DNA from: a virus
Length of the DNA stretch: 48,042 nt
Reading direction: 5' to 3' (one strand)
Virus record (IMG/VR): IMGVR_UViG_3300045051_000520
Span: 1 to 48,042 of that record
The stretch's first letter is position 1. The number at the start of each line of letters is the position of its first letter. The position numbers and the translations under genes are program-made. This document shows, in pieces, positions 1 through 48,042 of the stretch. The notes under the pieces were generated by a model that was given only the letters and a program-made list of their open reading frames with translations, searched no databases and had not been told where the DNA came from.

Positions 1-127
1 TGACGATGGGGGTGAGCCAGATCGCCTCGGCGGCCTCGCAACCCTTGGCGGCCATCACCTCGTCGATCTCGCACAGCAGGGTGTGGGCCATGTCGTCACC
101 GTTGTCCTGGACGCGGACCTTGACCCC
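1..127. repeat. Left copy of the 127-bp terminal identity (circular closure)
   Basis: Bases 1-127 are identical to 47916-48042. The identity lies inside a protein-coding gene, and joining the ends restores one uninterrupted frame. A length of exactly 127 is a common largest k-mer in short-read assemblers, so this is best read as the overlap of a circular or terminally redundant genome, not as a biological direct terminal repeat. Confidence 0.95.
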
Positions 128-487
128 GGAGTCGCGAAGTTCGACGGTGACCGGCTTGTGCAGGGCCCGGAACTTGTCGAAGCCGGTGAGGCCCTCGATG
201 CGGCCTTCCTCGATCTCGGAGCCGGTGATCGCGTCGTCGATCTCGGCATCGGACACCTTCTTGGCGCGGGGGGCCTTGGGGGCGGCCTGCGGCTTGGTGG
301 CCTTGAACTCAGCGAACCGGGCGAAGAACTTGCCCTCGCTGAACTCCTCGCCGTTCACGGTGATGTAGTGCCAGCGGCCCCGCTTCTCGATGTCCTGAAT
401 GCGGGCCACCTTCTCGGTGGTGGTGTCCAGGATTTCCTGGCCCTTTTCGATCTTGGCGATGTTGAACTTGGCGGTTTCGTTGCTCAT
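1..487 (-). CDS. N-terminal part of a 206-aa early protein that crosses the circle junction
   Basis: The ATG at 487 opens a frame that runs off base 1 and continues in frame from 47915 down to 47782 once the ends are joined, giving 206 residues. It starts MSNETAKFNIAK. The first half is charged, the middle has a Pro/Ala/Lys-rich linker (KPQAAPKAPRAKK), and the C-terminal half carries a motif shared with the protein at 46530-47123. I do not recognise a function. It is the first gene behind a strong promoter (531-559) with a CRP-type site upstream, so it is probably highly expressed early. The leader holds the purine-rich AGAGAGAAGAG element seen before many early genes. Confidence 0.88.
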   Translation of the reverse strand, partial: MSNETAKFNIAKIEKGQEILDTTTEKVARIQDIEKRGRWHYITVNGEEFSEGKFFARFAEFKATKPQAAPKAPRAKKVSDAEIDDAITGSEIEEGRIEGLTGFDKFRALHKPVTVELRDSGVKVRVQDNGDDMAHTLLCEIDEVMAAKGCEAAEAIWLTPIV

Positions 488-530
488 ATCTCTTCTCTCT
501 GGTGGGGTGGGCGGAATTGCCCGATACACC

Positions 531-559
531 ATTATAAGCCTGCCAAGGAATGCCGTCAA
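531..559 (-). promoter_or_regulatory. Sigma70-type promoter for the gene starting at 487
   Basis: On the minus strand TTGACG (554-559) and a perfect TATAAT (531-536) are separated by 17 bp. The site lies 44 bp upstream of the ATG at 487. A CRP-type palindrome lies upstream at 575-590. Confidence 0.85.
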
Positions 560-566
560 GTATTCC

Positions 567-869
567 TTACAAGGTGTGACCGTCGTCACAGGGAAACAGG
601 GCGAGGATGAGGTGGGTCTCCTCGGTACAGGCCCGGTTCCCGCAGGTGTGCCATACCCGGCGATGGGGGTCCCCGATGGCCCCGTGGAGGGCAACCCACC
701 GGGCCCGGTGTGCGTACATGGTGCCCTCAGGGGTGGAGATCCGGCCATAGCCGAACTTGTCACAGGCCCCCTGCCAGATCTTGCACCCGGAGGGGGTGGT
801 CACGGACCGGGCATCGAGCCGGGCCAAGATGCGGGCGGGTTCACGAAAGGTGGTGGTGTGGCTGGGCAT
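567..869 (-). CDS. Small HNH-type endonuclease-like protein (100 aa)
   Basis: The protein has the opening typical of phage HNH_3 enzymes (GCKIWQGACDKFGYG at about residues 28-42), then a conserved histidine (AHRARW) and a cysteine/asparagine pair near the end (WHTCGNRACTEETHL). The usual second half after NRAC is short, so it may be a degenerate or minimal HNH protein. The start at 869 is chosen because GGAG lies 5 nt upstream, inside the end of the 64-aa gene before it. Family members cut DNA as homing endonucleases or help terminase at cos sites. It lies near the terminase genes but on the opposite strand. A second HNH protein is at 31046-31393. Confidence 0.75.
   Translation of the reverse strand: MPSHTTTFREPARILARLDARSVTTPSGCKIWQGACDKFGYGRISTPEGTMYAHRARWVALHGAIGDPHRRVWHTCGNRACTEETHLILALFPCDDGHTL
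575..590. promoter_or_regulatory. CRP-type operator (TGTGA-N6-TCACA)
   Basis: TGTGACCGTCGTCACA has both conserved half sites of a CRP/Vfr-family site. Its centre lies about 51.5 bp upstream of the last base of the -10 box at 531-536, i.e. near -58, close to the class I activator position of -61.5. It overlaps the last codons of the HNH gene at 567-869. Confidence 0.65.
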
Positions 870-871
870 GC

Positions 872-1066
872 TTACTCCATTCTGAAGATCCGGCACCCGC
901 CCCGGGTGGCGTAGTACCTGTACTGCCTGGCGGGGCCCACGGCCCGGTTGAGGCCAGCCACGGCCAACTGGACGCGGCCCCGGGTGTGGAGGCCCGGGAT
1001 GTGGAGGGATTCACCAGGCTTCAGGTGCTCCCAGCCACGGATGATGGGCGTGATAGGACCGGCCAT
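872..1066 (-). CDS. Hypothetical protein (64 aa)
   Basis: The ATG at 1066 has AGGAGG 8 nt upstream and a good promoter at 1086-1114. The sequence (MAGPITPIIRGWEHLKPGES, ending GGCRIFRME) is short and rich in Gly and Arg, without a recognised domain. It is the first gene leftward from the large repeat region and is directly followed, with a 2-nt gap, by the HNH gene. Confidence 0.7.
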   Translation of the reverse strand: MAGPITPIIRGWEHLKPGESLHIPGLHTRGRVQLAVAGLNRAVGPARQYRYYATRGGCRIFRME

Positions 1067-1085
1067 GGGCCGTACCTCCTGGTAA

Positions 1086-1114
1086 AGGATACAGCGGCAG
1101 GGGGCGGGTTACAA
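1086..1114 (-). promoter_or_regulatory. Leftward promoter at the edge of the divergent control region
   Basis: On the minus strand TTGTAA (1109-1114) and TATCCT (1086-1091) are separated by 17 bp, 20 bp upstream of the ATG at 1066. The -35 is the same TTGTAA used by the rightward candidate promoter at 1767-1795. Confidence 0.65.
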
Positions 1115-1201
1115 GGGGTCCCCGGGCGGGGTGTGGCATCGGTGTGGCAGATAAGGGGGCCAGGTCGGTGTCACACGGAGAGAGGCCAGAGGCCGCGTCG
1201 T

Positions 1202-1352
1202 GCTTAAGCCTTCGGGGAGTACTGAGTGGAGGGGACTCAAGTTGCTGCCACACGAAGTGCTACGCTCTGAGGCCGCGACGGACGCGGGTTGTGCACATTA
1301 CATAGTAAGCGGGACGCGGGCCGAGGCGGTGTCACATACCGAAGGCTTAAGC
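1202..1352. repeat. 14-bp inverted repeat, arms 137 bp apart
   Basis: GCTTAAGCCTTCGG at 1202-1215 is the exact reverse complement of CCGAAGGCTTAAGC at 1339-1352. The inner part of each arm contains the palindrome GCTTAAGC. The second arm overlaps the start of a direct repeat at 1349. Confidence 0.85.
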
Positions 1353-1698
1353 GGGACGCGGGGTGCTCGGAGGGGGTCTGAGAGTGGAATGGAGCAAGGG
1401 CCAAGAGCCGAGAAGGCCCGTCCGGGGCCCGATGGCATAGGGCTTGCCACGCGTACGTACGCCCGCATTGTCGGGTGCATGCGAGGCAATGGCAACAACA
1501 CACAGCTACCTCGTGGCTTGAGGTAAGACACAACAACAACACAACAACAGCGACGTCGGAGGTGTCACACGCCTTTCCAGAGTACTTGCCACTTCTCTCC
1601 CTTCAAGAAGGACGCGGATCTTCGAGTGTGACATCTGTGTGGCACCGACTTGAGTGCCCTGGACTCAACTTTTGAAGAAGGCTCAAGCGGGACGCGGG
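1307..1698 (+). repeat. Three direct copies of AAGCGGGACGCGGG
   Basis: Exact 14-mers at 1307-1320, 1349-1362 and 1685-1698. Partial copies (GGACGCGG core) are at about 1279 and 1610. Spacing is irregular (42 and 336 bp), so this is an iteron-like set and not a CRISPR array. Confidence 0.85.
1451..1462. repeat. 12-bp perfect palindrome GCGTACGTACGC
   Basis: A perfect palindrome near the middle of the gene-free region. It could be a protein-binding or nuclease site; nothing in the sequence decides which. Confidence 0.7.
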
Positions 1699-1766
1699 CT
1701 CTGGCGTGGCATCGAGTGTAGCAGCTAAATGCTTTCCGGCCCGAAACATTACACACGGGGGTGGTA

Positions 1767-1795
1767 TTGTAAGGCAAGGAGGGGGGTTGTACACT
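1767..1795 (+). promoter_or_regulatory. Rightward late-side promoter candidate
   Basis: TTGTAA (1767-1772) and TACACT (1790-1795) are separated by 17 bp. Start of transcription would fall at about 1802, which is the A of the first ATG, so the first message may be leaderless. A strong AGGAGG at 1777-1782 is too far (19 nt) from this ATG to act as its ribosome site. Confidence 0.5.
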
Positions 1796-1801
1796 GGTGC
1801 C

Positions 1802-2260
1802 ATGAGCGAAGCCAAGGCCCAGGAGAAGCTGATGGACGGCCTGCGCAAGACCGGCGCGGAGGTCCAGAAGTTCACGGATATGTTCGGCTTTGGCATCCCG
1901 GACCTGGTGGCTGGAATCCCTGGCTTTGGCCTATGGGTGGAGATGAAGTACCGCGAAGCCTGGCCCGTTCGCCCGGCCACGCCCCTACTCACCAAACAGG
2001 ACATTACCGGGAACCAGATCGAGTGGGCCCGGAAGATGTGGGGCAAGCCTTCGCCCACGAGTGTGCTCCTGGCGCTTGGCGATGGGTCCTGGGTACTTGT
2101 GCCCGGCCTGTATGCCTCCCGCCTCACGGAGATACCCTCGGCGGCCTGGAAGGCGGTATCCCAGACCACGCCCCTGGGCCGTCAGTCTGTCCACACTCTG
2201 CTCAAGGTCATGAACCAGTGCAAGGAATACCTGGAAAGTAAGGGGTACACCCATGGGTGA
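1802..2260 (+). CDS. PD-(D/E)XK nuclease, VRR-NUC/Holliday-resolvase-like (152 aa)
   Basis: The core is GIPDLVAG with Asp34, followed by GFGLWVEMKY with Glu47 and Lys49, i.e. the D...ExK metal site of the restriction-endonuclease fold, and a later Gln-rich segment (TGNQIEWARKMW) usual in VRR-NUC and archaeal resolvase-like phage enzymes. Such proteins cut branched or single-stranded DNA and often sit beside terminase, where they can clear branches from replicating DNA before packaging. The ATG at 1802 is preferred because the upstream extension of the frame is repeat-like. The stop overlaps the small terminase start at 2253 by 8 nt. The exact substrate is not shown by the sequence. Confidence 0.8.
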   Translation: MSEAKAQEKLMDGLRKTGAEVQKFTDMFGFGIPDLVAGIPGFGLWVEMKYREAWPVRPATPLLTKQDITGNQIEWARKMWGKPSPTSVLLALGDGSWVLVPGLYASRLTEIPSAAWKAVSQTTPLGRQSVHTLLKVMNQCKEYLESKGYTHG

Positions 2261-2774
2261 TTTGGTTGGCAAGAACGAGGAACAGCCTGACTGGTACGAG
2301 GCATTCGGCTATATCCCGCCGTACGACCCCATGTGCCCATTCTCCCAGGCCATCACGCCCGAGGAATGGGAGACCTTCTTCTTCGAGTTCGCCAAGACGG
2401 GTGTGCTCAGGCGGGCCTGTTCCACGGCCCATATCAGCCCAACTGCCGTGTACTACCACAAGCGGAAATCCCCGCTGTTCGCCCTGCGCCTGACCATCTA
2501 CAAGGACATCGGCGGTGACGCCCTGGAGGAAGAAGCCTTCCGCCGTGCTGTGGAGGGTGTGAACAAGGACATCTTCTGGCAGGGCGGGGTGTGCGGCACG
2601 GAGACCGTGTATTCCGACTCCCTGCTGTCCATGCTGCTCAAGGGTGCCAAGCCCGACAAGTACAAGGACCGCGTGGCCTCGGAGAATGTGAACCTCAACG
2701 CAAATGTGCCCGACAACGACGCCAGGGCTGCAGACCTGCGGGCCCGGATCGCGTCCAAGCTGCTCAAGGGCTAG
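2253..2774 (+). CDS. Terminase small subunit (173 aa)
   Basis: Residues about 40-75 form a helix-turn-helix-like segment (GVLRRACSTAHISPTAVYYH) that would bind the packaging site, and the C-terminal half has the LLKGAKPDKYKDR signature common in phage small terminases. The acidic C-terminal tail probably contacts the large subunit. It overlaps the nuclease upstream and is followed 3 nt later by the large subunit. AAGGGG lies upstream of the ATG. Confidence 0.85.
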   Translation: MGDLVGKNEEQPDWYEAFGYIPPYDPMCPFSQAITPEEWETFFFEFAKTGVLRRACSTAHISPTAVYYHKRKSPLFALRLTIYKDIGGDALEEEAFRRAVEGVNKDIFWQGGVCGTETVYSDSLLSMLLKGAKPDKYKDRVASENVNLNANVPDNDARAADLRARIASKLLKG

Positions 2775-2777
2775 CCT

Positions 2778-4118
2778 GTGGCCCTCTGTGCCGAGGACTT
2801 CCTGGCCATGCCCCTGGAGGAGCGCAAGCGACGGCTGGCCCTCCTGGATGACGACGAGATCGAGTTCATGGCCTATGACTGGGAGTTCTGGGCCCGTGCG
2901 AACCAGCGCATGCCTACCCACAACCCCCGTACTGAGGACGGCACCTGGACCACGTGGCTTATCCAGGCGGGCCGTGGGTACGGGAAGACCCGCGTGGGGG
3001 CCGAGGCTGTGCGGTTCTGGGTGCGGGACTACGAGTACGTGAACCTCATCGGGGCCACGGCTGACGATGCCCGGGACATCATGATCGAGGGTGAATCCGG
3101 AATCCTGGCCATCTGCCCGCCCAACGAGCGGCCCACCTATGTGCCGTCTAAACGTCGCCTTGAGTGGCCGAACGGGGCCAAATCTCTGATCTTCACGGCT
3201 GACGAACCTGACCGCCTGCGCGGTAAACAGCACATGAAGGCATGGGGCGATGAGGTGGCCGCCTGGCGCTACCGTGACGCCTGGGACCAGCTTATGATGG
3301 GCCTCCGCCTGGGGGATTGCCCCCAGTGTGTTGCGACCACGACGCCCAAGCCCACGGAACTCATCAAAGAGATCGTGGCCGATCCCACCACGGTCATCAC
3401 CCGGGGCACGACGTACGAGAACCGGAGCAATCTGGCCACGGCATTCTTCAACCGGGTCATCAAGAAGTACGAGGGCACCAGGTTGGGCCGCCAGGAGTTG
3501 AACGCCGAACTCCTTGAGGATAACCCAGGGGCCCTGTGGAACAGGTCGAAGCTCATAGATCCCTACCGCATCAGCAAGGCTCAGGTGCCCAAGGACTTGG
3601 TGCGCATCGTCACGGCTGTGGACCCGGCTGTCACGAGCAACGAGGAATCGGACGAAACGGGTATCGTGTCGGCGGCCCGGGATTGCCAGGACCCCGCCCA
3701 TTTCTACATCTTCTCGGATGACTCCCTGGCGATGGCCTCGCCCGATACCTGGGCCACCAAGGTGGTCGAGTCCTACAACACCTGGGGCTCGGACCGGGTG
3801 ATCGGTGAGGTGAACAACGGCGGGGACCTCGTGGAAGCCGTCATCAGGCACAAGGCCCCCCACATCTCGTACAACGACGTACGGGCCAGCCGGGGCAAGT
3901 ACACCCGGGCGGAGCCCATTGCCGCGCTATATGAGCAGGGCCGCGTCCACCATGTTGGGTCATTCCCCACCCTGGAAGACCAGATGTGCGACTACGACCC
4001 CAACGTCAGCACCAAGAGCCCGGACCGAATGGACGCCCTGGTATGGGCCCTGACCGCCCTGTCCGACGATTCGTATTCACCCGAACCGGCCACAGGGGGA
4101 AGCCGGTCCATGCGGTAG
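2778..4118 (+). CDS. Terminase large subunit (446 aa)
   Basis: This is the ATPase-nuclease motor that fills the prohead. Walker A is GRGYGKT at residues 65-71, the Walker B region is at HMKAWGDEVAAW, and the C-terminal RNase H-like nuclease shows VDPAVTSNEESDETG, EVNNGGDLVEAVI and SPDRMDALVWAL with its metal-binding acids. Length is normal for the family. The start is a GTG, 3 nt after the small subunit stop, with AAGGG upstream. Phage type (cos or headful) cannot be decided from the sequence. Confidence 0.95.
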   Translation: MALCAEDFLAMPLEERKRRLALLDDDEIEFMAYDWEFWARANQRMPTHNPRTEDGTWTTWLIQAGRGYGKTRVGAEAVRFWVRDYEYVNLIGATADDARDIMIEGESGILAICPPNERPTYVPSKRRLEWPNGAKSLIFTADEPDRLRGKQHMKAWGDEVAAWRYRDAWDQLMMGLRLGDCPQCVATTTPKPTELIKEIVADPTTVITRGTTYENRSNLATAFFNRVIKKYEGTRLGRQELNAELLEDNPGALWNRSKLIDPYRISKAQVPKDLVRIVTAVDPAVTSNEESDETGIVSAARDCQDPAHFYIFSDDSLAMASPDTWATKVVESYNTWGSDRVIGEVNNGGDLVEAVIRHKAPHISYNDVRASRGKYTRAEPIAALYEQGRVHHVGSFPTLEDQMCDYDPNVSTKSPDRMDALVWALTALSDDSYSPEPATGGSRSMR

Positions 4119-4123
4119 GTTCC

Positions 4124-4152
4124 TTGACGCTGGGTTCTGCAGGAGGTACCCT
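4124..4152 (+). promoter_or_regulatory. Promoter before the portal gene
   Basis: TTGACG (4124-4129) and TACCCT (4147-4152) with a 17-bp spacer, in the only sizeable gap between terminase and portal. The -10 lies in the string GGTACCCT followed shortly by TTGTAAC; the same arrangement occurs before the protease gene at 7149. Confidence 0.6.
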
Positions 4153-4184
4153 TGTAACGACAGATAGGCTGTGGAGGTGTGGAC

Positions 4185-5759
4185 GTGGGTATACTCGCCC
4201 GTTTTGGTTTTGCAAGGACCCCTGCCACTCCTGGCAAAGATGCCAGCCCCGCCACGGCTGCACTCTGGAATGACCAGGCCATCAGCCAACTCATCGAGTT
4301 GTTCACCAAGATCCCTGAGACAGACGAACTCCTGACCCAGGCCGGTATCACTCGGGCTAGCCTCAAGAAGCTGGAAACGGACGACGAGATCTTCCAGGCC
4401 CTGCGCACTCGCCGGGAATCCGTGGTGTCCACCCCCTGGCGGTTCGAGGGCGGGGATGAGACCACCACCGCGTTCCTCATGGAGGAGTTCAAGCCGGTGA
4501 TGGAGCAGCTTGTCGCCGGGGCCTGGAAGTCCGTCCCGTACGGTTATTCCGTGATGGAGGCCGTGTACCGCAGGCGGGATGATGGCAAGATCGGCCTGTC
4601 CACCGTGGCCGTGAAGCCGCTGGAGTGGTTCGACCCCCGCCCCAACGGAGAACTCCGGTACTTTGCCCCCGACTATGCTGGTGTGGAAGGCCAGATCGTG
4701 GACCAGGTGTACAAGTTCTTCCTCACGCGGGTGGACGCCACGTACCAGAACCCCAAGGGCGAGGCCCTGCTGTCCCGGCTCTATTGGCCCTGGTTCTTCC
4801 GGTTCAACGGCTGGCGGTTCTGGGGCCAGTTCCTGGAGCGGTTCGGCCAGCCCCTCCTGGTGGGCAAGAGTGCGGACCCCAAGAAGATGGTGACGGCCCT
4901 CATCCAGTGCCACCAGGACGCGGCCCTGGGCATCGGTACCAACGACGAGGTGGAGGCCATCGAGCCCACGACCACGGGCGAGGCATTCGACAAGCTGGAG
5001 GCGGCTGTAGTTCGCCGGTTTCAGAAGGTCATCCTCGGACAGACCCTCACCTCGGACACCGGCAAGAACGGCGGAGGCTCGTACGCCTTGGGCCAGGTGC
5101 ATGCGGACGTGAAGGAGGGCCTCCGGAAGGCGGACATCCGCCTGGTTCGCCGTACTGCCCAGAACGTGGTGAATGCCCTGTGCGCCCTGAACGGCATCAC
5201 CAAGGACATCCCCGAGATCGTATTTGCCGACGATGCGGGCCTTGAGGCGGCCCGTGCCACGCGGGACAAGGACCTCAGCGCCATTGGCGTGAAGTTCACC
5301 AAGGAGTACTTCCTGGACCGGTACGACCTCCGGGAGGATGACTTCGAACTGGGGCCCGTGAAGCCACCCACCCCACCCCCTGGAGCACCGGCCCCGGATG
5401 GTGGTGCTGTCCCGATGGACGAGAACGGCCAGCCTCTGAACCCGCAGGCGGGCATGGCCCGGGGCCCCGTGGAGGCTCTCATCTTCGCCAACCGCAGGAT
5501 ATCAGACCCCAAGCGATTCACCCCGGCCCAGCAGCTTGTGGAGGATGTCGCGGACCTCGCCCTGTCCCAGGGCACCAAGCCCCTGGACGCGGCCAAGATC
5601 CGGGCCGCCGTACTCGCGGCCTCAGACCCCCGCGACCTGGAGGAGCGGCTTGCCGTCTTGTGCCAGGCGTCCACTGCCGTGGAGTTCCAGCGTGTGCTGG
5701 AGCAGGCCCTGTTCGCGGCTGATGTCATCGGGTACACTCACTCCGAAGGGAAGCTCTGA
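4185..5759 (+). CDS. Portal protein, Mu gp29-like (DUF935 family), 524 aa
   Basis: The protein matches the layout of DUF935 portals: an N-terminal segment with ETDELLTQAGITRASLKKL, then the PLEWFD and WFFRFNGWRFWGQFLERFGQP blocks. The central EAIEPTTTGEAFDKLEAA and the ILGQTLTSD segment are also typical. It forms the dodecameric ring at the capsid vertex through which DNA passes. The GTG at 4185 is chosen because GGAGG ends 7 nt upstream; a GTG two codons earlier would be too close. The C-terminal 120 residues are Pro-rich then helical. It abuts the next gene (TGATG overlap). Confidence 0.9.
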   Translation: MGILARFGFARTPATPGKDASPATAALWNDQAISQLIELFTKIPETDELLTQAGITRASLKKLETDDEIFQALRTRRESVVSTPWRFEGGDETTTAFLMEEFKPVMEQLVAGAWKSVPYGYSVMEAVYRRRDDGKIGLSTVAVKPLEWFDPRPNGELRYFAPDYAGVEGQIVDQVYKFFLTRVDATYQNPKGEALLSRLYWPWFFRFNGWRFWGQFLERFGQPLLVGKSADPKKMVTALIQCHQDAALGIGTNDEVEAIEPTTTGEAFDKLEAAVVRRFQKVILGQTLTSDTGKNGGGSYALGQVHADVKEGLRKADIRLVRRTAQNVVNALCALNGITKDIPEIVFADDAGLEAARATRDKDLSAIGVKFTKEYFLDRYDLREDDFELGPVKPPTPPPGAPAPDGGAVPMDENGQPLNPQAGMARGPVEALIFANRRISDPKRFTPAQQLVEDVADLALSQGTKPLDAAKIRAAVLAASDPRDLEERLAVLCQASTAVEFQRVLEQALFAADVIGYTHSEGKL

Positions 5760-7117
5760 TGCCCCTCACCTTCAGGGAAGCGGTGGAGTTCGCGGCATCC
5801 CGTCGCGTGGCCCTGCCCTCTGAGTACTACGGTGAACTGCAGGGCAAGAAGCGGGACGAGGCGTTCAGCATCGCGGGCATCGCCCAGCGTGAGCAACTCC
5901 AGGGGGTCATGGACTCACTGAACAAGGTCCTTGGCGAGGGTATGTCGTTCAAGGACTGGAAGGAGATGGTGCGGTCCGGGGATATCGGCCTTGACCTCCC
6001 GGACTACCGTTTAAACAACATCTTCCGCACGAACATGCAGACGGCCTACAACCACGGGCACTATGTCCAGCAGCAACGGTTCAAGGCCAGCCGCCCGTAC
6101 CTCATGTACGACGCGGTGAATGACAGCCGGACGCGGCCCTCCCACCTGGCGATGGACAACATCATCAGGCCCGTGGATGACGCCTTCTGGATGTCACACT
6201 ACCCACCCAACGGGTACCAGTGCCGGTGTACCACCATCAGCCTGACGGAAGCCCAGGCCCAGGCCCGTGGCGGGGTGACCGCCGAGCCCGAGAAGGGCTG
6301 GCCGGGTGCGGATAAGGGCTGGGACTACAACCCGGGCGAGTCCCCGGAGGCCGGGATCGAGCAGGCCCTGGGCCCTAAGCCCAATACCTCCGACATGTTG
6401 CAACGGGCCATGGAGCGTTCCGTCCACGACGGTGATTCCTCCATCTCGGAACTCCTGGACATCACCGAGGCATCCCGGGCCGTGAAGACCCTGGACGTGG
6501 TGCTTGAGCAGGTTGCCCAGACGAAGGCCGCAGTACTGGAGGCCACTACGGAGGGAACCTGGCCGGGTTCCACGGAGCCCATCACGGTACGCGAGGCCAC
6601 GGATTTTGCGGGTTCGGCCATTACCCTGTCTGCCCTGACCGAGGAACAGCAGGCGTTCCTGCGGGTCGTATCCGAGGAATCCCGGCTCGTGCGCGATGTG
6701 GTCACGGATATTCCCGCAGACCTCGGCTTCCGGGGTCCTGCCTCCAAGGCCGCCGTGGCGATGTCGGAGGATATCTTCGCGACCCTCAAGATCCCTGGGA
6801 CGGGCGAAGCCCCCACCCTGTACCGCATCCCGCCCCGTGGCACCACGAAGGCCCTGCCCGATGCCGTGGAGATTGGGTCCAAGGTGTACCGCACGGGGGA
6901 GGTGGTCACCCAGAAGGGGTTCATGTCGGCATTCGCCAAGGAGCCGGTGGGAATCGAGTCCACCACGTTCATCATCGAGCAGGGGTCCACAGCGGCTGTT
7001 CCCCTGTCGTTCATCTCGGCCACCCCGGCTGAACTCGAATGGATGTTCGTCCCTGAGACCCGGTTCCTGGTGGACAGGATCGTGGGCAACCAGGTGTACC
7101 TGAAGGTCCAACCATGA
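5759..7117 (+). CDS. Mu gpF-like head morphogenesis protein with C-terminal ADP-ribosyltransferase-like domain (452 aa)
   Basis: Residues 1 to about 190 are a Mu gpF/SPP1 gp7-type minor head protein (FRTNMQTAYNHGHYVQQQ, YDAVNDSRTRPSHLAMD, HYPPNGYQCRCTT with its paired Cys). Such proteins bind the portal and may be ejected with DNA. The last 100 residues look like an R-S-E-type ADP-ribosyltransferase: LYRIPPRG with Arg356, then QKGFMSAF with Ser390, then ELEW with Glu425 and Glu427 (an ExE pair) followed by FVPETRFLVDRI. Activity is inferred. Fusions of head proteins with this fold are known in other phages, where the toxin-like domain could act on host proteins after ejection. The ATG overlaps the portal stop. 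Confidence 0.85.
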   Translation: MPLTFREAVEFAASRRVALPSEYYGELQGKKRDEAFSIAGIAQREQLQGVMDSLNKVLGEGMSFKDWKEMVRSGDIGLDLPDYRLNNIFRTNMQTAYNHGHYVQQQRFKASRPYLMYDAVNDSRTRPSHLAMDNIIRPVDDAFWMSHYPPNGYQCRCTTISLTEAQAQARGGVTAEPEKGWPGADKGWDYNPGESPEAGIEQALGPKPNTSDMLQRAMERSVHDGDSSISELLDITEASRAVKTLDVVLEQVAQTKAAVLEATTEGTWPGSTEPITVREATDFAGSAITLSALTEEQQAFLRVVSEESRLVRDVVTDIPADLGFRGPASKAAVAMSEDIFATLKIPGTGEAPTLYRIPPRGTTKALPDAVEIGSKVYRTGEVVTQKGFMSAFAKEPVGIESTTFIIEQGSTAAVPLSFISATPAELEWMFVPETRFLVDRIVGNQVYLKVQP

Positions 7118-7126
7118 ACTCCCCTA

Positions 7127-7154
7127 TTGCGCAACCCCTCACCGATGGTACCCT
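7127..7154 (+). promoter_or_regulatory. Promoter before the protease/capsid genes
   Basis: TTGCGC (7127-7132) and TACCCT (7149-7154), spacer 16 bp, with the same GGTACCCT...TTGTAAC context as at 4147. It lies in the 71-bp gap before the protease. The -35 is weak. Confidence 0.45.
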
Positions 7155-7188
7155 GTTGTAACGTACGGCTGGCCAAGGAGGTTCCCAC

Positions 7189-8169
7189 ATGTCCCAGTAC
7201 AGCTTCAAGAACGCAACCGGGAACAACCCCCAGGACTCGGACTTCGTGTTCCAGTTCGGTATCCCGACGCGGATCATGGAGGTCGGATCCGACGCGGGCG
7301 GAAAGAATCGCCGGTTCTCTGGCGTGGCCTACACGGGCGACCCCATCACGAACCATCCGTACTGGGGCACGGTGGTGTTCGATCTCTCCCTCATCGAGGT
7401 CCCCGCCAAGATGGCCATCCTCCGGGATCACGAGTGCGACGACATCGTGGGGTACAGCGATGAGTCCGCCGTCACTCAGGAGGGCCTGGTCCTTGGTGGC
7501 ATTCTGTCCAAGGTCACGGAGGCGGGGCAGGAGGTCACGGCCCTGAGCGACGAGGGCTTCCCCTGGCAGATGAGCGTACGCATCCAGCCTTCCCGCATCG
7601 AGGAACTCACCGCCGGTTCCACCGCTGAGGTGAATGGCCGCACCGTGACCGGCCCCGCCTACATCTTCCGTGAGTCCAAGCTCGTGGAAACGTCCTTCAC
7701 TCCCACCGGCTGGGACAGCGGAACAACCGCTACTGCCCTCAGCCTCAATCACAACCCCACCCAACAGGAGGACACTCAGATGTCCAAGGAACTGGAGGCT
7801 CGGGTCACGCAGCTTGAGGGCGAACTGCGGGCCAGCAACGAGAAGAACGAAGCCCTCACCACCGAACTGGCCACGCTGAAGGAGGCGCAGGCCACCCAGC
7901 AGGCCGAGGCCCGCATGAGCCGGGTCCGCGATGCCTACAAGACCATCGGCAAGGAACTCACGGAGGAGGAGGCCAAGAAGTTCTCGGCCATGCCCGACGA
8001 CGCCGTGAATGCCATCGTGGACGCCATCTCCACCGCCAAGCCCACGCTCCCCGATGGCCTGTTCGCCCACCAGGCGTCTGGTGGTGCCGAACCCACGACC
8101 CTCAAGCCCCACGAGAAGGGCCTGTTGGCCGCCTGCGACAAGGCCGCCGCCGAGTTCTCCCGGAAGTAA
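7189..8169 (+). CDS. Prohead maturation protease with C-terminal scaffold (326 aa)
   Basis: The first 170 residues resemble phage head maturation proteases of the Mu gpI/HK97 protease type. The VFDLSLIEVPAKMAILRDHECDD block, with its His, and a later WQMSVRIQP strand are the most telling parts. The last 130 residues are an acidic coiled coil (about 200-245) plus a helical tail, as expected for a scaffold that is removed during maturation. An in-frame start with its own ribosome site at 7780 would make the scaffold alone. RBS AAGGAGG precedes the ATG at 7189. Exact catalytic residues cannot be assigned by eye. Confidence 0.8.
   Translation: MSQYSFKNATGNNPQDSDFVFQFGIPTRIMEVGSDAGGKNRRFSGVAYTGDPITNHPYWGTVVFDLSLIEVPAKMAILRDHECDDIVGYSDESAVTQEGLVLGGILSKVTEAGQEVTALSDEGFPWQMSVRIQPSRIEELTAGSTAEVNGRTVTGPAYIFRESKLVETSFTPTGWDSGTTATALSLNHNPTQQEDTQMSKELEARVTQLEGELRASNEKNEALTTELATLKEAQATQQAEARMSRVRDAYKTIGKELTEEEAKKFSAMPDDAVNAIVDAISTAKPTLPDGLFAHQASGGAEPTTLKPHEKGLLAACDKAAAEFSRK
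7780..8169 (+). CDS. Internally initiated capsid scaffold protein (129 aa)
   Basis: Inside the protease gene and in the same frame, AGGAGG (7766-7771) lies 8 nt before an ATG (7780) that starts MSKELEARVTQLEGELR, the first residues of the coiled coil. This copies the nested arrangement of lambda C/Nu3 and Mu I/Z, where the short product outnumbers the protease and scaffolds the shell. The sequence supports the start directly; its use is inferred. Confidence 0.75.
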   Translation: MSKELEARVTQLEGELRASNEKNEALTTELATLKEAQATQQAEARMSRVRDAYKTIGKELTEEEAKKFSAMPDDAVNAIVDAISTAKPTLPDGLFAHQASGGAEPTTLKPHEKGLLAACDKAAAEFSRK

Positions 8170-8227
8170 CCGCCGCTCCCTCCGCAAGTAAACCACAACC
8201 CTGAGACCAGATAAGGAGACATCCACC

Positions 8228-8602
8228 ATGGCTCTCACCGAAAGCAACTACCAGGGCGAAATCGTCAAGTGGGAGGTCGAGCGGAACTTCAGCCGCAAGG
8301 TCGTCACCGTCGTGGCCGTCGCCGCTCTCACCCGTGGTACCGTGCTCGGCATCAAGACCGCCGACAGCAAGTACTACCCCTCCGTGGCCGGTGCCACTGA
8401 CGGTACCGAGAACGCCAAGGCCATCCTCCTGGACGACCTGGCCATCACCACCGGGAAGGCCGTCCCCGTCCTCGCCCGCATGGCGATCATCGAGCCCAGC
8501 AAGCTGGTGTGGGATGCGTCCTACGACCTACTGGCCGAGAAGACCGCCGCGCTGGCCTACCTCGAAGCCAACAGCAACATCGTCGCCGCCACTGGCGTGT
8601 AG
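8228..8602 (+). CDS. Head decoration protein, lambda gpD-like (124 aa)
   Basis: Small beta-rich protein with the gpD-family features: N-terminal WEVERNFSRKVVTV, then LTRGTVLGIKT, AKAILLDDLAITTG and the C-terminal VLARMAIIEPSKLVW. It would bind the outside of the expanded capsid as trimers and stabilise it. It has a strong RBS (AAGGAG) and lies directly before the major capsid gene, the usual place. Confidence 0.85.
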   Translation: MALTESNYQGEIVKWEVERNFSRKVVTVVAVAALTRGTVLGIKTADSKYYPSVAGATDGTENAKAILLDDLAITTGKAVPVLARMAIIEPSKLVWDASYDLLAEKTAALAYLEANSNIVAATGV

Positions 8603-8643
8603 GCTGACGCCCAACCCTCAACCCCCTCTCAAGGAGAAATGTC

Positions 8644-9663
8644 ATGCCCATGCTCGATCCTTTTGCCGGTGGCGGGTTCAGCCTCACCACGCTGACCCAG
8701 GCCATCAACAAGCTCCCCAACCGCTACGGGCGGCTGCAGGAACTCAACCTCATGCCCATCAAGGGCCTCACCACCCGCTCCCTCGAAGTGGAAGAGCGGA
8801 ACGGCATCCTCACCCTGGTGCCCACGAAGCCCTGGGGTGCCCCCGCCTCCCAGAACATCAGCGGCAAGCGCAAGCTCCGCAGCTTCGCGGTCCCCCACAT
8901 GCCCCTGGAGGATACCGTCCTGGCGTCCGATGTCCAGGGCATCCGCGCCTTCGGCACGGAGAACGAGGTGGACCCCGTGACCCGCAAGGTCCAGGAGAAG
9001 CTCCAGGAGATGCGCGACAAGCTGGACCAGACGCTCGAATGGCGTCGGTTTGGTGCCCTGAAGGGTATCATCCTGGACGCGGACGGCTCCTCCGTCCTGT
9101 ACAACCTCTACACCGAGTTCGGCATCACCCAGAAGACGGTGGACTTCGTGCTCGGCACCGCTGGCACCGATGTCCGTGCCAAGTGCGCCGAGGTCAAGCG
9201 GCACATCGAGGACAACCTCTTCGGTGAGCGCATGACCGAGGTGCGGGTGCTCGTGAGCCCCGAGTTCTACGACAAGTTCGTGTCCCACGCGAACGTCAAG
9301 GCCGCGTTCCAGAACTGGCAGGCGGCCCAGGAGCGGATCGGCGGGGACATGCGTTCCGGCTTCACCTTCGGTGGCCTGACCTTCGAGGAGTACCGGGCCC
9401 AGACCTCCGATTCCACCGGCACCATGCAGCGCTACATCGCCGCCAACGACGGCCACGCCTTCCCCCTCGGCACCGTGGCCTCTTTCGGCACGTACGCCGC
9501 CCCCGCCGACTTCAACGAAACGGTCAACACCGTGGGCATGCAGTACTACGCCAAGATGGAGCGCCAGAAGTTCGACCGGGGCATGGACATGCACGTTCAG
9601 TCCAACGTCCTGCCGCTCTGCCTGCGCCCCGAGATCCTGGTCCGGGTGTTCTCCAGCAACTAA
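8644..9663 (+). CDS. Major capsid protein, lambda gpE family (339 aa)
   Basis: Length and blocks match the lambda gpE/HK97-fold family: LTTLTQAINKLPNRYGRLQEL near the N-terminus, HMPLEDTVLASDVQGIRAFG, LDQTLEWRRFGALKGIILD in the spine helix region, and the C-terminal QSNVLPLCLRPEILVRV typical of gpE. It forms the icosahedral shell. The RBS is AAGGAG, 41 bp after the decoration gene. Codon use is strongly biased to C-ending codons, as expected for a highly expressed gene. Confidence 0.93.
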   Translation: MPMLDPFAGGGFSLTTLTQAINKLPNRYGRLQELNLMPIKGLTTRSLEVEERNGILTLVPTKPWGAPASQNISGKRKLRSFAVPHMPLEDTVLASDVQGIRAFGTENEVDPVTRKVQEKLQEMRDKLDQTLEWRRFGALKGIILDADGSSVLYNLYTEFGITQKTVDFVLGTAGTDVRAKCAEVKRHIEDNLFGERMTEVRVLVSPEFYDKFVSHANVKAAFQNWQAAQERIGGDMRSGFTFGGLTFEEYRAQTSDSTGTMQRYIAANDGHAFPLGTVASFGTYAAPADFNETVNTVGMQYYAKMERQKFDRGMDMHVQSNVLPLCLRPEILVRVFSSN

Positions 9664-9678
9664 AGATCGGAGGGGGCC

Positions 9679-10122
9679 ATGGCCCTGTCTTACATCGACA
9701 AAGCCACGATGGTGCTGTTCTTCGGTGAAAAGGAACTCATCCAACTCACCGACAGGACGAACACCGGTACCATCGGGGACACGGTGCTTGACAGGGCCAT
9801 GGCCACCGCTGAATCCGAAGCCAACAGCTACCTGGGTGCCAACTACACCCTGCCCCTCCCCACGGTGCCCGACGTTCTCAAGTCCATGGTGGGTGACATC
9901 GCCCGCTACCGGCTGTACGACGAGCGCCCCACGGAGGAAGTCCAAAAGCGCTACGACAGGGCCGTTTCCTGGCTCCGGGATGTATCAAAGGGGGTCGTGA
10001 GCCTGGGTATCCAGGCCAGTGATGCCCAGCCCGAAAGCACCATCGTCGTGGCATCCTCCCGGACTCAGGTGTTCACGGACGCCCTGTTCGGGACCATGGG
10101 ACCGAAATGGCCTACTCCGTAG
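9679..10122 (+). CDS. Head-tail connector protein, DUF1320 (Mu gp36-like), 147 aa
   Basis: An N-terminal YIDKATMVLFFGEKELIQLTD block, then an ARYRLYD helix and a RYDRAVSWLRDVSKG helix, match DUF1320 proteins that bind below the portal as an adaptor. RBS GGAGGGGG precedes the ATG. The 3' end overlaps the next gene by 16 nt. Confidence 0.82.
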   Translation: MALSYIDKATMVLFFGEKELIQLTDRTNTGTIGDTVLDRAMATAESEANSYLGANYTLPLPTVPDVLKSMVGDIARYRLYDERPTEEVQKRYDRAVSWLRDVSKGVVSLGIQASDAQPESTIVVASSRTQVFTDALFGTMGPKWPTP

Positions 10123-10592
10123 CCGTCACGGGCACGGAAGCCCTCAACGCCAGGCTCAAGAAGGTATTGGGCCTGCTTGAGGACCCCACGCCCATGTGGG
10201 AGGCCGTGGGCTTCGCGATGTCGGAGAATACCAAGCTCCGCATCACCGACCAGGTGGACGTGAATGGTGCCTCATTCATCCCGTCCATCAGGGCCCGGGT
10301 GCAGGGTGGTCAGACGCTCCTGGACCGTGGCCTTCTCCGCAACTCCATCACTTACTTCGCCAAGAAAAACGGGGTAGAATGGGGGGTACCATCGGAGTTT
10401 CCTTACGCGTGGATTCTGAACGAGGGCGGGACCATCACACCGAAGGTCAAGCCATTCCTCAGGTTCAAGGTCGGAGGAAGGTGGGTTCGGAGGAAGAAGG
10501 TGAAAATGCCCAAGCGCCAGTTCCTTGGTTTGTCGATCTCCGACAAGGCCGAGATCCTGGACATCCTGGGCTCCTTCCTGGTGGAGCGGTGA
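10107..10592 (+). CDS. Phage virion morphogenesis protein, Mu gpG-like (161 aa)
   Basis: Shows the PF05069-type pattern: an N-terminal helix, RITDQVDVNGASF, LLDRGLLRNSITY and a C-terminal FLGLSISDKAEILDIL segment. Family members act in tail completion or head-tail joining. It starts inside the end of the DUF1320 gene, so it is probably translationally coupled; the RBS is weak. Confidence 0.8.
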   Translation: MAYSVAVTGTEALNARLKKVLGLLEDPTPMWEAVGFAMSENTKLRITDQVDVNGASFIPSIRARVQGGQTLLDRGLLRNSITYFAKKNGVEWGVPSEFPYAWILNEGGTITPKVKPFLRFKVGGRWVRRKKVKMPKRQFLGLSISDKAEILDILGSFLVER

Positions 10593-10593
10593 C

Positions 10594-11031
10594 ATGGACA
10601 ACTACCTGAGCGCCGAATCCCTCATCATCGAACGCATCAAAGCCGTGGTCCCGGATTTCGGGCCCAACGTCTTTTCAGCCGCCGATATGGAAGGTGTGTC
10701 AGAGGCCAGCCAGAACACCCCCGCCGCGCATGTGCTGTACTACGGTGATCGGGTGGTCGAGGGCCAGGGCCGGTCATCCACTGGTGAAGTCCAATGTGTT
10801 GACCAGGTGTGGTACGTCGTCCTCGCTGTGCGGAATGTGCGGGACCAGATCACCGGGGAAGCCACCCGTGCAGAAGCGGGCCCCCTGCTCAAGAAAACCC
10901 TGAAGGCCCTGCAGGGATGGACCCCCTCTCCGGAGCACGGGCCCATGAAACGCTCCAATGGTGCCGCCCCCGGCTTCAAGGCCGGGTACATCTACATTCC
11001 CCTCTGTTTCTCAACCCGCATCACCATCTGA
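10594..11031 (+). CDS. Putative tail terminator/completion protein, Gp37-like (145 aa)
   Basis: Position between the gpG-like and tail tube genes, length, and pattern (N-terminal ESLIIERIKAVVP, central VWYVVLAVRNVRD, C-terminal GYIYIPLCFSTRI) fit the small tail terminator proteins that cap the tube. The ATG at 10594 is right after the previous stop. Family assignment is by position and pattern. Confidence 0.65.
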   Translation: MDNYLSAESLIIERIKAVVPDFGPNVFSAADMEGVSEASQNTPAAHVLYYGDRVVEGQGRSSTGEVQCVDQVWYVVLAVRNVRDQITGEATRAEAGPLLKKTLKALQGWTPSPEHGPMKRSNGAAPGFKAGYIYIPLCFSTRITI

Positions 11032-11047
11032 AGAAGGAGACCACACC

Positions 11048-11818
11048 ATGTACCTGCGCGGACAAGGCAAGCTCTACATCGGCACCCGGGACGCCCTGGG
11101 CAACCCCCAGGCCCTGCGCTGGGTGGGCAACTGCCCGGAACTCAAGGTCGGGTTCCAGGTGGACAACATCGAGCACAAGGAGTCCTTCAGCGGCCAGTCC
11201 TTGACGGACCTCAAGATCCCCAAGGGCAAGAGCACCTCGCTCAACTTCACCCTGGAGGAGCCCAACAAGGAAAACCTCGCCCTGGTCCTGTACGGCACGG
11301 CCCTGTCCGTCGCCGCCAGCACGGCCATCGTGGACGAGAAGCTCGGCGGGACCCCGGATATCACCACCCTCGCCGTGGGCCAGGTGTTCGCGGGTGCGAA
11401 GCGCAACGCTTCCGCCGTGACCCTGAAGGACAGCACCGGCTCCCCCAAGACGCTGACCAAGGATGTGAACTACACCCACGAGCCCATCAGCAACACCATC
11501 ACCCTGATCGACGTGACCACGGGCGGCCCCTTCGTCGGCCCGCTCAAGCTGTCCTACACCCCCGGGACCAGCACGGAAGTGGCGATGTTCAACGCCCCCC
11601 AGGCAGACCTGTTCCTGCGCTTCGTCGGCATGAACATGGCCGACAGCGGCAAGATCGTCACCTGCGATCTGTACAAGGTGAACCTGAGCCCGCTCAAGGA
11701 ACTCGCCCTCATCACCGACGACCTGGCGCAGTTCCAGATCGAGGGTGCCGCCCTCCTGGATGTGCTCAAGCCTGCCAGCAACACGCTGGGCCAGTTCGGG
11801 GCCATCTACCAGCAGTAA
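11048..11818 (+). CDS. Major tail tube protein (256 aa)
   Basis: Beta-rich protein starting MYLRGQGKLYIGTRD with repeated strand-like segments (LTDLKIPKGKSTSLNFTLEE, LSPLKELALITDDLAQFQIEG). It sits directly before the frameshifted chaperones and tape measure, the canonical slot for the tube subunit, and has an excellent RBS (AAGGAG) and highly biased codons. The residues around 115-180 look like an inserted extra domain. A hairpin follows the gene. Confidence 0.85.
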   Translation: MYLRGQGKLYIGTRDALGNPQALRWVGNCPELKVGFQVDNIEHKESFSGQSLTDLKIPKGKSTSLNFTLEEPNKENLALVLYGTALSVAASTAIVDEKLGGTPDITTLAVGQVFAGAKRNASAVTLKDSTGSPKTLTKDVNYTHEPISNTITLIDVTTGGPFVGPLKLSYTPGTSTEVAMFNAPQADLFLRFVGMNMADSGKIVTCDLYKVNLSPLKELALITDDLAQFQIEGAALLDVLKPASNTLGQFGAIYQQ

Positions 11819-11834
11819 GCAACGGATAACGGCT

Positions 11835-11857
11835 TGGCGGGTGCCGCGAACCCGCCA
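11835..11857 (+). terminator. Hairpin after the tail tube gene
   Basis: TGGCGGGT (11835-11842) pairs with ACCCGCCA (11850-11857) around a 7-nt loop, followed by GCTTTG. The T-run is short, so it may be a partial terminator that lowers expression of downstream tail genes relative to the tube protein. Confidence 0.6.
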
Positions 11858-11895
11858 GCTTTGCCCCCCATTCACCCATTCCCAGGAGCTACACC

Positions 11896-12285
11896 ATGGA
11901 ACCCGTCGATCTCGCCACCCTGATCCCCGATGGCCAAAAGGTCATCATCGTGGACGACGCTGGAAACAGCGAGGAATTGCACATCCGGCCCTTCGTCTGG
12001 AAGCAGTTCCGTCAGGTGGCCCGGCTGGTCCAGCCCATCCAGATGCACACCGACGAGAACGGCGACCTCAACCTCATGAAGCTCGTGGGCGACCACGGGG
12101 AAGAGGTCACGGACATCATCGTCGTGGCGACTGGCAAGCCCAAGGAGTGGGTGGATGGCCTCAACCTCACGAGCATCCTGCCCTTGGCCGCTGCTGTCCT
12201 GCAGGTGAACCGCGATTTTTTCTCCCAGAAGCTGGGCCCGCAGCTTCGGGACCTGGCAGCGAGGCTGTCGGCTGGTCCGAAGTAA
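11896..12285 (+). CDS. Tail assembly chaperone, short form (G-like), 129 aa
   Basis: Starts MEPVDLATLIPDGQKV after AGGAG. It lies between tube and tape measure, as does lambda G. A slippery heptamer within the gene allows a -1 shift that appends the T-like part. The zero-frame product ends at 12285 with LAARLSAGPK. Chaperones of this kind coat the tape measure during tube assembly. Confidence 0.85.
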   Translation: MEPVDLATLIPDGQKVIIVDDAGNSEELHIRPFVWKQFRQVARLVQPIQMHTDENGDLNLMKLVGDHGEEVTDIIVVATGKPKEWVDGLNLTSILPLAAAVLQVNRDFFSQKLGPQLRDLAARLSAGPK

Positions 12286-12488
12286 TCCAAACGCTCGTCA
12301 GCACCGGCCACCGTTGGCCTGACATCCAAGAGTACACCCTGTCCCAGGTGGTCTTGTTCCACAAGGCCGCCGTGAGAGCAAGCAGCAGGGAACGGGCCAG
12401 CAGGGTGGTTGACATGGCCGTGGCCTACCACGCCAAGCAGCAGGACCGGAACAACTACATCAGGCAGATCGAGAAATCCGCGAAGTAG
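11896..12488 (+). CDS. Tail assembly chaperone, -1 frameshift fusion (GT-like), about 197 aa
   Basis: T TTT TTC at 12216-12222 is in the correct register (GAT TTT TTC). A -1 shift there continues through LPEAGPAASG and EAVGWSEVIQTLVSTGHRWP to the stop at 12486-12488, ending RQIEKSAK. The extension has the T-domain look (YTLSQVVLFHKAAVRAS) and ends 8 nt before the tape measure start. A 7-bp hairpin begins 5 nt after the heptamer. Confidence 0.88.
12216..12247 (+). promoter_or_regulatory. Programmed -1 frameshift signal
   Basis: Slippery T TTT TTC (12216-12222), a 5-nt spacer, then a hairpin GAAGCTG (12228-12234) / CAGCTTC (12241-12247) with a 6-nt loop. Heptamer, spacer and stem all match the classical layout for tail chaperone frameshifting. 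Confidence 0.88.
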
Positions 12489-12496
12489 GAGACAAC

Positions 12497-15400
12497 ATGG
12501 GCGCTGGGGACTTCAACATCAGTATCAAGCTCGATGCTGGGGTCACCGGGGCCCAGGATGTAAAGAATCTCACGGTGAACATCGGGCAGTTGTTCACCGG
12601 GGCCGTGGAAGGGAACAACAAGACCGCCGAGGCCGCGAAGAAGGCCAAGGACGAAATGACCAAGACCCAGGCCGCCGCGTCCGCCCTGGCGAAGGAGTTT
12701 GCCAACACCTTCAAGGGCGATGTGGTGGGGGGCCTCAAGAAGGGCCTGGAAGAGGCTGACGGACGGGTCAAGAAGCTCCATGCGGACCTTCAGGCCATGT
12801 ACGCGGCCAAGGCCCAGGGAGACCCCACCGGGCTCATCCGGACGGCCATCACCCAGACCGAGCAGCGGCTGGCCAACGCCAACAAGGAACTCCAGCGCTT
12901 CAAGGACCTCTCGGCGGGCACGAAGGCCGCCCCCGCTACCCCTGTAGCCCCCAGTGGTGCTGGAGGCCCGGGAGGGGGCCTCGGCGGCCTAGGACTGGGC
13001 TCTCTCGTGGGCACCCTCACCCTGGCCGGGTTGGCAACCCAGGCCATCACCGCTGGATTCCGCATTCTGAAGGACGCTGTGGCCGACGTGGTGAGCGAAG
13101 GTCTCAAGATGAACGAGTTCCTTGAGACCAGCAAGCTGGGTATCGCCACATCCATCCAGGCTCAGTATGACCTGCGGGACGCCCAGGGCGAGGTCCTCAA
13201 GGGGCAAGATGCCTACAACGCGGCCCTGGCTCTGGCCGATGACCAGATGAAGCAGATCCGCATCGCGGGCCTGGAAACGGCGGCCACCTCCCAGGAACTC
13301 GTGAAATCCTTCCAGACGGCCATGGCCGTTGCCGCATCCCAGAACATCACGGACCTGGACCGCATCCGGCAACTCACGGTGGACGTGACGAATGCCGCCA
13401 CGGCCCTGGGGGTGTCCCAGTCCGAGGTGCCCACGGCCCTGCGCGGGATCATCACGGGCCGCGAGGTGGAGGAGAACACGCTGGCCCGCATCCTGGTGGG
13501 GACGGGTGAGCAGGTGCGCCAGTGGCAGGTACAGGGTGTGCTGCTCGACAAGCTGAATGAGCGGTTGAAGCCGTTCACGGAGGGTGCCAAGCAGGCCGCG
13601 AGTTCCTGGGCTGTGGTCAAGAGCAACGTGGAGGAGGCTTTCCAGGTCTTCTCCGGCGAAGTAACCTCCGGGATGTTCGACTCCCTCAAGAAGAGTTTAA
13701 ACGAGGCCCTGTCGGGTGTGTTCGACGTGAAGAACCTCGGGATCTCCGAGCAATTCAGCGCCATCACTGACATCGTGAAGGTGTTCTTCGATGGCGTGGG
13801 TGTCATCATCGGGGACGCCGTGCAGGGTGGTGTCGAGGTAGCCAAGCAGTTCAACGCCTTCCTGACCGAGAACTCGTCCTTCATCGAAGAGTGGAAGCAG
13901 GGCTTCCGCGAGATCTGGGTTGCCGTCAAAGAGGTGTTCAAGGTCATCTTCGACCTGGCACGGGCGATCACCGGGGCCCGCAAGGAGACCGGCGAGTTGT
14001 CCCTGGTGTTCACCGTGATCTCCGTGGCCCTCAAGGGCATCGCCCTGCTGGTTGCCGGTGTGGCTGATGGCGTCCGGGCCATCGGCGGGGCCCTGGTGTG
14101 GGTTGCCGGTCTGCTCCTGGACCTCGTGCTCCAGCCCGTGCGCATGTGGCTGAACAGCATGGGCGAAAGTCTGAACATGGTCAAGAAGGGCTGGGGCGAC
14201 GGCCTCATCGCCGTGGGGGCCAAGATCGACGGGGTGGGTGCCAAGGTCCGTGGGATCGGGGCCGGGATGTTCGACCCGTTCGTCACCGGCAACTCTGCTG
14301 TCCAGAAGGTCATGAAGTCTTTCCAGGACACCGGGAAGGCCGCAGACGACGCGGCCAAGAAGACCGAGGGCCTGGGCAAGGCCACCGTGGCGAATGCCAA
14401 GAACCCCACGAACAAGCAGGCTGGTGTGGGTGCCCAGAGTGCCCTGGCGAAGGCCCAGGCGGATGCCGCCTTGGCTCTTGCGAAGGACGCCCTCACCCGT
14501 GAGCAGCGGGACCTGGACTACGCCCTGTCGCAGCAACTCATTTCCGTGAAGGACTACTACGCCAAGCGCCAGGCCGCGCAGCTTGCCGCAATCCAGGCGG
14601 AGGAGGCCGCGAAGGGTCGGGAGTTGGCCGCAATCCAGGCCGCCCAGCCCAAGACCAAGGACGAGGGCCTGCAGCAGCAAGCCTCCATCATCAAACTGCA
14701 GAGCGAGATAAACCTCCTGAAGGCCAAGGAGGGCGATATCGTCACAGAGAACACCCGCAAGGAGCAGGAAGCCACGCGGGCCCTCACGGTGAAGGTGCTG
14801 GAGATCCGCTCTCAGCTTGAGCAGGCTGTGGGCCAGCAGGCCCCGGAGACCATCGCGGCCACCGTGGCGGAGAAGTTCCGCCTCATCCGTCAGCAGTTCA
14901 CCACGGAGTTCGGGGCCCAGTCCGAGGAGGTCGGGCTCGTTGACAAGCTGGTGAATGTGGAGACCGCCAAGGGCAAGTTCGCCGCGATCCAGAAGCAGTA
15001 CCAGGACACCCTGGAGGCCATGCGCATCAAGGAATCCGAGGTGCAGGCCCAGGAGACCGCTGGCTCCATCGGCCCCATCGAGGCATTCCAGAAGATAAAC
15101 GACCTGCACGTGTTTACGGCCCAGCAGTTGCAGACTCTCATCCCGCAGATGGAGGCGTACGCCCAGGCCATGAAGGACCCGGCCATGCTCAACGCCGTGG
15201 CGAAGCTGAAGGTGGAACTGGGCGAGGTGGGCAAGGCTCAGAGCGAGGTGGGCAAGGCCCTGGGCTCCGGGGTCACCAACAGCTTGGGCAACTTCTTCAA
15301 CGACCTCGCCACGGGTGCCAAGACTGGAAGTGATGCCGTCCGTGACTTTGGCCGGTCCGTCCTCGCGACCTTCGCCCAGATCATGAGCCAGCAGCTTGCC

Positions 15401-15808
15401 CTCATGGCGATGAAGGCCATGTTCGGCGGTACGTCGGCTGGTGGATTCCTCGGCTTTGCTGGTGGTGGGTCCGTGTCGGGTCCGGGTACCTCGACGTCCG
15501 ATTCCATCCCTGCTATGCTGTCAGATGGGGAGTACGTGGTGAAAGCCGCCGCAGTACGCCGCGTGGGGGTGGGCTTCTTGAACATGCTGAACGGGATCAC
15601 ATCGCACAACGGAAGCCACCGGTACGCCGATGGTGGCCCCGTGTCGTCCTCCGTGGGCCCCGCTCCCCAGGTCAACACCAGCACCAAGATCGTGAATGTG
15701 TTCGACCCCTCCCTGCTCGAAGACATGATGGCCACGCCCCGGGGTGAGAAGGCCATCCTCAACGTCATCGCCAGCAACCCCAACTTCCTACGGGCGGTAT
15801 TCGCATGA
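12497..15808 (+). CDS. Tail tape measure protein (1,103 aa)
   Basis: The largest helical protein of the tail module, which sets tail length and is ejected ahead of DNA. The N-terminal 180 residues are coiled coil plus a Gly-rich hinge (GGPGGGLGGLGLG), followed by a hydrophobic segment. The middle has hydrophobic stretches (LLVAGVADGVRAIGGALVWV) that could insert in the host membrane. The last 150 residues carry the lambda-type end (FGRSVLATFAQIMSQQLA, then GGGSVSGPGTSTSDSIPAML and a DGEYVV motif). By the usual helix relation the tail would be long, around 150-165 nm. The stop overlaps the next start (ATGA). Confidence 0.93.
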   Translation: MGAGDFNISIKLDAGVTGAQDVKNLTVNIGQLFTGAVEGNNKTAEAAKKAKDEMTKTQAAASALAKEFANTFKGDVVGGLKKGLEEADGRVKKLHADLQAMYAAKAQGDPTGLIRTAITQTEQRLANANKELQRFKDLSAGTKAAPATPVAPSGAGGPGGGLGGLGLGSLVGTLTLAGLATQAITAGFRILKDAVADVVSEGLKMNEFLETSKLGIATSIQAQYDLRDAQGEVLKGQDAYNAALALADDQMKQIRIAGLETAATSQELVKSFQTAMAVAASQNITDLDRIRQLTVDVTNAATALGVSQSEVPTALRGIITGREVEENTLARILVGTGEQVRQWQVQGVLLDKLNERLKPFTEGAKQAASSWAVVKSNVEEAFQVFSGEVTSGMFDSLKKSLNEALSGVFDVKNLGISEQFSAITDIVKVFFDGVGVIIGDAVQGGVEVAKQFNAFLTENSSFIEEWKQGFREIWVAVKEVFKVIFDLARAITGARKETGELSLVFTVISVALKGIALLVAGVADGVRAIGGALVWVAGLLLDLVLQPVRMWLNSMGESLNMVKKGWGDGLIAVGAKIDGVGAKVRGIGAGMFDPFVTGNSAVQKVMKSFQDTGKAADDAAKKTEGLGKATVANAKNPTNKQAGVGAQSALAKAQADAALALAKDALTREQRDLDYALSQQLISVKDYYAKRQAAQLAAIQAEEAAKGRELAAIQAAQPKTKDEGLQQQASIIKLQSEINLLKAKEGDIVTENTRKEQEATRALTVKVLEIRSQLEQAVGQQAPETIAATVAEKFRLIRQQFTTEFGAQSEEVGLVDKLVNVETAKGKFAAIQKQYQDTLEAMRIKESEVQAQETAGSIGPIEAFQKINDLHVFTAQQLQTLIPQMEAYAQAMKDPAMLNAVAKLKVELGEVGKAQSEVGKALGSGVTNSLGNFFNDLATGAKTGSDAVRDFGRSVLATFAQIMSQQLALMAMKAMFGGTSAGGFLGFAGGGSVSGPGTSTSDSIPAMLSDGEYVVKAAAVRRVGVGFLNMLNGITSHNGSHRYADGGPVSSSVGPAPQVNTSTKIVNVFDPSLLEDMMATPRGEKAILNVIASNPNFLRAVFA

Positions 15809-17019
15809 GCTACGAAATCGGGACGGCCACCAGCGCAGCAGATCTTCTGAACAAACTCAACACCTTCCTGACCTCGAAGGGAAAAGCCTACAGCCCGAGC
15901 TACACCGGCACCGGCACCGGCACCATCTCCGCGTGGGACGGCGGGGCTTCCAGTGTGACCGAGACCTTCACAATCACGGCCACGAGTTCCACCAGCTTCA
16001 ACGTGGTAGGCTCAACGTCGGGCTCCATCGGCACGGCCACCGTGGGTACCACATTCACCCATGCCAAGCTGACGTTCCTCATCACCGCAGGTGGTGTTGC
16101 CTTCGTGGCGGGTGACGCGTTTAAACTCAACACGGCCCCCGCCTGGGTGAACCAGCGCAGCGTGGCCGGTAGCGAGATGATCTGGAAGACCTCCGGGAAC
16201 GACGGCCTCCGGGACATCTACGTGGGGGCCCTGTTATTCAGTGATGCGGGTGCGGACTACTTCAACTGGAGGCTCGGCGGCTTCAACGGGTACGCCTCCG
16301 GGAATGCGTTCACCTCCCAGCCTGGGTTCCTTGGACAGCCTGGACCTGTGCTGAACCTGTGGAACTCCACCATCCCTTACTGGTTTGTGGCGAATGGCCA
16401 GCGGGTGGTGGTCTTCGCCAAAGTAAGCTCTGTGTACGTGAGTTGCTACCTGGGCTTGATAAACCCGTACGTGGACCCGGGCTACTGGCCCTACCCGTTA
16501 TTCGTCGGGGGCTCGATGGCTTGGACCTCAGAGCCCGCCGTTGCCAGTGCCAACTGGCGCTGGTCCTACTCGGCCAGCTACCAAATGGGCAACTACTGGC
16601 GGGGCGTACAGCAGTACAGTATCAACCAGACCACTTGCCAGGGCCGCTTGCGCCTTCCGGATGGGTACTATATCGGGGTCGGCGGGTACACCAGCGGTGA
16701 CCCCATCACAGCCGGGGGTCAGTGCTCGGTTTGGCCGTACGCTTGCGATTCCCCCACCAGTCCCAACAGGGGACTCCAGAATATCCGCGAGAATCTGGAC
16801 GGGTCCTACCCGCTGCTACCCATTATGTTCTCGTCTGACCGTGGCACACCGGCTGGGTCCGATGTGAACACCTGGGGTGAGTTAGACGGGGTGAGGGCCA
16901 CCACCGGTCACGCAAATGCCGCAGAAAACACGATCACCGAGGGTCTGCTCACCTACGTGGTCTTCCAGAACGTATACCAGAACGAGAAAGACCAGTACTG
17001 CGCCCTGGCGCTTGACTAG
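15805..17019 (+). CDS. Tail protein, first of two paralogs (404 aa)
   Basis: Begins with a short helix (TSAADLLNKLNTFLTSKGKAY) that is matched in the next gene (TNPTDLLQKLATFIVANGW), followed by beta-rich sequence with many Gly, Tyr and Trp. Shared features in both include a VVVFAKVSSVYV / VVVVEKTSGIFA strand and a GGS-containing turn. This copy has an extra Thr/Ser-rich insertion near residues 30-100. Between tape measure and hub genes it is probably a virion component of the tail, perhaps a decoration or fibre; the exact role is unknown. Confidence 0.75.
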   Translation: MSYEIGTATSAADLLNKLNTFLTSKGKAYSPSYTGTGTGTISAWDGGASSVTETFTITATSSTSFNVVGSTSGSIGTATVGTTFTHAKLTFLITAGGVAFVAGDAFKLNTAPAWVNQRSVAGSEMIWKTSGNDGLRDIYVGALLFSDAGADYFNWRLGGFNGYASGNAFTSQPGFLGQPGPVLNLWNSTIPYWFVANGQRVVVFAKVSSVYVSCYLGLINPYVDPGYWPYPLFVGGSMAWTSEPAVASANWRWSYSASYQMGNYWRGVQQYSINQTTCQGRLRLPDGYYIGVGGYTSGDPITAGGQCSVWPYACDSPTSPNRGLQNIRENLDGSYPLLPIMFSSDRGTPAGSDVNTWGELDGVRATTGHANAAENTITEGLLTYVVFQNVYQNEKDQYCALALD

Positions 17020-17028
17020 GGGACCACG

Positions 17029-18042
17029 ATGGCCTACCAAAACGGAACAGTTACCAACCCCACTGACCTGCTGCAGAAGCTGGCCACTTTCATCGTCGCG
17101 AATGGCTGGACCCAGGACATGAGCCAGGCGGATGGCACGGGGTGGCGTCTTCACGCCCACAAGGGTGTAGTGTATATCAACCTGAAGACGGCGATAAACA
17201 CAACTCTCGCCGCAGAGTATTTTGCCGACCAGTACTCCAGAAACGCTGGGTACGGTGCCCTGATGCTGTATGGGGGCACCGGGTTCGCGAGTGGTACGAA
17301 CTGGCGAGACCAGGCCGGGGCACCAAAGAATGCCACCACCCCCGCGAATACTATCGGCGCTGGTATGGTGCTTCCGCAGGGGGCCATCGCCGGGTACCAC
17401 TTCTTCGCGGACTCCACCGGGGACAACATCGTCGTCGTGGTTGAGAAGACATCCGGGATCTTTGCCCACTGTGGTTGGGGGACCTCGCTCAACAAGCTTG
17501 GTACTTGGACCGGTGGCCCGTACTTCTTCGGCTCAACTGCCGGGTATGCCATCAGCTATAACCAGGCTGCACTGAATCCTGGATTTGCATACTCCGCCGA
17601 AACCCCCGGGATCTCGGGTGATCCCAGGGATGTGTCCTACTCCACCACTTTTATTCGTGCCGATGTGGACGCGTTCACCGGCAAGTGGATCGGGGTGGGG
17701 TCTACCACCACTGGGTACGCGGGCTACACTGGGAAGGTTGGGCGATCCATCGTCCCGGTGAATGATGGCACATTGAACGGTTTGCCTTCGTACTCCGACT
17801 ACTACAACAGACTCACCAGCAAGATGACGGGCCAGAGCCTCATGCTCCCGGTTCGGTTGCTTGTTGACCGGGACACTGGGGGTTCCAGCTTCGTCGGGTC
17901 GTTGCCCAACATCTTCCTATGCAACGCCTGGGACAAAGGCTATACGGCGGCTGCCGAGTACCTCTGGGGAACGGACACCTATATGGTGTTCCCCGGCCCG
18001 CAGAACTTCCCCGGGCTGGGCTACGCCATCAAGAAGGTGTGA
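17029..18042 (+). CDS. Tail protein, second paralog (337 aa)
   Basis: Starts 9 nt after its paralog and is related to it at the N-terminus and in the central beta region. It lacks the Thr/Ser-rich insertion. Duplicated tail proteins of this kind often diverge in surface loops that contact hosts. No enzymatic motif is seen. Confidence 0.75.
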   Translation: MAYQNGTVTNPTDLLQKLATFIVANGWTQDMSQADGTGWRLHAHKGVVYINLKTAINTTLAAEYFADQYSRNAGYGALMLYGGTGFASGTNWRDQAGAPKNATTPANTIGAGMVLPQGAIAGYHFFADSTGDNIVVVVEKTSGIFAHCGWGTSLNKLGTWTGGPYFFGSTAGYAISYNQAALNPGFAYSAETPGISGDPRDVSYSTTFIRADVDAFTGKWIGVGSTTTGYAGYTGKVGRSIVPVNDGTLNGLPSYSDYYNRLTSKMTGQSLMLPVRLLVDRDTGGSSFVGSLPNIFLCNAWDKGYTAAAEYLWGTDTYMVFPGPQNFPGLGYAIKKV

Positions 18043-18044
18043 CC

Positions 18045-19757
18045 ATGGCCGCTTTCGCCGGTAGGTCTTCTGTCGAGTACGCACGGGTCACGATGACGGG
18101 GCTCACCCCCGCCTTGGGCGGTTTCCTCCTGGATTGCGCGAAGCTGGCCATGCTTCGTCACCGCGACGATCCGGCCACCCCCCAGAAATCGCTGGGCAAC
18201 CCCGTGGCGTACCCCCAGACGCTATTCCCCGGGGCATACTCCCCGGGTGTGGACCAGGAGTTCTACGGCCACGTCATCGTGAACCCGCGATCCCTGGACC
18301 TGGGCTTGGTGCTCAGCGCCAAGCTGTTTACCATCGGGGTGTGGAATCTGACGGGGCGGTACCAGCGGATGCTTAGCTGGTCCGTGCTCGGTCTGGATGG
18401 CGTCACCGTCACGAACCCTGACGGGTACCCGGTGATGTACGGACCCTCAACCTACCGAGCCTACCAGGTCACGGTAGGAACCACCGGCTCGGCCCAGATC
18501 ACCGGCTCCATTACGTTCAACTTCGAAGGCATCTCCACAGGAGCGGACACCATCATCACCGGCTCCCGCCTCATCGTGTTCGGGTTCCAGCCCAACTGGC
18601 GCGAACCCGTCACGGAGAGTCTGGAGTGGCTCACTGACGTGCTCACCTCGTACAATGACATGGAGCAGCGGCTGGCCCTCAGGCAGGACCCCCGCAGGGC
18701 CATGCGCTACCTGTTCACCTTCGAGACCCAGAACAAGGTGAACTACTTCGAGGGCCTGATGTGGGGCTGGCAACAGCGGGTGTTCGTCGTGCCGGTATGG
18801 ACGGACTGGCAATTCCTGTCTGCTGCTGTCGGGATCGGCACCTCGGTCATAAACACCAGCACCTCTTTCCGGGATTTCGCGGTCAACAACCTGGTGCTCC
18901 TGTGGCGGGACTACCTCACCTGGGAGATCGTGGAGGTCCTGTCCATGACCTCTTCCCAGATCACCCTGAAGAAGCCCACCATCATGGCCTGGACTACGCG
19001 GGATCGCATCATCCCCGTGCGGCTCGGGCGGCTGTCCAAGAACATCCAGATCTCCCGGCCCACCTCCACCCTGGCGGAGGCCACCCTGTCGTTCGCGTAC
19101 GAAGTGGGTGAGGCTGTAGATGCCAACCGACTGGGCACCTCGTCGTGGCTGCAGTTCAGTGGCCTCGACGTGATCACCGTAGCCCCCAACACGGCGGAAG
19201 AGGACACGAACGCGGAATATGACCGGGACTTCGACACGGTGGATTTCTCTAAGGGCTCTTGGTCCATCTCGGATCACGCGGGGATGCCGGTCATCTCCCG
19301 CCCGTACAAGTGGCTGTTGAGGACCCGTCAGGAGATCATGAACTTCCTCGCATTCCTTGAGGTCCGCAAGGGGAAGGCCATCCCGTTCTGGATGCCCACC
19401 TGGAGCAAGGACCTGGAGCAGGTGCAGGACATGGGGATCGCGGACACGAACATCCTCATCAAGAACATCGGGTACACCCGGTACATGAACCTGAACCCCA
19501 ACCGGTCCACCCTCATCTTCTTCCCCACGGACGGGTCCACACCCATTATCAAGACCATCACCGGCTGTGCTGAGAACGGGAACGGAACGGAGACCATCGG
19601 TTTAAACAGCAGCTTCGGGGTGATCAAGAAGATCACGGACTTCCGGGCCATTTCGTTCCTCACTTACTGCAGGATGGATCAAGACAGCTTTGATCTGAAC
19701 TGGTATACTGACAGTATCGCTGACGTGTCGTTCAAGGTGAAGGAGATCCCCAAGTGA
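18045..19757 (+). CDS. Distal tail/hub-type protein (570 aa)
   Basis: Large beta-rich protein with TESLEWLTDVLTSYNDMEQR and ALRQDPRRAMRYLFTFE, a LEVRKGKAIPFWMPTWS block and a final RMDQDSFDLNWYTDSIADVS, a combination seen in tail proteins encoded just before DUF2163/BR0599 hub proteins. It probably forms the ring joining tube and tip. The ATG at 18045 follows the previous stop by 2 nt. The stop overlaps the next GTG (GTGA). Confidence 0.72.
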   Translation: MAAFAGRSSVEYARVTMTGLTPALGGFLLDCAKLAMLRHRDDPATPQKSLGNPVAYPQTLFPGAYSPGVDQEFYGHVIVNPRSLDLGLVLSAKLFTIGVWNLTGRYQRMLSWSVLGLDGVTVTNPDGYPVMYGPSTYRAYQVTVGTTGSAQITGSITFNFEGISTGADTIITGSRLIVFGFQPNWREPVTESLEWLTDVLTSYNDMEQRLALRQDPRRAMRYLFTFETQNKVNYFEGLMWGWQQRVFVVPVWTDWQFLSAAVGIGTSVINTSTSFRDFAVNNLVLLWRDYLTWEIVEVLSMTSSQITLKKPTIMAWTTRDRIIPVRLGRLSKNIQISRPTSTLAEATLSFAYEVGEAVDANRLGTSSWLQFSGLDVITVAPNTAEEDTNAEYDRDFDTVDFSKGSWSISDHAGMPVISRPYKWLLRTRQEIMNFLAFLEVRKGKAIPFWMPTWSKDLEQVQDMGIADTNILIKNIGYTRYMNLNPNRSTLIFFPTDGSTPIIKTITGCAENGNGTETIGLNSSFGVIKKITDFRAISFLTYCRMDQDSFDLNWYTDSIADVSFKVKEIPK

Positions 19758-20596
19758 CCTATGATGCCACCGAGAAGAGCGCATACGGGGGCAAGCCCGT
19801 GGAGCTTTACCGGTTCACTCAGGGCACGGCGGTGTATCGGTACACGGATGGCGACAGGCCCGTGACCAAGGGCACAGAGACCTTCGGCATCGGCTGGCCC
19901 CTCAGCAGGACCGAGCCCGAGATCTCCGAGGAGACCACGCGGTCCGGGGTGAAGATCACCTCCTCCAAGGATTTCCCCATCGCCCAGATGTTCATCACCG
20001 GGGCCCCCTACCAGTCCATCTGGGTGTCCATCCTGCGCGGCCATGCGGACGCCCCCTCCGAGGCCATCCTCATCTGGCAGGGGAAGGTCCGGGGTGTGTC
20101 GTGGAAGGCGTCCAAGGGCGAGGCCACCATCGAGTGCGATCCTGTGGAGAAGGTCATCGGGAAGGGCGGATTCCGCCAAACGTACGGCCCGTACTGCCAC
20201 AAGGAACTCTACTCCGCCCGGTGCGGGGTCCCCGAGGCTTCATTCACGACGGATATCGTGGTGTCTGCCATCGGCAGTACCGGGTTTGTCATCACGGCCC
20301 CCGAGTTGGCATTCAAGCCCTCGCAGTACTTCCGTTTGGGAGAGGTGTACTTTCCTGACCTCGGAGCCCGGGTCCTGATAGTTGACCACACTGGAAGCAC
20401 CGTGACACTTCGGAGCCCCATCCTCGGCCTTCCTGTGGGGGCCCATGGTCGGGTCGTCGCCGGGTGCAACCACGTCTGGAAGCTGGCCGATGGGAACTGG
20501 GGCGATTGCCGGGCCCGATTCAACAACACGGACAACTTCGGTGGGTGGCCGTTTGTGCCCATCAAGAATCCGTACGAAGTGACCATCGAGGGGTGA
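19754..20596 (+). CDS. Baseplate hub protein, DUF2163 plus phage_BR0599 domain (280 aa)
   Basis: N-terminal half fits DUF2163 (VELYRFTQGTAVYRYTDGD, ISEETTRSGVKITSSKDFP). The C-terminal part has the BR0599 signature CNHVWKLADG, CRARFNNTDNFGGWPFVPIKNP with its two conserved Cys and the FGG-P-P motif. In gene transfer agents and related siphophages these form hub rings below the tape measure. The start is a GTG with AAGGAG at good distance, overlapping the previous stop by 4 nt; a nearby ATG is out of frame. Confidence 0.85.
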   Translation: MTYDATEKSAYGGKPVELYRFTQGTAVYRYTDGDRPVTKGTETFGIGWPLSRTEPEISEETTRSGVKITSSKDFPIAQMFITGAPYQSIWVSILRGHADAPSEAILIWQGKVRGVSWKASKGEATIECDPVEKVIGKGGFRQTYGPYCHKELYSARCGVPEASFTTDIVVSAIGSTGFVITAPELAFKPSQYFRLGEVYFPDLGARVLIVDHTGSTVTLRSPILGLPVGAHGRVVAGCNHVWKLADGNWGDCRARFNNTDNFGGWPFVPIKNPYEVTIEG

Positions 20597-20599
20597 GCT

Positions 20600-23500
20600 A
20601 TGGGCTGGTGGATGGTCGTGTACTGGATCGCCACACTCATTCTGAGTGAGGTCCTTCGACCCAAGGTGAACATCCAGGACGCCAAGGCCGCCAGCGCGGA
20701 TGAAGCGAACATGCCCACGGCCTCGTCCGTGAAGCCCATCCCCGTGGTGTGGGGTAAGTGCAGGCTCCGCGACCCCAACGTCACCTGGTACGGGGACTAC
20801 TTCACCATCCCCATCAAGAAGCGGGCCGGGAAGGGTGGATTCCTGGGCACGGGCCGGACCCAGTGGCAGACCGTGGCGTACCGGTACTACTGGGGCCAGC
20901 AGTTGGCCCTGTGCCACGGCCCCGTGACCCTGCACAAGATCTGGGCGGAAGAGCGGCTCGTGTGGACCGGCACAAACACCGGGGGCGGCCTGACGATCGA
21001 CGATGAGGGCTTGTACGGGGGCGAGGATGGCGGGGGCGGCCTTTCGGCCCTGCTGAACTTCCTGCCTGGCAACAACACCCAGATCAAAGACCCGTACCTC
21101 GTCGCGAGGCTCACGGATGTACCGGCCTACCGTGGCGTGGCCTCCCTCGTGTGGTACGGGCCCTCCATGAACATGAGCTACGCCTCATCGTTCTTCGGCC
21201 TCCCGTACACCGCGCAGAAGCAATCCGGGTACATCGGCACCAGCCCGGCCCCACGGCCCCTGACCGTGGAGGTGAGCCGGTACCCCCAGCAGCTTACCCC
21301 TGCGGAAGCCGTCATCGGTGAGGATGCGAATCCCATCGAGGTCATCTACGAGTGCCTAACGAATGACCCCAACGGCCCGGACGGTTGGGGCATGGGCCTC
21401 GGGGCCGCGATGGTGGACACAACCTCCTTTGTGGCGGCTGCCCACCAGTGCTACACGGAGGGCTTTGGCATCAGCTTCGTGTGGGCCGAGCAAACCCCCA
21501 TCGAAGATGTGATCAAGGAGGTCTGCAAGACGATCGACGCCACATGCTTCCGGGACTTCCGCACGGGCATGTGGACTATCAAGCTCATGCGCGGTGGGTA
21601 CAACGTGGCCACGCTCCCCACGCTCGACGTGAGCAACATCATCGAGGTCACGAACTACAGCCAGATGGGCCTCGACGGGACCACCAACGAGATCAAGGTA
21701 AATTACTCGGACCGGACCCAGGGGTACAAGGGCATGCCCGCCCAGGCCCAGGACCTCGCCAACATGCGCCTCCAGAGTGAGGTAGTGTCCTCCACCATGA
21801 CCTTCAAGATGATCACCGTGGCCACCCTGGCGGACCGGGTTGCCAACCGGGAACTGCTGGCCCAGTCCACGGCCCTGGCGAAGGCGGACCTCATCGTGAA
21901 CCGGACCGGCTACGCATTCGCCCCCGGCGACCTATTCGTCCTGAGTTGGGCCCCGCTCGGGATCACCAGTATGGTGGTGCGCGTGATGAAGTCCGCCATC
22001 GGCTTGCCGAACGCCAACCGTGTTCGGCTCAGCGTGGTGCAGGACATCTTTCAGTTGGGTCAGAGTTCGTTCATGGTGGGCGGTGGTTCCCAGTGGACGG
22101 ACCCCATCGTGAGCCCGGTGCCCGCCACTGTGCAGAAAGTCCAGGAACTCCCGTACTACTTCAACAACGACCAGACGAAGGCCAGCTACATGGTGTGCGT
22201 CCAGCGCCCCAACAGCGGCTGTGTGACCTTCGAGGTGTGGGAGAAGCTGAGCACGGAAACCGACTACACGTACCGGGACACCTGCCTGACCTACACCCCC
22301 GTGGGTGTCCTGAGCGGGACCTACTCCACGAAGCCCGGTGTAGATGCCACGGGTTTTGTGATCGCCGGGGGCTCCTCCGATGTCGCCGGGATGGACGGGG
22401 CCACGCCTGACGAGATCCGGGCCGGTACGAACCTGGGTATGTTCGACAATGGCGAGTTCTTCGCCTTCGAAGGCATCACGAACAACCTCGACGGGACCAT
22501 CTCCCTGACCAACGTGTGGGGCGGCTTGTTCGACACTGTGCCGTCCTCCCATGCGGCTGGGGAGAAGGTATGGTTCTTCTCCTTCGGGGCAAGCAACCCG
22601 GAAGACAAGGTGGCCCAGGATGCGCAGATAAACGTGAAGAATCTGCCCTACGGCCCGCGTGGTGCCATCGCCCTTGCCGCTGCCACGGCTGCTAATGCCA
22701 CGATGGCCGCGAAGAACACCAAGCCGTACCCCCCAGGCAGGATGCAGGTGAACGGGCTCACCGCCCCGGCCTCGATCATCGGGTTGTGCCAGCCCACCTG
22801 GGCATTCCGTAACCGCCTTACGCAGACCACCGTGGTCAAGCAGGATGACGCGAGTGATGCGACGAGTGAGGGGGCCTACAACGCCAAGATCTATGTGAAC
22901 GGGGTAGAGAAGCGGTCCTACCTGAACCTCACCAGCACGGAACTGGGCACCGTGGCCTTCGGCGGCCCCAATGCGGTGTACGGCATCTGCATTCGGAGCA
23001 ACGGGGACTTCTTCCTGACCAGCAGTTACGCGGTCCTGGGCTCCACCTATGGGGCGGGCCCTCACTGTGTCTTCAAGGTGGCCTCCGGTGGCTTCACCCT
23101 CTACCACGGGAGTCTGACCGAGGTGGGCCTGGTGAACGGCTCCGCTGGGGTCTCCCGCTGGCACTGGCCTACCCAGATGTGCGTGGATTCCTCGAACAAC
23201 ATCTACGTCGTGGATAACCTGGACTATGTGCGCCGCATCCCGCTGGGCGGCACCTCGGAGACCTTCGCGGACCTCACCAGCTACGACAACATCGGCTCAG
23301 TCACGGCGGACGGCTCGGACAACATCTACGTCTTCGCCAGTTCGCAGCGGTGTATCGTCAAGATCACCCAGGCCCGTGCTGTGAGTGTGCTGGCTGGCAA
23401 CCGGTACTTCGACCCCAACGTCGAAACGGACGGCACCGGCACCGCTGCCAGCTTCCGGTATTCCTGCCTCATCGCCTCGGATGCCAGCGGCAACATCTTC

Positions 23501-24034
23501 GTGCTGGATACCCCGGGCGATGGCGGGGGTACCGCGATCCGTTATTGCACCTCCGCCGGGGTGGTCACCACCATCGCCCCCGGTGGTGTGGGCCACTACC
23601 CGGGTACCCAGATTGCCTGTGTGGGGTCCGACGTTTACTTCGGGGATTCGCTATCCAGTGTCGTCCACAAGTGCACCCCTGCGGGTGCGGTCACAAGCTG
23701 GACCACGCACCCCGATGGCTTGATCTTCTACCGCCTGCAGAAGGACCCTTCTGCCGGTGGGTTCCTCATCTACCAGGCGTTCTCCTCGTCCGTAAGCGAG
23801 TACGGCAAGATCGACTCGGCGGGGGTCATCACTCCGATCTACCGGGCCGTTCCGCAGAACGGCTACTCGGCGGCCATGAGATTGCAAGACAGCACAAACG
23901 GTGCTCACCTGGTGGAGGTCAAGGTTCAACAGACCACGGGTGCGGCCACCTCGGCATTCAACACAACGGGCCCGTTCCAGATGTCGGGATTCGGGATGTG
24001 CTTCGGACAAATCTTTGGAGGTAAACAGCTATGA
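20600..24034 (+). CDS. Tail tip/attachment protein with C-terminal NHL-like beta-propeller (1,144 aa)
   Basis: The N-terminus is hydrophobic (WWMVVYWIATLILSEVL), followed by the phage tip pattern: SVKPIPVVWGKCRL, a GPDGWGMGLG turn, ISFVWAEQTPIEDVIKEVC, and NEIKVNYSDRTQGYK, as in J/gp13-type central tip proteins. From about residue 780 to the end the sequence changes to repeats resembling NHL propellers: MCVDSSNNIYVVDNLDYVRR, VTADGSDNIYVFASSQRCIV, IASDASGNIFVLDTPGDG and CVGSDVYFGDSLSSVVHKC. The propeller is therefore a strong candidate receptor-binding head. The stop overlaps the next start (ATGA). Confidence 0.85.
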   Translation: MGWWMVVYWIATLILSEVLRPKVNIQDAKAASADEANMPTASSVKPIPVVWGKCRLRDPNVTWYGDYFTIPIKKRAGKGGFLGTGRTQWQTVAYRYYWGQQLALCHGPVTLHKIWAEERLVWTGTNTGGGLTIDDEGLYGGEDGGGGLSALLNFLPGNNTQIKDPYLVARLTDVPAYRGVASLVWYGPSMNMSYASSFFGLPYTAQKQSGYIGTSPAPRPLTVEVSRYPQQLTPAEAVIGEDANPIEVIYECLTNDPNGPDGWGMGLGAAMVDTTSFVAAAHQCYTEGFGISFVWAEQTPIEDVIKEVCKTIDATCFRDFRTGMWTIKLMRGGYNVATLPTLDVSNIIEVTNYSQMGLDGTTNEIKVNYSDRTQGYKGMPAQAQDLANMRLQSEVVSSTMTFKMITVATLADRVANRELLAQSTALAKADLIVNRTGYAFAPGDLFVLSWAPLGITSMVVRVMKSAIGLPNANRVRLSVVQDIFQLGQSSFMVGGGSQWTDPIVSPVPATVQKVQELPYYFNNDQTKASYMVCVQRPNSGCVTFEVWEKLSTETDYTYRDTCLTYTPVGVLSGTYSTKPGVDATGFVIAGGSSDVAGMDGATPDEIRAGTNLGMFDNGEFFAFEGITNNLDGTISLTNVWGGLFDTVPSSHAAGEKVWFFSFGASNPEDKVAQDAQINVKNLPYGPRGAIALAAATAANATMAAKNTKPYPPGRMQVNGLTAPASIIGLCQPTWAFRNRLTQTTVVKQDDASDATSEGAYNAKIYVNGVEKRSYLNLTSTELGTVAFGGPNAVYGICIRSNGDFFLTSSYAVLGSTYGAGPHCVFKVASGGFTLYHGSLTEVGLVNGSAGVSRWHWPTQMCVDSSNNIYVVDNLDYVRRIPLGGTSETFADLTSYDNIGSVTADGSDNIYVFASSQRCIVKITQARAVSVLAGNRYFDPNVETDGTGTAASFRYSCLIASDASGNIFVLDTPGDGGGTAIRYCTSAGVVTTIAPGGVGHYPGTQIACVGSDVYFGDSLSSVVHKCTPAGAVTSWTTHPDGLIFYRLQKDPSAGGFLIYQAFSSSVSEYGKIDSAGVITPIYRAVPQNGYSAAMRLQDSTNGAHLVEVKVQQTTGAATSAFNTTGPFQMSGFGMCFGQIFGGKQL

Positions 24035-24417
24035 CCCTCGTTGTTGGACCCAACCTTGGCGTCTTGCTCGACGCCGCCGTAGGAGAGGCTCACCCCAATG
24101 AGTTCCGCAAAGTGCTTCGGGCGATCGACTGTTTCCTCCCCGGCCTGTCCGTCAAGTCTCGGACTACTGCCGCGCAACCTGCAAGCCCGGCCAACGGGGA
24201 CCGCTACATCCTGCCCACGAGTCCCACGGGCACGGCCTGGGCGGGAAAGGCTGCTGGAACAGTGGCGTACTACTCGACAAGCATCACGACGACATCTGGC
24301 GGTGTTGACTCGACGGCTTCTGGGTGGGATTTCTACACTCCGAAGCGCAACTGGCAGGCTCGGGTGGAAGATGAATCCGACCTGGCTATCCGGCACAACG
24401 GCACCACCTGGGTGTAG
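24031..24417 (+). CDS. DUF2793-like tail-tip or fibre-associated protein (128 aa)
   Basis: Residues about 45-110 match the DUF2793 style: QPASPANGDRYILPTSPTG, AWAGKAAGTVAYY and WDFYTPKRNWQARVEDE. Such modules are found at ends of phage tail proteins. GGAGG lies 9 nt before the ATG. It is coupled to the tip protein gene. Its size suggests an accessory subunit. Confidence 0.65.
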   Translation: MTLVVGPNLGVLLDAAVGEAHPNEFRKVLRAIDCFLPGLSVKSRTTAAQPASPANGDRYILPTSPTGTAWAGKAAGTVAYYSTSITTTSGGVDSTASGWDFYTPKRNWQARVEDESDLAIRHNGTTWV

Positions 24418-24508
24418 TCCAATGTCCCCCTCACCAGAAACCCCTCGGCCTCTCCCGCAACCCTGGGACGGGACCGACCGCAGAAGCGAAAGCGACAGGA
24501 GAAGCACA

Positions 24509-24835
24509 ATGCCCGGGGAACCCAACGAGCGCTTACTTGACCAGCCCTTCTGGAAGGCCATGTCCTTCCTCATGGTGGGGCTCCTGGCCATCGCCGTGTG
24601 GGTCATGAAGGCCAACATCGAGAAGCTGGAGAAGGTGAGCGATTCCCAGATCGAGACCAAGACTTACCTGAAGGTCATCATAGACAACAACGCCAAGACT
24701 GACAGCGCGATCAAGGATATCCAGGCCGATGTCAGCCAGCTTAAGTTGAATGACCGCACCCAAGAGGAGCGGATCGCGGCCATTACTGGCAGAAGGGTGG
24801 TGAGCAGCTATGCTACTCGAACTCAAGCGGAATAA
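24509..24835 (+). CDS. Membrane-anchored coiled-coil protein of the lysis region (108 aa)
   Basis: One clear transmembrane segment (AMSFLMVGLLAIAVWVM, about residues 17-33) followed by a long amphipathic helix (EKLEKVSDSQIETKTYLKVI and onwards). The ATG at 24509 has AGGAG 7 nt upstream; an in-frame ATG at 24422 lacks one. Holin or holin-accessory protein is possible; the family is not recognised. The 91-bp stretch before it (24418-24508) has no gene. Confidence 0.7.
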   Translation: MPGEPNERLLDQPFWKAMSFLMVGLLAIAVWVMKANIEKLEKVSDSQIETKTYLKVIIDNNAKTDSAIKDIQADVSQLKLNDRTQEERIAAITGRRVVSSYATRTQAE

Positions 24836-25262
24836 GCTGAACTCAGTATGCACCCTTGGGAGTCTGTACGTGGACTCCCTGTTTGAGTGCTTCACCCTTG
24901 AGGACGTGGTGCGGCTCGACGACCCCAACACCCCGGCCAACGAGGGGGCCAAGGTCTATGGGCAGACGGCCATCCCAGCCGGTACCTACGAGGTCATCGT
25001 CACCGTGTCCCCGAAGTTCAAGAAGCGGTTCCCCCGCCTCGTGGATGTCCCGGGGTTTACGGGCATCCTCATCCACAACGGCCTGGACGCGGACGACACC
25101 CTGGGCTGCATTCTGGTGGGCTCCGCCATCGCTGGCAACAGCATCAAGCCCGGCACCACCAAGCCCGCGTTCGCAAAACTCATGGCCCAGATCGAAGCCG
25201 CCCTGGCCCGTGGGGAGTCCGTCAAGATCACGGTGTCCAATGACTTCCTTGCCGTCGCTTAA
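24810..25262 (+). CDS. DUF5675-like protein, candidate lysis enzyme (150 aa)
   Basis: Pattern LGSLYVDSLFECFTLEDVVR, then VYGQTAIPAGTYEVIVT and SPKFKKRFPRLVDVPGFTGI, then ILIHNGLDADDTLGC matches DUF5675 phage proteins. His-Asn and Asp-Asp-Thr-x-Gly-Cys are conserved in that family and could form an active site. Position between two membrane proteins, with no other endolysin in the genome, suggests it degrades the cell wall. This is inference from context. Confidence 0.7.
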   Translation: MLLELKRNKLNSVCTLGSLYVDSLFECFTLEDVVRLDDPNTPANEGAKVYGQTAIPAGTYEVIVTVSPKFKKRFPRLVDVPGFTGILIHNGLDADDTLGCILVGSAIAGNSIKPGTTKPAFAKLMAQIEAALARGESVKITVSNDFLAVA

Positions 25263-25596
25263 GGCCCCGGGGTTCTTCACCTCGCTGTTCGAGCGGGCCG
25301 TCACCCGGTTCCGTGACCGGGATGAGAGCGTATCTGGCACCAAGATCGTGTGGCTGTCCAACGGCATGCTCTCGTGTTACTGTGCTACACTGGCCACCGT
25401 TGGGGCCGTTTCTGTGTGGGTGTTCAACCACAAAGCGGATACCGCGTACCTGGCTTTCTGTACCGGCCTGTGGACCATTTCCCTGGGGTTCGCCGGTAGT
25501 GTGAAGAAGAGTCAAAACCAGGCAACCAAGGAGATCACCCTTGCGAGTCAGCAGGCCGCGCAGGCGGGAACCGAGGACAAAGGAGGAGCGTCGTGA
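25240..25596 (+). CDS. Candidate holin with two transmembrane segments (118 aa)
   Basis: After a basic N-terminal region (FERAVTRFRDRDE) come two hydrophobic segments, CYCATLATVGAVSVWVF (about 50-66) and AYLAFCTGLWTISLGFAG (about 74-91), and a hydrophilic charged tail, as in class II holins. The ATG at 25240 starts 23 nt inside the previous gene; its RBS is weak, so coupled translation is likely. The stop overlaps the next GTG (GTGA). Confidence 0.7.
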   Translation: MTSLPSLKAPGFFTSLFERAVTRFRDRDESVSGTKIVWLSNGMLSCYCATLATVGAVSVWVFNHKADTAYLAFCTGLWTISLGFAGSVKKSQNQATKEITLASQQAAQAGTEDKGGAS

Positions 25597-26243
25597 ACTC
25601 GTGGTGGAAAGGAAGGAGCGCACAGTACGGCTTGGCCGTGGCCTTGATTGTCGGGGCCATCGTGGGCATGACGATGGGCTGGATGCTCTGGAGCCCGAGG
25701 CCCCTGGCCCAGGAGATCGCGGCCCCCGGGGTGGTGCAACCGGACGGTAGCCACGTCCTGCCCAAGCAACCGGATGCGGGGGCCAAGCCCGCCAACCAGG
25801 TGCCGAAGGGTACCGTGGTGGAACGTATCGTGTACGTGGAGATCCAGCCGAAGCCGGTGCCGAAGCCGCCCGAGCCGGTGGCCCCCCTCCCGGGGACCGG
25901 GGAACCCGCGCTGTGGACCCCGCCCAAGATCCGGTTGGATCTCACCCTCGTGAGGGCCGCAGACGGCACCCGCAGAGTGGTGGCCTCAAGTCCGGATGGC
26001 GAGGTGGTGGGCGGCCTGGATGTGCCGGTGGAAGCCGCTCCGCCCCCGCCCAGGGTGCTCAAGTCCGCCCTGGGCCTGGAATATTCCGCGACGGTGTGGG
26101 GCAACACCAAGAGCCTGGTGGGCCACCATGATTTCGGCTGGCTCAGGGTGGGTGCTCGGGTCGGGAAAGCTACCCTGACGATGCCCAACGGAGGCACCCT
26201 GTCCGGTGCCGAGGTGGGGGTGAGCGCCCTGGTGCGCTTCTGA
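25593..26243 (+). CDS. Membrane-anchored proline-rich protein, last gene of the rightward arm (216 aa)
   Basis: One transmembrane segment (GLAVALIVGAIVGMTMGWML, about 13-32) is followed by a Pro-rich stretch (PKPVPKPPEPVAPLPG) and a beta-rich C-terminal domain ending LSGAEVGVSALVRF. This resembles single-pass inner membrane proteins that span the periplasm, such as inner-membrane spanins, but no lipobox partner was seen, so the name is not certain. The start is a GTG after AGGAGGAG. Confidence 0.65.
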   Translation: MNSWWKGRSAQYGLAVALIVGAIVGMTMGWMLWSPRPLAQEIAAPGVVQPDGSHVLPKQPDAGAKPANQVPKGTVVERIVYVEIQPKPVPKPPEPVAPLPGTGEPALWTPPKIRLDLTLVRAADGTRRVVASSPDGEVVGGLDVPVEAAPPPPRVLKSALGLEYSATVWGNTKSLVGHHDFGWLRVGARVGKATLTMPNGGTLSGAEVGVSALVRF

Positions 26244-26312
26244 GCCCCTCGTTCTTGCGTCCGGTGGGGTCTCCGTGACCTTCTGAGCCCCAAGGCCCCA
26301 CATACATAGCCC

Positions 26313-26350
26313 GAGCCCCCGAAGACCCAAGGAAGGGCCACCGGGGGCTC
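26313..26350. terminator. Hairpin between the converging arms
   Basis: GAGCCCCCG (26313-26321) pairs with CGGGGGCTC (26342-26350) with an inner CCC/GGG. It lies between the rightward lysis gene (ends 26243) and the leftward gene (ends 26359). No T-run follows on either strand, so it is probably a structural or rho-assisted stop for both arms. Confidence 0.6.
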
Positions 26351-26358
26351 AACAGTGT

Positions 26359-26727
26359 CTATCCCTTGTTCAGAGGGTTCTGGTCACTCCCGGGGTGAAT
26401 CCTGACCATCTCGAACCCGGGGGGTGGGAGGAATACGTCCCCGGGCCTGGTGAACTTGCCCAGCGCGAGGACCCCGAGCCACAGGAACGGGTTGTCCTCG
26501 ATCTTGCCACTGAGGGCCTGCTGGAGCTTCACATAGGCGCAGGTCATCCGGGCCACGTGCCGCTGTTCCTCCTCCGTGTAGTCCCCCTGTGCCCAGCGGT
26601 CCTGGAACTGCTGCATGCGCTGGCAGAAGAGATCCGCCCCTCGGGCGAGGGTGTCCAGGGTGCAGGCATCTTCCGTGGTGAACTCAGGCTTGCCCAGGCG
26701 GTCCAGGGCTCCTTGGATGTGGTTCAT
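26359..26727 (-). CDS. Hypothetical early protein (122 aa)
   Basis: Starts MNHIQGALDRLGKPEF at 26727, overlapping the previous stop (ATGA). Largely helical in the first 80 residues with a Cys pair, and a Pro-rich end (FLPPPGFEMVRIHPG). No domain recognised. It is the last gene of the leftward early operon. Confidence 0.78.
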   Translation of the reverse strand: MNHIQGALDRLGKPEFTTEDACTLDTLARGADLFCQRMQQFQDRWAQGDYTEEEQRHVARMTCAYVKLQQALSGKIEDNPFLWLGVLALGKFTRPGDVFLPPPGFEMVRIHPGSDQNPLNKG

Positions 26728-27026
26728 ACGAGCCCCCGCCATCTGTGGTTGCGTTCCACGGCCCCGGTCTTGATGGCGACGTTCAGCATGTCGTCCAGGG
26801 CGTCCAAGATCCAGGCCCGGGTGATATAGGTCTTGTCGCAAGTCCGGTACCAGGCCCACTTACCCGGGAGTTCTTCCTCTCCGGCGATGTAAGCCTCCTC
26901 CCAGGACCACAACGTCCACCGGCCCAAGGTGATGCGGTGCCTGACCCTCAGGCGGAACTGGGCCTCTTCGAGCCAGCTTGTGGACCCGATCTGGTGCACT
27001 CCGAGGAAATCCACGGGGGTGCCCAT
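26724..27026 (-). CDS. Hypothetical early protein, Trp-rich (100 aa)
   Basis: MGTPVDFLGVHQIGS, then GRWTLWSWEEAYIAGEEE and WAWYRTCDKTYITRAW; unusually rich in Trp and Arg. The ATG at 27026 forms TGATG with the stop before it. No family recognised. Confidence 0.78.
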   Translation of the reverse strand: MGTPVDFLGVHQIGSTSWLEEAQFRLRVRHRITLGRWTLWSWEEAYIAGEEELPGKWAWYRTCDKTYITRAWILDALDDMLNVAIKTGAVERNHRWRGLV

Positions 27027-27211
27027 CACTCGCCATCCTTCTTGGCGCGGTCCATGATTGCCTTTATGGAGTCGAAGATGTTCGGCGGGGCGGCCTTTCG
27101 CAGGGCCACGGCGTTCTGGATGATGAAAGCCGCCGCGAGGCCCACGGCCAGGGGAAACCCCAGGACGATGAGGGTGAACAGGTTGGGGTGGCTACTTGCG
27201 AAGTTCCACAT
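27026..27211 (-). CDS. Small single-pass membrane protein (61 aa)
   Basis: MWNFASSHPNLFTLIVLGFP starts a hydrophobic segment that runs to about residue 32, followed by a basic cytoplasmic-type tail (ALRKAAPPN and DRAKKDGE). The start at 27211 is supported by AGGAGG 4 nt upstream and lies inside the end of the previous gene. Function unknown. Confidence 0.72.
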   Translation of the reverse strand: MWNFASSHPNLFTLIVLGFPLAVGLAAAFIIQNAVALRKAAPPNIFDSIKAIMDRAKKDGE

Positions 27212-27608
27212 CGGTCCTCCTGGGGGTGGCCCCGCAGCTTCCGCAGCGCTGGCCTGGGTTGGGGGCCCCGCAGTAGCCACACCACTGTGGGCTGGGGGTG
27301 TCGTGTTGGGTTGGGTTGAATGGGTTCTTACCTGGCAGGTGGTCGTACCACAGGATACCACCGGGGCGGACCACCATTTCCCCCCTATGCAGAGGGACCA
27401 CGGCGTCCGTGACGACCCGGCCACCGGTGCTGTTCTTGTGCTCGATGACGTGCACGGGCCCGCCATCTGTCATCGGGGCCGTGGGGCTGAATGGGTCACG
27501 GGCTTCCCTGGCCTCGCGGTTCTTGCGGACCGCCGCCCGGCGCAAGGATTCCAGGGTGCAGAACACAGAGATCCACACCATGACCAGGGTGAACATCTCG
27601 GAGTTCAC
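27192..27608 (-). CDS. Membrane protein with C-terminal zinc ribbon (138 aa)
   Basis: N-terminal hydrophobic helix (MFTLVMVWISVFCTLESL), a linker, and a C-terminal CGYCGAPNPGQRCGSCG with four Cys in two CxxC pairs, likely binding zinc. The start is a GTG overlapping the previous stop (GTGA), with GAGGT upstream. Function unknown. Confidence 0.75.
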   Translation of the reverse strand: MNSEMFTLVMVWISVFCTLESLRRAAVRKNREAREARDPFSPTAPMTDGGPVHVIEHKNSTGGRVVTDAVVPLHRGEMVVRPGGILWYDHLPGKNPFNPTQHDTPSPQWCGYCGAPNPGQRCGSCGATPRRTDVELRK

Positions 27609-27937
27609 GGGCCGACCTCAATGGGGATGGTCCGGAGCTTCAGGGCCTTTGCCCATTTGGCCTCCTCCAGGTTGCACCTCCAGCAGGGGATGGTGTTCCC
27701 GTGTCCGTCCGGGATCATGCCACGGAACGCGGGGGTGCTACACACCGGGCACACGACCTCCTCCGGGTTGTGCAGGGAAATGGCGTCGAACAGGGCCTCC
27801 TCCGCCATCGTCTGCAGCATGCGGGCCACGGCCCACCGCTCCGTGGTGCCCTTGGGGCACGGCACGGCGTAGATGCCACCAGGCCCCATCCGGTAGGTGG
27901 TGCCCTGGATCACCCAGGATGTTGGCTTGTCTGTCAT
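27605..27937 (-). CDS. Small zinc-finger-like protein, first gene of the last early operon (110 aa)
   Basis: MTDKPTSWVIQGTTYRMGPG, with helical middle (ERWAVARMLQTMAEEALFDA) and a CPVC ... CWRCN pair that could bind zinc. Directly behind the best promoter in the genome (27960-27988), so it and the four genes after it are probably strongly transcribed. RBS is GAGAGGAGAG. Confidence 0.78.
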   Translation of the reverse strand: MTDKPTSWVIQGTTYRMGPGGIYAVPCPKGTTERWAVARMLQTMAEEALFDAISLHNPEEVVCPVCSTPAFRGMIPDGHGNTIPCWRCNLEEAKWAKALKLRTIPIEVGP

Positions 27938-27959
27938 GTGCTCTCTCCTCTCAAGACCC

Positions 27960-27988
27960 ATTATAAGGCCAGCCCGGGGGCGTGTCAA
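27960..27988 (-). promoter_or_regulatory. Consensus sigma70 promoter (TTGACA-17-TATAAT)
   Basis: Both hexamers are perfect and the spacer is 17 bp. The -35 lies in the loop of a hairpin formed by CCCGGGGG (27973-27980) and CCCCCGGG (27989-27996), just after the datZ stop. Confidence 0.9.
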
Positions 27989-27997
27989 CCCCCGGGC
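27972..27997 (-). terminator. Hairpin after datZ, overlapping the next promoter
   Basis: A 9-bp GC-rich stem (27972-27980 with 27989-27997) and 8-nt loop lie 9 nt after the datZ stop. No U-run follows, so termination is possible but not certain; the same DNA is the -35 region of the next promoter. Confidence 0.5.
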
Positions 27998-28005
27998 CGT
28001 TTAAA

Positions 28006-28536
28006 CTACAGGGCCATGAACACGGCCAACTGTGAGGCCATGTCGTTCTCGTCCTTGAAGTGCTCGTTGAAGTGATCCCAGGTGTCCGAGTGAAGCTGGG
28101 CCCGGATGCTCATATCCACCCCCTCCTTCCGGTAGAAGGTGTGGGCCTCCACCAGATCGGCCAGGCGCACGAGGGCCTTCACCCGGTTCGTCGAGGTGGC
28201 CATGGGCCGGGTCATCGAGCCGCGCTTGGTCCAGAACGTCACCTCCATGAGTTCCAGGACCCAGCCAAGGCCCTTGGAGATGAGGAACTTCTTGGTGGGC
28301 GTGGGCATATCGCCCCAGTCCAACTCCGGGGTGTCATGGAGCAGACACCCCTCGTACATGTCCACCTTCTCCTGGGCCATGAGCGGCTCCCGGAGGTAGG
28401 CGGCCAGCTTACCGGCGATGAGGGCCACGGTGCAGGAATGCTCGGCTATGTTCTGCCGCTTGCGCACCTCCACCATATGCCACCGGTCCACGTGCCTGAC
28501 GGCCAGGATGTCTTCCTGTGTGAGGAAGCTCAGCAT
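28006..28536 (-). CDS. datZ: DatZ: HD-domain dATP triphosphohydrolase (176 aa)
   Basis: In Z-genome phages DatZ removes dATP so that only dZTP pairs with T during replication. The HD fold metal residues are visible: His33 (AEHSC), His67-Asp68 (CLLHDTPELDWGDMPTP) and Asp127 (RLADLVEAH). The length matches the known cyanophage S-2L DatZ (about 175 aa). The start at 28536 overlaps mazZ by 7 nt. A family alternative is a YfbR-like 5'-nucleotidase, but the purZ-mazZ neighbourhood points to DatZ. Confidence 0.88.
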   Translation of the reverse strand: MLSFLTQEDILAVRHVDRWHMVEVRKRQNIAEHSCTVALIAGKLAAYLREPLMAQEKVDMYEGCLLHDTPELDWGDMPTPTKKFLISKGLGWVLELMEVTFWTKRGSMTRPMATSTNRVKALVRLADLVEAHTFYRKEGVDMSIRAQLHSDTWDHFNEHFKDENDMASQLAVFMAL

Positions 28537-29237
28537 TGGGAGTCCCCGATGTGCTTGAGGAACCCGGTGGTGCCGTCCACCCTCCAGGTCCGTTTCCGGT
28601 TTATGTGCATCTTCTGGACGACGGCCCGGCCCACGTTTATGCCTTGCAGGTGGGCGATGTCCAGGATCATGATGACCAGATCCGCGTATTCCAGCGGGTC
28701 CTGCATCTTGCACATGATGAACTCCGGGATCTCCTCCAGCACCAGCTTGGAGAGGGACTGGTGGGCCGTCCTGTCGGGCTTGATGGTGTCCGCCCACTGG
28801 GCGATGTCCGCCTGCATCTCTTCGATGCTGGGGCTGGCCTCCGGGCCCAGGTCCGCGAAGGTCTGGGAGATGGTCGGAGGGGGCGGAAGCACGGCCTCGG
28901 GCTGGAGGTCCCCGGCCAGGCCCTCACGCTCCACGATGAGGGCCTTGAGCAGGTGCAGGTAGAGGATAGCGTCATCCACCCGCCCGGTGATGGGCTCGGA
29001 GTACTCGCGTTCCGTCCCATTCCCGATGTCTTTGATGTAGGTGGAGAGGCTGTCCAGGTGTTTGGTGAGGTAAACCCACAGGGCCTTCTCGGGGATTGTG
29101 TCGAGGGTGAGGCCCAGCCGCTTGAAGTTGGCAAGCTGGTCACGGTCCCCGGCATACTCGGCCCCTTTCGAGGCCGTGAGGTCCAGCATCTTCCTGTGGG
29201 TCTCTTGCAGGAGGGCGATGAACTGGGGGGTCCGCAT
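28530..29237 (-). CDS. mazZ: MazZ-like pyrophosphohydrolase, fusion of two MazG-type domains (235 aa)
   Basis: MazZ converts (d)GTP to (d)GMP, the substrate of PurZ. The C-terminal half (about 140-235) has the DUF550/MazZ pattern: IAQWADTIKPDRTAHQSL, LEEIPEF with Glu168-Glu169-Glu172, EYADLVIMILD with Glu183 and Asp186, and INRKRTW. The N-terminal half (1-105) is another MazG-like helical module (KGAEYAG, TKHLDSLSTYI, EPITGRVDDAILYLHLL) of the DUF1599/nucleotide-modification type. A Pro-rich linker (LPPPPT) joins them. ATG overlaps the purZ stop by 1 nt (TAATG). Which domain acts on dGTP needs assay; the other may use a different nucleotide. Confidence 0.82.
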   Translation of the reverse strand: MRTPQFIALLQETHRKMLDLTASKGAEYAGDRDQLANFKRLGLTLDTIPEKALWVYLTKHLDSLSTYIKDIGNGTEREYSEPITGRVDDAILYLHLLKALIVEREGLAGDLQPEAVLPPPPTISQTFADLGPEASPSIEEMQADIAQWADTIKPDRTAHQSLSKLVLEEIPEFIMCKMQDPLEYADLVIMILDIAHLQGINVGRAVVQKMHINRKRTWRVDGTTGFLKHIGDSQC

Positions 29238-30346
29238 TACTTGGCCCAACCCATGCTCTCGACCTGGTGGTAGGCGGGGCCCCAGCCGAGCCACGAGACC
29301 CGGGAACCCTCGGAACTGGCGATGGACTGGACCTTGGAGTAGAAGGCCACGGCGGGCTGGACGGCATCCACTAGCCCGAGGGTGTGGGGGTCCAGGTAGT
29401 TCATGTAGTTGAGGAAGATGTCGCAGGGGCCTGCGATCCAGAGGGCATGCTTCAACTGCGCTTCGCTGAAGGTGAAGACCCGGCGCACCTTCTTGGTGAC
29501 GGTGGTGCGCTCCATGAGCGGGATGCCAGCCATCTTGGACAGCTTCTCCCACGTGAGTTCCTCCATGTCGGGGAACACCGGGCCGCTGTGCCCGATCTCG
29601 TTGCCCTTGGCGTCATACTCGTTGCCGACGCGGATGGGGAAGGTGCGCATCACCAGGCAGGTCTGGGTCAGGAACCGGATGGGGACGGCCACGTCGTTCA
29701 TCACCTGCTCGGGGGTGACATCGCGGCCCGTGCAGGTGGGGTAGCTCATGCCCCGGTTGAGGCTGAGTTCCACACCCTGGGCGGACTCCACCTGGATGAG
29801 TTCGGCGGTGCGGATGATCCAGTCGTATTCCTCCACCGTGACCACATACTGGCCGATGGCCTTGAACAACTCGTCATCCTCGTGGAGGACGGCGCAATCA
29901 GCCGCGACACGGGGATAGCCCTCGTCCACCCGCATGATCTTTCGGCAGGCCGCCGAGGCCGTGCCCTTCCTGGTGCTCCCGATGGTCACGAGGGCACCCT
30001 CGCGCTCCTTGTCCACGGGCAGGACCACAGAGGCCCGGGGGTGGATCACGAGCCGGTGTCCGACCTCGTAGTCCTTGAGCATCTCGATTTCCTTCGCCAG
30101 GATGTTGGGGTCGATCATGGCCCCGGGCCCGATGAGCAGCTTGGCGTCCCGGTGCACGGCACCCGTGGGCACCTGCTGGGTCATGGTGGACTCGCCATCC
30201 TTGATGAAGGTGTGCCCGGCGTTGGGGCCGAAGTTGCACACGATAACGTCGGGCTTGCGGTCCAGGGCCAGCTTGCCAGCCAGCAGGCCCTTGCCACACG
30301 ATCCCCAGGCTCCGTCGAGGATGAGGTAAGCGGACGGCTTGTTCAT
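29237..30346 (-). CDS. purZ: PurZ: adenylosuccinate synthetase-like enzyme for 2-aminoadenine nucleotide synthesis (369 aa)
   Basis: Homolog of PurA that joins dGMP and aspartate to N6-succino-2-amino-2'-deoxyadenylate (ADGS), the dZMP precursor. The P-loop is WGSCGKG (residues 14-20): Ser16 replaces the catalytic Asp of PurA (WGDEGKG), the recognised PurZ change. Other PurA blocks remain: FGPNAGHTFI (compare NNAGHT), TIGSTRKGTASA, TGRDVTPEQVMNDVAVP and YDAKGNEIGHSGPV. The protein is shorter than bacterial PurA (about 430). AGGAG lies 7 nt before the ATG. It forms one operon with mazZ and datZ. Host PurB and kinases would finish dZTP. Confidence 0.93.
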   Translation of the reverse strand: MNKPSAYLILDGAWGSCGKGLLAGKLALDRKPDVIVCNFGPNAGHTFIKDGESTMTQQVPTGAVHRDAKLLIGPGAMIDPNILAKEIEMLKDYEVGHRLVIHPRASVVLPVDKEREGALVTIGSTRKGTASAACRKIMRVDEGYPRVAADCAVLHEDDELFKAIGQYVVTVEEYDWIIRTAELIQVESAQGVELSLNRGMSYPTCTGRDVTPEQVMNDVAVPIRFLTQTCLVMRTFPIRVGNEYDAKGNEIGHSGPVFPDMEELTWEKLSKMAGIPLMERTTVTKKVRRVFTFSEAQLKHALWIAGPCDIFLNYMNYLDPHTLGLVDAVQPAVAFYSKVQSIASSEGSRVSWLGWGPAYHQVESMGWAK

Positions 30347-30372
30347 GGTGGTGCTCCTGTGAATGGGCCTAA

Positions 30373-30576
30373 TCATCGGCCCGGGTTGAGATCGTCCGAG
30401 TCCACGATTGTGGCGTCGGATTTCTTGACGATGTTGAGGTAGCCAGCGGGCTCTCTGCTCTTGTAAACATCGGGTGTATCTTTCCACTCTCCAAGGTAGG
30501 GCACTCTCTGGCCTACCTTACCAGCATACCACATCCCGGGGTCAGAGCACTTGAGAATCAGGAGTTCTTTAGCCAC
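30373..30576 (-). CDS. Hypothetical protein (67 aa)
   Basis: Starts with GTG at 30576 overlapping the end of the TSCPD gene, with GGAGAGGG upstream. Sequence MAKELLILKCSDPGMWYAGK, GQRVPYLGEW and IVDSDDLNPGR suggests a small beta domain. No family recognised. It lies between the TSCPD gene and purZ, in the same operon. Confidence 0.75.
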   Translation of the reverse strand: MAKELLILKCSDPGMWYAGKVGQRVPYLGEWKDTPDVYKSREPAGYLNIVKKSDATIVDSDDLNPGR

Positions 30577-30913
30577 GGCCCTCTCCGTAGTGCTCGTTCA
30601 AAAGCTTGAACAACTCGCGCAGGATATCGGGCTCCATCTTCAGGTTGGCGATGGTCTGTTGGAAGGCCACCAGTGGGATGCCGTGCTGGAGGCCCAGGCT
30701 CACGGACATCGCGAAGGCGTGGAGCATGTCCCGCGAGAATGAACCCTCGCGCTGGAAATCCAGGAAGATCTCGCCCAGGGCCCCGTCCGGGTACTCCCCG
30801 GTGGACACGTGCAGCTTGTTCACTCCGAACACCAGGGTGGCCCTGATGCCCCGTCGTCGGCTCGGTAGCCTGGTCCTTGTCGTCCGTGGGCTAACCATCT
30901 TGTTTTTCTCCAT
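30569..30913 (-). CDS. TSCPD-domain protein, ribonucleotide-reductase-tail-like (114 aa)
   Basis: Residues about 25-90 resemble the C-terminal accessory domain of class II ribonucleotide reductases: KLHVSTGEYPDGALGEIFLD, FQREGSFSRDMLHAFAMSVS, LGLQHGIPLVAFQQTI. Alone it has no reductase active site; stand-alone TSCPD proteins occur in phages and may bind nucleotides or a host reductase. Its place next to purZ makes a role in deoxynucleotide supply attractive. Start 30913 is preferred (AAGGA 8 nt upstream); an ATG at 30898 also has a GGAG. Confidence 0.8.
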   Translation of the reverse strand: MEKNKMVSPRTTRTRLPSRRRGIRATLVFGVNKLHVSTGEYPDGALGEIFLDFQREGSFSRDMLHAFAMSVSLGLQHGIPLVAFQQTIANLKMEPDILRELFKLLNEHYGEGRG

Positions 30914-31049
30914 ACTCAGCGTCCTTAAGCATGGCGTCCACGAGTTCGAACGCCTGGGGGTCCTCGTTGAAATACCGGGCTGGGATTCTCCTGTCGCCAA
31001 TCGCCTCGGCGGCCTGCTGGACCACGGCCCGGGTGTAAAGGATGGTCAT
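30891..31049 (-). CDS. Hypothetical protein (52 aa)
   Basis: MTILYTRAVVQQAAEAIGDR then PARYFNEDPQAFELVDAMLK; helical, acidic end. ATGA overlap with the HNH gene before it and 23-nt overlap with the TSCPD gene after it. No family recognised. Confidence 0.7.
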   Translation of the reverse strand: MTILYTRAVVQQAAEAIGDRRIPARYFNEDPQAFELVDAMLKDAEYGEKQDG

Positions 31050-31393
31050 GGCTTGCCCTTGCAGAACAGGACCGCGCATCCCCTCCGGGTGTTCTCCTTC
31101 GGGGTCACGGGCTCAAGGTGGTTGGGGTTGCAGCAGATACGGTTCCGGCACATGTGGTCCAGGTGGATGTCGTAGTTCAACGAGGTGTCATGGCAGACCA
31201 GCAAGCCGTAAACCACGCGATGCACCACGCGGTTCTTGCGGAGCCACTTTATCTTGCCATAGCCGTTGCCCGTGGTCCAGGCCCCCGTCCACTCCCAGCA
31301 ACCCGTGGCCGTGTCCACATGGATGCGGCTGGAGATCCGGAACGGAAGGGTCTGCAGTAGCCGGATCGCGCACCGTTCGAACAGGTTGCTCAT
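31046..31393 (-). CDS. HNH endonuclease (115 aa)
   Basis: HNH_3-type: CWEWTGAWTTGNGYGKI, HRVVYGLLVCHD, then HLDHMCRNRICCNPNHLEPV with the catalytic His and the Asn/His and Cys zinc-type pairs, and TPKENTRRG. Such genes are mobile and often sit beside DNA polymerase genes. GGAGG 7 nt before the ATG at 31393, which overlaps the polymerase stop (ATGA). A family relative lies at 567-869. Confidence 0.88.
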   Translation of the reverse strand: MSNLFERCAIRLLQTLPFRISSRIHVDTATGCWEWTGAWTTGNGYGKIKWLRKNRVVHRVVYGLLVCHDTSLNYDIHLDHMCRNRICCNPNHLEPVTPKENTRRGCAVLFCKGKP

Positions 31394-33213
31394 TTCGAAG
31401 CCTCCCACCAGTTGGGGCCCACACCAGCAGAGGACCGGATCGGAACGTCGAACTTTATGGGGCACCGTTCGCCGTCGAAGCACTCGACGATCTCGGTGAT
31501 GATCTTGCCCACACGCTCACCCTCCGAGCCCTTGGGGCGGCTGGTGTCGAACTCGTCATGCACGTTGAGCATGAGCCTGGCACTAGTACCCTTGAGGGCC
31601 CGGTGCACCTCCACCAGCTTGACCTTGAGGGCGTCAGCAGCAGAACCCTGGAAGATGAGCCCACCGGCCTTGTGCGTGAATCGCTTCCCCGGGAACCGGA
31701 TGTGTCTGCCGAGAACCGTCTTCACGAAGCCGCGAGACTTTGCCACGGATGAGGCTTTGCGCAGGAGGTTCTTGATGCCCGGCACATTCTGGTGGTACTG
31801 CTCGAACACCTCAAGGGCCTCGTCACCGGGGATGAGGAACTCCTTGCCGTGGCGGGCCTCGGACGTGTAGGGCAGGCCCATCTCCTGGGCCAGCTTGCCC
31901 TCGCCCATACCGAACACGAGCCCCAGGTTTATCTGCTTGGCGTTGCCTTTGATGCCAGGGGTCATGGACCGGGGCAGGCCAGTCATGTCGGACACCATCT
32001 GGTGAAAGTCCATCTCCGGGTCCCGCGCATACATCGCCAGGATCTTGGGGTTGGCCGCGTAGTGAGCGAACACGCGGAAGTCCATTTGGCTCCAGTCGTG
32101 GCAATCCCAGTCCTGGCCCGGGTCAGGCAGGAAGATGGACCGCACGATGGCCGCGATCTCCTTGTTGCGCTTATGGATCTGCTGGAGGGCCGGGTCGTTG
32201 CAACTCAGCCGCCCGGTGCCGGTGCCGAGGTCGTTGTCACTCTTGGTTTGGTTGAAGTTCGCGTGAACGATGCCGTTGTGGTGGTGCCCGAGGATGTGGC
32301 CCTTCAGGAATGTGTCCCGAGTCTTTAGCATCTCGCGAAGCCTGAGGATGAGCTTCGCGGCTGGGTGTTGCATCCGGCGCAGGCAATCCGCGTCGATGCT
32401 GGCCTTCCCCGCGTCCGTCTTCTCGGCTATGGTGCCGTCGTTCAAGATCCAGGTGCCGTCCTTGTCCTGCTTGGGCTCGAACAGCTTGTGGATGCTCCCG
32501 CTCGGGTTGGGGTTCACCTTGAACCCGGCCAACCGGTCGAGCTTCTCCTGGAGTGATACGGATTTCTCGGAGATATCGGCCATAGCCCGCTCCGCCGCGT
32601 CGAGGTCCACCCTCACCCCGCCGTGCTCCATCTCCAGCAGCACGGGCAGGAGGTCCATCTCCACGTCCACCACCCGGCCTAGGTCCTCGGATTCGAGGTG
32701 TGGCAACTGCCATTCATACAGACCCAGGGCGGTCCTGGTGTCCTGCTTCGCGTAGGTGACCAGCAGATCCCACGGGGCCCGGGACAGGTTCTTGGCCTGT
32801 GCCTGCTTGGTGGGGTTGCCCCCGAACATCTCCGCCAGGACCGCGTAGATGGACTTGTCCTTGCCGACCCCGAGGCAATCCCGCCCGATGCTGTCCAGGT
32901 CGTAGGTGAGCCGGTGCTCGTCCAGGAGGGCCGCGAACACCATCGTGTCGCCAACGGGCCCGTCGTATCTGACGCCATCCTCCCAGAGGAAGTGGAGGTC
33001 GAACTTCAGATTGTGGTTTACCAGCTTGCGGGCCTTGGGCAACTCGCGCTGTGCCCACCGTTGGACCACGGAGTCCCGGAAGTCGAAGGCGTAATCCCGC
33101 CCATCGGGCGTGGAAATGGCCATCATGGTGATCTTGTCCTGCCACCAGTGCAGGCCGGTGGTCTCAAGATCCACTACCATGAATGGATGCTGCTCCGGAA
33201 TTGGGAAATCCAT
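31390..33213 (-). CDS. dpoZ: DpoZ-like family A DNA polymerase with 3'-5' exonuclease (607 aa)
   Basis: Exonuclease motifs: VVDLETTG (Asp15, Glu17), NHNLKFD (Asp72), YAKQD (Tyr154, Asp158), so proofreading is intact. Polymerase motif A is DWSQMDFR, motif B (O helix) is GNAKQINLGLVFGMGEG and motif C is LNVHDEFD (about 552-553). No 5'-3' nuclease domain. In Z-phages a PolA variant (DpoZ) prefers dZTP over dATP, partly through its exonuclease. The O helix carries Leu and Phe at the sites of E. coli Pol I Phe762 and Tyr766. Name rests on linkage to purZ, mazZ and datZ. RBS GAGAGGAG and a promoter at 33293-33321. Confidence 0.88.
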   Translation of the reverse strand: MDFPIPEQHPFMVVDLETTGLHWWQDKITMMAISTPDGRDYAFDFRDSVVQRWAQRELPKARKLVNHNLKFDLHFLWEDGVRYDGPVGDTMVFAALLDEHRLTYDLDSIGRDCLGVGKDKSIYAVLAEMFGGNPTKQAQAKNLSRAPWDLLVTYAKQDTRTALGLYEWQLPHLESEDLGRVVDVEMDLLPVLLEMEHGGVRVDLDAAERAMADISEKSVSLQEKLDRLAGFKVNPNPSGSIHKLFEPKQDKDGTWILNDGTIAEKTDAGKASIDADCLRRMQHPAAKLILRLREMLKTRDTFLKGHILGHHHNGIVHANFNQTKSDNDLGTGTGRLSCNDPALQQIHKRNKEIAAIVRSIFLPDPGQDWDCHDWSQMDFRVFAHYAANPKILAMYARDPEMDFHQMVSDMTGLPRSMTPGIKGNAKQINLGLVFGMGEGKLAQEMGLPYTSEARHGKEFLIPGDEALEVFEQYHQNVPGIKNLLRKASSVAKSRGFVKTVLGRHIRFPGKRFTHKAGGLIFQGSAADALKVKLVEVHRALKGTSARLMLNVHDEFDTSRPKGSEGERVGKIITEIVECFDGERCPIKFDVPIRSSAGVGPNWWEASK

Positions 33214-33292
33214 GTCTCTCCTCTCTAGGTGGCCCCGCTGTCAGCACTTCTACCCGAGGGTTCTTTTGCCAACAACGGAGCCGGAAGACCTA

Positions 33293-33321
33293 AGGATACC
33301 GCCCCCGCAGGGGCGGGTCAA
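33293..33321 (-). promoter_or_regulatory. Promoter for the polymerase-purZ operon
   Basis: TTGACC (33316-33321) and TATCCT (33293-33298) with a 17-bp spacer. The -35 is part of TTCGGCTTGACC, also present at 39880-39891 and 47184-47195. A hairpin fills the spacer. Confidence 0.75.
33299..33316 (-). terminator. Hairpin after the exonuclease gene, inside the promoter spacer
   Basis: CCGCCCC (33299-33305) pairs with GGGGCGG (33310-33316) around a 4-nt loop, 12 nt after the stop of the exonuclease gene. No T-run. Confidence 0.55.
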
Positions 33322-33327
33322 GCCGAA

Positions 33328-34092
33328 TCAGCGGGACTCGATGCCGAGGTAGTGCGCGACGGTGTGGCGGGTGTCCATGTCCATGTCCGTCACGTTGGAC
33401 CACATCCACCGCAGGTACGAGCGGGGGACCTCCTTCCACGGGTCGCCGTAGTGCTTGTTACCGAACCGGCACGTGCCCAGCAGAATGGGCTCCTTCGTCC
33501 AGTCGATGATCTGCAGGATGTCCACGAAGCTGGGCTCTGAGCATCGGTTCAGGTACTCGCCCAGGAGCATGCGCAGATTGGCCGCCGTGACGATTGTATC
33601 GTACAGGGCATGGTGGGCAGACAGGCCCTCCGGGATGCTCACTTCGACGTTGTGCTGGTAGCGGATGTACTGGTTGTTGCTGTGCTCGTCATCGGGCCAC
33701 AGCTTCTTCGCCAGGCGCATGGTGCAAAGCCAGGGCACGGACGCACGGCCCGGGGCCACGGCCTCCATGAACTTGGAATCGAACTCGGCATTGTGCGCCA
33801 CGAGCACGTGGCACCGGGAGGTGGGGTCGTTGTCCCACCAGTCGGCCATGGCGTCCTGGGGGCTGGGCTGGCCGTCCAGCATCTTGTTGGTGAGGTGATG
33901 CACAGCGGACGCCTGGGCAGGGATCTGGATGCCCGGGTCCATGATCCGGTAGGAGTGCTCATCGGGGGCCTGGTGGTCCATCAGCGGGCCCACCCGCACG
34001 GCGGCAAACGAGCACGGGCGGTCCTTCTCGGGGTCGAACCCGGTGGTCTCGAAATCGACCACTCCGAATATGGCTTGGTATGGGTGCATCAT
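33328..34092 (-). CDS. DEDDh 3'-5' exonuclease, DnaQ/ExoX-like (254 aa)
   Basis: N-terminal exonuclease: VVDFETTGFD (Asp-x-Glu), LVAHNAEFDSKF and HHALYDTIVTA with the His-x4-Asp of the DEDDh class. The C-terminal part (FGNKHYGDPWKEVPRSYLRWM) is the ExoX-like C-terminal module. It may proofread or trim DNA ends in recombination. Start ATG at 34092 overlaps the SprT-like stop; a second ATG follows directly. An extra exonuclease beside a proofreading polymerase could help exclude dA from the genome (inference). Confidence 0.88.
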   Translation of the reverse strand: MMHPYQAIFGVVDFETTGFDPEKDRPCSFAAVRVGPLMDHQAPDEHSYRIMDPGIQIPAQASAVHHLTNKMLDGQPSPQDAMADWWDNDPTSRCHVLVAHNAEFDSKFMEAVAPGRASVPWLCTMRLAKKLWPDDEHSNNQYIRYQHNVEVSIPEGLSAHHALYDTIVTAANLRMLLGEYLNRCSEPSFVDILQIIDWTKEPILLGTCRFGNKHYGDPWKEVPRSYLRWMWSNVTDMDMDTRHTVAHYLGIESR

Positions 34093-34703
34093 CCCTCCTT
34101 GGGGGGTTTGGTTTCAAATACCATGGGCTGGTGAGAGCACGGGCAGATCGGGGCCCCCGCGTCCTCGGCCCACTTCCTGGTGGTCCTGATGATGTAGCCG
34201 CACACGGCGCACTCAGCCTTGATGAGGCGGCCCTTCTGGGCAGGACCCTTGGTGCTCACCCCGCGCTGGGTGTCCAGACTCCCGTGGGGGTACGAGCCGG
34301 TGGACTCCAGGATCGGGGCGATGTACTCCTTGAACGCATCGCCGGGGGTGGTGGCCCGCATGGGCCCCTCAAGGCCGATGGCCAGGGCCACGGCCCGGAA
34401 TGCCCCGCCGTGCTTCTGGTCGAGCCCAACCGCCGCATGGGTGAGTTCGTGTGCCAGGATGGCCGCTGCCTTCAGCGGGTCGTCCACCTGGGGGTGGATG
34501 AAGATCTCGTGGTGCGCGTCCTTGGAGCACTCCCGGACCCAGCATTCACCGATCCGGTTGGACTTCTTGCCGGTGCTGGGGAAGCCACACGACACGCGGT
34601 AGGGTGGCAACGGGTACTCCAGGCTCTCGAACCTGGGCTCCATGGCCTTGGCCACCCGGTTCAGCCATTCCTCACGGTTCTTGGTGAAGGCCGCTGTGCT
34701 CAT
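34089..34703 (-). CDS. SprT-like zinc metalloprotease (204 aa)
   Basis: HELTHAAVGLDQKHG holds the HExxH zinc motif (His85, Glu86, His89) and a downstream His, as in SprT/Spartan proteins. A C-terminal zinc ribbon (CAVCGYII ... ICPC) follows. Spartan-type enzymes cleave proteins crosslinked to DNA and need DNA to act; the phage version could clear host proteins from Z-DNA or mature a replication protein, but the target is unknown. ATGA-type overlaps on both sides. Confidence 0.85.
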   Translation of the reverse strand: MSTAAFTKNREEWLNRVAKAMEPRFESLEYPLPPYRVSCGFPSTGKKSNRIGECWVRECSKDAHHEIFIHPQVDDPLKAAAILAHELTHAAVGLDQKHGGAFRAVALAIGLEGPMRATTPGDAFKEYIAPILESTGSYPHGSLDTQRGVSTKGPAQKGRLIKAECAVCGYIIRTTRKWAEDAGAPICPCSHQPMVFETKPPKEG

Positions 34704-34873
34704 TCGGTATCCCTCTCATAGCGCAGGTTGTTCCTGCTGTCGAACCGGTCATCCTCTTCCACCTGCTCACGCTTGAACGTGGCCACTCCCTGCTTGTTCC
34801 TGCCGGTGGCCTTCTCGCCCCGCTTGACCCGGTAACCCAGGATCTTCCAGTCGTCGAATGTCTCGTCCTTCAT
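34700..34873 (-). CDS. Small basic protein (57 aa)
   Basis: ATG at 34873 overlaps the helicase stop (ATGA); the stop TGA overlaps the next ATG at 34703. Sequence begins MKDETFDDWKILGYRVKRGE, then KATGRNKQGVATF and a charged end. The WKILGYRVKRGEKAT part recalls the N-terminal motif of ArdC-type antirestriction proteins, but the gene is too short to assign. Confidence 0.72.
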   Translation of the reverse strand: MKDETFDDWKILGYRVKRGEKATGRNKQGVATFKREQVEEDDRFDSRNNLRYERDTE

Positions 34874-36288
34874 ACGCACTCCATCACTGGGAGGTCAAAG
34901 GGGTTGTCGCCCTGGATGATGTCCAGCCGGTGCCGGGCCCTGGTCACCCCAACATACCACACCCGGACCTCGTTGTCGTCCATGGCCTCGTAGGTCCTGG
35001 CCCCCATGGAGTTCATCAGGATCACGTGGTCCGCCTCGGCACCCTTGGCGGAATGGATGGTGGAGACCCGGACCTTGGCCTTGCTGAACAGGTCCACTTT
35101 CGACAGATACTTGGCCCGCTCGTAGGGGATGTCCAGGCAATCCCACCAGGGGGCCTCTGTGATGCTGCCCGGGGCCTGCAGCAACTGGGCCCGCCAGGAC
35201 GGCCTGACCACCCGCTTGAGGGCCCCCAGGGCGGCCATGGAGATCTCCGAGCCCTCCTTCAGGCGGAGGTAGGCCCTCACGGCGTTCGCATACCGGTCCT
35301 CAAACGCGGAGGACAGGCCGGGGCCCACGATGGAGTAGGGGGTGTTGTGGGCGATGAGCCACTCCTCCACCTCTGCCCTCGTCGTGTGGTTCCGGTATAG
35401 CACGAGCGTGTCTTGGGCCCCGGGGGCGTCCAAGTAGGCCAGGGATGTCCAGGAGGCCAAGGAACCCATCTCCGAGCGCGGGGAGTACACCTTCTCGACC
35501 CGTTGGCCGATCTTGGATGCCACGGCCTGGGCCAGCCGGTGCACAGTAAGGGGGATGCGGTGGCTCTGGGATAGGACCTCGACCTCCGCCCCCTCGTGCC
35601 TGCGGGCCATTCCGTGGGCGTCCGCCCCGGCCCAGGCGTAGATGGCCTGGTCGTCGTCCCCGGCGAACGTCACGCTCGGGGTGTGCTTCGCGATCTCGTC
35701 CACCAGCCGCCACTGGAGCAGGCTGAGGTCCTGGGCCTCGTCCAGGAACAGCTCCTTCAGGCCCAGGTCCGGGCTCGTCCGGGTGGCCCCCTCCAGGAGG
35801 TCGTTGAAATCCAGGTAGCCGTAGGCATTCTTCCAGCCGGTGTATCCCTTGCTGAATAGCTGGGCCATACCCGGGTCCACGTCCGGACGGTAACGGTTCC
35901 AGGCTTCCATGATCGGGGTGCACGTCACTGTTGCCAGGTTGTGCAACTCCATGAGTTCATCCCCGATAAGCTGGGGGCCCGGGTCCTGGCTGGATCGGCC
36001 CGAGATCGGGTAGCCGATATACTGGGAGAACTCCTCCAGTTTCGCGTCGTCCACCATCTGCTCACGGCTGGCCCCGCTTATTTCGTAGGCGAGGCTGTGC
36101 AGAGTCCGGATGGTCTTGCTCCGTGAGATGTTGAGCCGGTGCAGGGCCTCGTTGGCCGCTGCCCGCGTGAAAGCGAAGAAGCCTATCTCCGCAGGCTTGG
36201 CCCCCCGGTCCCGGACCTCGGCCATCCGCTCCAGTAGGAGGGTGGTCTTCCCGCAACCCGGGGGGCCGTAGAATACGCGACGGCTCAT
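34870..36288 (-). CDS. UvrD/Rep-like superfamily 1 helicase (472 aa)
   Basis: Motif I GPPGCGKTT (8-16), Ia FAFTRAAANEA, II FLDEAQDLSLLQ, III FAGDDDQAIYAWAG, IV SQSHRIP, V VSTIHSAKGAEADHVIL and VI VGVTRARHRL are all visible, so it should be an active ATP-driven DNA helicase of the compact phage type. It would unwind DNA at forks or in recombination. The ATG at 36288 overlaps the previous stop by 4 nt. Confidence 0.93.
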   Translation of the reverse strand: MSRRVFYGPPGCGKTTLLLERMAEVRDRGAKPAEIGFFAFTRAAANEALHRLNISRSKTIRTLHSLAYEISGASREQMVDDAKLEEFSQYIGYPISGRSSQDPGPQLIGDELMELHNLATVTCTPIMEAWNRYRPDVDPGMAQLFSKGYTGWKNAYGYLDFNDLLEGATRTSPDLGLKELFLDEAQDLSLLQWRLVDEIAKHTPSVTFAGDDDQAIYAWAGADAHGMARRHEGAEVEVLSQSHRIPLTVHRLAQAVASKIGQRVEKVYSPRSEMGSLASWTSLAYLDAPGAQDTLVLYRNHTTRAEVEEWLIAHNTPYSIVGPGLSSAFEDRYANAVRAYLRLKEGSEISMAALGALKRVVRPSWRAQLLQAPGSITEAPWWDCLDIPYERAKYLSKVDLFSKAKVRVSTIHSAKGAEADHVILMNSMGARTYEAMDDNEVRVWYVGVTRARHRLDIIQGDNPFDLPVMECV

Positions 36289-36533
36289 CGGTTTGGCGTC
36301 ATGGGGTTAAGCAGGTGGACCCGCCTCATGATCTTGCCCCGCCTCCGAACTGAGGCTTTGCTTCGGCCCACCACCTGCCGGTCCACTTCGGTCTGCTCGT
36401 GGGGCTTGAGCGAGGTCCGGTAGTACGTGCCGTGCGCCAGGTTGCGGAAGGCGTCACAGTAAACCGTGCCGCTGGGGAAAGTCACGGTCTGCTGGGCCCT
36501 GTTCAGGGTTGGGCGGTAAATGGCCATGGTCAT
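36285..36533 (-). CDS. Hypothetical basic protein (82 aa)
   Basis: MTMAIYRPTLNRAQQTVTFP, FRNLAHGTYYRTSLKPHEQT and a basic tail with RSKASVRRRGKIMRR. Strong positive charge suggests nucleic acid binding. The ATG overlaps the previous stop (ATGA). Family not recognised. Confidence 0.75.
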   Translation of the reverse strand: MTMAIYRPTLNRAQQTVTFPSGTVYCDAFRNLAHGTYYRTSLKPHEQTEVDRQVVGRSKASVRRRGKIMRRVHLLNPMTPNR

Positions 36534-37201
36534 TCAGCCCAGGGCGTGGTGGAGGGCTGTTTAAACCACGTGATACTGCGCTGGATGTCCTCCTCGCTGA
36601 ATACCTTCAGGAGGAAGGTATGGGCCTTGTCCGCGTCACCGTCGCACAGGCGGAGGTACTCCTCAGCGGTGGCGTTCACCCGGACGGCCACGTGCTCCTC
36701 CTCCCGGGCCTCCCGGACCTGGGTGAGGAGGTCGTCCTCCACCTTCTGGACGGCACCCATCAGGCGGTCGAACTCCTGGCATGCCCCTTCGTTGCGTCGG
36801 GAGATATCTTCCCGGGCCTTGAGCACGGCCTGGTGGTGTTGGGCCTCCCGGTGGTCTGGAAGCATCCGGACGGCCACCTCCGTGTCCTGGGGGGTGTGCA
36901 CGGAGTACTTGCTCGACCCGTCCCAGTTCATGCACAGGGCTCCGAGGCTCCGGAAGGTGTCCAGGGCGGCCTTGTCCTCGAATACCACGGTGGTGGAGTT
37001 GTAGCCCCCGTGCTTCAGGGCCACGGTGAAGTACTCGCGGTCCTGGATCATCGGGCGGGGCGGCAGTTCCTCAAGCACCGGGCCCGGGACGATGGGGTTC
37101 ACCCCGCGTTCCATGAGCACCTCGTTGAGGTAGTGCTTCCGGATGATCTCCGGGGTGAGTTGGGCCTTCTGCCGCTGGGCCAGGTTGTCGAATCTGCTCA
37201 T
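36530..37201 (-). CDS. Hypothetical replication-region protein (223 aa)
   Basis: N-terminal MSRFDNLAQRQKAQLTPEII, a middle with YFTVALKHGGYNSTTVVFED and FRSLGALCMNWDG, then long helical sequence with many Glu and Arg and an end of SITWFKQPSTTPWAE. No family recognised. It has the purine-rich leader AGAGAGAAGAGG, so a promoter probably lies in the 127-bp gap upstream (37202-37328), though I see no convincing hexamers. Confidence 0.78.
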   Translation of the reverse strand: MSRFDNLAQRQKAQLTPEIIRKHYLNEVLMERGVNPIVPGPVLEELPPRPMIQDREYFTVALKHGGYNSTTVVFEDKAALDTFRSLGALCMNWDGSSKYSVHTPQDTEVAVRMLPDHREAQHHQAVLKAREDISRRNEGACQEFDRLMGAVQKVEDDLLTQVREAREEEHVAVRVNATAEEYLRLCDGDADKAHTFLLKVFSEEDIQRSITWFKQPSTTPWAE

Positions 37202-37328
37202 GGGTTCCTCTTCTCTCTGGTGTGGTGGGAAAGGTGGTGCGTGGCGTCGGTTCGGCCCTGTTGCTTGTGGGCCCTGGCTCATCCGATCTTAACCCCGGAA
37301 GCATCACCGGAGACCGCTCACCTGCTGG

Positions 37329-37802
37329 CTAGCCCTGAGCTTCCAGGTTCTTGAGCACCTGTTCCATCGGGGCCCAGTAAGCCTGGAAATGGGCCAGGAA
37401 GAAAGCCTTCTTGGCTTCGAGTTCCGCGAGTTCCTGCTGCTTCTTCTCGATCTCGCGGTCCATGGTGCGGATGATGTGGTCCTTCTTGATGCCCAGCATG
37501 TCCGGGTCGTTGGATGCGATGACCTCGCAATCCTTGGTCTCGGAGTTGTAGTAGAGGAACTTCAGACCGCCGTTGTAGCCGGTGTCCATGTAGGCGCACA
37601 CGATGGTGGGCCGCTCCTTGAACTCGTCGAACCCGATGATCATGCCGTGGTGGACTTGGAACTCGCTGTAGCCGGACTCCTTGCGGAGGATCTTCACCCG
37701 ATCCCCGACGCGCAGGTGGTCGATGCGCTTGGCGTGGCGGAGGTCGATCTCCATTTTCACACCGTTTATCTCGATGACGGTCTTGCCGGTCTCTTCAGCC
37801 AT
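37329..37802 (-). CDS. Hypothetical protein (157 aa)
   Basis: N-terminal beta domain (KTVIEINGVKMEIDLRHAKR, HLRVGDRVKILRK, VHHGMIIGFDEF) followed by a coiled coil (DREIEKKQQELAELEAKKAF). The VGDRVKIL-like barrel hints at an RNA or protein interaction module. The leader AGAGAGAAAAGAGG precedes it; 37803-37929 holds no gene. Confidence 0.8.
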   Translation of the reverse strand: MAEETGKTVIEINGVKMEIDLRHAKRIDHLRVGDRVKILRKESGYSEFQVHHGMIIGFDEFKERPTIVCAYMDTGYNGGLKFLYYNSETKDCEVIASNDPDMLGIKKDHIIRTMDREIEKKQQELAELEAKKAFFLAHFQAYWAPMEQVLKNLEAQG

Positions 37803-37929
37803 GTTTGCCTCTTTTCTCTCTGAGTGGGGTTGGAAAAAGTGCCGGTTACGTCATCCGGCGTCCTTCCGGACCGTCAATCGCTAGGTCCGGGGCCCCGTGC
37901 TGGCTGGGCCCCGTGAGCATCGCGATGGG

Positions 37930-38703
37930 CTAGAACTTCTCCTCGCCAGCGGGCACCAGGTCCACGTCGTCGCTGGTGCGCTCCACGTCCTTCTTGCCGC
38001 TGAGGATCTCGGAGTAGGTGAACTCCGCCAGCTTGTAGATCTCCTCCTTGACCCAGGGGCCCGGGGACACCACGAAGTTGCGGTAGGGCTGGCCCGCCTT
38101 GTTCTTCTCCTTGACGGTGCCCAGGTTCCAGGTGCCCGCGTAGCGGTCCCCGCCCCGGAGCCGGATGAGGCTGTTCCAGTTGCGGCTGACCTTCAGCTTG
38201 GTGATGGTGCAGGACACCACGACCTCGCCCAGGACCTTCTGCTCCACGGGGCCGCTGAGGATGAGGCAGAAGTGCTGCCCGGTCTCCACGACCTCCATGT
38301 CGCCCGGCTTGTCGCTGGCCTCCACGGCGGCGATGGCCTCGCCCTCGGTGGGGTAGGCACCACGGAAGCCCCCGCCCGCGCTCCGCTTCACGAACACCGT
38401 GAACTCCTTGCGGAAGAACAGGTTGCAGAGCAGCACGTTGTCGTAGAGTTCCCGCGTGAGGCTGTTGAACATCTGGCCGACCTTGGCCCCGGCGATGTAC
38501 TTCTCCGGGTTGTCGGCGTCGAGTTCGGGGCTCAGGTCCTGGATGATGCCCAGGCGGGGGATGACGAGATCCTCCGTGTGGACGTTCTCGTTGCCCTTGC
38601 CGGGGCCGTCCTTCTTGAGGTAGTCGGGCATAGTGGAAACACCCATGTCCTCGGCTTTGACGAGCCCGGTTTCCTCGGGCTGGGGGGTGGTGGGTTTGGC
38701 CAT
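37930..38703 (-). CDS. Conserved phage protein, possible single-stranded DNA binding protein (257 aa)
   Basis: Pattern DLVIPRLGIIQDLSPEL, AGAKVGQMFNSLTRELYDN, FFRKEFTVFV, SRNWNSLIRLRGGDRYAGTW and FVVSPGPWVKEEIYKLA, with an acidic C-terminal tail ending VPAGEEKF. Aromatic and basic residues in beta segments plus an acidic tail are features of phage SSB proteins, and the location among replication genes fits, but no diagnostic motif is visible. Downstream genes at 38784 and 39017 often-type partners are also unknown. Confidence 0.75.
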   Translation of the reverse strand: MAKPTTPQPEETGLVKAEDMGVSTMPDYLKKDGPGKGNENVHTEDLVIPRLGIIQDLSPELDADNPEKYIAGAKVGQMFNSLTRELYDNVLLCNLFFRKEFTVFVKRSAGGGFRGAYPTEGEAIAAVEASDKPGDMEVVETGQHFCLILSGPVEQKVLGEVVVSCTITKLKVSRNWNSLIRLRGGDRYAGTWNLGTVKEKNKAGQPYRNFVVSPGPWVKEEIYKLAEFTYSEILSGKKDVERTSDDVDLVPAGEEKF

Positions 38704-38783
38704 GTTTGGCCTCCTGTTCTCGGTTCTCGGGCGATGGGGAGTCGCACCACGGATTGCCAGGCCCGCGATTCCCTGTTGGAGAG

Positions 38784-39008
38784 CTAGCTCTTGGCGATGG
38801 GGGACTTGCCGACGACCTCGGGGGCCTCGGCGGGCTGTTCCCCGCTGATGGTCTTCAGGATGGCAAAGGCCGCGTTGTCCCGTGTGGCGTTGTTGTTGCC
38901 CAGCCCGTGCTCCTTGAGCGTCTTCCGGATCTTGAGGGCCTCCGCGTTGCAGATACCACCGTCCTTGAGGGCGATACGGAGGCAGAACTTGGCGATGCTG
39001 TGGAACAT
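38784..39008 (-). CDS. Hypothetical protein (74 aa)
   Basis: MFHSIAKFCLRIALKDGGIC then NAEALKIRKTLKEHGLGNNN; helical. Start 39008 has AGGAG 5 nt upstream, better than a GTG two codons earlier. The 80 bp after it (38704-38783) hold only the leader region of the next gene. Confidence 0.72.
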   Translation of the reverse strand: MFHSIAKFCLRIALKDGGICNAEALKIRKTLKEHGLGNNNATRDNAAFAILKTISGEQPAEAPEVVGKSPIAKS

Positions 39009-39016
39009 GACCACTC

Positions 39017-39481
39017 CTAGAAGAAACGTGCTTTGGGGACGACGGACACCTTCACGAGTTCGGCAGGATACTCCTTGCCAGCCTTGATGCGCCCGGTGAT
39101 ATAGGACTTGAGCGTGGAACTGTTGATCGTTTCCTTGATGATGGCCTCGTCGCCCTGCTCCTGCAACCAGGCTTTCATGGGGGGCAGGTCACCAGCCTTG
39201 AGGCTGACGAACACCTCGTCCTGGACGCGGACACCCTTGCCGGATTCGAGGCGGAAGTTCTGCAGGCCGGAGTCCTCCATCGCCGGGGGGATCTTCACGG
39301 TGCACAGGAAGTCGTATTCCTTCTCCAGTTCCGTCTTGACCTCCTTGGCGGCGTCCAGCCTGGTGCGGACCTCCTCCATGGCCTGGCCAAGCTGGATGAG
39401 CGTCATCCCGTCATACTTGGCGTAGGCCGGGTTGAAGGGGATGCCCCCTCCGCCCTGTTCATCTTCCCGTTCGTCTGCCAT
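39017..39481 (-). CDS. Conserved phage protein, Gam-like in layout (154 aa)
   Basis: A helical region (TLIQLGQAMEEVRTRLDAAK through EKEYDFLC) is followed by FRLESGKGVRVQDEVFVSLK, and WLQEQGDEAIIKETINSSTL, then ITGRIKAGKEYPAELVKV. The coiled coil followed by a basic beta part is found in phage proteins linked to recombination/SSB genes. No enzyme motif. Function unknown. Confidence 0.75.
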   Translation of the reverse strand: MADEREDEQGGGGIPFNPAYAKYDGMTLIQLGQAMEEVRTRLDAAKEVKTELEKEYDFLCTVKIPPAMEDSGLQNFRLESGKGVRVQDEVFVSLKAGDLPPMKAWLQEQGDEAIIKETINSSTLKSYITGRIKAGKEYPAELVKVSVVPKARFF

Positions 39482-39509
39482 GCTGCTTTCTCCTCTCTGA
39501 GGTTTGGCC

Positions 39510-39827
39510 CTATGCGGACAAGGGCACGTGGATGGGGATGTAGCGGGTTGCCTGCCGGTCCCACTTCAGGACACGGATGGACTTGATGCTCCCACGGGCG
39601 GCCAGAGCCGCGAAGGCGATGCCCATGACGATGGGGTCACCGACCAGCAGCAGGTAGTCCTGCTCCGGGATGAAGTAGGACAGCTTCTCACGGATCTGGC
39701 GGGCCATGTCGTCCCCGCCACGGAAGGACGGGAAATCCCGCTCGGTCAGAACCTCCAGGTCACCGAACTCCATCGCGTGGCTGAGGTTGTGCCGCCCACT
39801 CTCCTGTGTGGCGAATACTTTAGGCAT
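39510..39827 (-). CDS. Hypothetical protein (105 aa)
   Basis: MPKVFATQESGRHNLSHAME, DMARQIREKLSYFIPEQDYL, LVGDPIVMGIAFAALAARGS and VLKWDRQATRYIPIHV. Looks like an alpha/beta domain. It is the first gene behind the promoter at 39857-39885 with a leader AGAGAGAAGGAG. Confidence 0.78.
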   Translation of the reverse strand: MPKVFATQESGRHNLSHAMEFGDLEVLTERDFPSFRGGDDMARQIREKLSYFIPEQDYLLLVGDPIVMGIAFAALAARGSIKSIRVLKWDRQATRYIPIHVPLSA

Positions 39828-39856
39828 GGTGCTGGGCTCCTTCTCTCTGGATGTAT

Positions 39857-39885
39857 AGACTACCACGATGTGGGGGTGTGGTCAA
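39857..39885 (-). promoter_or_regulatory. Promoter for the operon starting at 39827
   Basis: TTGACC (39880-39885) and TAGTCT (39857-39862), spacer 17 bp. Shares TTCGGCTTGACC with 33316-33327 and 47184-47195, and as at 33328 the stop codon of the upstream gene follows directly. Confidence 0.7.
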
Positions 39886-39891
39886 GCCGAA

Positions 39892-40074
39892 TCACCGCCT
39901 CGGCTTGATACCGGCCACGAGCCACGCCATGATCATGGTAAGGGCGAATCCGGGCTTGCGGGCCGGAATGCGGATGGGCCGGTCCTGCTGCACCCCAGCG
40001 GGGCTGAATGACACCCGGCTTTCGGCCTCCTCCCGGCGCTGTTCGAATGTGCCTCGCTTCTTGGCCTGTCCCAT
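39892..40074 (-). CDS. Small basic protein (60 aa)
   Basis: MGQAKKRGTFEQRREEAESR is a start seen in many small phage proteins, followed by a hydrophobic segment (FALTMIMAWLVAGIK). Function unknown. Stop lies 8 nt before the -35 of the next promoter. Confidence 0.72.
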   Translation of the reverse strand: MGQAKKRGTFEQRREEAESRVSFSPAGVQQDRPIRIPARKPGFALTMIMAWLVAGIKPRR

Positions 40075-40082
40075 GTATCACC

Positions 40083-40325
40083 TCAGATGTGGAGGAGCTT
40101 CATGCCCCTGATGCGGTTGTTCTCTTCGTTGAGTGAGAGTTCGGGGATGTTGCCGTGGCGGATCATGGACCACATGGTCCCGCTGGTGTTGGATTTCTCG
40201 AACCTGACTTCGAACTCGTCCACGATGTAGCGGATCTGGGGCCGCTCGGGGTGGTGGAAGACCCGGCCAGTGCAGGACACATAGCCCTTGGACTTGAGCC
40301 AGGCCACCAGGTCAGACCGCTTCAT
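40083..40325 (-). CDS. Hypothetical protein, HicA-like pattern (80 aa)
   Basis: MKRSDLVAWLKSKGYVSCTG then FHHPERPQIRYIVDEFEVRF. The opening resembles dsRNA-binding small folds such as HicA toxins (K-x-L...L...G-x), but key His and Gly are not clear, so no toxin call is made. The start at 40325 lies inside the end of the previous gene. Confidence 0.7.
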   Translation of the reverse strand: MKRSDLVAWLKSKGYVSCTGRVFHHPERPQIRYIVDEFEVRFEKSNTSGTMWSMIRHGNIPELSLNEENNRIRGMKLLHI

Positions 40326-40621
40326 CGTGGACCCCCCGTGATGGCGTCCGGGGCCGCAGGGCCGCCTCTGGCCACTCCCAGGGTGGGTTGGGAGGGTCCG
40401 GGGCTCCGGAGGGCACGGAGGGCCTCCTCCAGCCTGTCCTTGCAGCACTCGGCGGCCTCGCGGGGGGTCCGGTGGTTGGACTCGCTGGTGATCTTGAACT
40501 GAACACCGGAGCCGGATACCAGAACCTCTAGGCTGGAATACCACCCGTCAGTCATGCGAAACAGGCTGGGCTTGCCATACAGGGCGAGGAATGCCAGGAT
40601 TTCTTCGAGTGTGAGCCCCAT
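40322..40621 (-). CDS. Hypothetical protein (99 aa)
   Basis: MGLTLEEILAFLALYGKPSL, then a beta segment (LEVLVSGSGVQFKITSES) and a helical, Pro-rich end. ATG at 40621 is 1 nt after the previous stop. No family recognised. Confidence 0.7.
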   Translation of the reverse strand: MGLTLEEILAFLALYGKPSLFRMTDGWYSSLEVLVSGSGVQFKITSESNHRTPREAAECCKDRLEEALRALRSPGPSQPTLGVARGGPAAPDAITGGPR

Positions 40622-40622
40622 C

Positions 40623-40850
40623 TCAGTCCTCATCCCCACGGGCCGCCCACTCCTCCTCGGTCTCTCCCACGAAATGCGTGTTCATGACGACTTCGCCCTC
40701 CATGGGCTGGGCCGCGTCCAGGGCATCCGTGAGGTCCTGCTCCGGGGGTGCTACGACGACCCGGATGAACACGTCGTGTCCTCCGACCTCCAGGCGGTGA
40801 TGGTTGGGCGTCAGCTTGAACTGGGCCATGTAGAACGTTGCGACAGGCAC
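40623..40850 (-). CDS. Hypothetical acidic protein (75 aa)
   Basis: Starts with GTG at 40850 because GGAGG lies 5 nt upstream; the next ATG (40829) has no ribosome site. Contains RLEVGGHDVFIRVVVAPPEQ and a very acidic end (GETEEEWAARGDED). Confidence 0.7.
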   Translation of the reverse strand: MPVATFYMAQFKLTPNHHRLEVGGHDVFIRVVVAPPEQDLTDALDAAQPMEGEVVMNTHFVGETEEEWAARGDED

Positions 40851-40859
40851 GACGGCCTC

Positions 40860-41207
40860 CTATGTCTCGGGGTTCAAACGACGGTATTCCTCGTTGAGCC
40901 GGGTGAGGATGTTGAACAACAGCTTATGGAGTTCCCGGCCATGCTTCTCCACGTCCGGGGGTGGAACTTCGACGGTCTTGCACAGGGTATCCAGCTTGTT
41001 GAAGTCGAGGGTGCGCTCTAGGGTCCCCTGGTCCGGGTCCATCCAGGCGAACTCGTTATTAAAGGCCCACAGCAGGCCGCCCTGGACGCTCTGGTCCTTG
41101 CACCGGTTGTCGTAGTGGCACTTGGAGCACCGGGTCAGGACAGCCACGTCCTCCCGGGTGAACCGGACCGTGGCCCGGGGCTGGTAGATGAATCCCGTGA
41201 CCTCCAT
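40860..41207 (-). CDS. Hypothetical protein with a small Cys cluster (115 aa)
   Basis: MEVTGFIYQPRATVRFTRED, then CSKCHYDNRC, a candidate metal-binding cluster with a His, and a helical C-terminal part (KLLFNILTRLNEEYRRL). TGATG overlap with the gene before it. Confidence 0.75.
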   Translation of the reverse strand: MEVTGFIYQPRATVRFTREDVAVLTRCSKCHYDNRCKDQSVQGGLLWAFNNEFAWMDPDQGTLERTLDFNKLDTLCKTVEVPPPDVEKHGRELHKLLFNILTRLNEEYRRLNPET

Positions 41208-41350
41208 CACTTCCCCCTGCGGCTCATGCCGCGATTGGGCCGCTTCTGGGTGCCGTTGGCAACCCGGCAAGCCTTCTTGGTGGTGTTGACCAGGATGAAG
41301 ACCCCGCCCGGGAGGGCGATGGACCAGACATTCTTGACGTGGTATCGCAT
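41207..41350 (-). CDS. Small basic protein (47 aa)
   Basis: ATG at 41350 overlaps the previous stop (TGATG), and its own stop overlaps the next ATG at 41207. Sequence MRYHVKNVWSIALPGGVFIL then a very basic end (KRPNRGMSRRGK). Overlaps on both sides make it a probable gene although it is short. Confidence 0.65.
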   Translation of the reverse strand: MRYHVKNVWSIALPGGVFILVNTTKKACRVANGTQKRPNRGMSRRGK

Positions 41351-41520
41351 CACTTCCCCCACAGGCCGGTCAGGAGGCCCAGGGCCTCGATGGTGTCAGG
41401 CATGCCCTGGGCAATACCCAGGACGACGGCGGCAACAACGGCCCCGACCATGAGCCAGGAGCCGGGGTGCCCCGGGCTTTCCCCGGGGCTGTTCCCATGG
41501 CGCACCTCCTTGTGGTTCAT
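41350..41520 (-). CDS. Small membrane protein (56 aa)
   Basis: MNHKEVRHGNSPGESPGHPG then one transmembrane segment (WLMVGAVVAAVVLGIAQGM). Start overlaps the previous stop. Role unknown. Confidence 0.65.
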   Translation of the reverse strand: MNHKEVRHGNSPGESPGHPGSWLMVGAVVAAVVLGIAQGMPDTIEALGLLTGLWGK

Positions 41521-41717
41521 AGCTCGGACTCCTCGTAGAACGTGGCGATGTGGCCGGTCATGCGGAGGGATTCCACCACCCACTCAGCACCGGCCCGGGT
41601 CTCGATCTTGACCTGGGATTTCCGGACCTCGATCTCCTCGGCTGTGAGCCGCTTACCGGACCATCGCTCCATGTTGTCGATCTGCTTCTGCTCGATGTAT
41701 CGGACGATGAAGGCCAT
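41517..41717 (-). CDS. Hypothetical protein (66 aa)
   Basis: MAFIVRYIEQKQIDNMERWS, then EEIEVRKSQVKIETRAGAEW; mixed helix and strand. TAATG-type one-base overlap with the previous gene. Confidence 0.7.
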   Translation of the reverse strand: MAFIVRYIEQKQIDNMERWSGKRLTAEEIEVRKSQVKIETRAGAEWVVESLRMTGHIATFYEESEL

Positions 41718-41968
41718 TACAGGCTCCCGTCCACGGAGTTCATGCTGAAATCGGGGAACAGGCGGCAATCGCCCTTGGTGGTGTGGATGATGCGGAACTT
41801 GGTGCGGAAGGCGGGGTCCGAGTGCCAACCCTTCTCCTGGCCGGTAACCTGGGCAACGACCTCCTTGCCCGCCAGCCATTTGCTATCCGCGTCAAACATG
41901 CAGAGGGTGAACCTCCCGGGGGCGTATTCCTGCCTCGCAACGACCTTGGGGGTGGTGATCTTGGCCAT
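41717..41968 (-). CDS. Hypothetical protein (83 aa)
   Basis: MAKITTPKVVARQEYAPGRF, LAGKEVVAQVTGQEKGW and FRTKFRIIHTTKGDCRLFPD; small beta-rich protein. First gene behind a consensus promoter (42011-42039) with a CRP-type site; leader AGAGAGAAGAGAGG. Confidence 0.78.
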   Translation of the reverse strand: MAKITTPKVVARQEYAPGRFTLCMFDADSKWLAGKEVVAQVTGQEKGWHSDPAFRTKFRIIHTTKGDCRLFPDFSMNSVDGSL

Positions 41969-42010
41969 GGGTGCCTCTCTTCTCTCTGGGTGGCTCAACT
42001 GCCACAACCC

Positions 42011-42039
42011 ATTATAAGGTCGGGGCGGCCCTGTGTCAA
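42011..42039 (-). promoter_or_regulatory. Consensus sigma70 promoter (TTGACA-17-TATAAT)
   Basis: Perfect hexamers (42034-42039 and 42011-42016) and 17-bp spacer, 43 bp before the ATG at 41968. Confidence 0.9.
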
Positions 42040-42056
42040 GGGTAATGGTTACCAGA

Positions 42057-42072
42057 TGTGACCGGCGTCACA
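42057..42072. promoter_or_regulatory. CRP-type operator (TGTGA-N6-TCACA)
   Basis: TGTGACCGGCGTCACA, centred 53.5 bp upstream of the last base of the -10 at 42011, i.e. about -60. Lies between the promoter and the stop of the 42073-42306 gene. Confidence 0.65.
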
Positions 42073-42306
42073 TTACCCACGGGCCCGGAGGCCATCCTTC
42101 ACTATCTCCAGCCGGTCCTTGGCCGTGTGGAGTTCCCGGATCATGACCTCGATCTGCTGGCCCAGGGTGATGACCTCCATCCAGGTGAGTTTGCCATCGC
42201 CCACGGCCTGGAGGGTGGTGGCCCGGAGTTCGGTGAACTGGGCTTCCAACTGGGTAAAGCGGGCCGCGAAGCCAACGGCGGAGGTGGTGGACTGGGGGGC
42301 GGTCAT
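42073..42306 (-). CDS. Small helical protein (77 aa)
   Basis: MTAPQSTTSAVGFAARFTQL then LTWMEVITLGQQIEVMIREL and TAKDRLEIVKDGLRARG; almost entirely helical. Own promoter (42328-42356) and CRP-type site, so possibly an early regulator or host-interaction protein; this is inference. Confidence 0.75.
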   Translation of the reverse strand: MTAPQSTTSAVGFAARFTQLEAQFTELRATTLQAVGDGKLTWMEVITLGQQIEVMIRELHTAKDRLEIVKDGLRARG

Positions 42307-42327
42307 GGTGTCTCCTCTCTACCACCC

Positions 42328-42356
42328 ATTATAAGGCTTGGGGGAATCCCCGTCAA
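42328..42356 (-). promoter_or_regulatory. Sigma70 promoter (TTGACG-17-TATAAT)
   Basis: TTGACG (42351-42356) and perfect TATAAT (42328-42333), spacer 17 bp. A GTTTAAAC element (42360-42367) and a CRP-type site (42372-42387) lie just upstream. Confidence 0.85.
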
Positions 42357-42371
42357 GATGTTTAAACAAGC

Positions 42372-42387
42372 TGTGATCTAAGTCACA
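42372..42387. promoter_or_regulatory. CRP-type operator (TGTGA-N6-TCACA)
   Basis: TGTGATCTAAGTCACA, flanked by C and G to make an 18-bp symmetric site. Centre 51.5 bp upstream of the last -10 base at 42328, the same spacing as the site at 575-590. Overlaps the helicase stop codon region. Confidence 0.68.
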
Positions 42388-44108
42388 GCCAGTTCGATCT
42401 CCCGGAGCACCACATCCGTGTAGTCCTTCCCGTCCTTGAGGGCCTGGAGGATCTTGGAGTCCACCCACGGGCGGGGTGATGCGGTGGTGAGGTCCACATA
42501 CAGGATGGAGTCCCGGTCCTGGTTCAGGGGGTCGATGCGGTGGGCCCGGTCCTCGGACTGTGTGCGGTCCTCCAGGGCCCAGGCGTTGCTGAAGTAGATG
42601 ACCATGGTGGCCGCCGTGAGCGTGATGCCGATGCCGCCCGTGGAGATCTGGCCGACGAAGAACCGGCACGTGCTGTCGTTCTGGAACCGGCGACGGGCGA
42701 GGGTCCTGCCGTCCTCATTCACATCGCCGTGGAACTCCACCACGGATTCATCGCCATACTCCTTGCGCAGGGCCGCGCAGATGGCGTAGATCTCGGGCTT
42801 GAACCGGCTCCAGATGATCACCTTGCCCGGGGCCTCGTCCACCAGGGCCATGAGTTCCTGGATCTTGGGGTTGGGCCCGGGGATCGGCTCGGCGGGTTGG
42901 TCCGCGATGCGCTCGAAATAAGCCTCCAGGTCCTCGTCCGGGCCGGGCGGGATGATCTCCTTCTTGAGGGCCACGAAGCCCCCGGCGATCTGCTGCAGGC
43001 GCAGGTCCCGGACCAGCGTGTTGTCATAGGAGATGTGCTTGTCCCCGACGATGGACAGACCCTCCGACAGCAATTCGTTGTAGATGCGCTTCTGCTCGGC
43101 GGACGGCTCGACCTTGCGTTCCTGGTAGATCTTGGGGGGCAGGTCCTTCAGGCACTCCGCCTTGGATGCCCGGAACGTGTTGGGTGCCACCAGGTCGATG
43201 AACTCCTCCTGGTTTATGCTGCCAATGATCTGTTTGCCCTTGTAGCCGCCCATCACGGAGAAGTGGTTCCGGAATGCGTAGAAGCCCATGTCCAGGATGT
43301 TGGGGTCCAGGAACTCGTACTGGGGCCAGAACTGGTGCAGGCCCTTGCTGATGGGGGTGCCGGTCATCGTGGTCTGGAACTTCGCGAAGCGGCCCAGGCG
43401 GATGAGTATCTCCGTGCGGGTGGAGTCATGCGTCTTGATGCGGCTGGACTCGTCCAGGTCAAACCCGGCGTGGTGCATCACGAGGAACTGCTCCGCCACC
43501 TTCCAGGCGGACCCCTGGCTGAAGGACTCGACCCCCATGATGAGCCACTTCAGCTTACCGGGGAAGCTGGTCTTGCACCACTTGTCGAACCGCTTCTTCA
43601 TACTGGGGTCGTAGATGAACACCTCGTGCTCACCGGCCCCGTGGATACCGATCTCGTCCTCCCAGTTGCTCTTGATGGAGTTGGGGCACACCACAAGCTC
43701 GGCGTTTATCTTCCGCTCCAGGAACCGGCATACCGCCGCGTCGATTGCCACCTTGGTCTTGCCGGTGCCCGGGTCCATGGTCAGGGCGTAGGAGGGCGAC
43801 ACCATCATGCGGAGCAGCGGCTCTAGCTGGTGCGGCTTTGGGTCCGTCCTGAAGCGGAAGGATACCGGGAGTGCCCCTTTGCGGATCACCGGGCCCTGCT
43901 CCACCTGCTTCATCATCACCACGGCTTCCTTGGTGGCTTTGTGCTCCCAACGACGCAGGTAGTTCACGTTGGCCCGGGTGAGCCCCGCGATCCAGAACCC
44001 AGAGGTCTTGTCGTACTTGCGGTTGGGGATGGCGCGGAGGTCCTCCAACTCGGTGGACATCCCAGACACCACGAACTTGCCGACCTTGGCTGAGTAGTCT
44101 ATGCGCAT
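42378..44108 (-). CDS. SNF2-type superfamily 2 helicase/translocase (576 aa)
   Basis: Motif I MDPGTGKTKVAI (about 110-121), motif II FDLDESSRIK, motif III TGTPISKGLHQFWP, motif V ISTGGIGITLTAA and motif VI EDRAHRIDPLNQ are complete, so it should hydrolyse ATP and move on DNA. It has a 100-residue N-terminal extension with a HARP-like WIAGLTRANVNYLRRW element. Phage relatives act at forks or reverse stalled forks. The start at 44108 overlaps the previous stop. Confidence 0.92.
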   Translation of the reverse strand: MRIDYSAKVGKFVVSGMSTELEDLRAIPNRKYDKTSGFWIAGLTRANVNYLRRWEHKATKEAVVMMKQVEQGPVIRKGALPVSFRFRTDPKPHQLEPLLRMMVSPSYALTMDPGTGKTKVAIDAAVCRFLERKINAELVVCPNSIKSNWEDEIGIHGAGEHEVFIYDPSMKKRFDKWCKTSFPGKLKWLIMGVESFSQGSAWKVAEQFLVMHHAGFDLDESSRIKTHDSTRTEILIRLGRFAKFQTTMTGTPISKGLHQFWPQYEFLDPNILDMGFYAFRNHFSVMGGYKGKQIIGSINQEEFIDLVAPNTFRASKAECLKDLPPKIYQERKVEPSAEQKRIYNELLSEGLSIVGDKHISYDNTLVRDLRLQQIAGGFVALKKEIIPPGPDEDLEAYFERIADQPAEPIPGPNPKIQELMALVDEAPGKVIIWSRFKPEIYAICAALRKEYGDESVVEFHGDVNEDGRTLARRRFQNDSTCRFFVGQISTGGIGITLTAATMVIYFSNAWALEDRTQSEDRAHRIDPLNQDRDSILYVDLTTASPRPWVDSKILQALKDGKDYTDVVLREIELAVT

Positions 44109-44296
44109 CAGACCCCCCGCTGTGTGTGCTTGAAGTAGCCGGGCAGGGCCGTGTAGCACGGGCCGCAGTAAGTGACGGCGGGGCCCTTGCCGGGCTTCGG
44201 CAGGAGCCAGTAGGGTGAGCCCTTCTGGACTGTGTGCCCGCAGTTCACGCATTCCCTCGGCTCACGGGCCTTCTCAACTCGCTTGTCCAGGGCCAT
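44108..44296 (-). CDS. Small zinc-finger protein (62 aa)
   Basis: MALDKRVEKAREPRECVNCG, then CGPCYTALPGYFKHTQ: two CxxC pairs expected to bind one zinc. It lies between the primase and helicase genes and may be a helper for one of them. TAATG-type overlap at its stop. Confidence 0.75.
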   Translation of the reverse strand: MALDKRVEKAREPRECVNCGHTVQKGSPYWLLPKPGKGPAVTYCGPCYTALPGYFKHTQRGV

Positions 44297-45897
44297 CAGA
44301 AATCCTCCTTGAGGTTGGGCAGTGTGTATTCGACGTTCCAGGGGACAAAGGGCTTGGCCCACACCTGGGTAACCTGCTGCCCGATGCGGATCTTGTCGTG
44401 TGTGCACCCGATGTTGCGCAGGATGGCCCACAGGGCGGCACCCTTGAACTCCTCGGCCCGCTTGCGCTTGAGCATGCTGATGAAGTCCACGCCACGGAAG
44501 TACACGAAGTGCTCCTCTGTGTCGTTGTCCAGCAGGGCCACGGGCATGCCGCGCAGGAGGTCCTCCTTGCGGCCCAGGATCGGCTGGCCTAGCGCATTCA
44601 CACGCTCCACACCCCGCGTGAACTCGGACAGCAGAGCCTTGATCATGGCCCCGGGCCCGGCGTCCTCTGGCGCGGAGATCTCGGCCCGCTGCTCGTTCTT
44701 GCCGCGCAGGATGATGGCCCAGTCCTCATTCTTCATGGGCGGGGCGATGATGGCCACACGCTCCAGCATACCCTTGCGGACCTGCTTGTAGTCGAGGAGC
44801 CCCTCAGTGGTGAACTCGATCTCGATGCCGTTCACCTCAAGAATCCAGCGCGGTGGGTCGCTCAGGATCTTCTTGAGGGAACCGAACATGGCCGCGTCAT
44901 ATGCCTTGCTCGGGCCCGCCTCGCCCACACCGAACTTCCGGGTGCGGCAGGTCTCCTTGTCGCACAGGTCACAGAGCGGGGTCTCGTTGCAGCGGTACTT
45001 GTACTGGGGCCGCATCGCGGACTTGGCAATGGTCGTGACCTCGCGGGCGGCCAGCGGCTTGGGCGTGATGTCCTTGTCGTAGTTTATGGCTGACAGGGCC
45101 TCCGCCAGGTCGTCCACCCCGGACTTGCGCAGGTAAACGCCTATGGCGAAGAGGCTGTTGTTGCGTGAGCCCATGTCGATGCCATTCATGAGCATGTGCT
45201 GGACGCAGGGCGGGGCGTCCGAGTGGTCGGACTTCGTGCCAAACAGCTGCTCCCGCGTGGCCTTCTTGGATTCCGCGAGGTCCAGGAACTCATCCAGGTT
45301 GAGTTGCCGCCCGGAGTTGAAGGCGAACCTGGTGGTGTCCCGTGCGTTGAAGTAGGGGAGATTTACCCAGTTGCCAATCTGGTCCCGGCTCAGCCGCTTC
45401 TGTTTGGGGAAGATCTCCACCAGGGCGGGGCCCACAACCTCACCGCCCCGGCTCTTGGAGCGGACGACGGTTTCCTCCTTGAGGAGGGCGGCCCAGTCCT
45501 TCAGGATCTCCTGGATCTTGGCCGCTGGCTGGGGGTCACGGAGGAAGAGGTAGAGGTGGGCCCCGTGGCTCTTGGACTGGCACGTGATGAGCGGCAGGGC
45601 GTGTTCCTCGACCTTCATGGCCAGGGCCGGGATCTCGATATACCAGTCGTCCTCGTGGGCGTCCACGTCGAGCACGGCCCAGTGGCACAGGTTCTCGTCC
45701 GTGATGGGCGTCACCCCCAGGCCCTCGGTTCCCTGCAGGTGGTCCAGGAAATGCTTGAGTGCCGGGGCGTCCCGGGCTGTCTCCATCATGCCGTTATTCG
45801 GGTGCCAGATTCCACGGGCCCTGTCCAGGCCACGGAACAGCCCCATAAACCGGGTGACCTGTTCCTGCTTCTTGCTTGGTGCCGCCTCGCCGGTCAA
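44296..45897 (-). CDS. Archaeo-eukaryotic primase / PrimPol-like protein (533 aa)
   Basis: Catalytic AEP motifs: VLDVDAHEDDW (Asp77, Asp79), QSKSHGAHLYLF (Ser110, His111) and the third motif near VEIFPKQKRL, followed by NWVNLPYFN as in TOTE/phage PrimPol enzymes. A Cys-rich part (CNETPLCDLCDKETC, about 302-316) probably binds zinc. It would prime synthesis and may copy DNA itself; Z-phage S-2L also uses a PrimPol. The start is TTG at 45897: AGGAGG lies 5 nt upstream and TTGA overlaps the previous stop. The C-terminal 190 residues are not assigned. Confidence 0.85.
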   Translation of the reverse strand: MTGEAAPSKKQEQVTRFMGLFRGLDRARGIWHPNNGMMETARDAPALKHFLDHLQGTEGLGVTPITDENLCHWAVLDVDAHEDDWYIEIPALAMKVEEHALPLITCQSKSHGAHLYLFLRDPQPAAKIQEILKDWAALLKEETVVRSKSRGGEVVGPALVEIFPKQKRLSRDQIGNWVNLPYFNARDTTRFAFNSGRQLNLDEFLDLAESKKATREQLFGTKSDHSDAPPCVQHMLMNGIDMGSRNNSLFAIGVYLRKSGVDDLAEALSAINYDKDITPKPLAAREVTTIAKSAMRPQYKYRCNETPLCDLCDKETCRTRKFGVGEAGPSKAYDAAMFGSLKKILSDPPRWILEVNGIEIEFTTEGLLDYKQVRKGMLERVAIIAPPMKNEDWAIILRGKNEQRAEISAPEDAGPGAMIKALLSEFTRGVERVNALGQPILGRKEDLLRGMPVALLDNDTEEHFVYFRGVDFISMLKRKRAEEFKGAALWAILRNIGCTHDKIRIGQQVTQVWAKPFVPWNVEYTLPNLKEDF

Positions 45898-46178
45898 GAC
45901 CGCCTCCTCATGAATCTGACCTCGAAGGGCCCCAGCCTCAGGAAGAGGAACAGGGGGTGTTCACGCTTGGGCCCACGGCCCGCGTCGAGGCCCCAGTGCA
46001 GCAGGTTCACCAGGAACTGCCAGCGGCTCGGCTTGGGGGCGGGGGTTGCCTGGGTGGGGGGTTCCCAGCCGTGACGCCTGAGCCAGTCGGCATCAGACTC
46101 GGGCGGGGTGGCTCCACAGCAGGACTCGTGCCCACCGCCCTCAGGTCGTCCGCAGATGGGGCATCCGGATTCCGTCAT
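45894..46178 (-). CDS. Zinc-knuckle-like small protein (94 aa)
   Basis: MTESGCPICGRPEGGGHESC has CxxC, His and further Cys residues, a likely zinc site, then a Pro-rich linker and a basic end (FEVRFMRRRS). The ATG at 46178 overlaps the previous stop (ATGA). Confidence 0.72.
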   Translation of the reverse strand: MTESGCPICGRPEGGGHESCCGATPPESDADWLRRHGWEPPTQATPAPKPSRWQFLVNLLHWGLDAGRGPKREHPLFLFLRLGPFEVRFMRRRS

Positions 46179-46405
46179 GGCTTCTCCTCGGGGCAGTAGC
46201 ACGGGCAATGGTCGTTGAACTCCGAGCCCCGTGAGATGTAACCATCGGTCGTAAAAGAGGGGGTGACTCCCCACATCCATGACCTACAGGCCGGTAAAAT
46301 AGGGATCGAGACCTTGAAGGTGCACCGCCCAGACTTGTCGGGGTGGAGGGCCCCTGTCCTCGTGCGCTTCCATTCCGCGTATTTGCAACCCTCGCAGGAC
46401 TTCAT
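46175..46405 (-). CDS. Cys-rich small protein (76 aa)
   Basis: MKSCEGCKYAEWKRTRTGAL with CxxC, later GRCTF, an ACRSW and a closing HCPCYCPEE; eight Cys in 76 residues, likely one or two metal sites. ATG overlaps the previous stop. Confidence 0.72.
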   Translation of the reverse strand: MKSCEGCKYAEWKRTRTGALHPDKSGRCTFKVSIPILPACRSWMWGVTPSFTTDGYISRGSEFNDHCPCYCPEEKP

Positions 46406-46533
46406 GGCTTCCTCTCTGACTGGATGATTCGGATGGCCTTTATAATCTCGTCCATCATGGCCTTCTTGTAGGCCCCTACTGCTTGGGCCGGAGTCTGGGG
46501 CTTCGGCTGCTCACCCCTACGCCACACTCTCAT
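46402..46533 (-). CDS. Very small helical protein (43 aa)
   Basis: ATG at 46533 overlaps the previous stop, and the stop TGA overlaps the next ATG at 46405. Sequence MRVWRRGEQPKPQTPAQAVG then helical YKKAMMDEIIKAIRIIQSER. Overlaps at both ends support translation. Confidence 0.62.
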   Translation of the reverse strand: MRVWRRGEQPKPQTPAQAVGAYKKAMMDEIIKAIRIIQSERKP

Positions 46534-47123
46534 GGCTTCCCTCCCTTCGCTCTCATGCGATTCCCCAGGTTCATGCGCTGCATGCCCGGGTTCAGGTGGC
46601 CATACTTGGCACGGAGGTCCGGCTCCGGGACCCCCAGGACCGGCGAGGCCGCCGCGTAAACCTCGTCCAGGGTCAGGCCCATGAGGGACATGGCCACCTC
46701 GTCCTTAGGCCCGGCCTTCCGTGGCTCCTTGGGAGATTCATCCTTCGGGGCCAGCTTCTGCTTTACCGAGGCGGAGCGGGCCTTGTGGTAGAGCAGAGCG
46801 TCCTGGTATAGCTGCAGAATCTCAGAGGAGAATCGGCCCTCGGGGTAGCTGTCCAGGCCCAGGAAGGATAGCTCGGACACGGCGAATGAGTGGTGGAGTT
46901 GGGTCTTCTTGATGTGGGCCCGGCCCGATGCGGCGATGGCCCGGATGAGTTTGCACTTCACCCCGGAGTCTGTCTCGTCGTGCAATGCCCTGGCGAGGAG
47001 CCGGATGGGGTGGTCCTGGGGCAGGACCCGGTGGGGGGCACACAGGGCCGCCGCAGATGGTCCATGGGGCTCCGGAGTGCCTCCAGACGCAAGGGCGGGG
47101 TTGTCTTGATCGGCTGTCGCCAT
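46530..47123 (-). CDS. Hypothetical protein with the YxHLN...RMNLGN C-terminal motif (197 aa)
   Basis: Disordered N-terminus, a helical middle (RLLARALHDETDSGVKCKLI; TQLHHSFAVSELSFLGLD), a Lys/Pro-rich linker, and a C-terminal domain (LMGLTLDEVYAAASPVLG then YGHLNPGMQRMNLGN) homologous to the end of the junction-spanning 206-aa protein. Start at 47123 has GAGAGGAG upstream and lies behind the promoter at 47161-47189. Function unknown. Confidence 0.78.
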   Translation of the reverse strand: MATADQDNPALASGGTPEPHGPSAAALCAPHRVLPQDHPIRLLARALHDETDSGVKCKLIRAIAASGRAHIKKTQLHHSFAVSELSFLGLDSYPEGRFSSEILQLYQDALLYHKARSASVKQKLAPKDESPKEPRKAGPKDEVAMSLMGLTLDEVYAAASPVLGVPEPDLRAKYGHLNPGMQRMNLGNRMRAKGGKP

Positions 47124-47160
47124 GTCACTCCTCTCATCTCTCTGGTCCTGCTGGGACCCC

Positions 47161-47189
47161 ATCAGACCACGGCCCCCGAGGGCGGTCAA
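47161..47189 (-). promoter_or_regulatory. Promoter for the 46530-47123 operon
   Basis: TTGACC (47184-47189) and TCTGAT (47161-47166), spacer 17 bp, with TTCGGC directly upstream of the -35 as at 33316 and 39880. Within a hairpin. Confidence 0.65.
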
Positions 47190-47206
47190 GCCGAACGGGG
47201 GCCGTG
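47168..47206 (-). terminator. 11-bp stem hairpin enclosing the promoter
   Basis: CACGGCCCCCG (47168-47178) pairs with CGGGGGCCGTG (47196-47206), 17-nt loop containing the -35 box. It lies 16 nt after the previous stop. Termination or control of promoter access are both possible. Confidence 0.6.
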
Positions 47207-47221
47207 TGTGGTGCAGGTCGT

Positions 47222-47491
47222 TTAAACCCCAGCCTGGGTGAAGTCCAGGTAGTGCTTGGTGCCCACGGGGTACTTGCCCCACAGGTTCGGGTTGGCGACG
47301 AACAGGGTCAAGGACCCGCTCGGGCTCCACCGGGCGAACGTGTTGTCCTCGTCGGTGCCGTCTTCGGGGTAGGGCCCGGACTTGCACACGGGGGACATGG
47401 CGAGGGTCTCGCCGGTCTTGATGGTCTTGGCTTCATCGCTGAAGTGCTCCTGCACACCATTCACGATGAACTTTGCTCTCATGTCGGCCAT
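47222..47491 (-). CDS. Short form from the internal start (89 aa)
   Basis: Starts MADMRAKFIVNGVQEH with AGGAGG 5 nt upstream. The beta-rich sequence with DGTDEDNTFARWSPSGSL and NPNLWGKYPVGTKHYLDF is a pattern seen as a separate small protein in other phages. Function unknown. Confidence 0.72.
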   Translation of the reverse strand: MADMRAKFIVNGVQEHFSDEAKTIKTGETLAMSPVCKSGPYPEDGTDEDNTFARWSPSGSLTLFVANPNLWGKYPVGTKHYLDFTQAGV

Positions 47492-47725
47492 AACTCCCTC
47501 CTTGGGGGGTGTGGTGAAGGCCCCCAGGGTATCAGGCGTCATGGCCTGGGACAAGAGCTTCACCCGGAACAAAGCCTGGGTCACCACGGTGTAGTCCCGC
47601 ATGTGGTGGAGATCGTCGTTGAGATCCGAAATGGCGTCCAGTAAGTTCGCCAAGGGCTCGGAGTACACACCCCCATACCGGGTGAGTTGTGCGCAGGCGT
47701 TCCTGGTTCGGAAATCTAAGTCCAT
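47222..47725 (-). CDS. Hypothetical protein, two parts in one frame, with an internal start (167 aa)
   Basis: The first 78 residues (MDLDFRTRNACAQLTRYGG; LANLLDAISDLNDDLHHMRD) are helical and unlike the last 89 (MADMRAKFIVNGVQEHFSDE; DEDNTFARWSPSGSLTLFVA; YPVGTKHYLDFTQAG), which match a stand-alone small phage protein type. A strong ribosome site (AGGAGG, 5 nt) precedes the internal ATG at 47491, while the ATG at 47725 has only a G-run. So the short form is certain or nearly so and the long form is probable. The stop codon TAA lies inside a GTTTAAAC element. Confidence 0.7.
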   Translation of the reverse strand: MDLDFRTRNACAQLTRYGGVYSEPLANLLDAISDLNDDLHHMRDYTVVTQALFRVKLLSQAMTPDTLGAFTTPPKEGVMADMRAKFIVNGVQEHFSDEAKTIKTGETLAMSPVCKSGPYPEDGTDEDNTFARWSPSGSLTLFVANPNLWGKYPVGTKHYLDFTQAGV

Positions 47726-47781
47726 GTGCCCCCCAAGCATGGGCGGGCCCCGGGGGTGAGCCGGGGCCCAGGGTCCGTGGG

Positions 47782-48042
47782 TTACTTGCCCTTCTCGGCG
47801 GCTTCGGCGGCCTTGCGGAACATCGAGCGGAGCATATTGCCCAGGTTCATGCGGATCATGCCGTAGTTCAGATGGGCGTAGCGGGCCTGGAGGGCCTTCA
47901 CGTCCAGGTTGTTCTTGACGATGGGGGTGAGCCAGATCGCCTCGGCGGCCTCGCAACCCTTGGCGGCCATCACCTCGTCGATCTCGCACAGCAGGGTGTG
48001 GGCCATGTCGTCACCGTTGTCCTGGACGCGGACCTTGACCCC
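47782..48042 (-). CDS. C-terminal part of the junction-spanning 206-aa protein
   Basis: This is the end of the gene that starts at 487. The last 50 residues contain the pattern YAHLNYGMIRMNLGN followed by a basic tail ending KAAEAAEKGK. The nearby protein at 46530-47123 ends with the matching YGHLNPGMQRMNLGN, so the two share a C-terminal domain. Function is unknown; the conserved, basic, helix-forming tail would suit nucleic-acid or partner binding, which is inference only. Confidence 0.88.
   Translation of the reverse strand, partial: GVKVRVQDNGDDMAHTLLCEIDEVMAAKGCEAAEAIWLTPIVKNNLDVKALQARYAHLNYGMIRMNLGNMLRSMFRKAAEAAEKGK
47916..48042. repeat. Right copy of the 127-bp terminal identity
   Basis: Identical to bases 1-127. 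Removing one copy leaves a circle of 47,915 bp. Physical ends (cos or pac) cannot be deduced from this overlap. Confidence 0.95.

Follow-up and report, generated by a model that had tools for sequence, protein, structure and literature searches.

Among the phages with a known gene cluster for 2-aminoadenine (Z) DNA, Acinetobacter phage SH-Ab 15497 and Salmonella phage PMBT28 carry the genes for a UvrD-type helicase, the polymerase DpoZ, PurZ, MazZ and DatZ in this order, and their MazZ proteins are fusions of an N-terminal DUF5664 domain to a C-terminal MazZ-1 domain, the kind of MazZ-1 fusion reported so far in the work that we compared (PMC12884076, PMC8342488). Cyanophage S-2L has overlapping purZ, mazZ and datZ genes in the same order, its MazZ has no N-terminal domain, and a PrimPol is found instead of DpoZ (PMC8065100).

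The locus described here shares with SH-Ab 15497 and PMBT28 the order of the five genes, the two-domain build of MazZ with its MazZ-1 C-terminal domain and the DpoZ clade, and with S-2L the order of the triad, the overlapping genes and the MazZ-1 catalytic residues. Unlike S-2L, it has both DpoZ and a MazZ N-terminal domain; unlike SH-Ab 15497 and PMBT28, whose PurZ proteins are only 37-38% identical to the one found here, that domain belongs to the family phrog_6802. The nearest kin are two IMG/VR contigs, L026 and L027, with PurZ proteins 57-59% and 53% identical, respectively; they have the same set of phrog_6802, MazZ and DatZ, with phrog_6802 and MazZ encoded by separate genes, the former lying between purZ and mazZ. 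The locus thus belongs, as a divergent representative, to the known PurZ/MazZ/DatZ/DpoZ kind; its fusion of MazZ to phrog_6802, a domain not linked to the Z pathway before, is new and without description in the published work on the Z pathway that was compared (PMC12884076, PMC8342488).

The cluster and its genome

The window, that is, the whole stretch of DNA that was analysed, is the entire IMG/VR virus record IMGVR_UViG_3300045051_000520 (48,042 nt), which comes from an uncultured siphovirus-like phage. The 127 bases at its start are repeated exactly at its end, so that the contig closes on itself and probably represents a complete genome of 47,915 bp. It contains a tailed-phage gene set (terminase, portal, major head, tape-measure and tail genes) and replication genes for an AEP primase, an SNF2-type helicase and a UvrD-type helicase; no relatives among known phages were found by megablast, no tRNAs were found in the window and no methyltransferase was found among the window proteins scanned. 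The features relevant to this work are the following:

1..127, no strand: left copy of the 127-bp exact terminal repeat (right copy 47916-48042)
28006..28536, minus strand: datZ, predicted HD-domain dATP triphosphohydrolase, 176 aa (residue table; DatZ clade)
28530..29237, minus strand: mazZ, 235 aa, phrog_6802 domain plus MazZ-1 domain in a single open frame
28539..28829, minus strand: C-terminal MazZ-1 (DUF550) domain, residues 137-233 (7ODY match; catalytic residues kept)
28917..29237, minus strand: N-terminal phrog_6802 domain, residues 1-107, with an Nmad1/DUF1599-like predicted fold (phrog_6802, 5.9e-16)
29237..30346, minus strand: purZ, putative succino-amino-deoxyadenylate synthetase, 369 aa (6FM1 match, Ser for Asp13, PurZ clade)
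31390..33213, minus strand: dpoZ, phiVC8-type family A DNA polymerase with 3'-5' exonuclease, 607 aa (NF038380, 7PBK, L455/F459/G548)
34870..36288, minus strand: UvrD-type helicase of the same replication module (Pfam UvrD-helicase, 7.8e-24), placed relative to dpoZ as in SH-Ab 15497 and PMBT28

A preliminary description of this DNA had proposed three coupled genes for PurZ, MazZ and DatZ at 28006-30346. These coordinates turned out to be exact: the ATG of PurZ begins at base 30346, and the stop codon of DatZ ends at base 28006. On the minus strand, purZ (30346-29237), mazZ (29237-28530) and datZ (28536-28006) form intact ORFs that overlap one another, in the canonical order with mazZ in the middle, each with a match to its family. 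The PurZ stop and the MazZ start have one base in common (TAATG), and there is an overlap of 7 nt (ATGCTGA) between the MazZ stop and the DatZ start; the three genes are therefore probably translationally coupled. The upstream DpoZ gene, the two domains of MazZ and the exact terminal repeat go beyond that description.

Between dpoZ and purZ there is also a pair of small minus-strand genes (30569-31000 and 31046-31483) that gave a weak match to a TSCPD domain (ribonucleotide-reductase-associated) and a sub-cut-off match to an HNH endonuclease, and a phrog_6361 protein encoded at 34089-34703, minus strand, gave a weak, sub-cut-off match to a SprT-like metalloprotease.

The PurZ protein belongs to the Pfam family Adenylsucc_synt (PF00709, 7.7e-27) and matches the NCBIfam PurZ model NF038379 over its full length (9e-72) with 241.8 bits, below the annotation cut-off of 300 bits. 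The PurZ of phage OH, in whose genome purZ is accompanied by mazZ-2 and datZ, falls equally below it (241.3 bits, against 349.8 for S-2L PurZ), indicating that this cut-off excludes divergent members. The structure of phiVC8 PurZ (PDB 6FM1) was matched at 6.7e-58 and the best PurA only at 1.1e-28. The motif GSCGKG presents a Ser at the catalytic Asp13 of E. coli PurA (GDEGKG in the same alignment), and this Ser is found in 139/139 homologues from IMG/VR and genome contigs with a readable motif; nearly all of the residues that contact dGMP and ATP in S-2L PurZ (PMC8342488) are also kept. In a 49-row tree, whose outgroup was one PurA on a long branch with archaeal PurA left out, it pairs with the protein of L026 (support 99) on the phage PurZ side, apart from the PurZ0 proteins of Gordonia, Microbacterium and Arthrobacter phages and from E. 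coli PurA. From these homologues, PurZ is predicted to synthesise dSMP from dGMP and aspartate.

An alignment scan of IMG/VR for PurZ yielded 498 contigs (roughly 500 stretches with PurZ among 2.9 million contigs), and scans with the single window PurZ or MazZ as query did not find relatives. Several PurZ homologues lack a DatZ or MazZ match on their locus, and any DpoZ match there is weak: L175-L193, L200, L203 and L204, from contigs of Clostridia, Bacilli and Mycoplasma MAGs, and, with the same pattern, the IMG/VR loci L029, L034, L046, L049, L063, L069, L073, L084, L093, L095 and L098. They have the PurZ serine wherever the motif is readable and may form another lineage of PurZ whose partner genes are different.

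DatZ matches the Pfam YfbR-like HD family (1.1e-12). Compared with S-2L DatZ, for which the residue roles have been described (PMC8065100), its HD metal ligands, R19, W20 and K81 are kept, and two changes are conservative (I22 to Met, as in ZP6 and Bm1, and K116 to Arg). The family phrog_7076 ('dATP triphosphohydrolase') was rejected as a discriminator between DatZ and YfbR, since E. coli YfbR outscores the window DatZ, and the DatZ assignment therefore rests on the tree. In this tree, built with the YfbR of E. coli and eight YfbR-like proteins of phages, the window protein lies in the DatZ clade (99/97), beside L026 and apart from E. coli YfbR; one long-branch YfbR-like row, P26218, falls within the same clade.

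The upstream DpoZ scores 764.5 bits against NF038380 (cut-off 500), matches PDB 7PBK at 2.7e-111 and is 46.6% identical to the DpoZ of Acinetobacter Z-phages, and it has the residues L455, F459 and G548 of the phiVC8 clade (PMC8599892). Being of the phiVC8 type, it gives strong support for a Z-genome that is independent of the purZ-mazZ-datZ triad.

A MazZ fused to a phrog_6802 domain

The C-terminal domain of MazZ matches S-2L MazZ (PDB 7ODY) at 1.3e-16. The metal ligands E35, E38, E50 and D53 (S-2L numbering) are all kept, as are I56 and D60, which have been credited with the choice of guanine in S-2L MazZ (PMC8342488). The preliminary description had taken the grouping of the three proteins with ordinary PurA, MazG and YfbR as an outcome that would refute its reading; instead, the trees place PurZ with phage PurZ and DatZ with DatZ, and the MazZ C-terminal domain resembles S-2L MazZ, including the residues that bind metal and nucleotide.

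The N-terminal domain belongs to a family annotated as of unknown function. It occupies the same place as DUF5664 in other MazZ fusions, and we rejected its identification as DUF5664: PF18909 had no match in the window MazZ, against about 1e-24 for the MazZ of SH-Ab 15497 and PMBT28, and no significant sequence match linked the two domains. By sequence, then, it is not the DUF5664 of the known fusions. An AF2 model of the domain (pLDDT 92) has four helices, and the best-named Foldseek matches were Nmad1/DUF1599 proteins (probability 1.00, TM 0.70-0.73, E 0.0045-0.012), the match labels giving Nmad1 as 'nucleotide modification associated domain'; unnamed viral proteins were also matched. This likeness is by predicted fold only, as none of 36 phrog_6802 members matched PF07659 (DUF1599) at E<=1 and no significant sequence match to Nmad1 was found. 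Like the N-terminal domain, the Nmad1/DUF1599 and DUF5664 phage domains are small and all-helical; when a DUF5664 model was the Foldseek query, the 50 matches listed were essentially all proteins of the DUF5664 type. In the PDB, the fold search with the N-terminal domain gave no significant match, the top-ranked being a MazG-like pyrophosphatase (E 2.3).

Twelve residues are invariant in the 36 diverse phrog_6802 members (K24, Y28, N37, F38, K59, H60, E81, I83, R86, D89, Y93 and L96), and all of them except I83 and L96 look like a putative active or binding site. An IMG/VR scan with ten members as queries led to 65 loci, 37 of which carry Z-cluster genes (30 with a PurZ above 100 bits and 7 with other pieces on cut contigs); because the scan was seeded with members from Z-phages, the exact Z fraction is biased upward. 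Set against the number of PurZ stretches in IMG/VR given above, the association with the Z cluster is far beyond chance. The remaining 28 loci show no Z-cluster gene, some of them on short contigs, and stand-alone members are also encoded by phages of Gordonia and Microcystis that are not on the PurZ list. Fusion to MazZ was found only in the window among the 65 loci, and in Z loci other than the window and its nearest kin the domain is a separate gene or part of another ORF, usually directly after datZ. Five Z loci (L039, L051, L070, L077 and L080) encode it within longer ORFs that extend beyond it on the N- or C-terminal side, and the domain may join different partners.

A possible restriction-site footprint

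If Z blocks restriction enzymes that read A, Z-phages would be expected to relax the avoidance of palindromes that contain A and to keep that of GC-only palindromes. For 6-bp palindromes, the observed/expected ratios of GC-only and A-containing sites were 0.59 and 0.84 in 41 non-redundant Z loci, 0.79 and 0.77 in 48 random IMG/VR contigs, and 0.57 and 0.70 in 20 non-Z loci with the phrog_6802 family. The log-ratio test between Z loci and random contigs gave p 2.8e-9 for groups that are unmatched for host, GC and lifestyle, and above 56% GC Z and control loci differ mainly in the GC-only class. The pattern of the Z loci agrees with the expectation and is possibly a genomic footprint of Z protection against restriction.

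The window itself has ratios of 0.57 (GC-only) and 0.66 (A-containing). Observed and expected counts were 0/33 for CGGCCG, 0/31 for CCGCGG and 0/20 for GCCGGC among the GC-only sites, and 0/28 for AGGCCT, 0/17 for CTCGAG, 0/11 for GTCGAC and 1/15 for CAGCTG among those that contain A. We rejected this profile as proof of Z in the phage, as it has no relaxed avoidance of A-containing sites; since the window still avoids them, complete replacement receives no independent support from the profile. Z-tolerant restriction enzymes, a recent acquisition of the cluster or an incomplete replacement would each fit it, and 2/11 high-GC Z loci are as depleted in A-containing palindromes as the window. The absent palindromes (CGGCCG, CCGCGG, AGGCCT, GCCGGC and CTCGAG) may name the restriction specificities of the host.

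A model of the pathway and its alternatives

The enzyme families are assigned here by sequence, and the activities would be those of the characterised homologues (PMC8342488, PMC8065100, PMC8599892, PMC12884076). Accepting this, the C-terminal domain of MazZ would convert dGTP to dGMP, PurZ would join dGMP to aspartate, and PurB and kinases of the host would complete dZTP; DatZ would remove dATP, and DpoZ would copy the genome with preference for dZTP over dATP. The N-terminal domain of MazZ, standing in the place of DUF5664, is most likely a second domain that handles purine nucleotides beside MazZ, with a job that would resemble the hydrolysis of dATP and dGTP demonstrated for DUF5664 of Arthrobacter phage Wayne (PMC12884076); its activity is proposed, its association with the Z cluster observed. 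A Z-genome, which the preliminary description had considered probable, is very likely, the PurZ and DatZ trees, the MazZ match, the active-site residues and DpoZ all supporting it. All adenine may be replaced, as the preliminary description inferred, and restriction resistance would then follow.

We hold it as highly probable that this phage, with its purZ, mazZ, datZ and dpoZ, makes 2-aminoadenine DNA, with the MazZ N-terminal domain as a proposed second nucleotide-handling domain. The intact triad in its canonical order, the gene order in common with SH-Ab 15497 and PMBT28 and the conserved active-site residues of PurZ, MazZ, DatZ and DpoZ speak for Z-DNA; against it count the PurZ score below the NCBIfam cut-off, the avoidance of A-containing palindromes and the Met and Arg at I22 and K116 of DatZ. 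That the PurA-like gene serves to supply AMP, as an auxiliary adenylosuccinate synthetase of the ordinary type, in a phage with a normal genome seems to us extremely improbable: its PF00709 family and the missed PurZ cut-off would agree with it, but the Ser for the catalytic Asp, the far stronger match to PurZ than to PurA structures and the adjoining mazZ, datZ and dpoZ argue against it. A working pathway with partial replacement, in which dATP leaks in and the virion DNA is a mixture of A and Z, is unlikely. It would account for the depletion of A-containing palindromes (0.66 compared with 0.84 in the Z loci) and is consistent with the change of two substrate-contact positions in DatZ with respect to S-2L; nevertheless, the predicted dZTP-preferring polymerase and dATPase are both present and intact, some high-GC Z loci are equally depleted, and Z-tolerant enzymes or a recent acquisition would produce the same profile.

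As for phrog_6802, we tentatively propose that it is an enzyme of Z-DNA metabolism without earlier description, which probably works with MazZ as a hydrolase of purine nucleotides. The members in phages without a detected Z cluster count against a role in the pathway, and these, namely the loci without Z-cluster genes and the stand-alone proteins of Gordonia and Microcystis phages, would also suit a structural or oligomerising part that is not an enzyme and was fused by chance of gene order. This seems somewhat less likely than not, however, in view of a ten-residue invariant set that resembles an active or binding site over such diverse members, and of an association with the Z cluster that recurs in several arrangements.

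In phages with Z-DNA one letter of the genetic alphabet is exchanged throughout, and the palindrome comparison suggests that Z protection leaves a footprint that can be read from sequence in natural phages. Enzymes that control the Z pool beyond PurZ are still emerging, such as DutZ and DmtZ in 2026 (PMC12884076), and the fusion to MazZ and the repeated co-location mark phrog_6802 as one more candidate component of the Z pathway.
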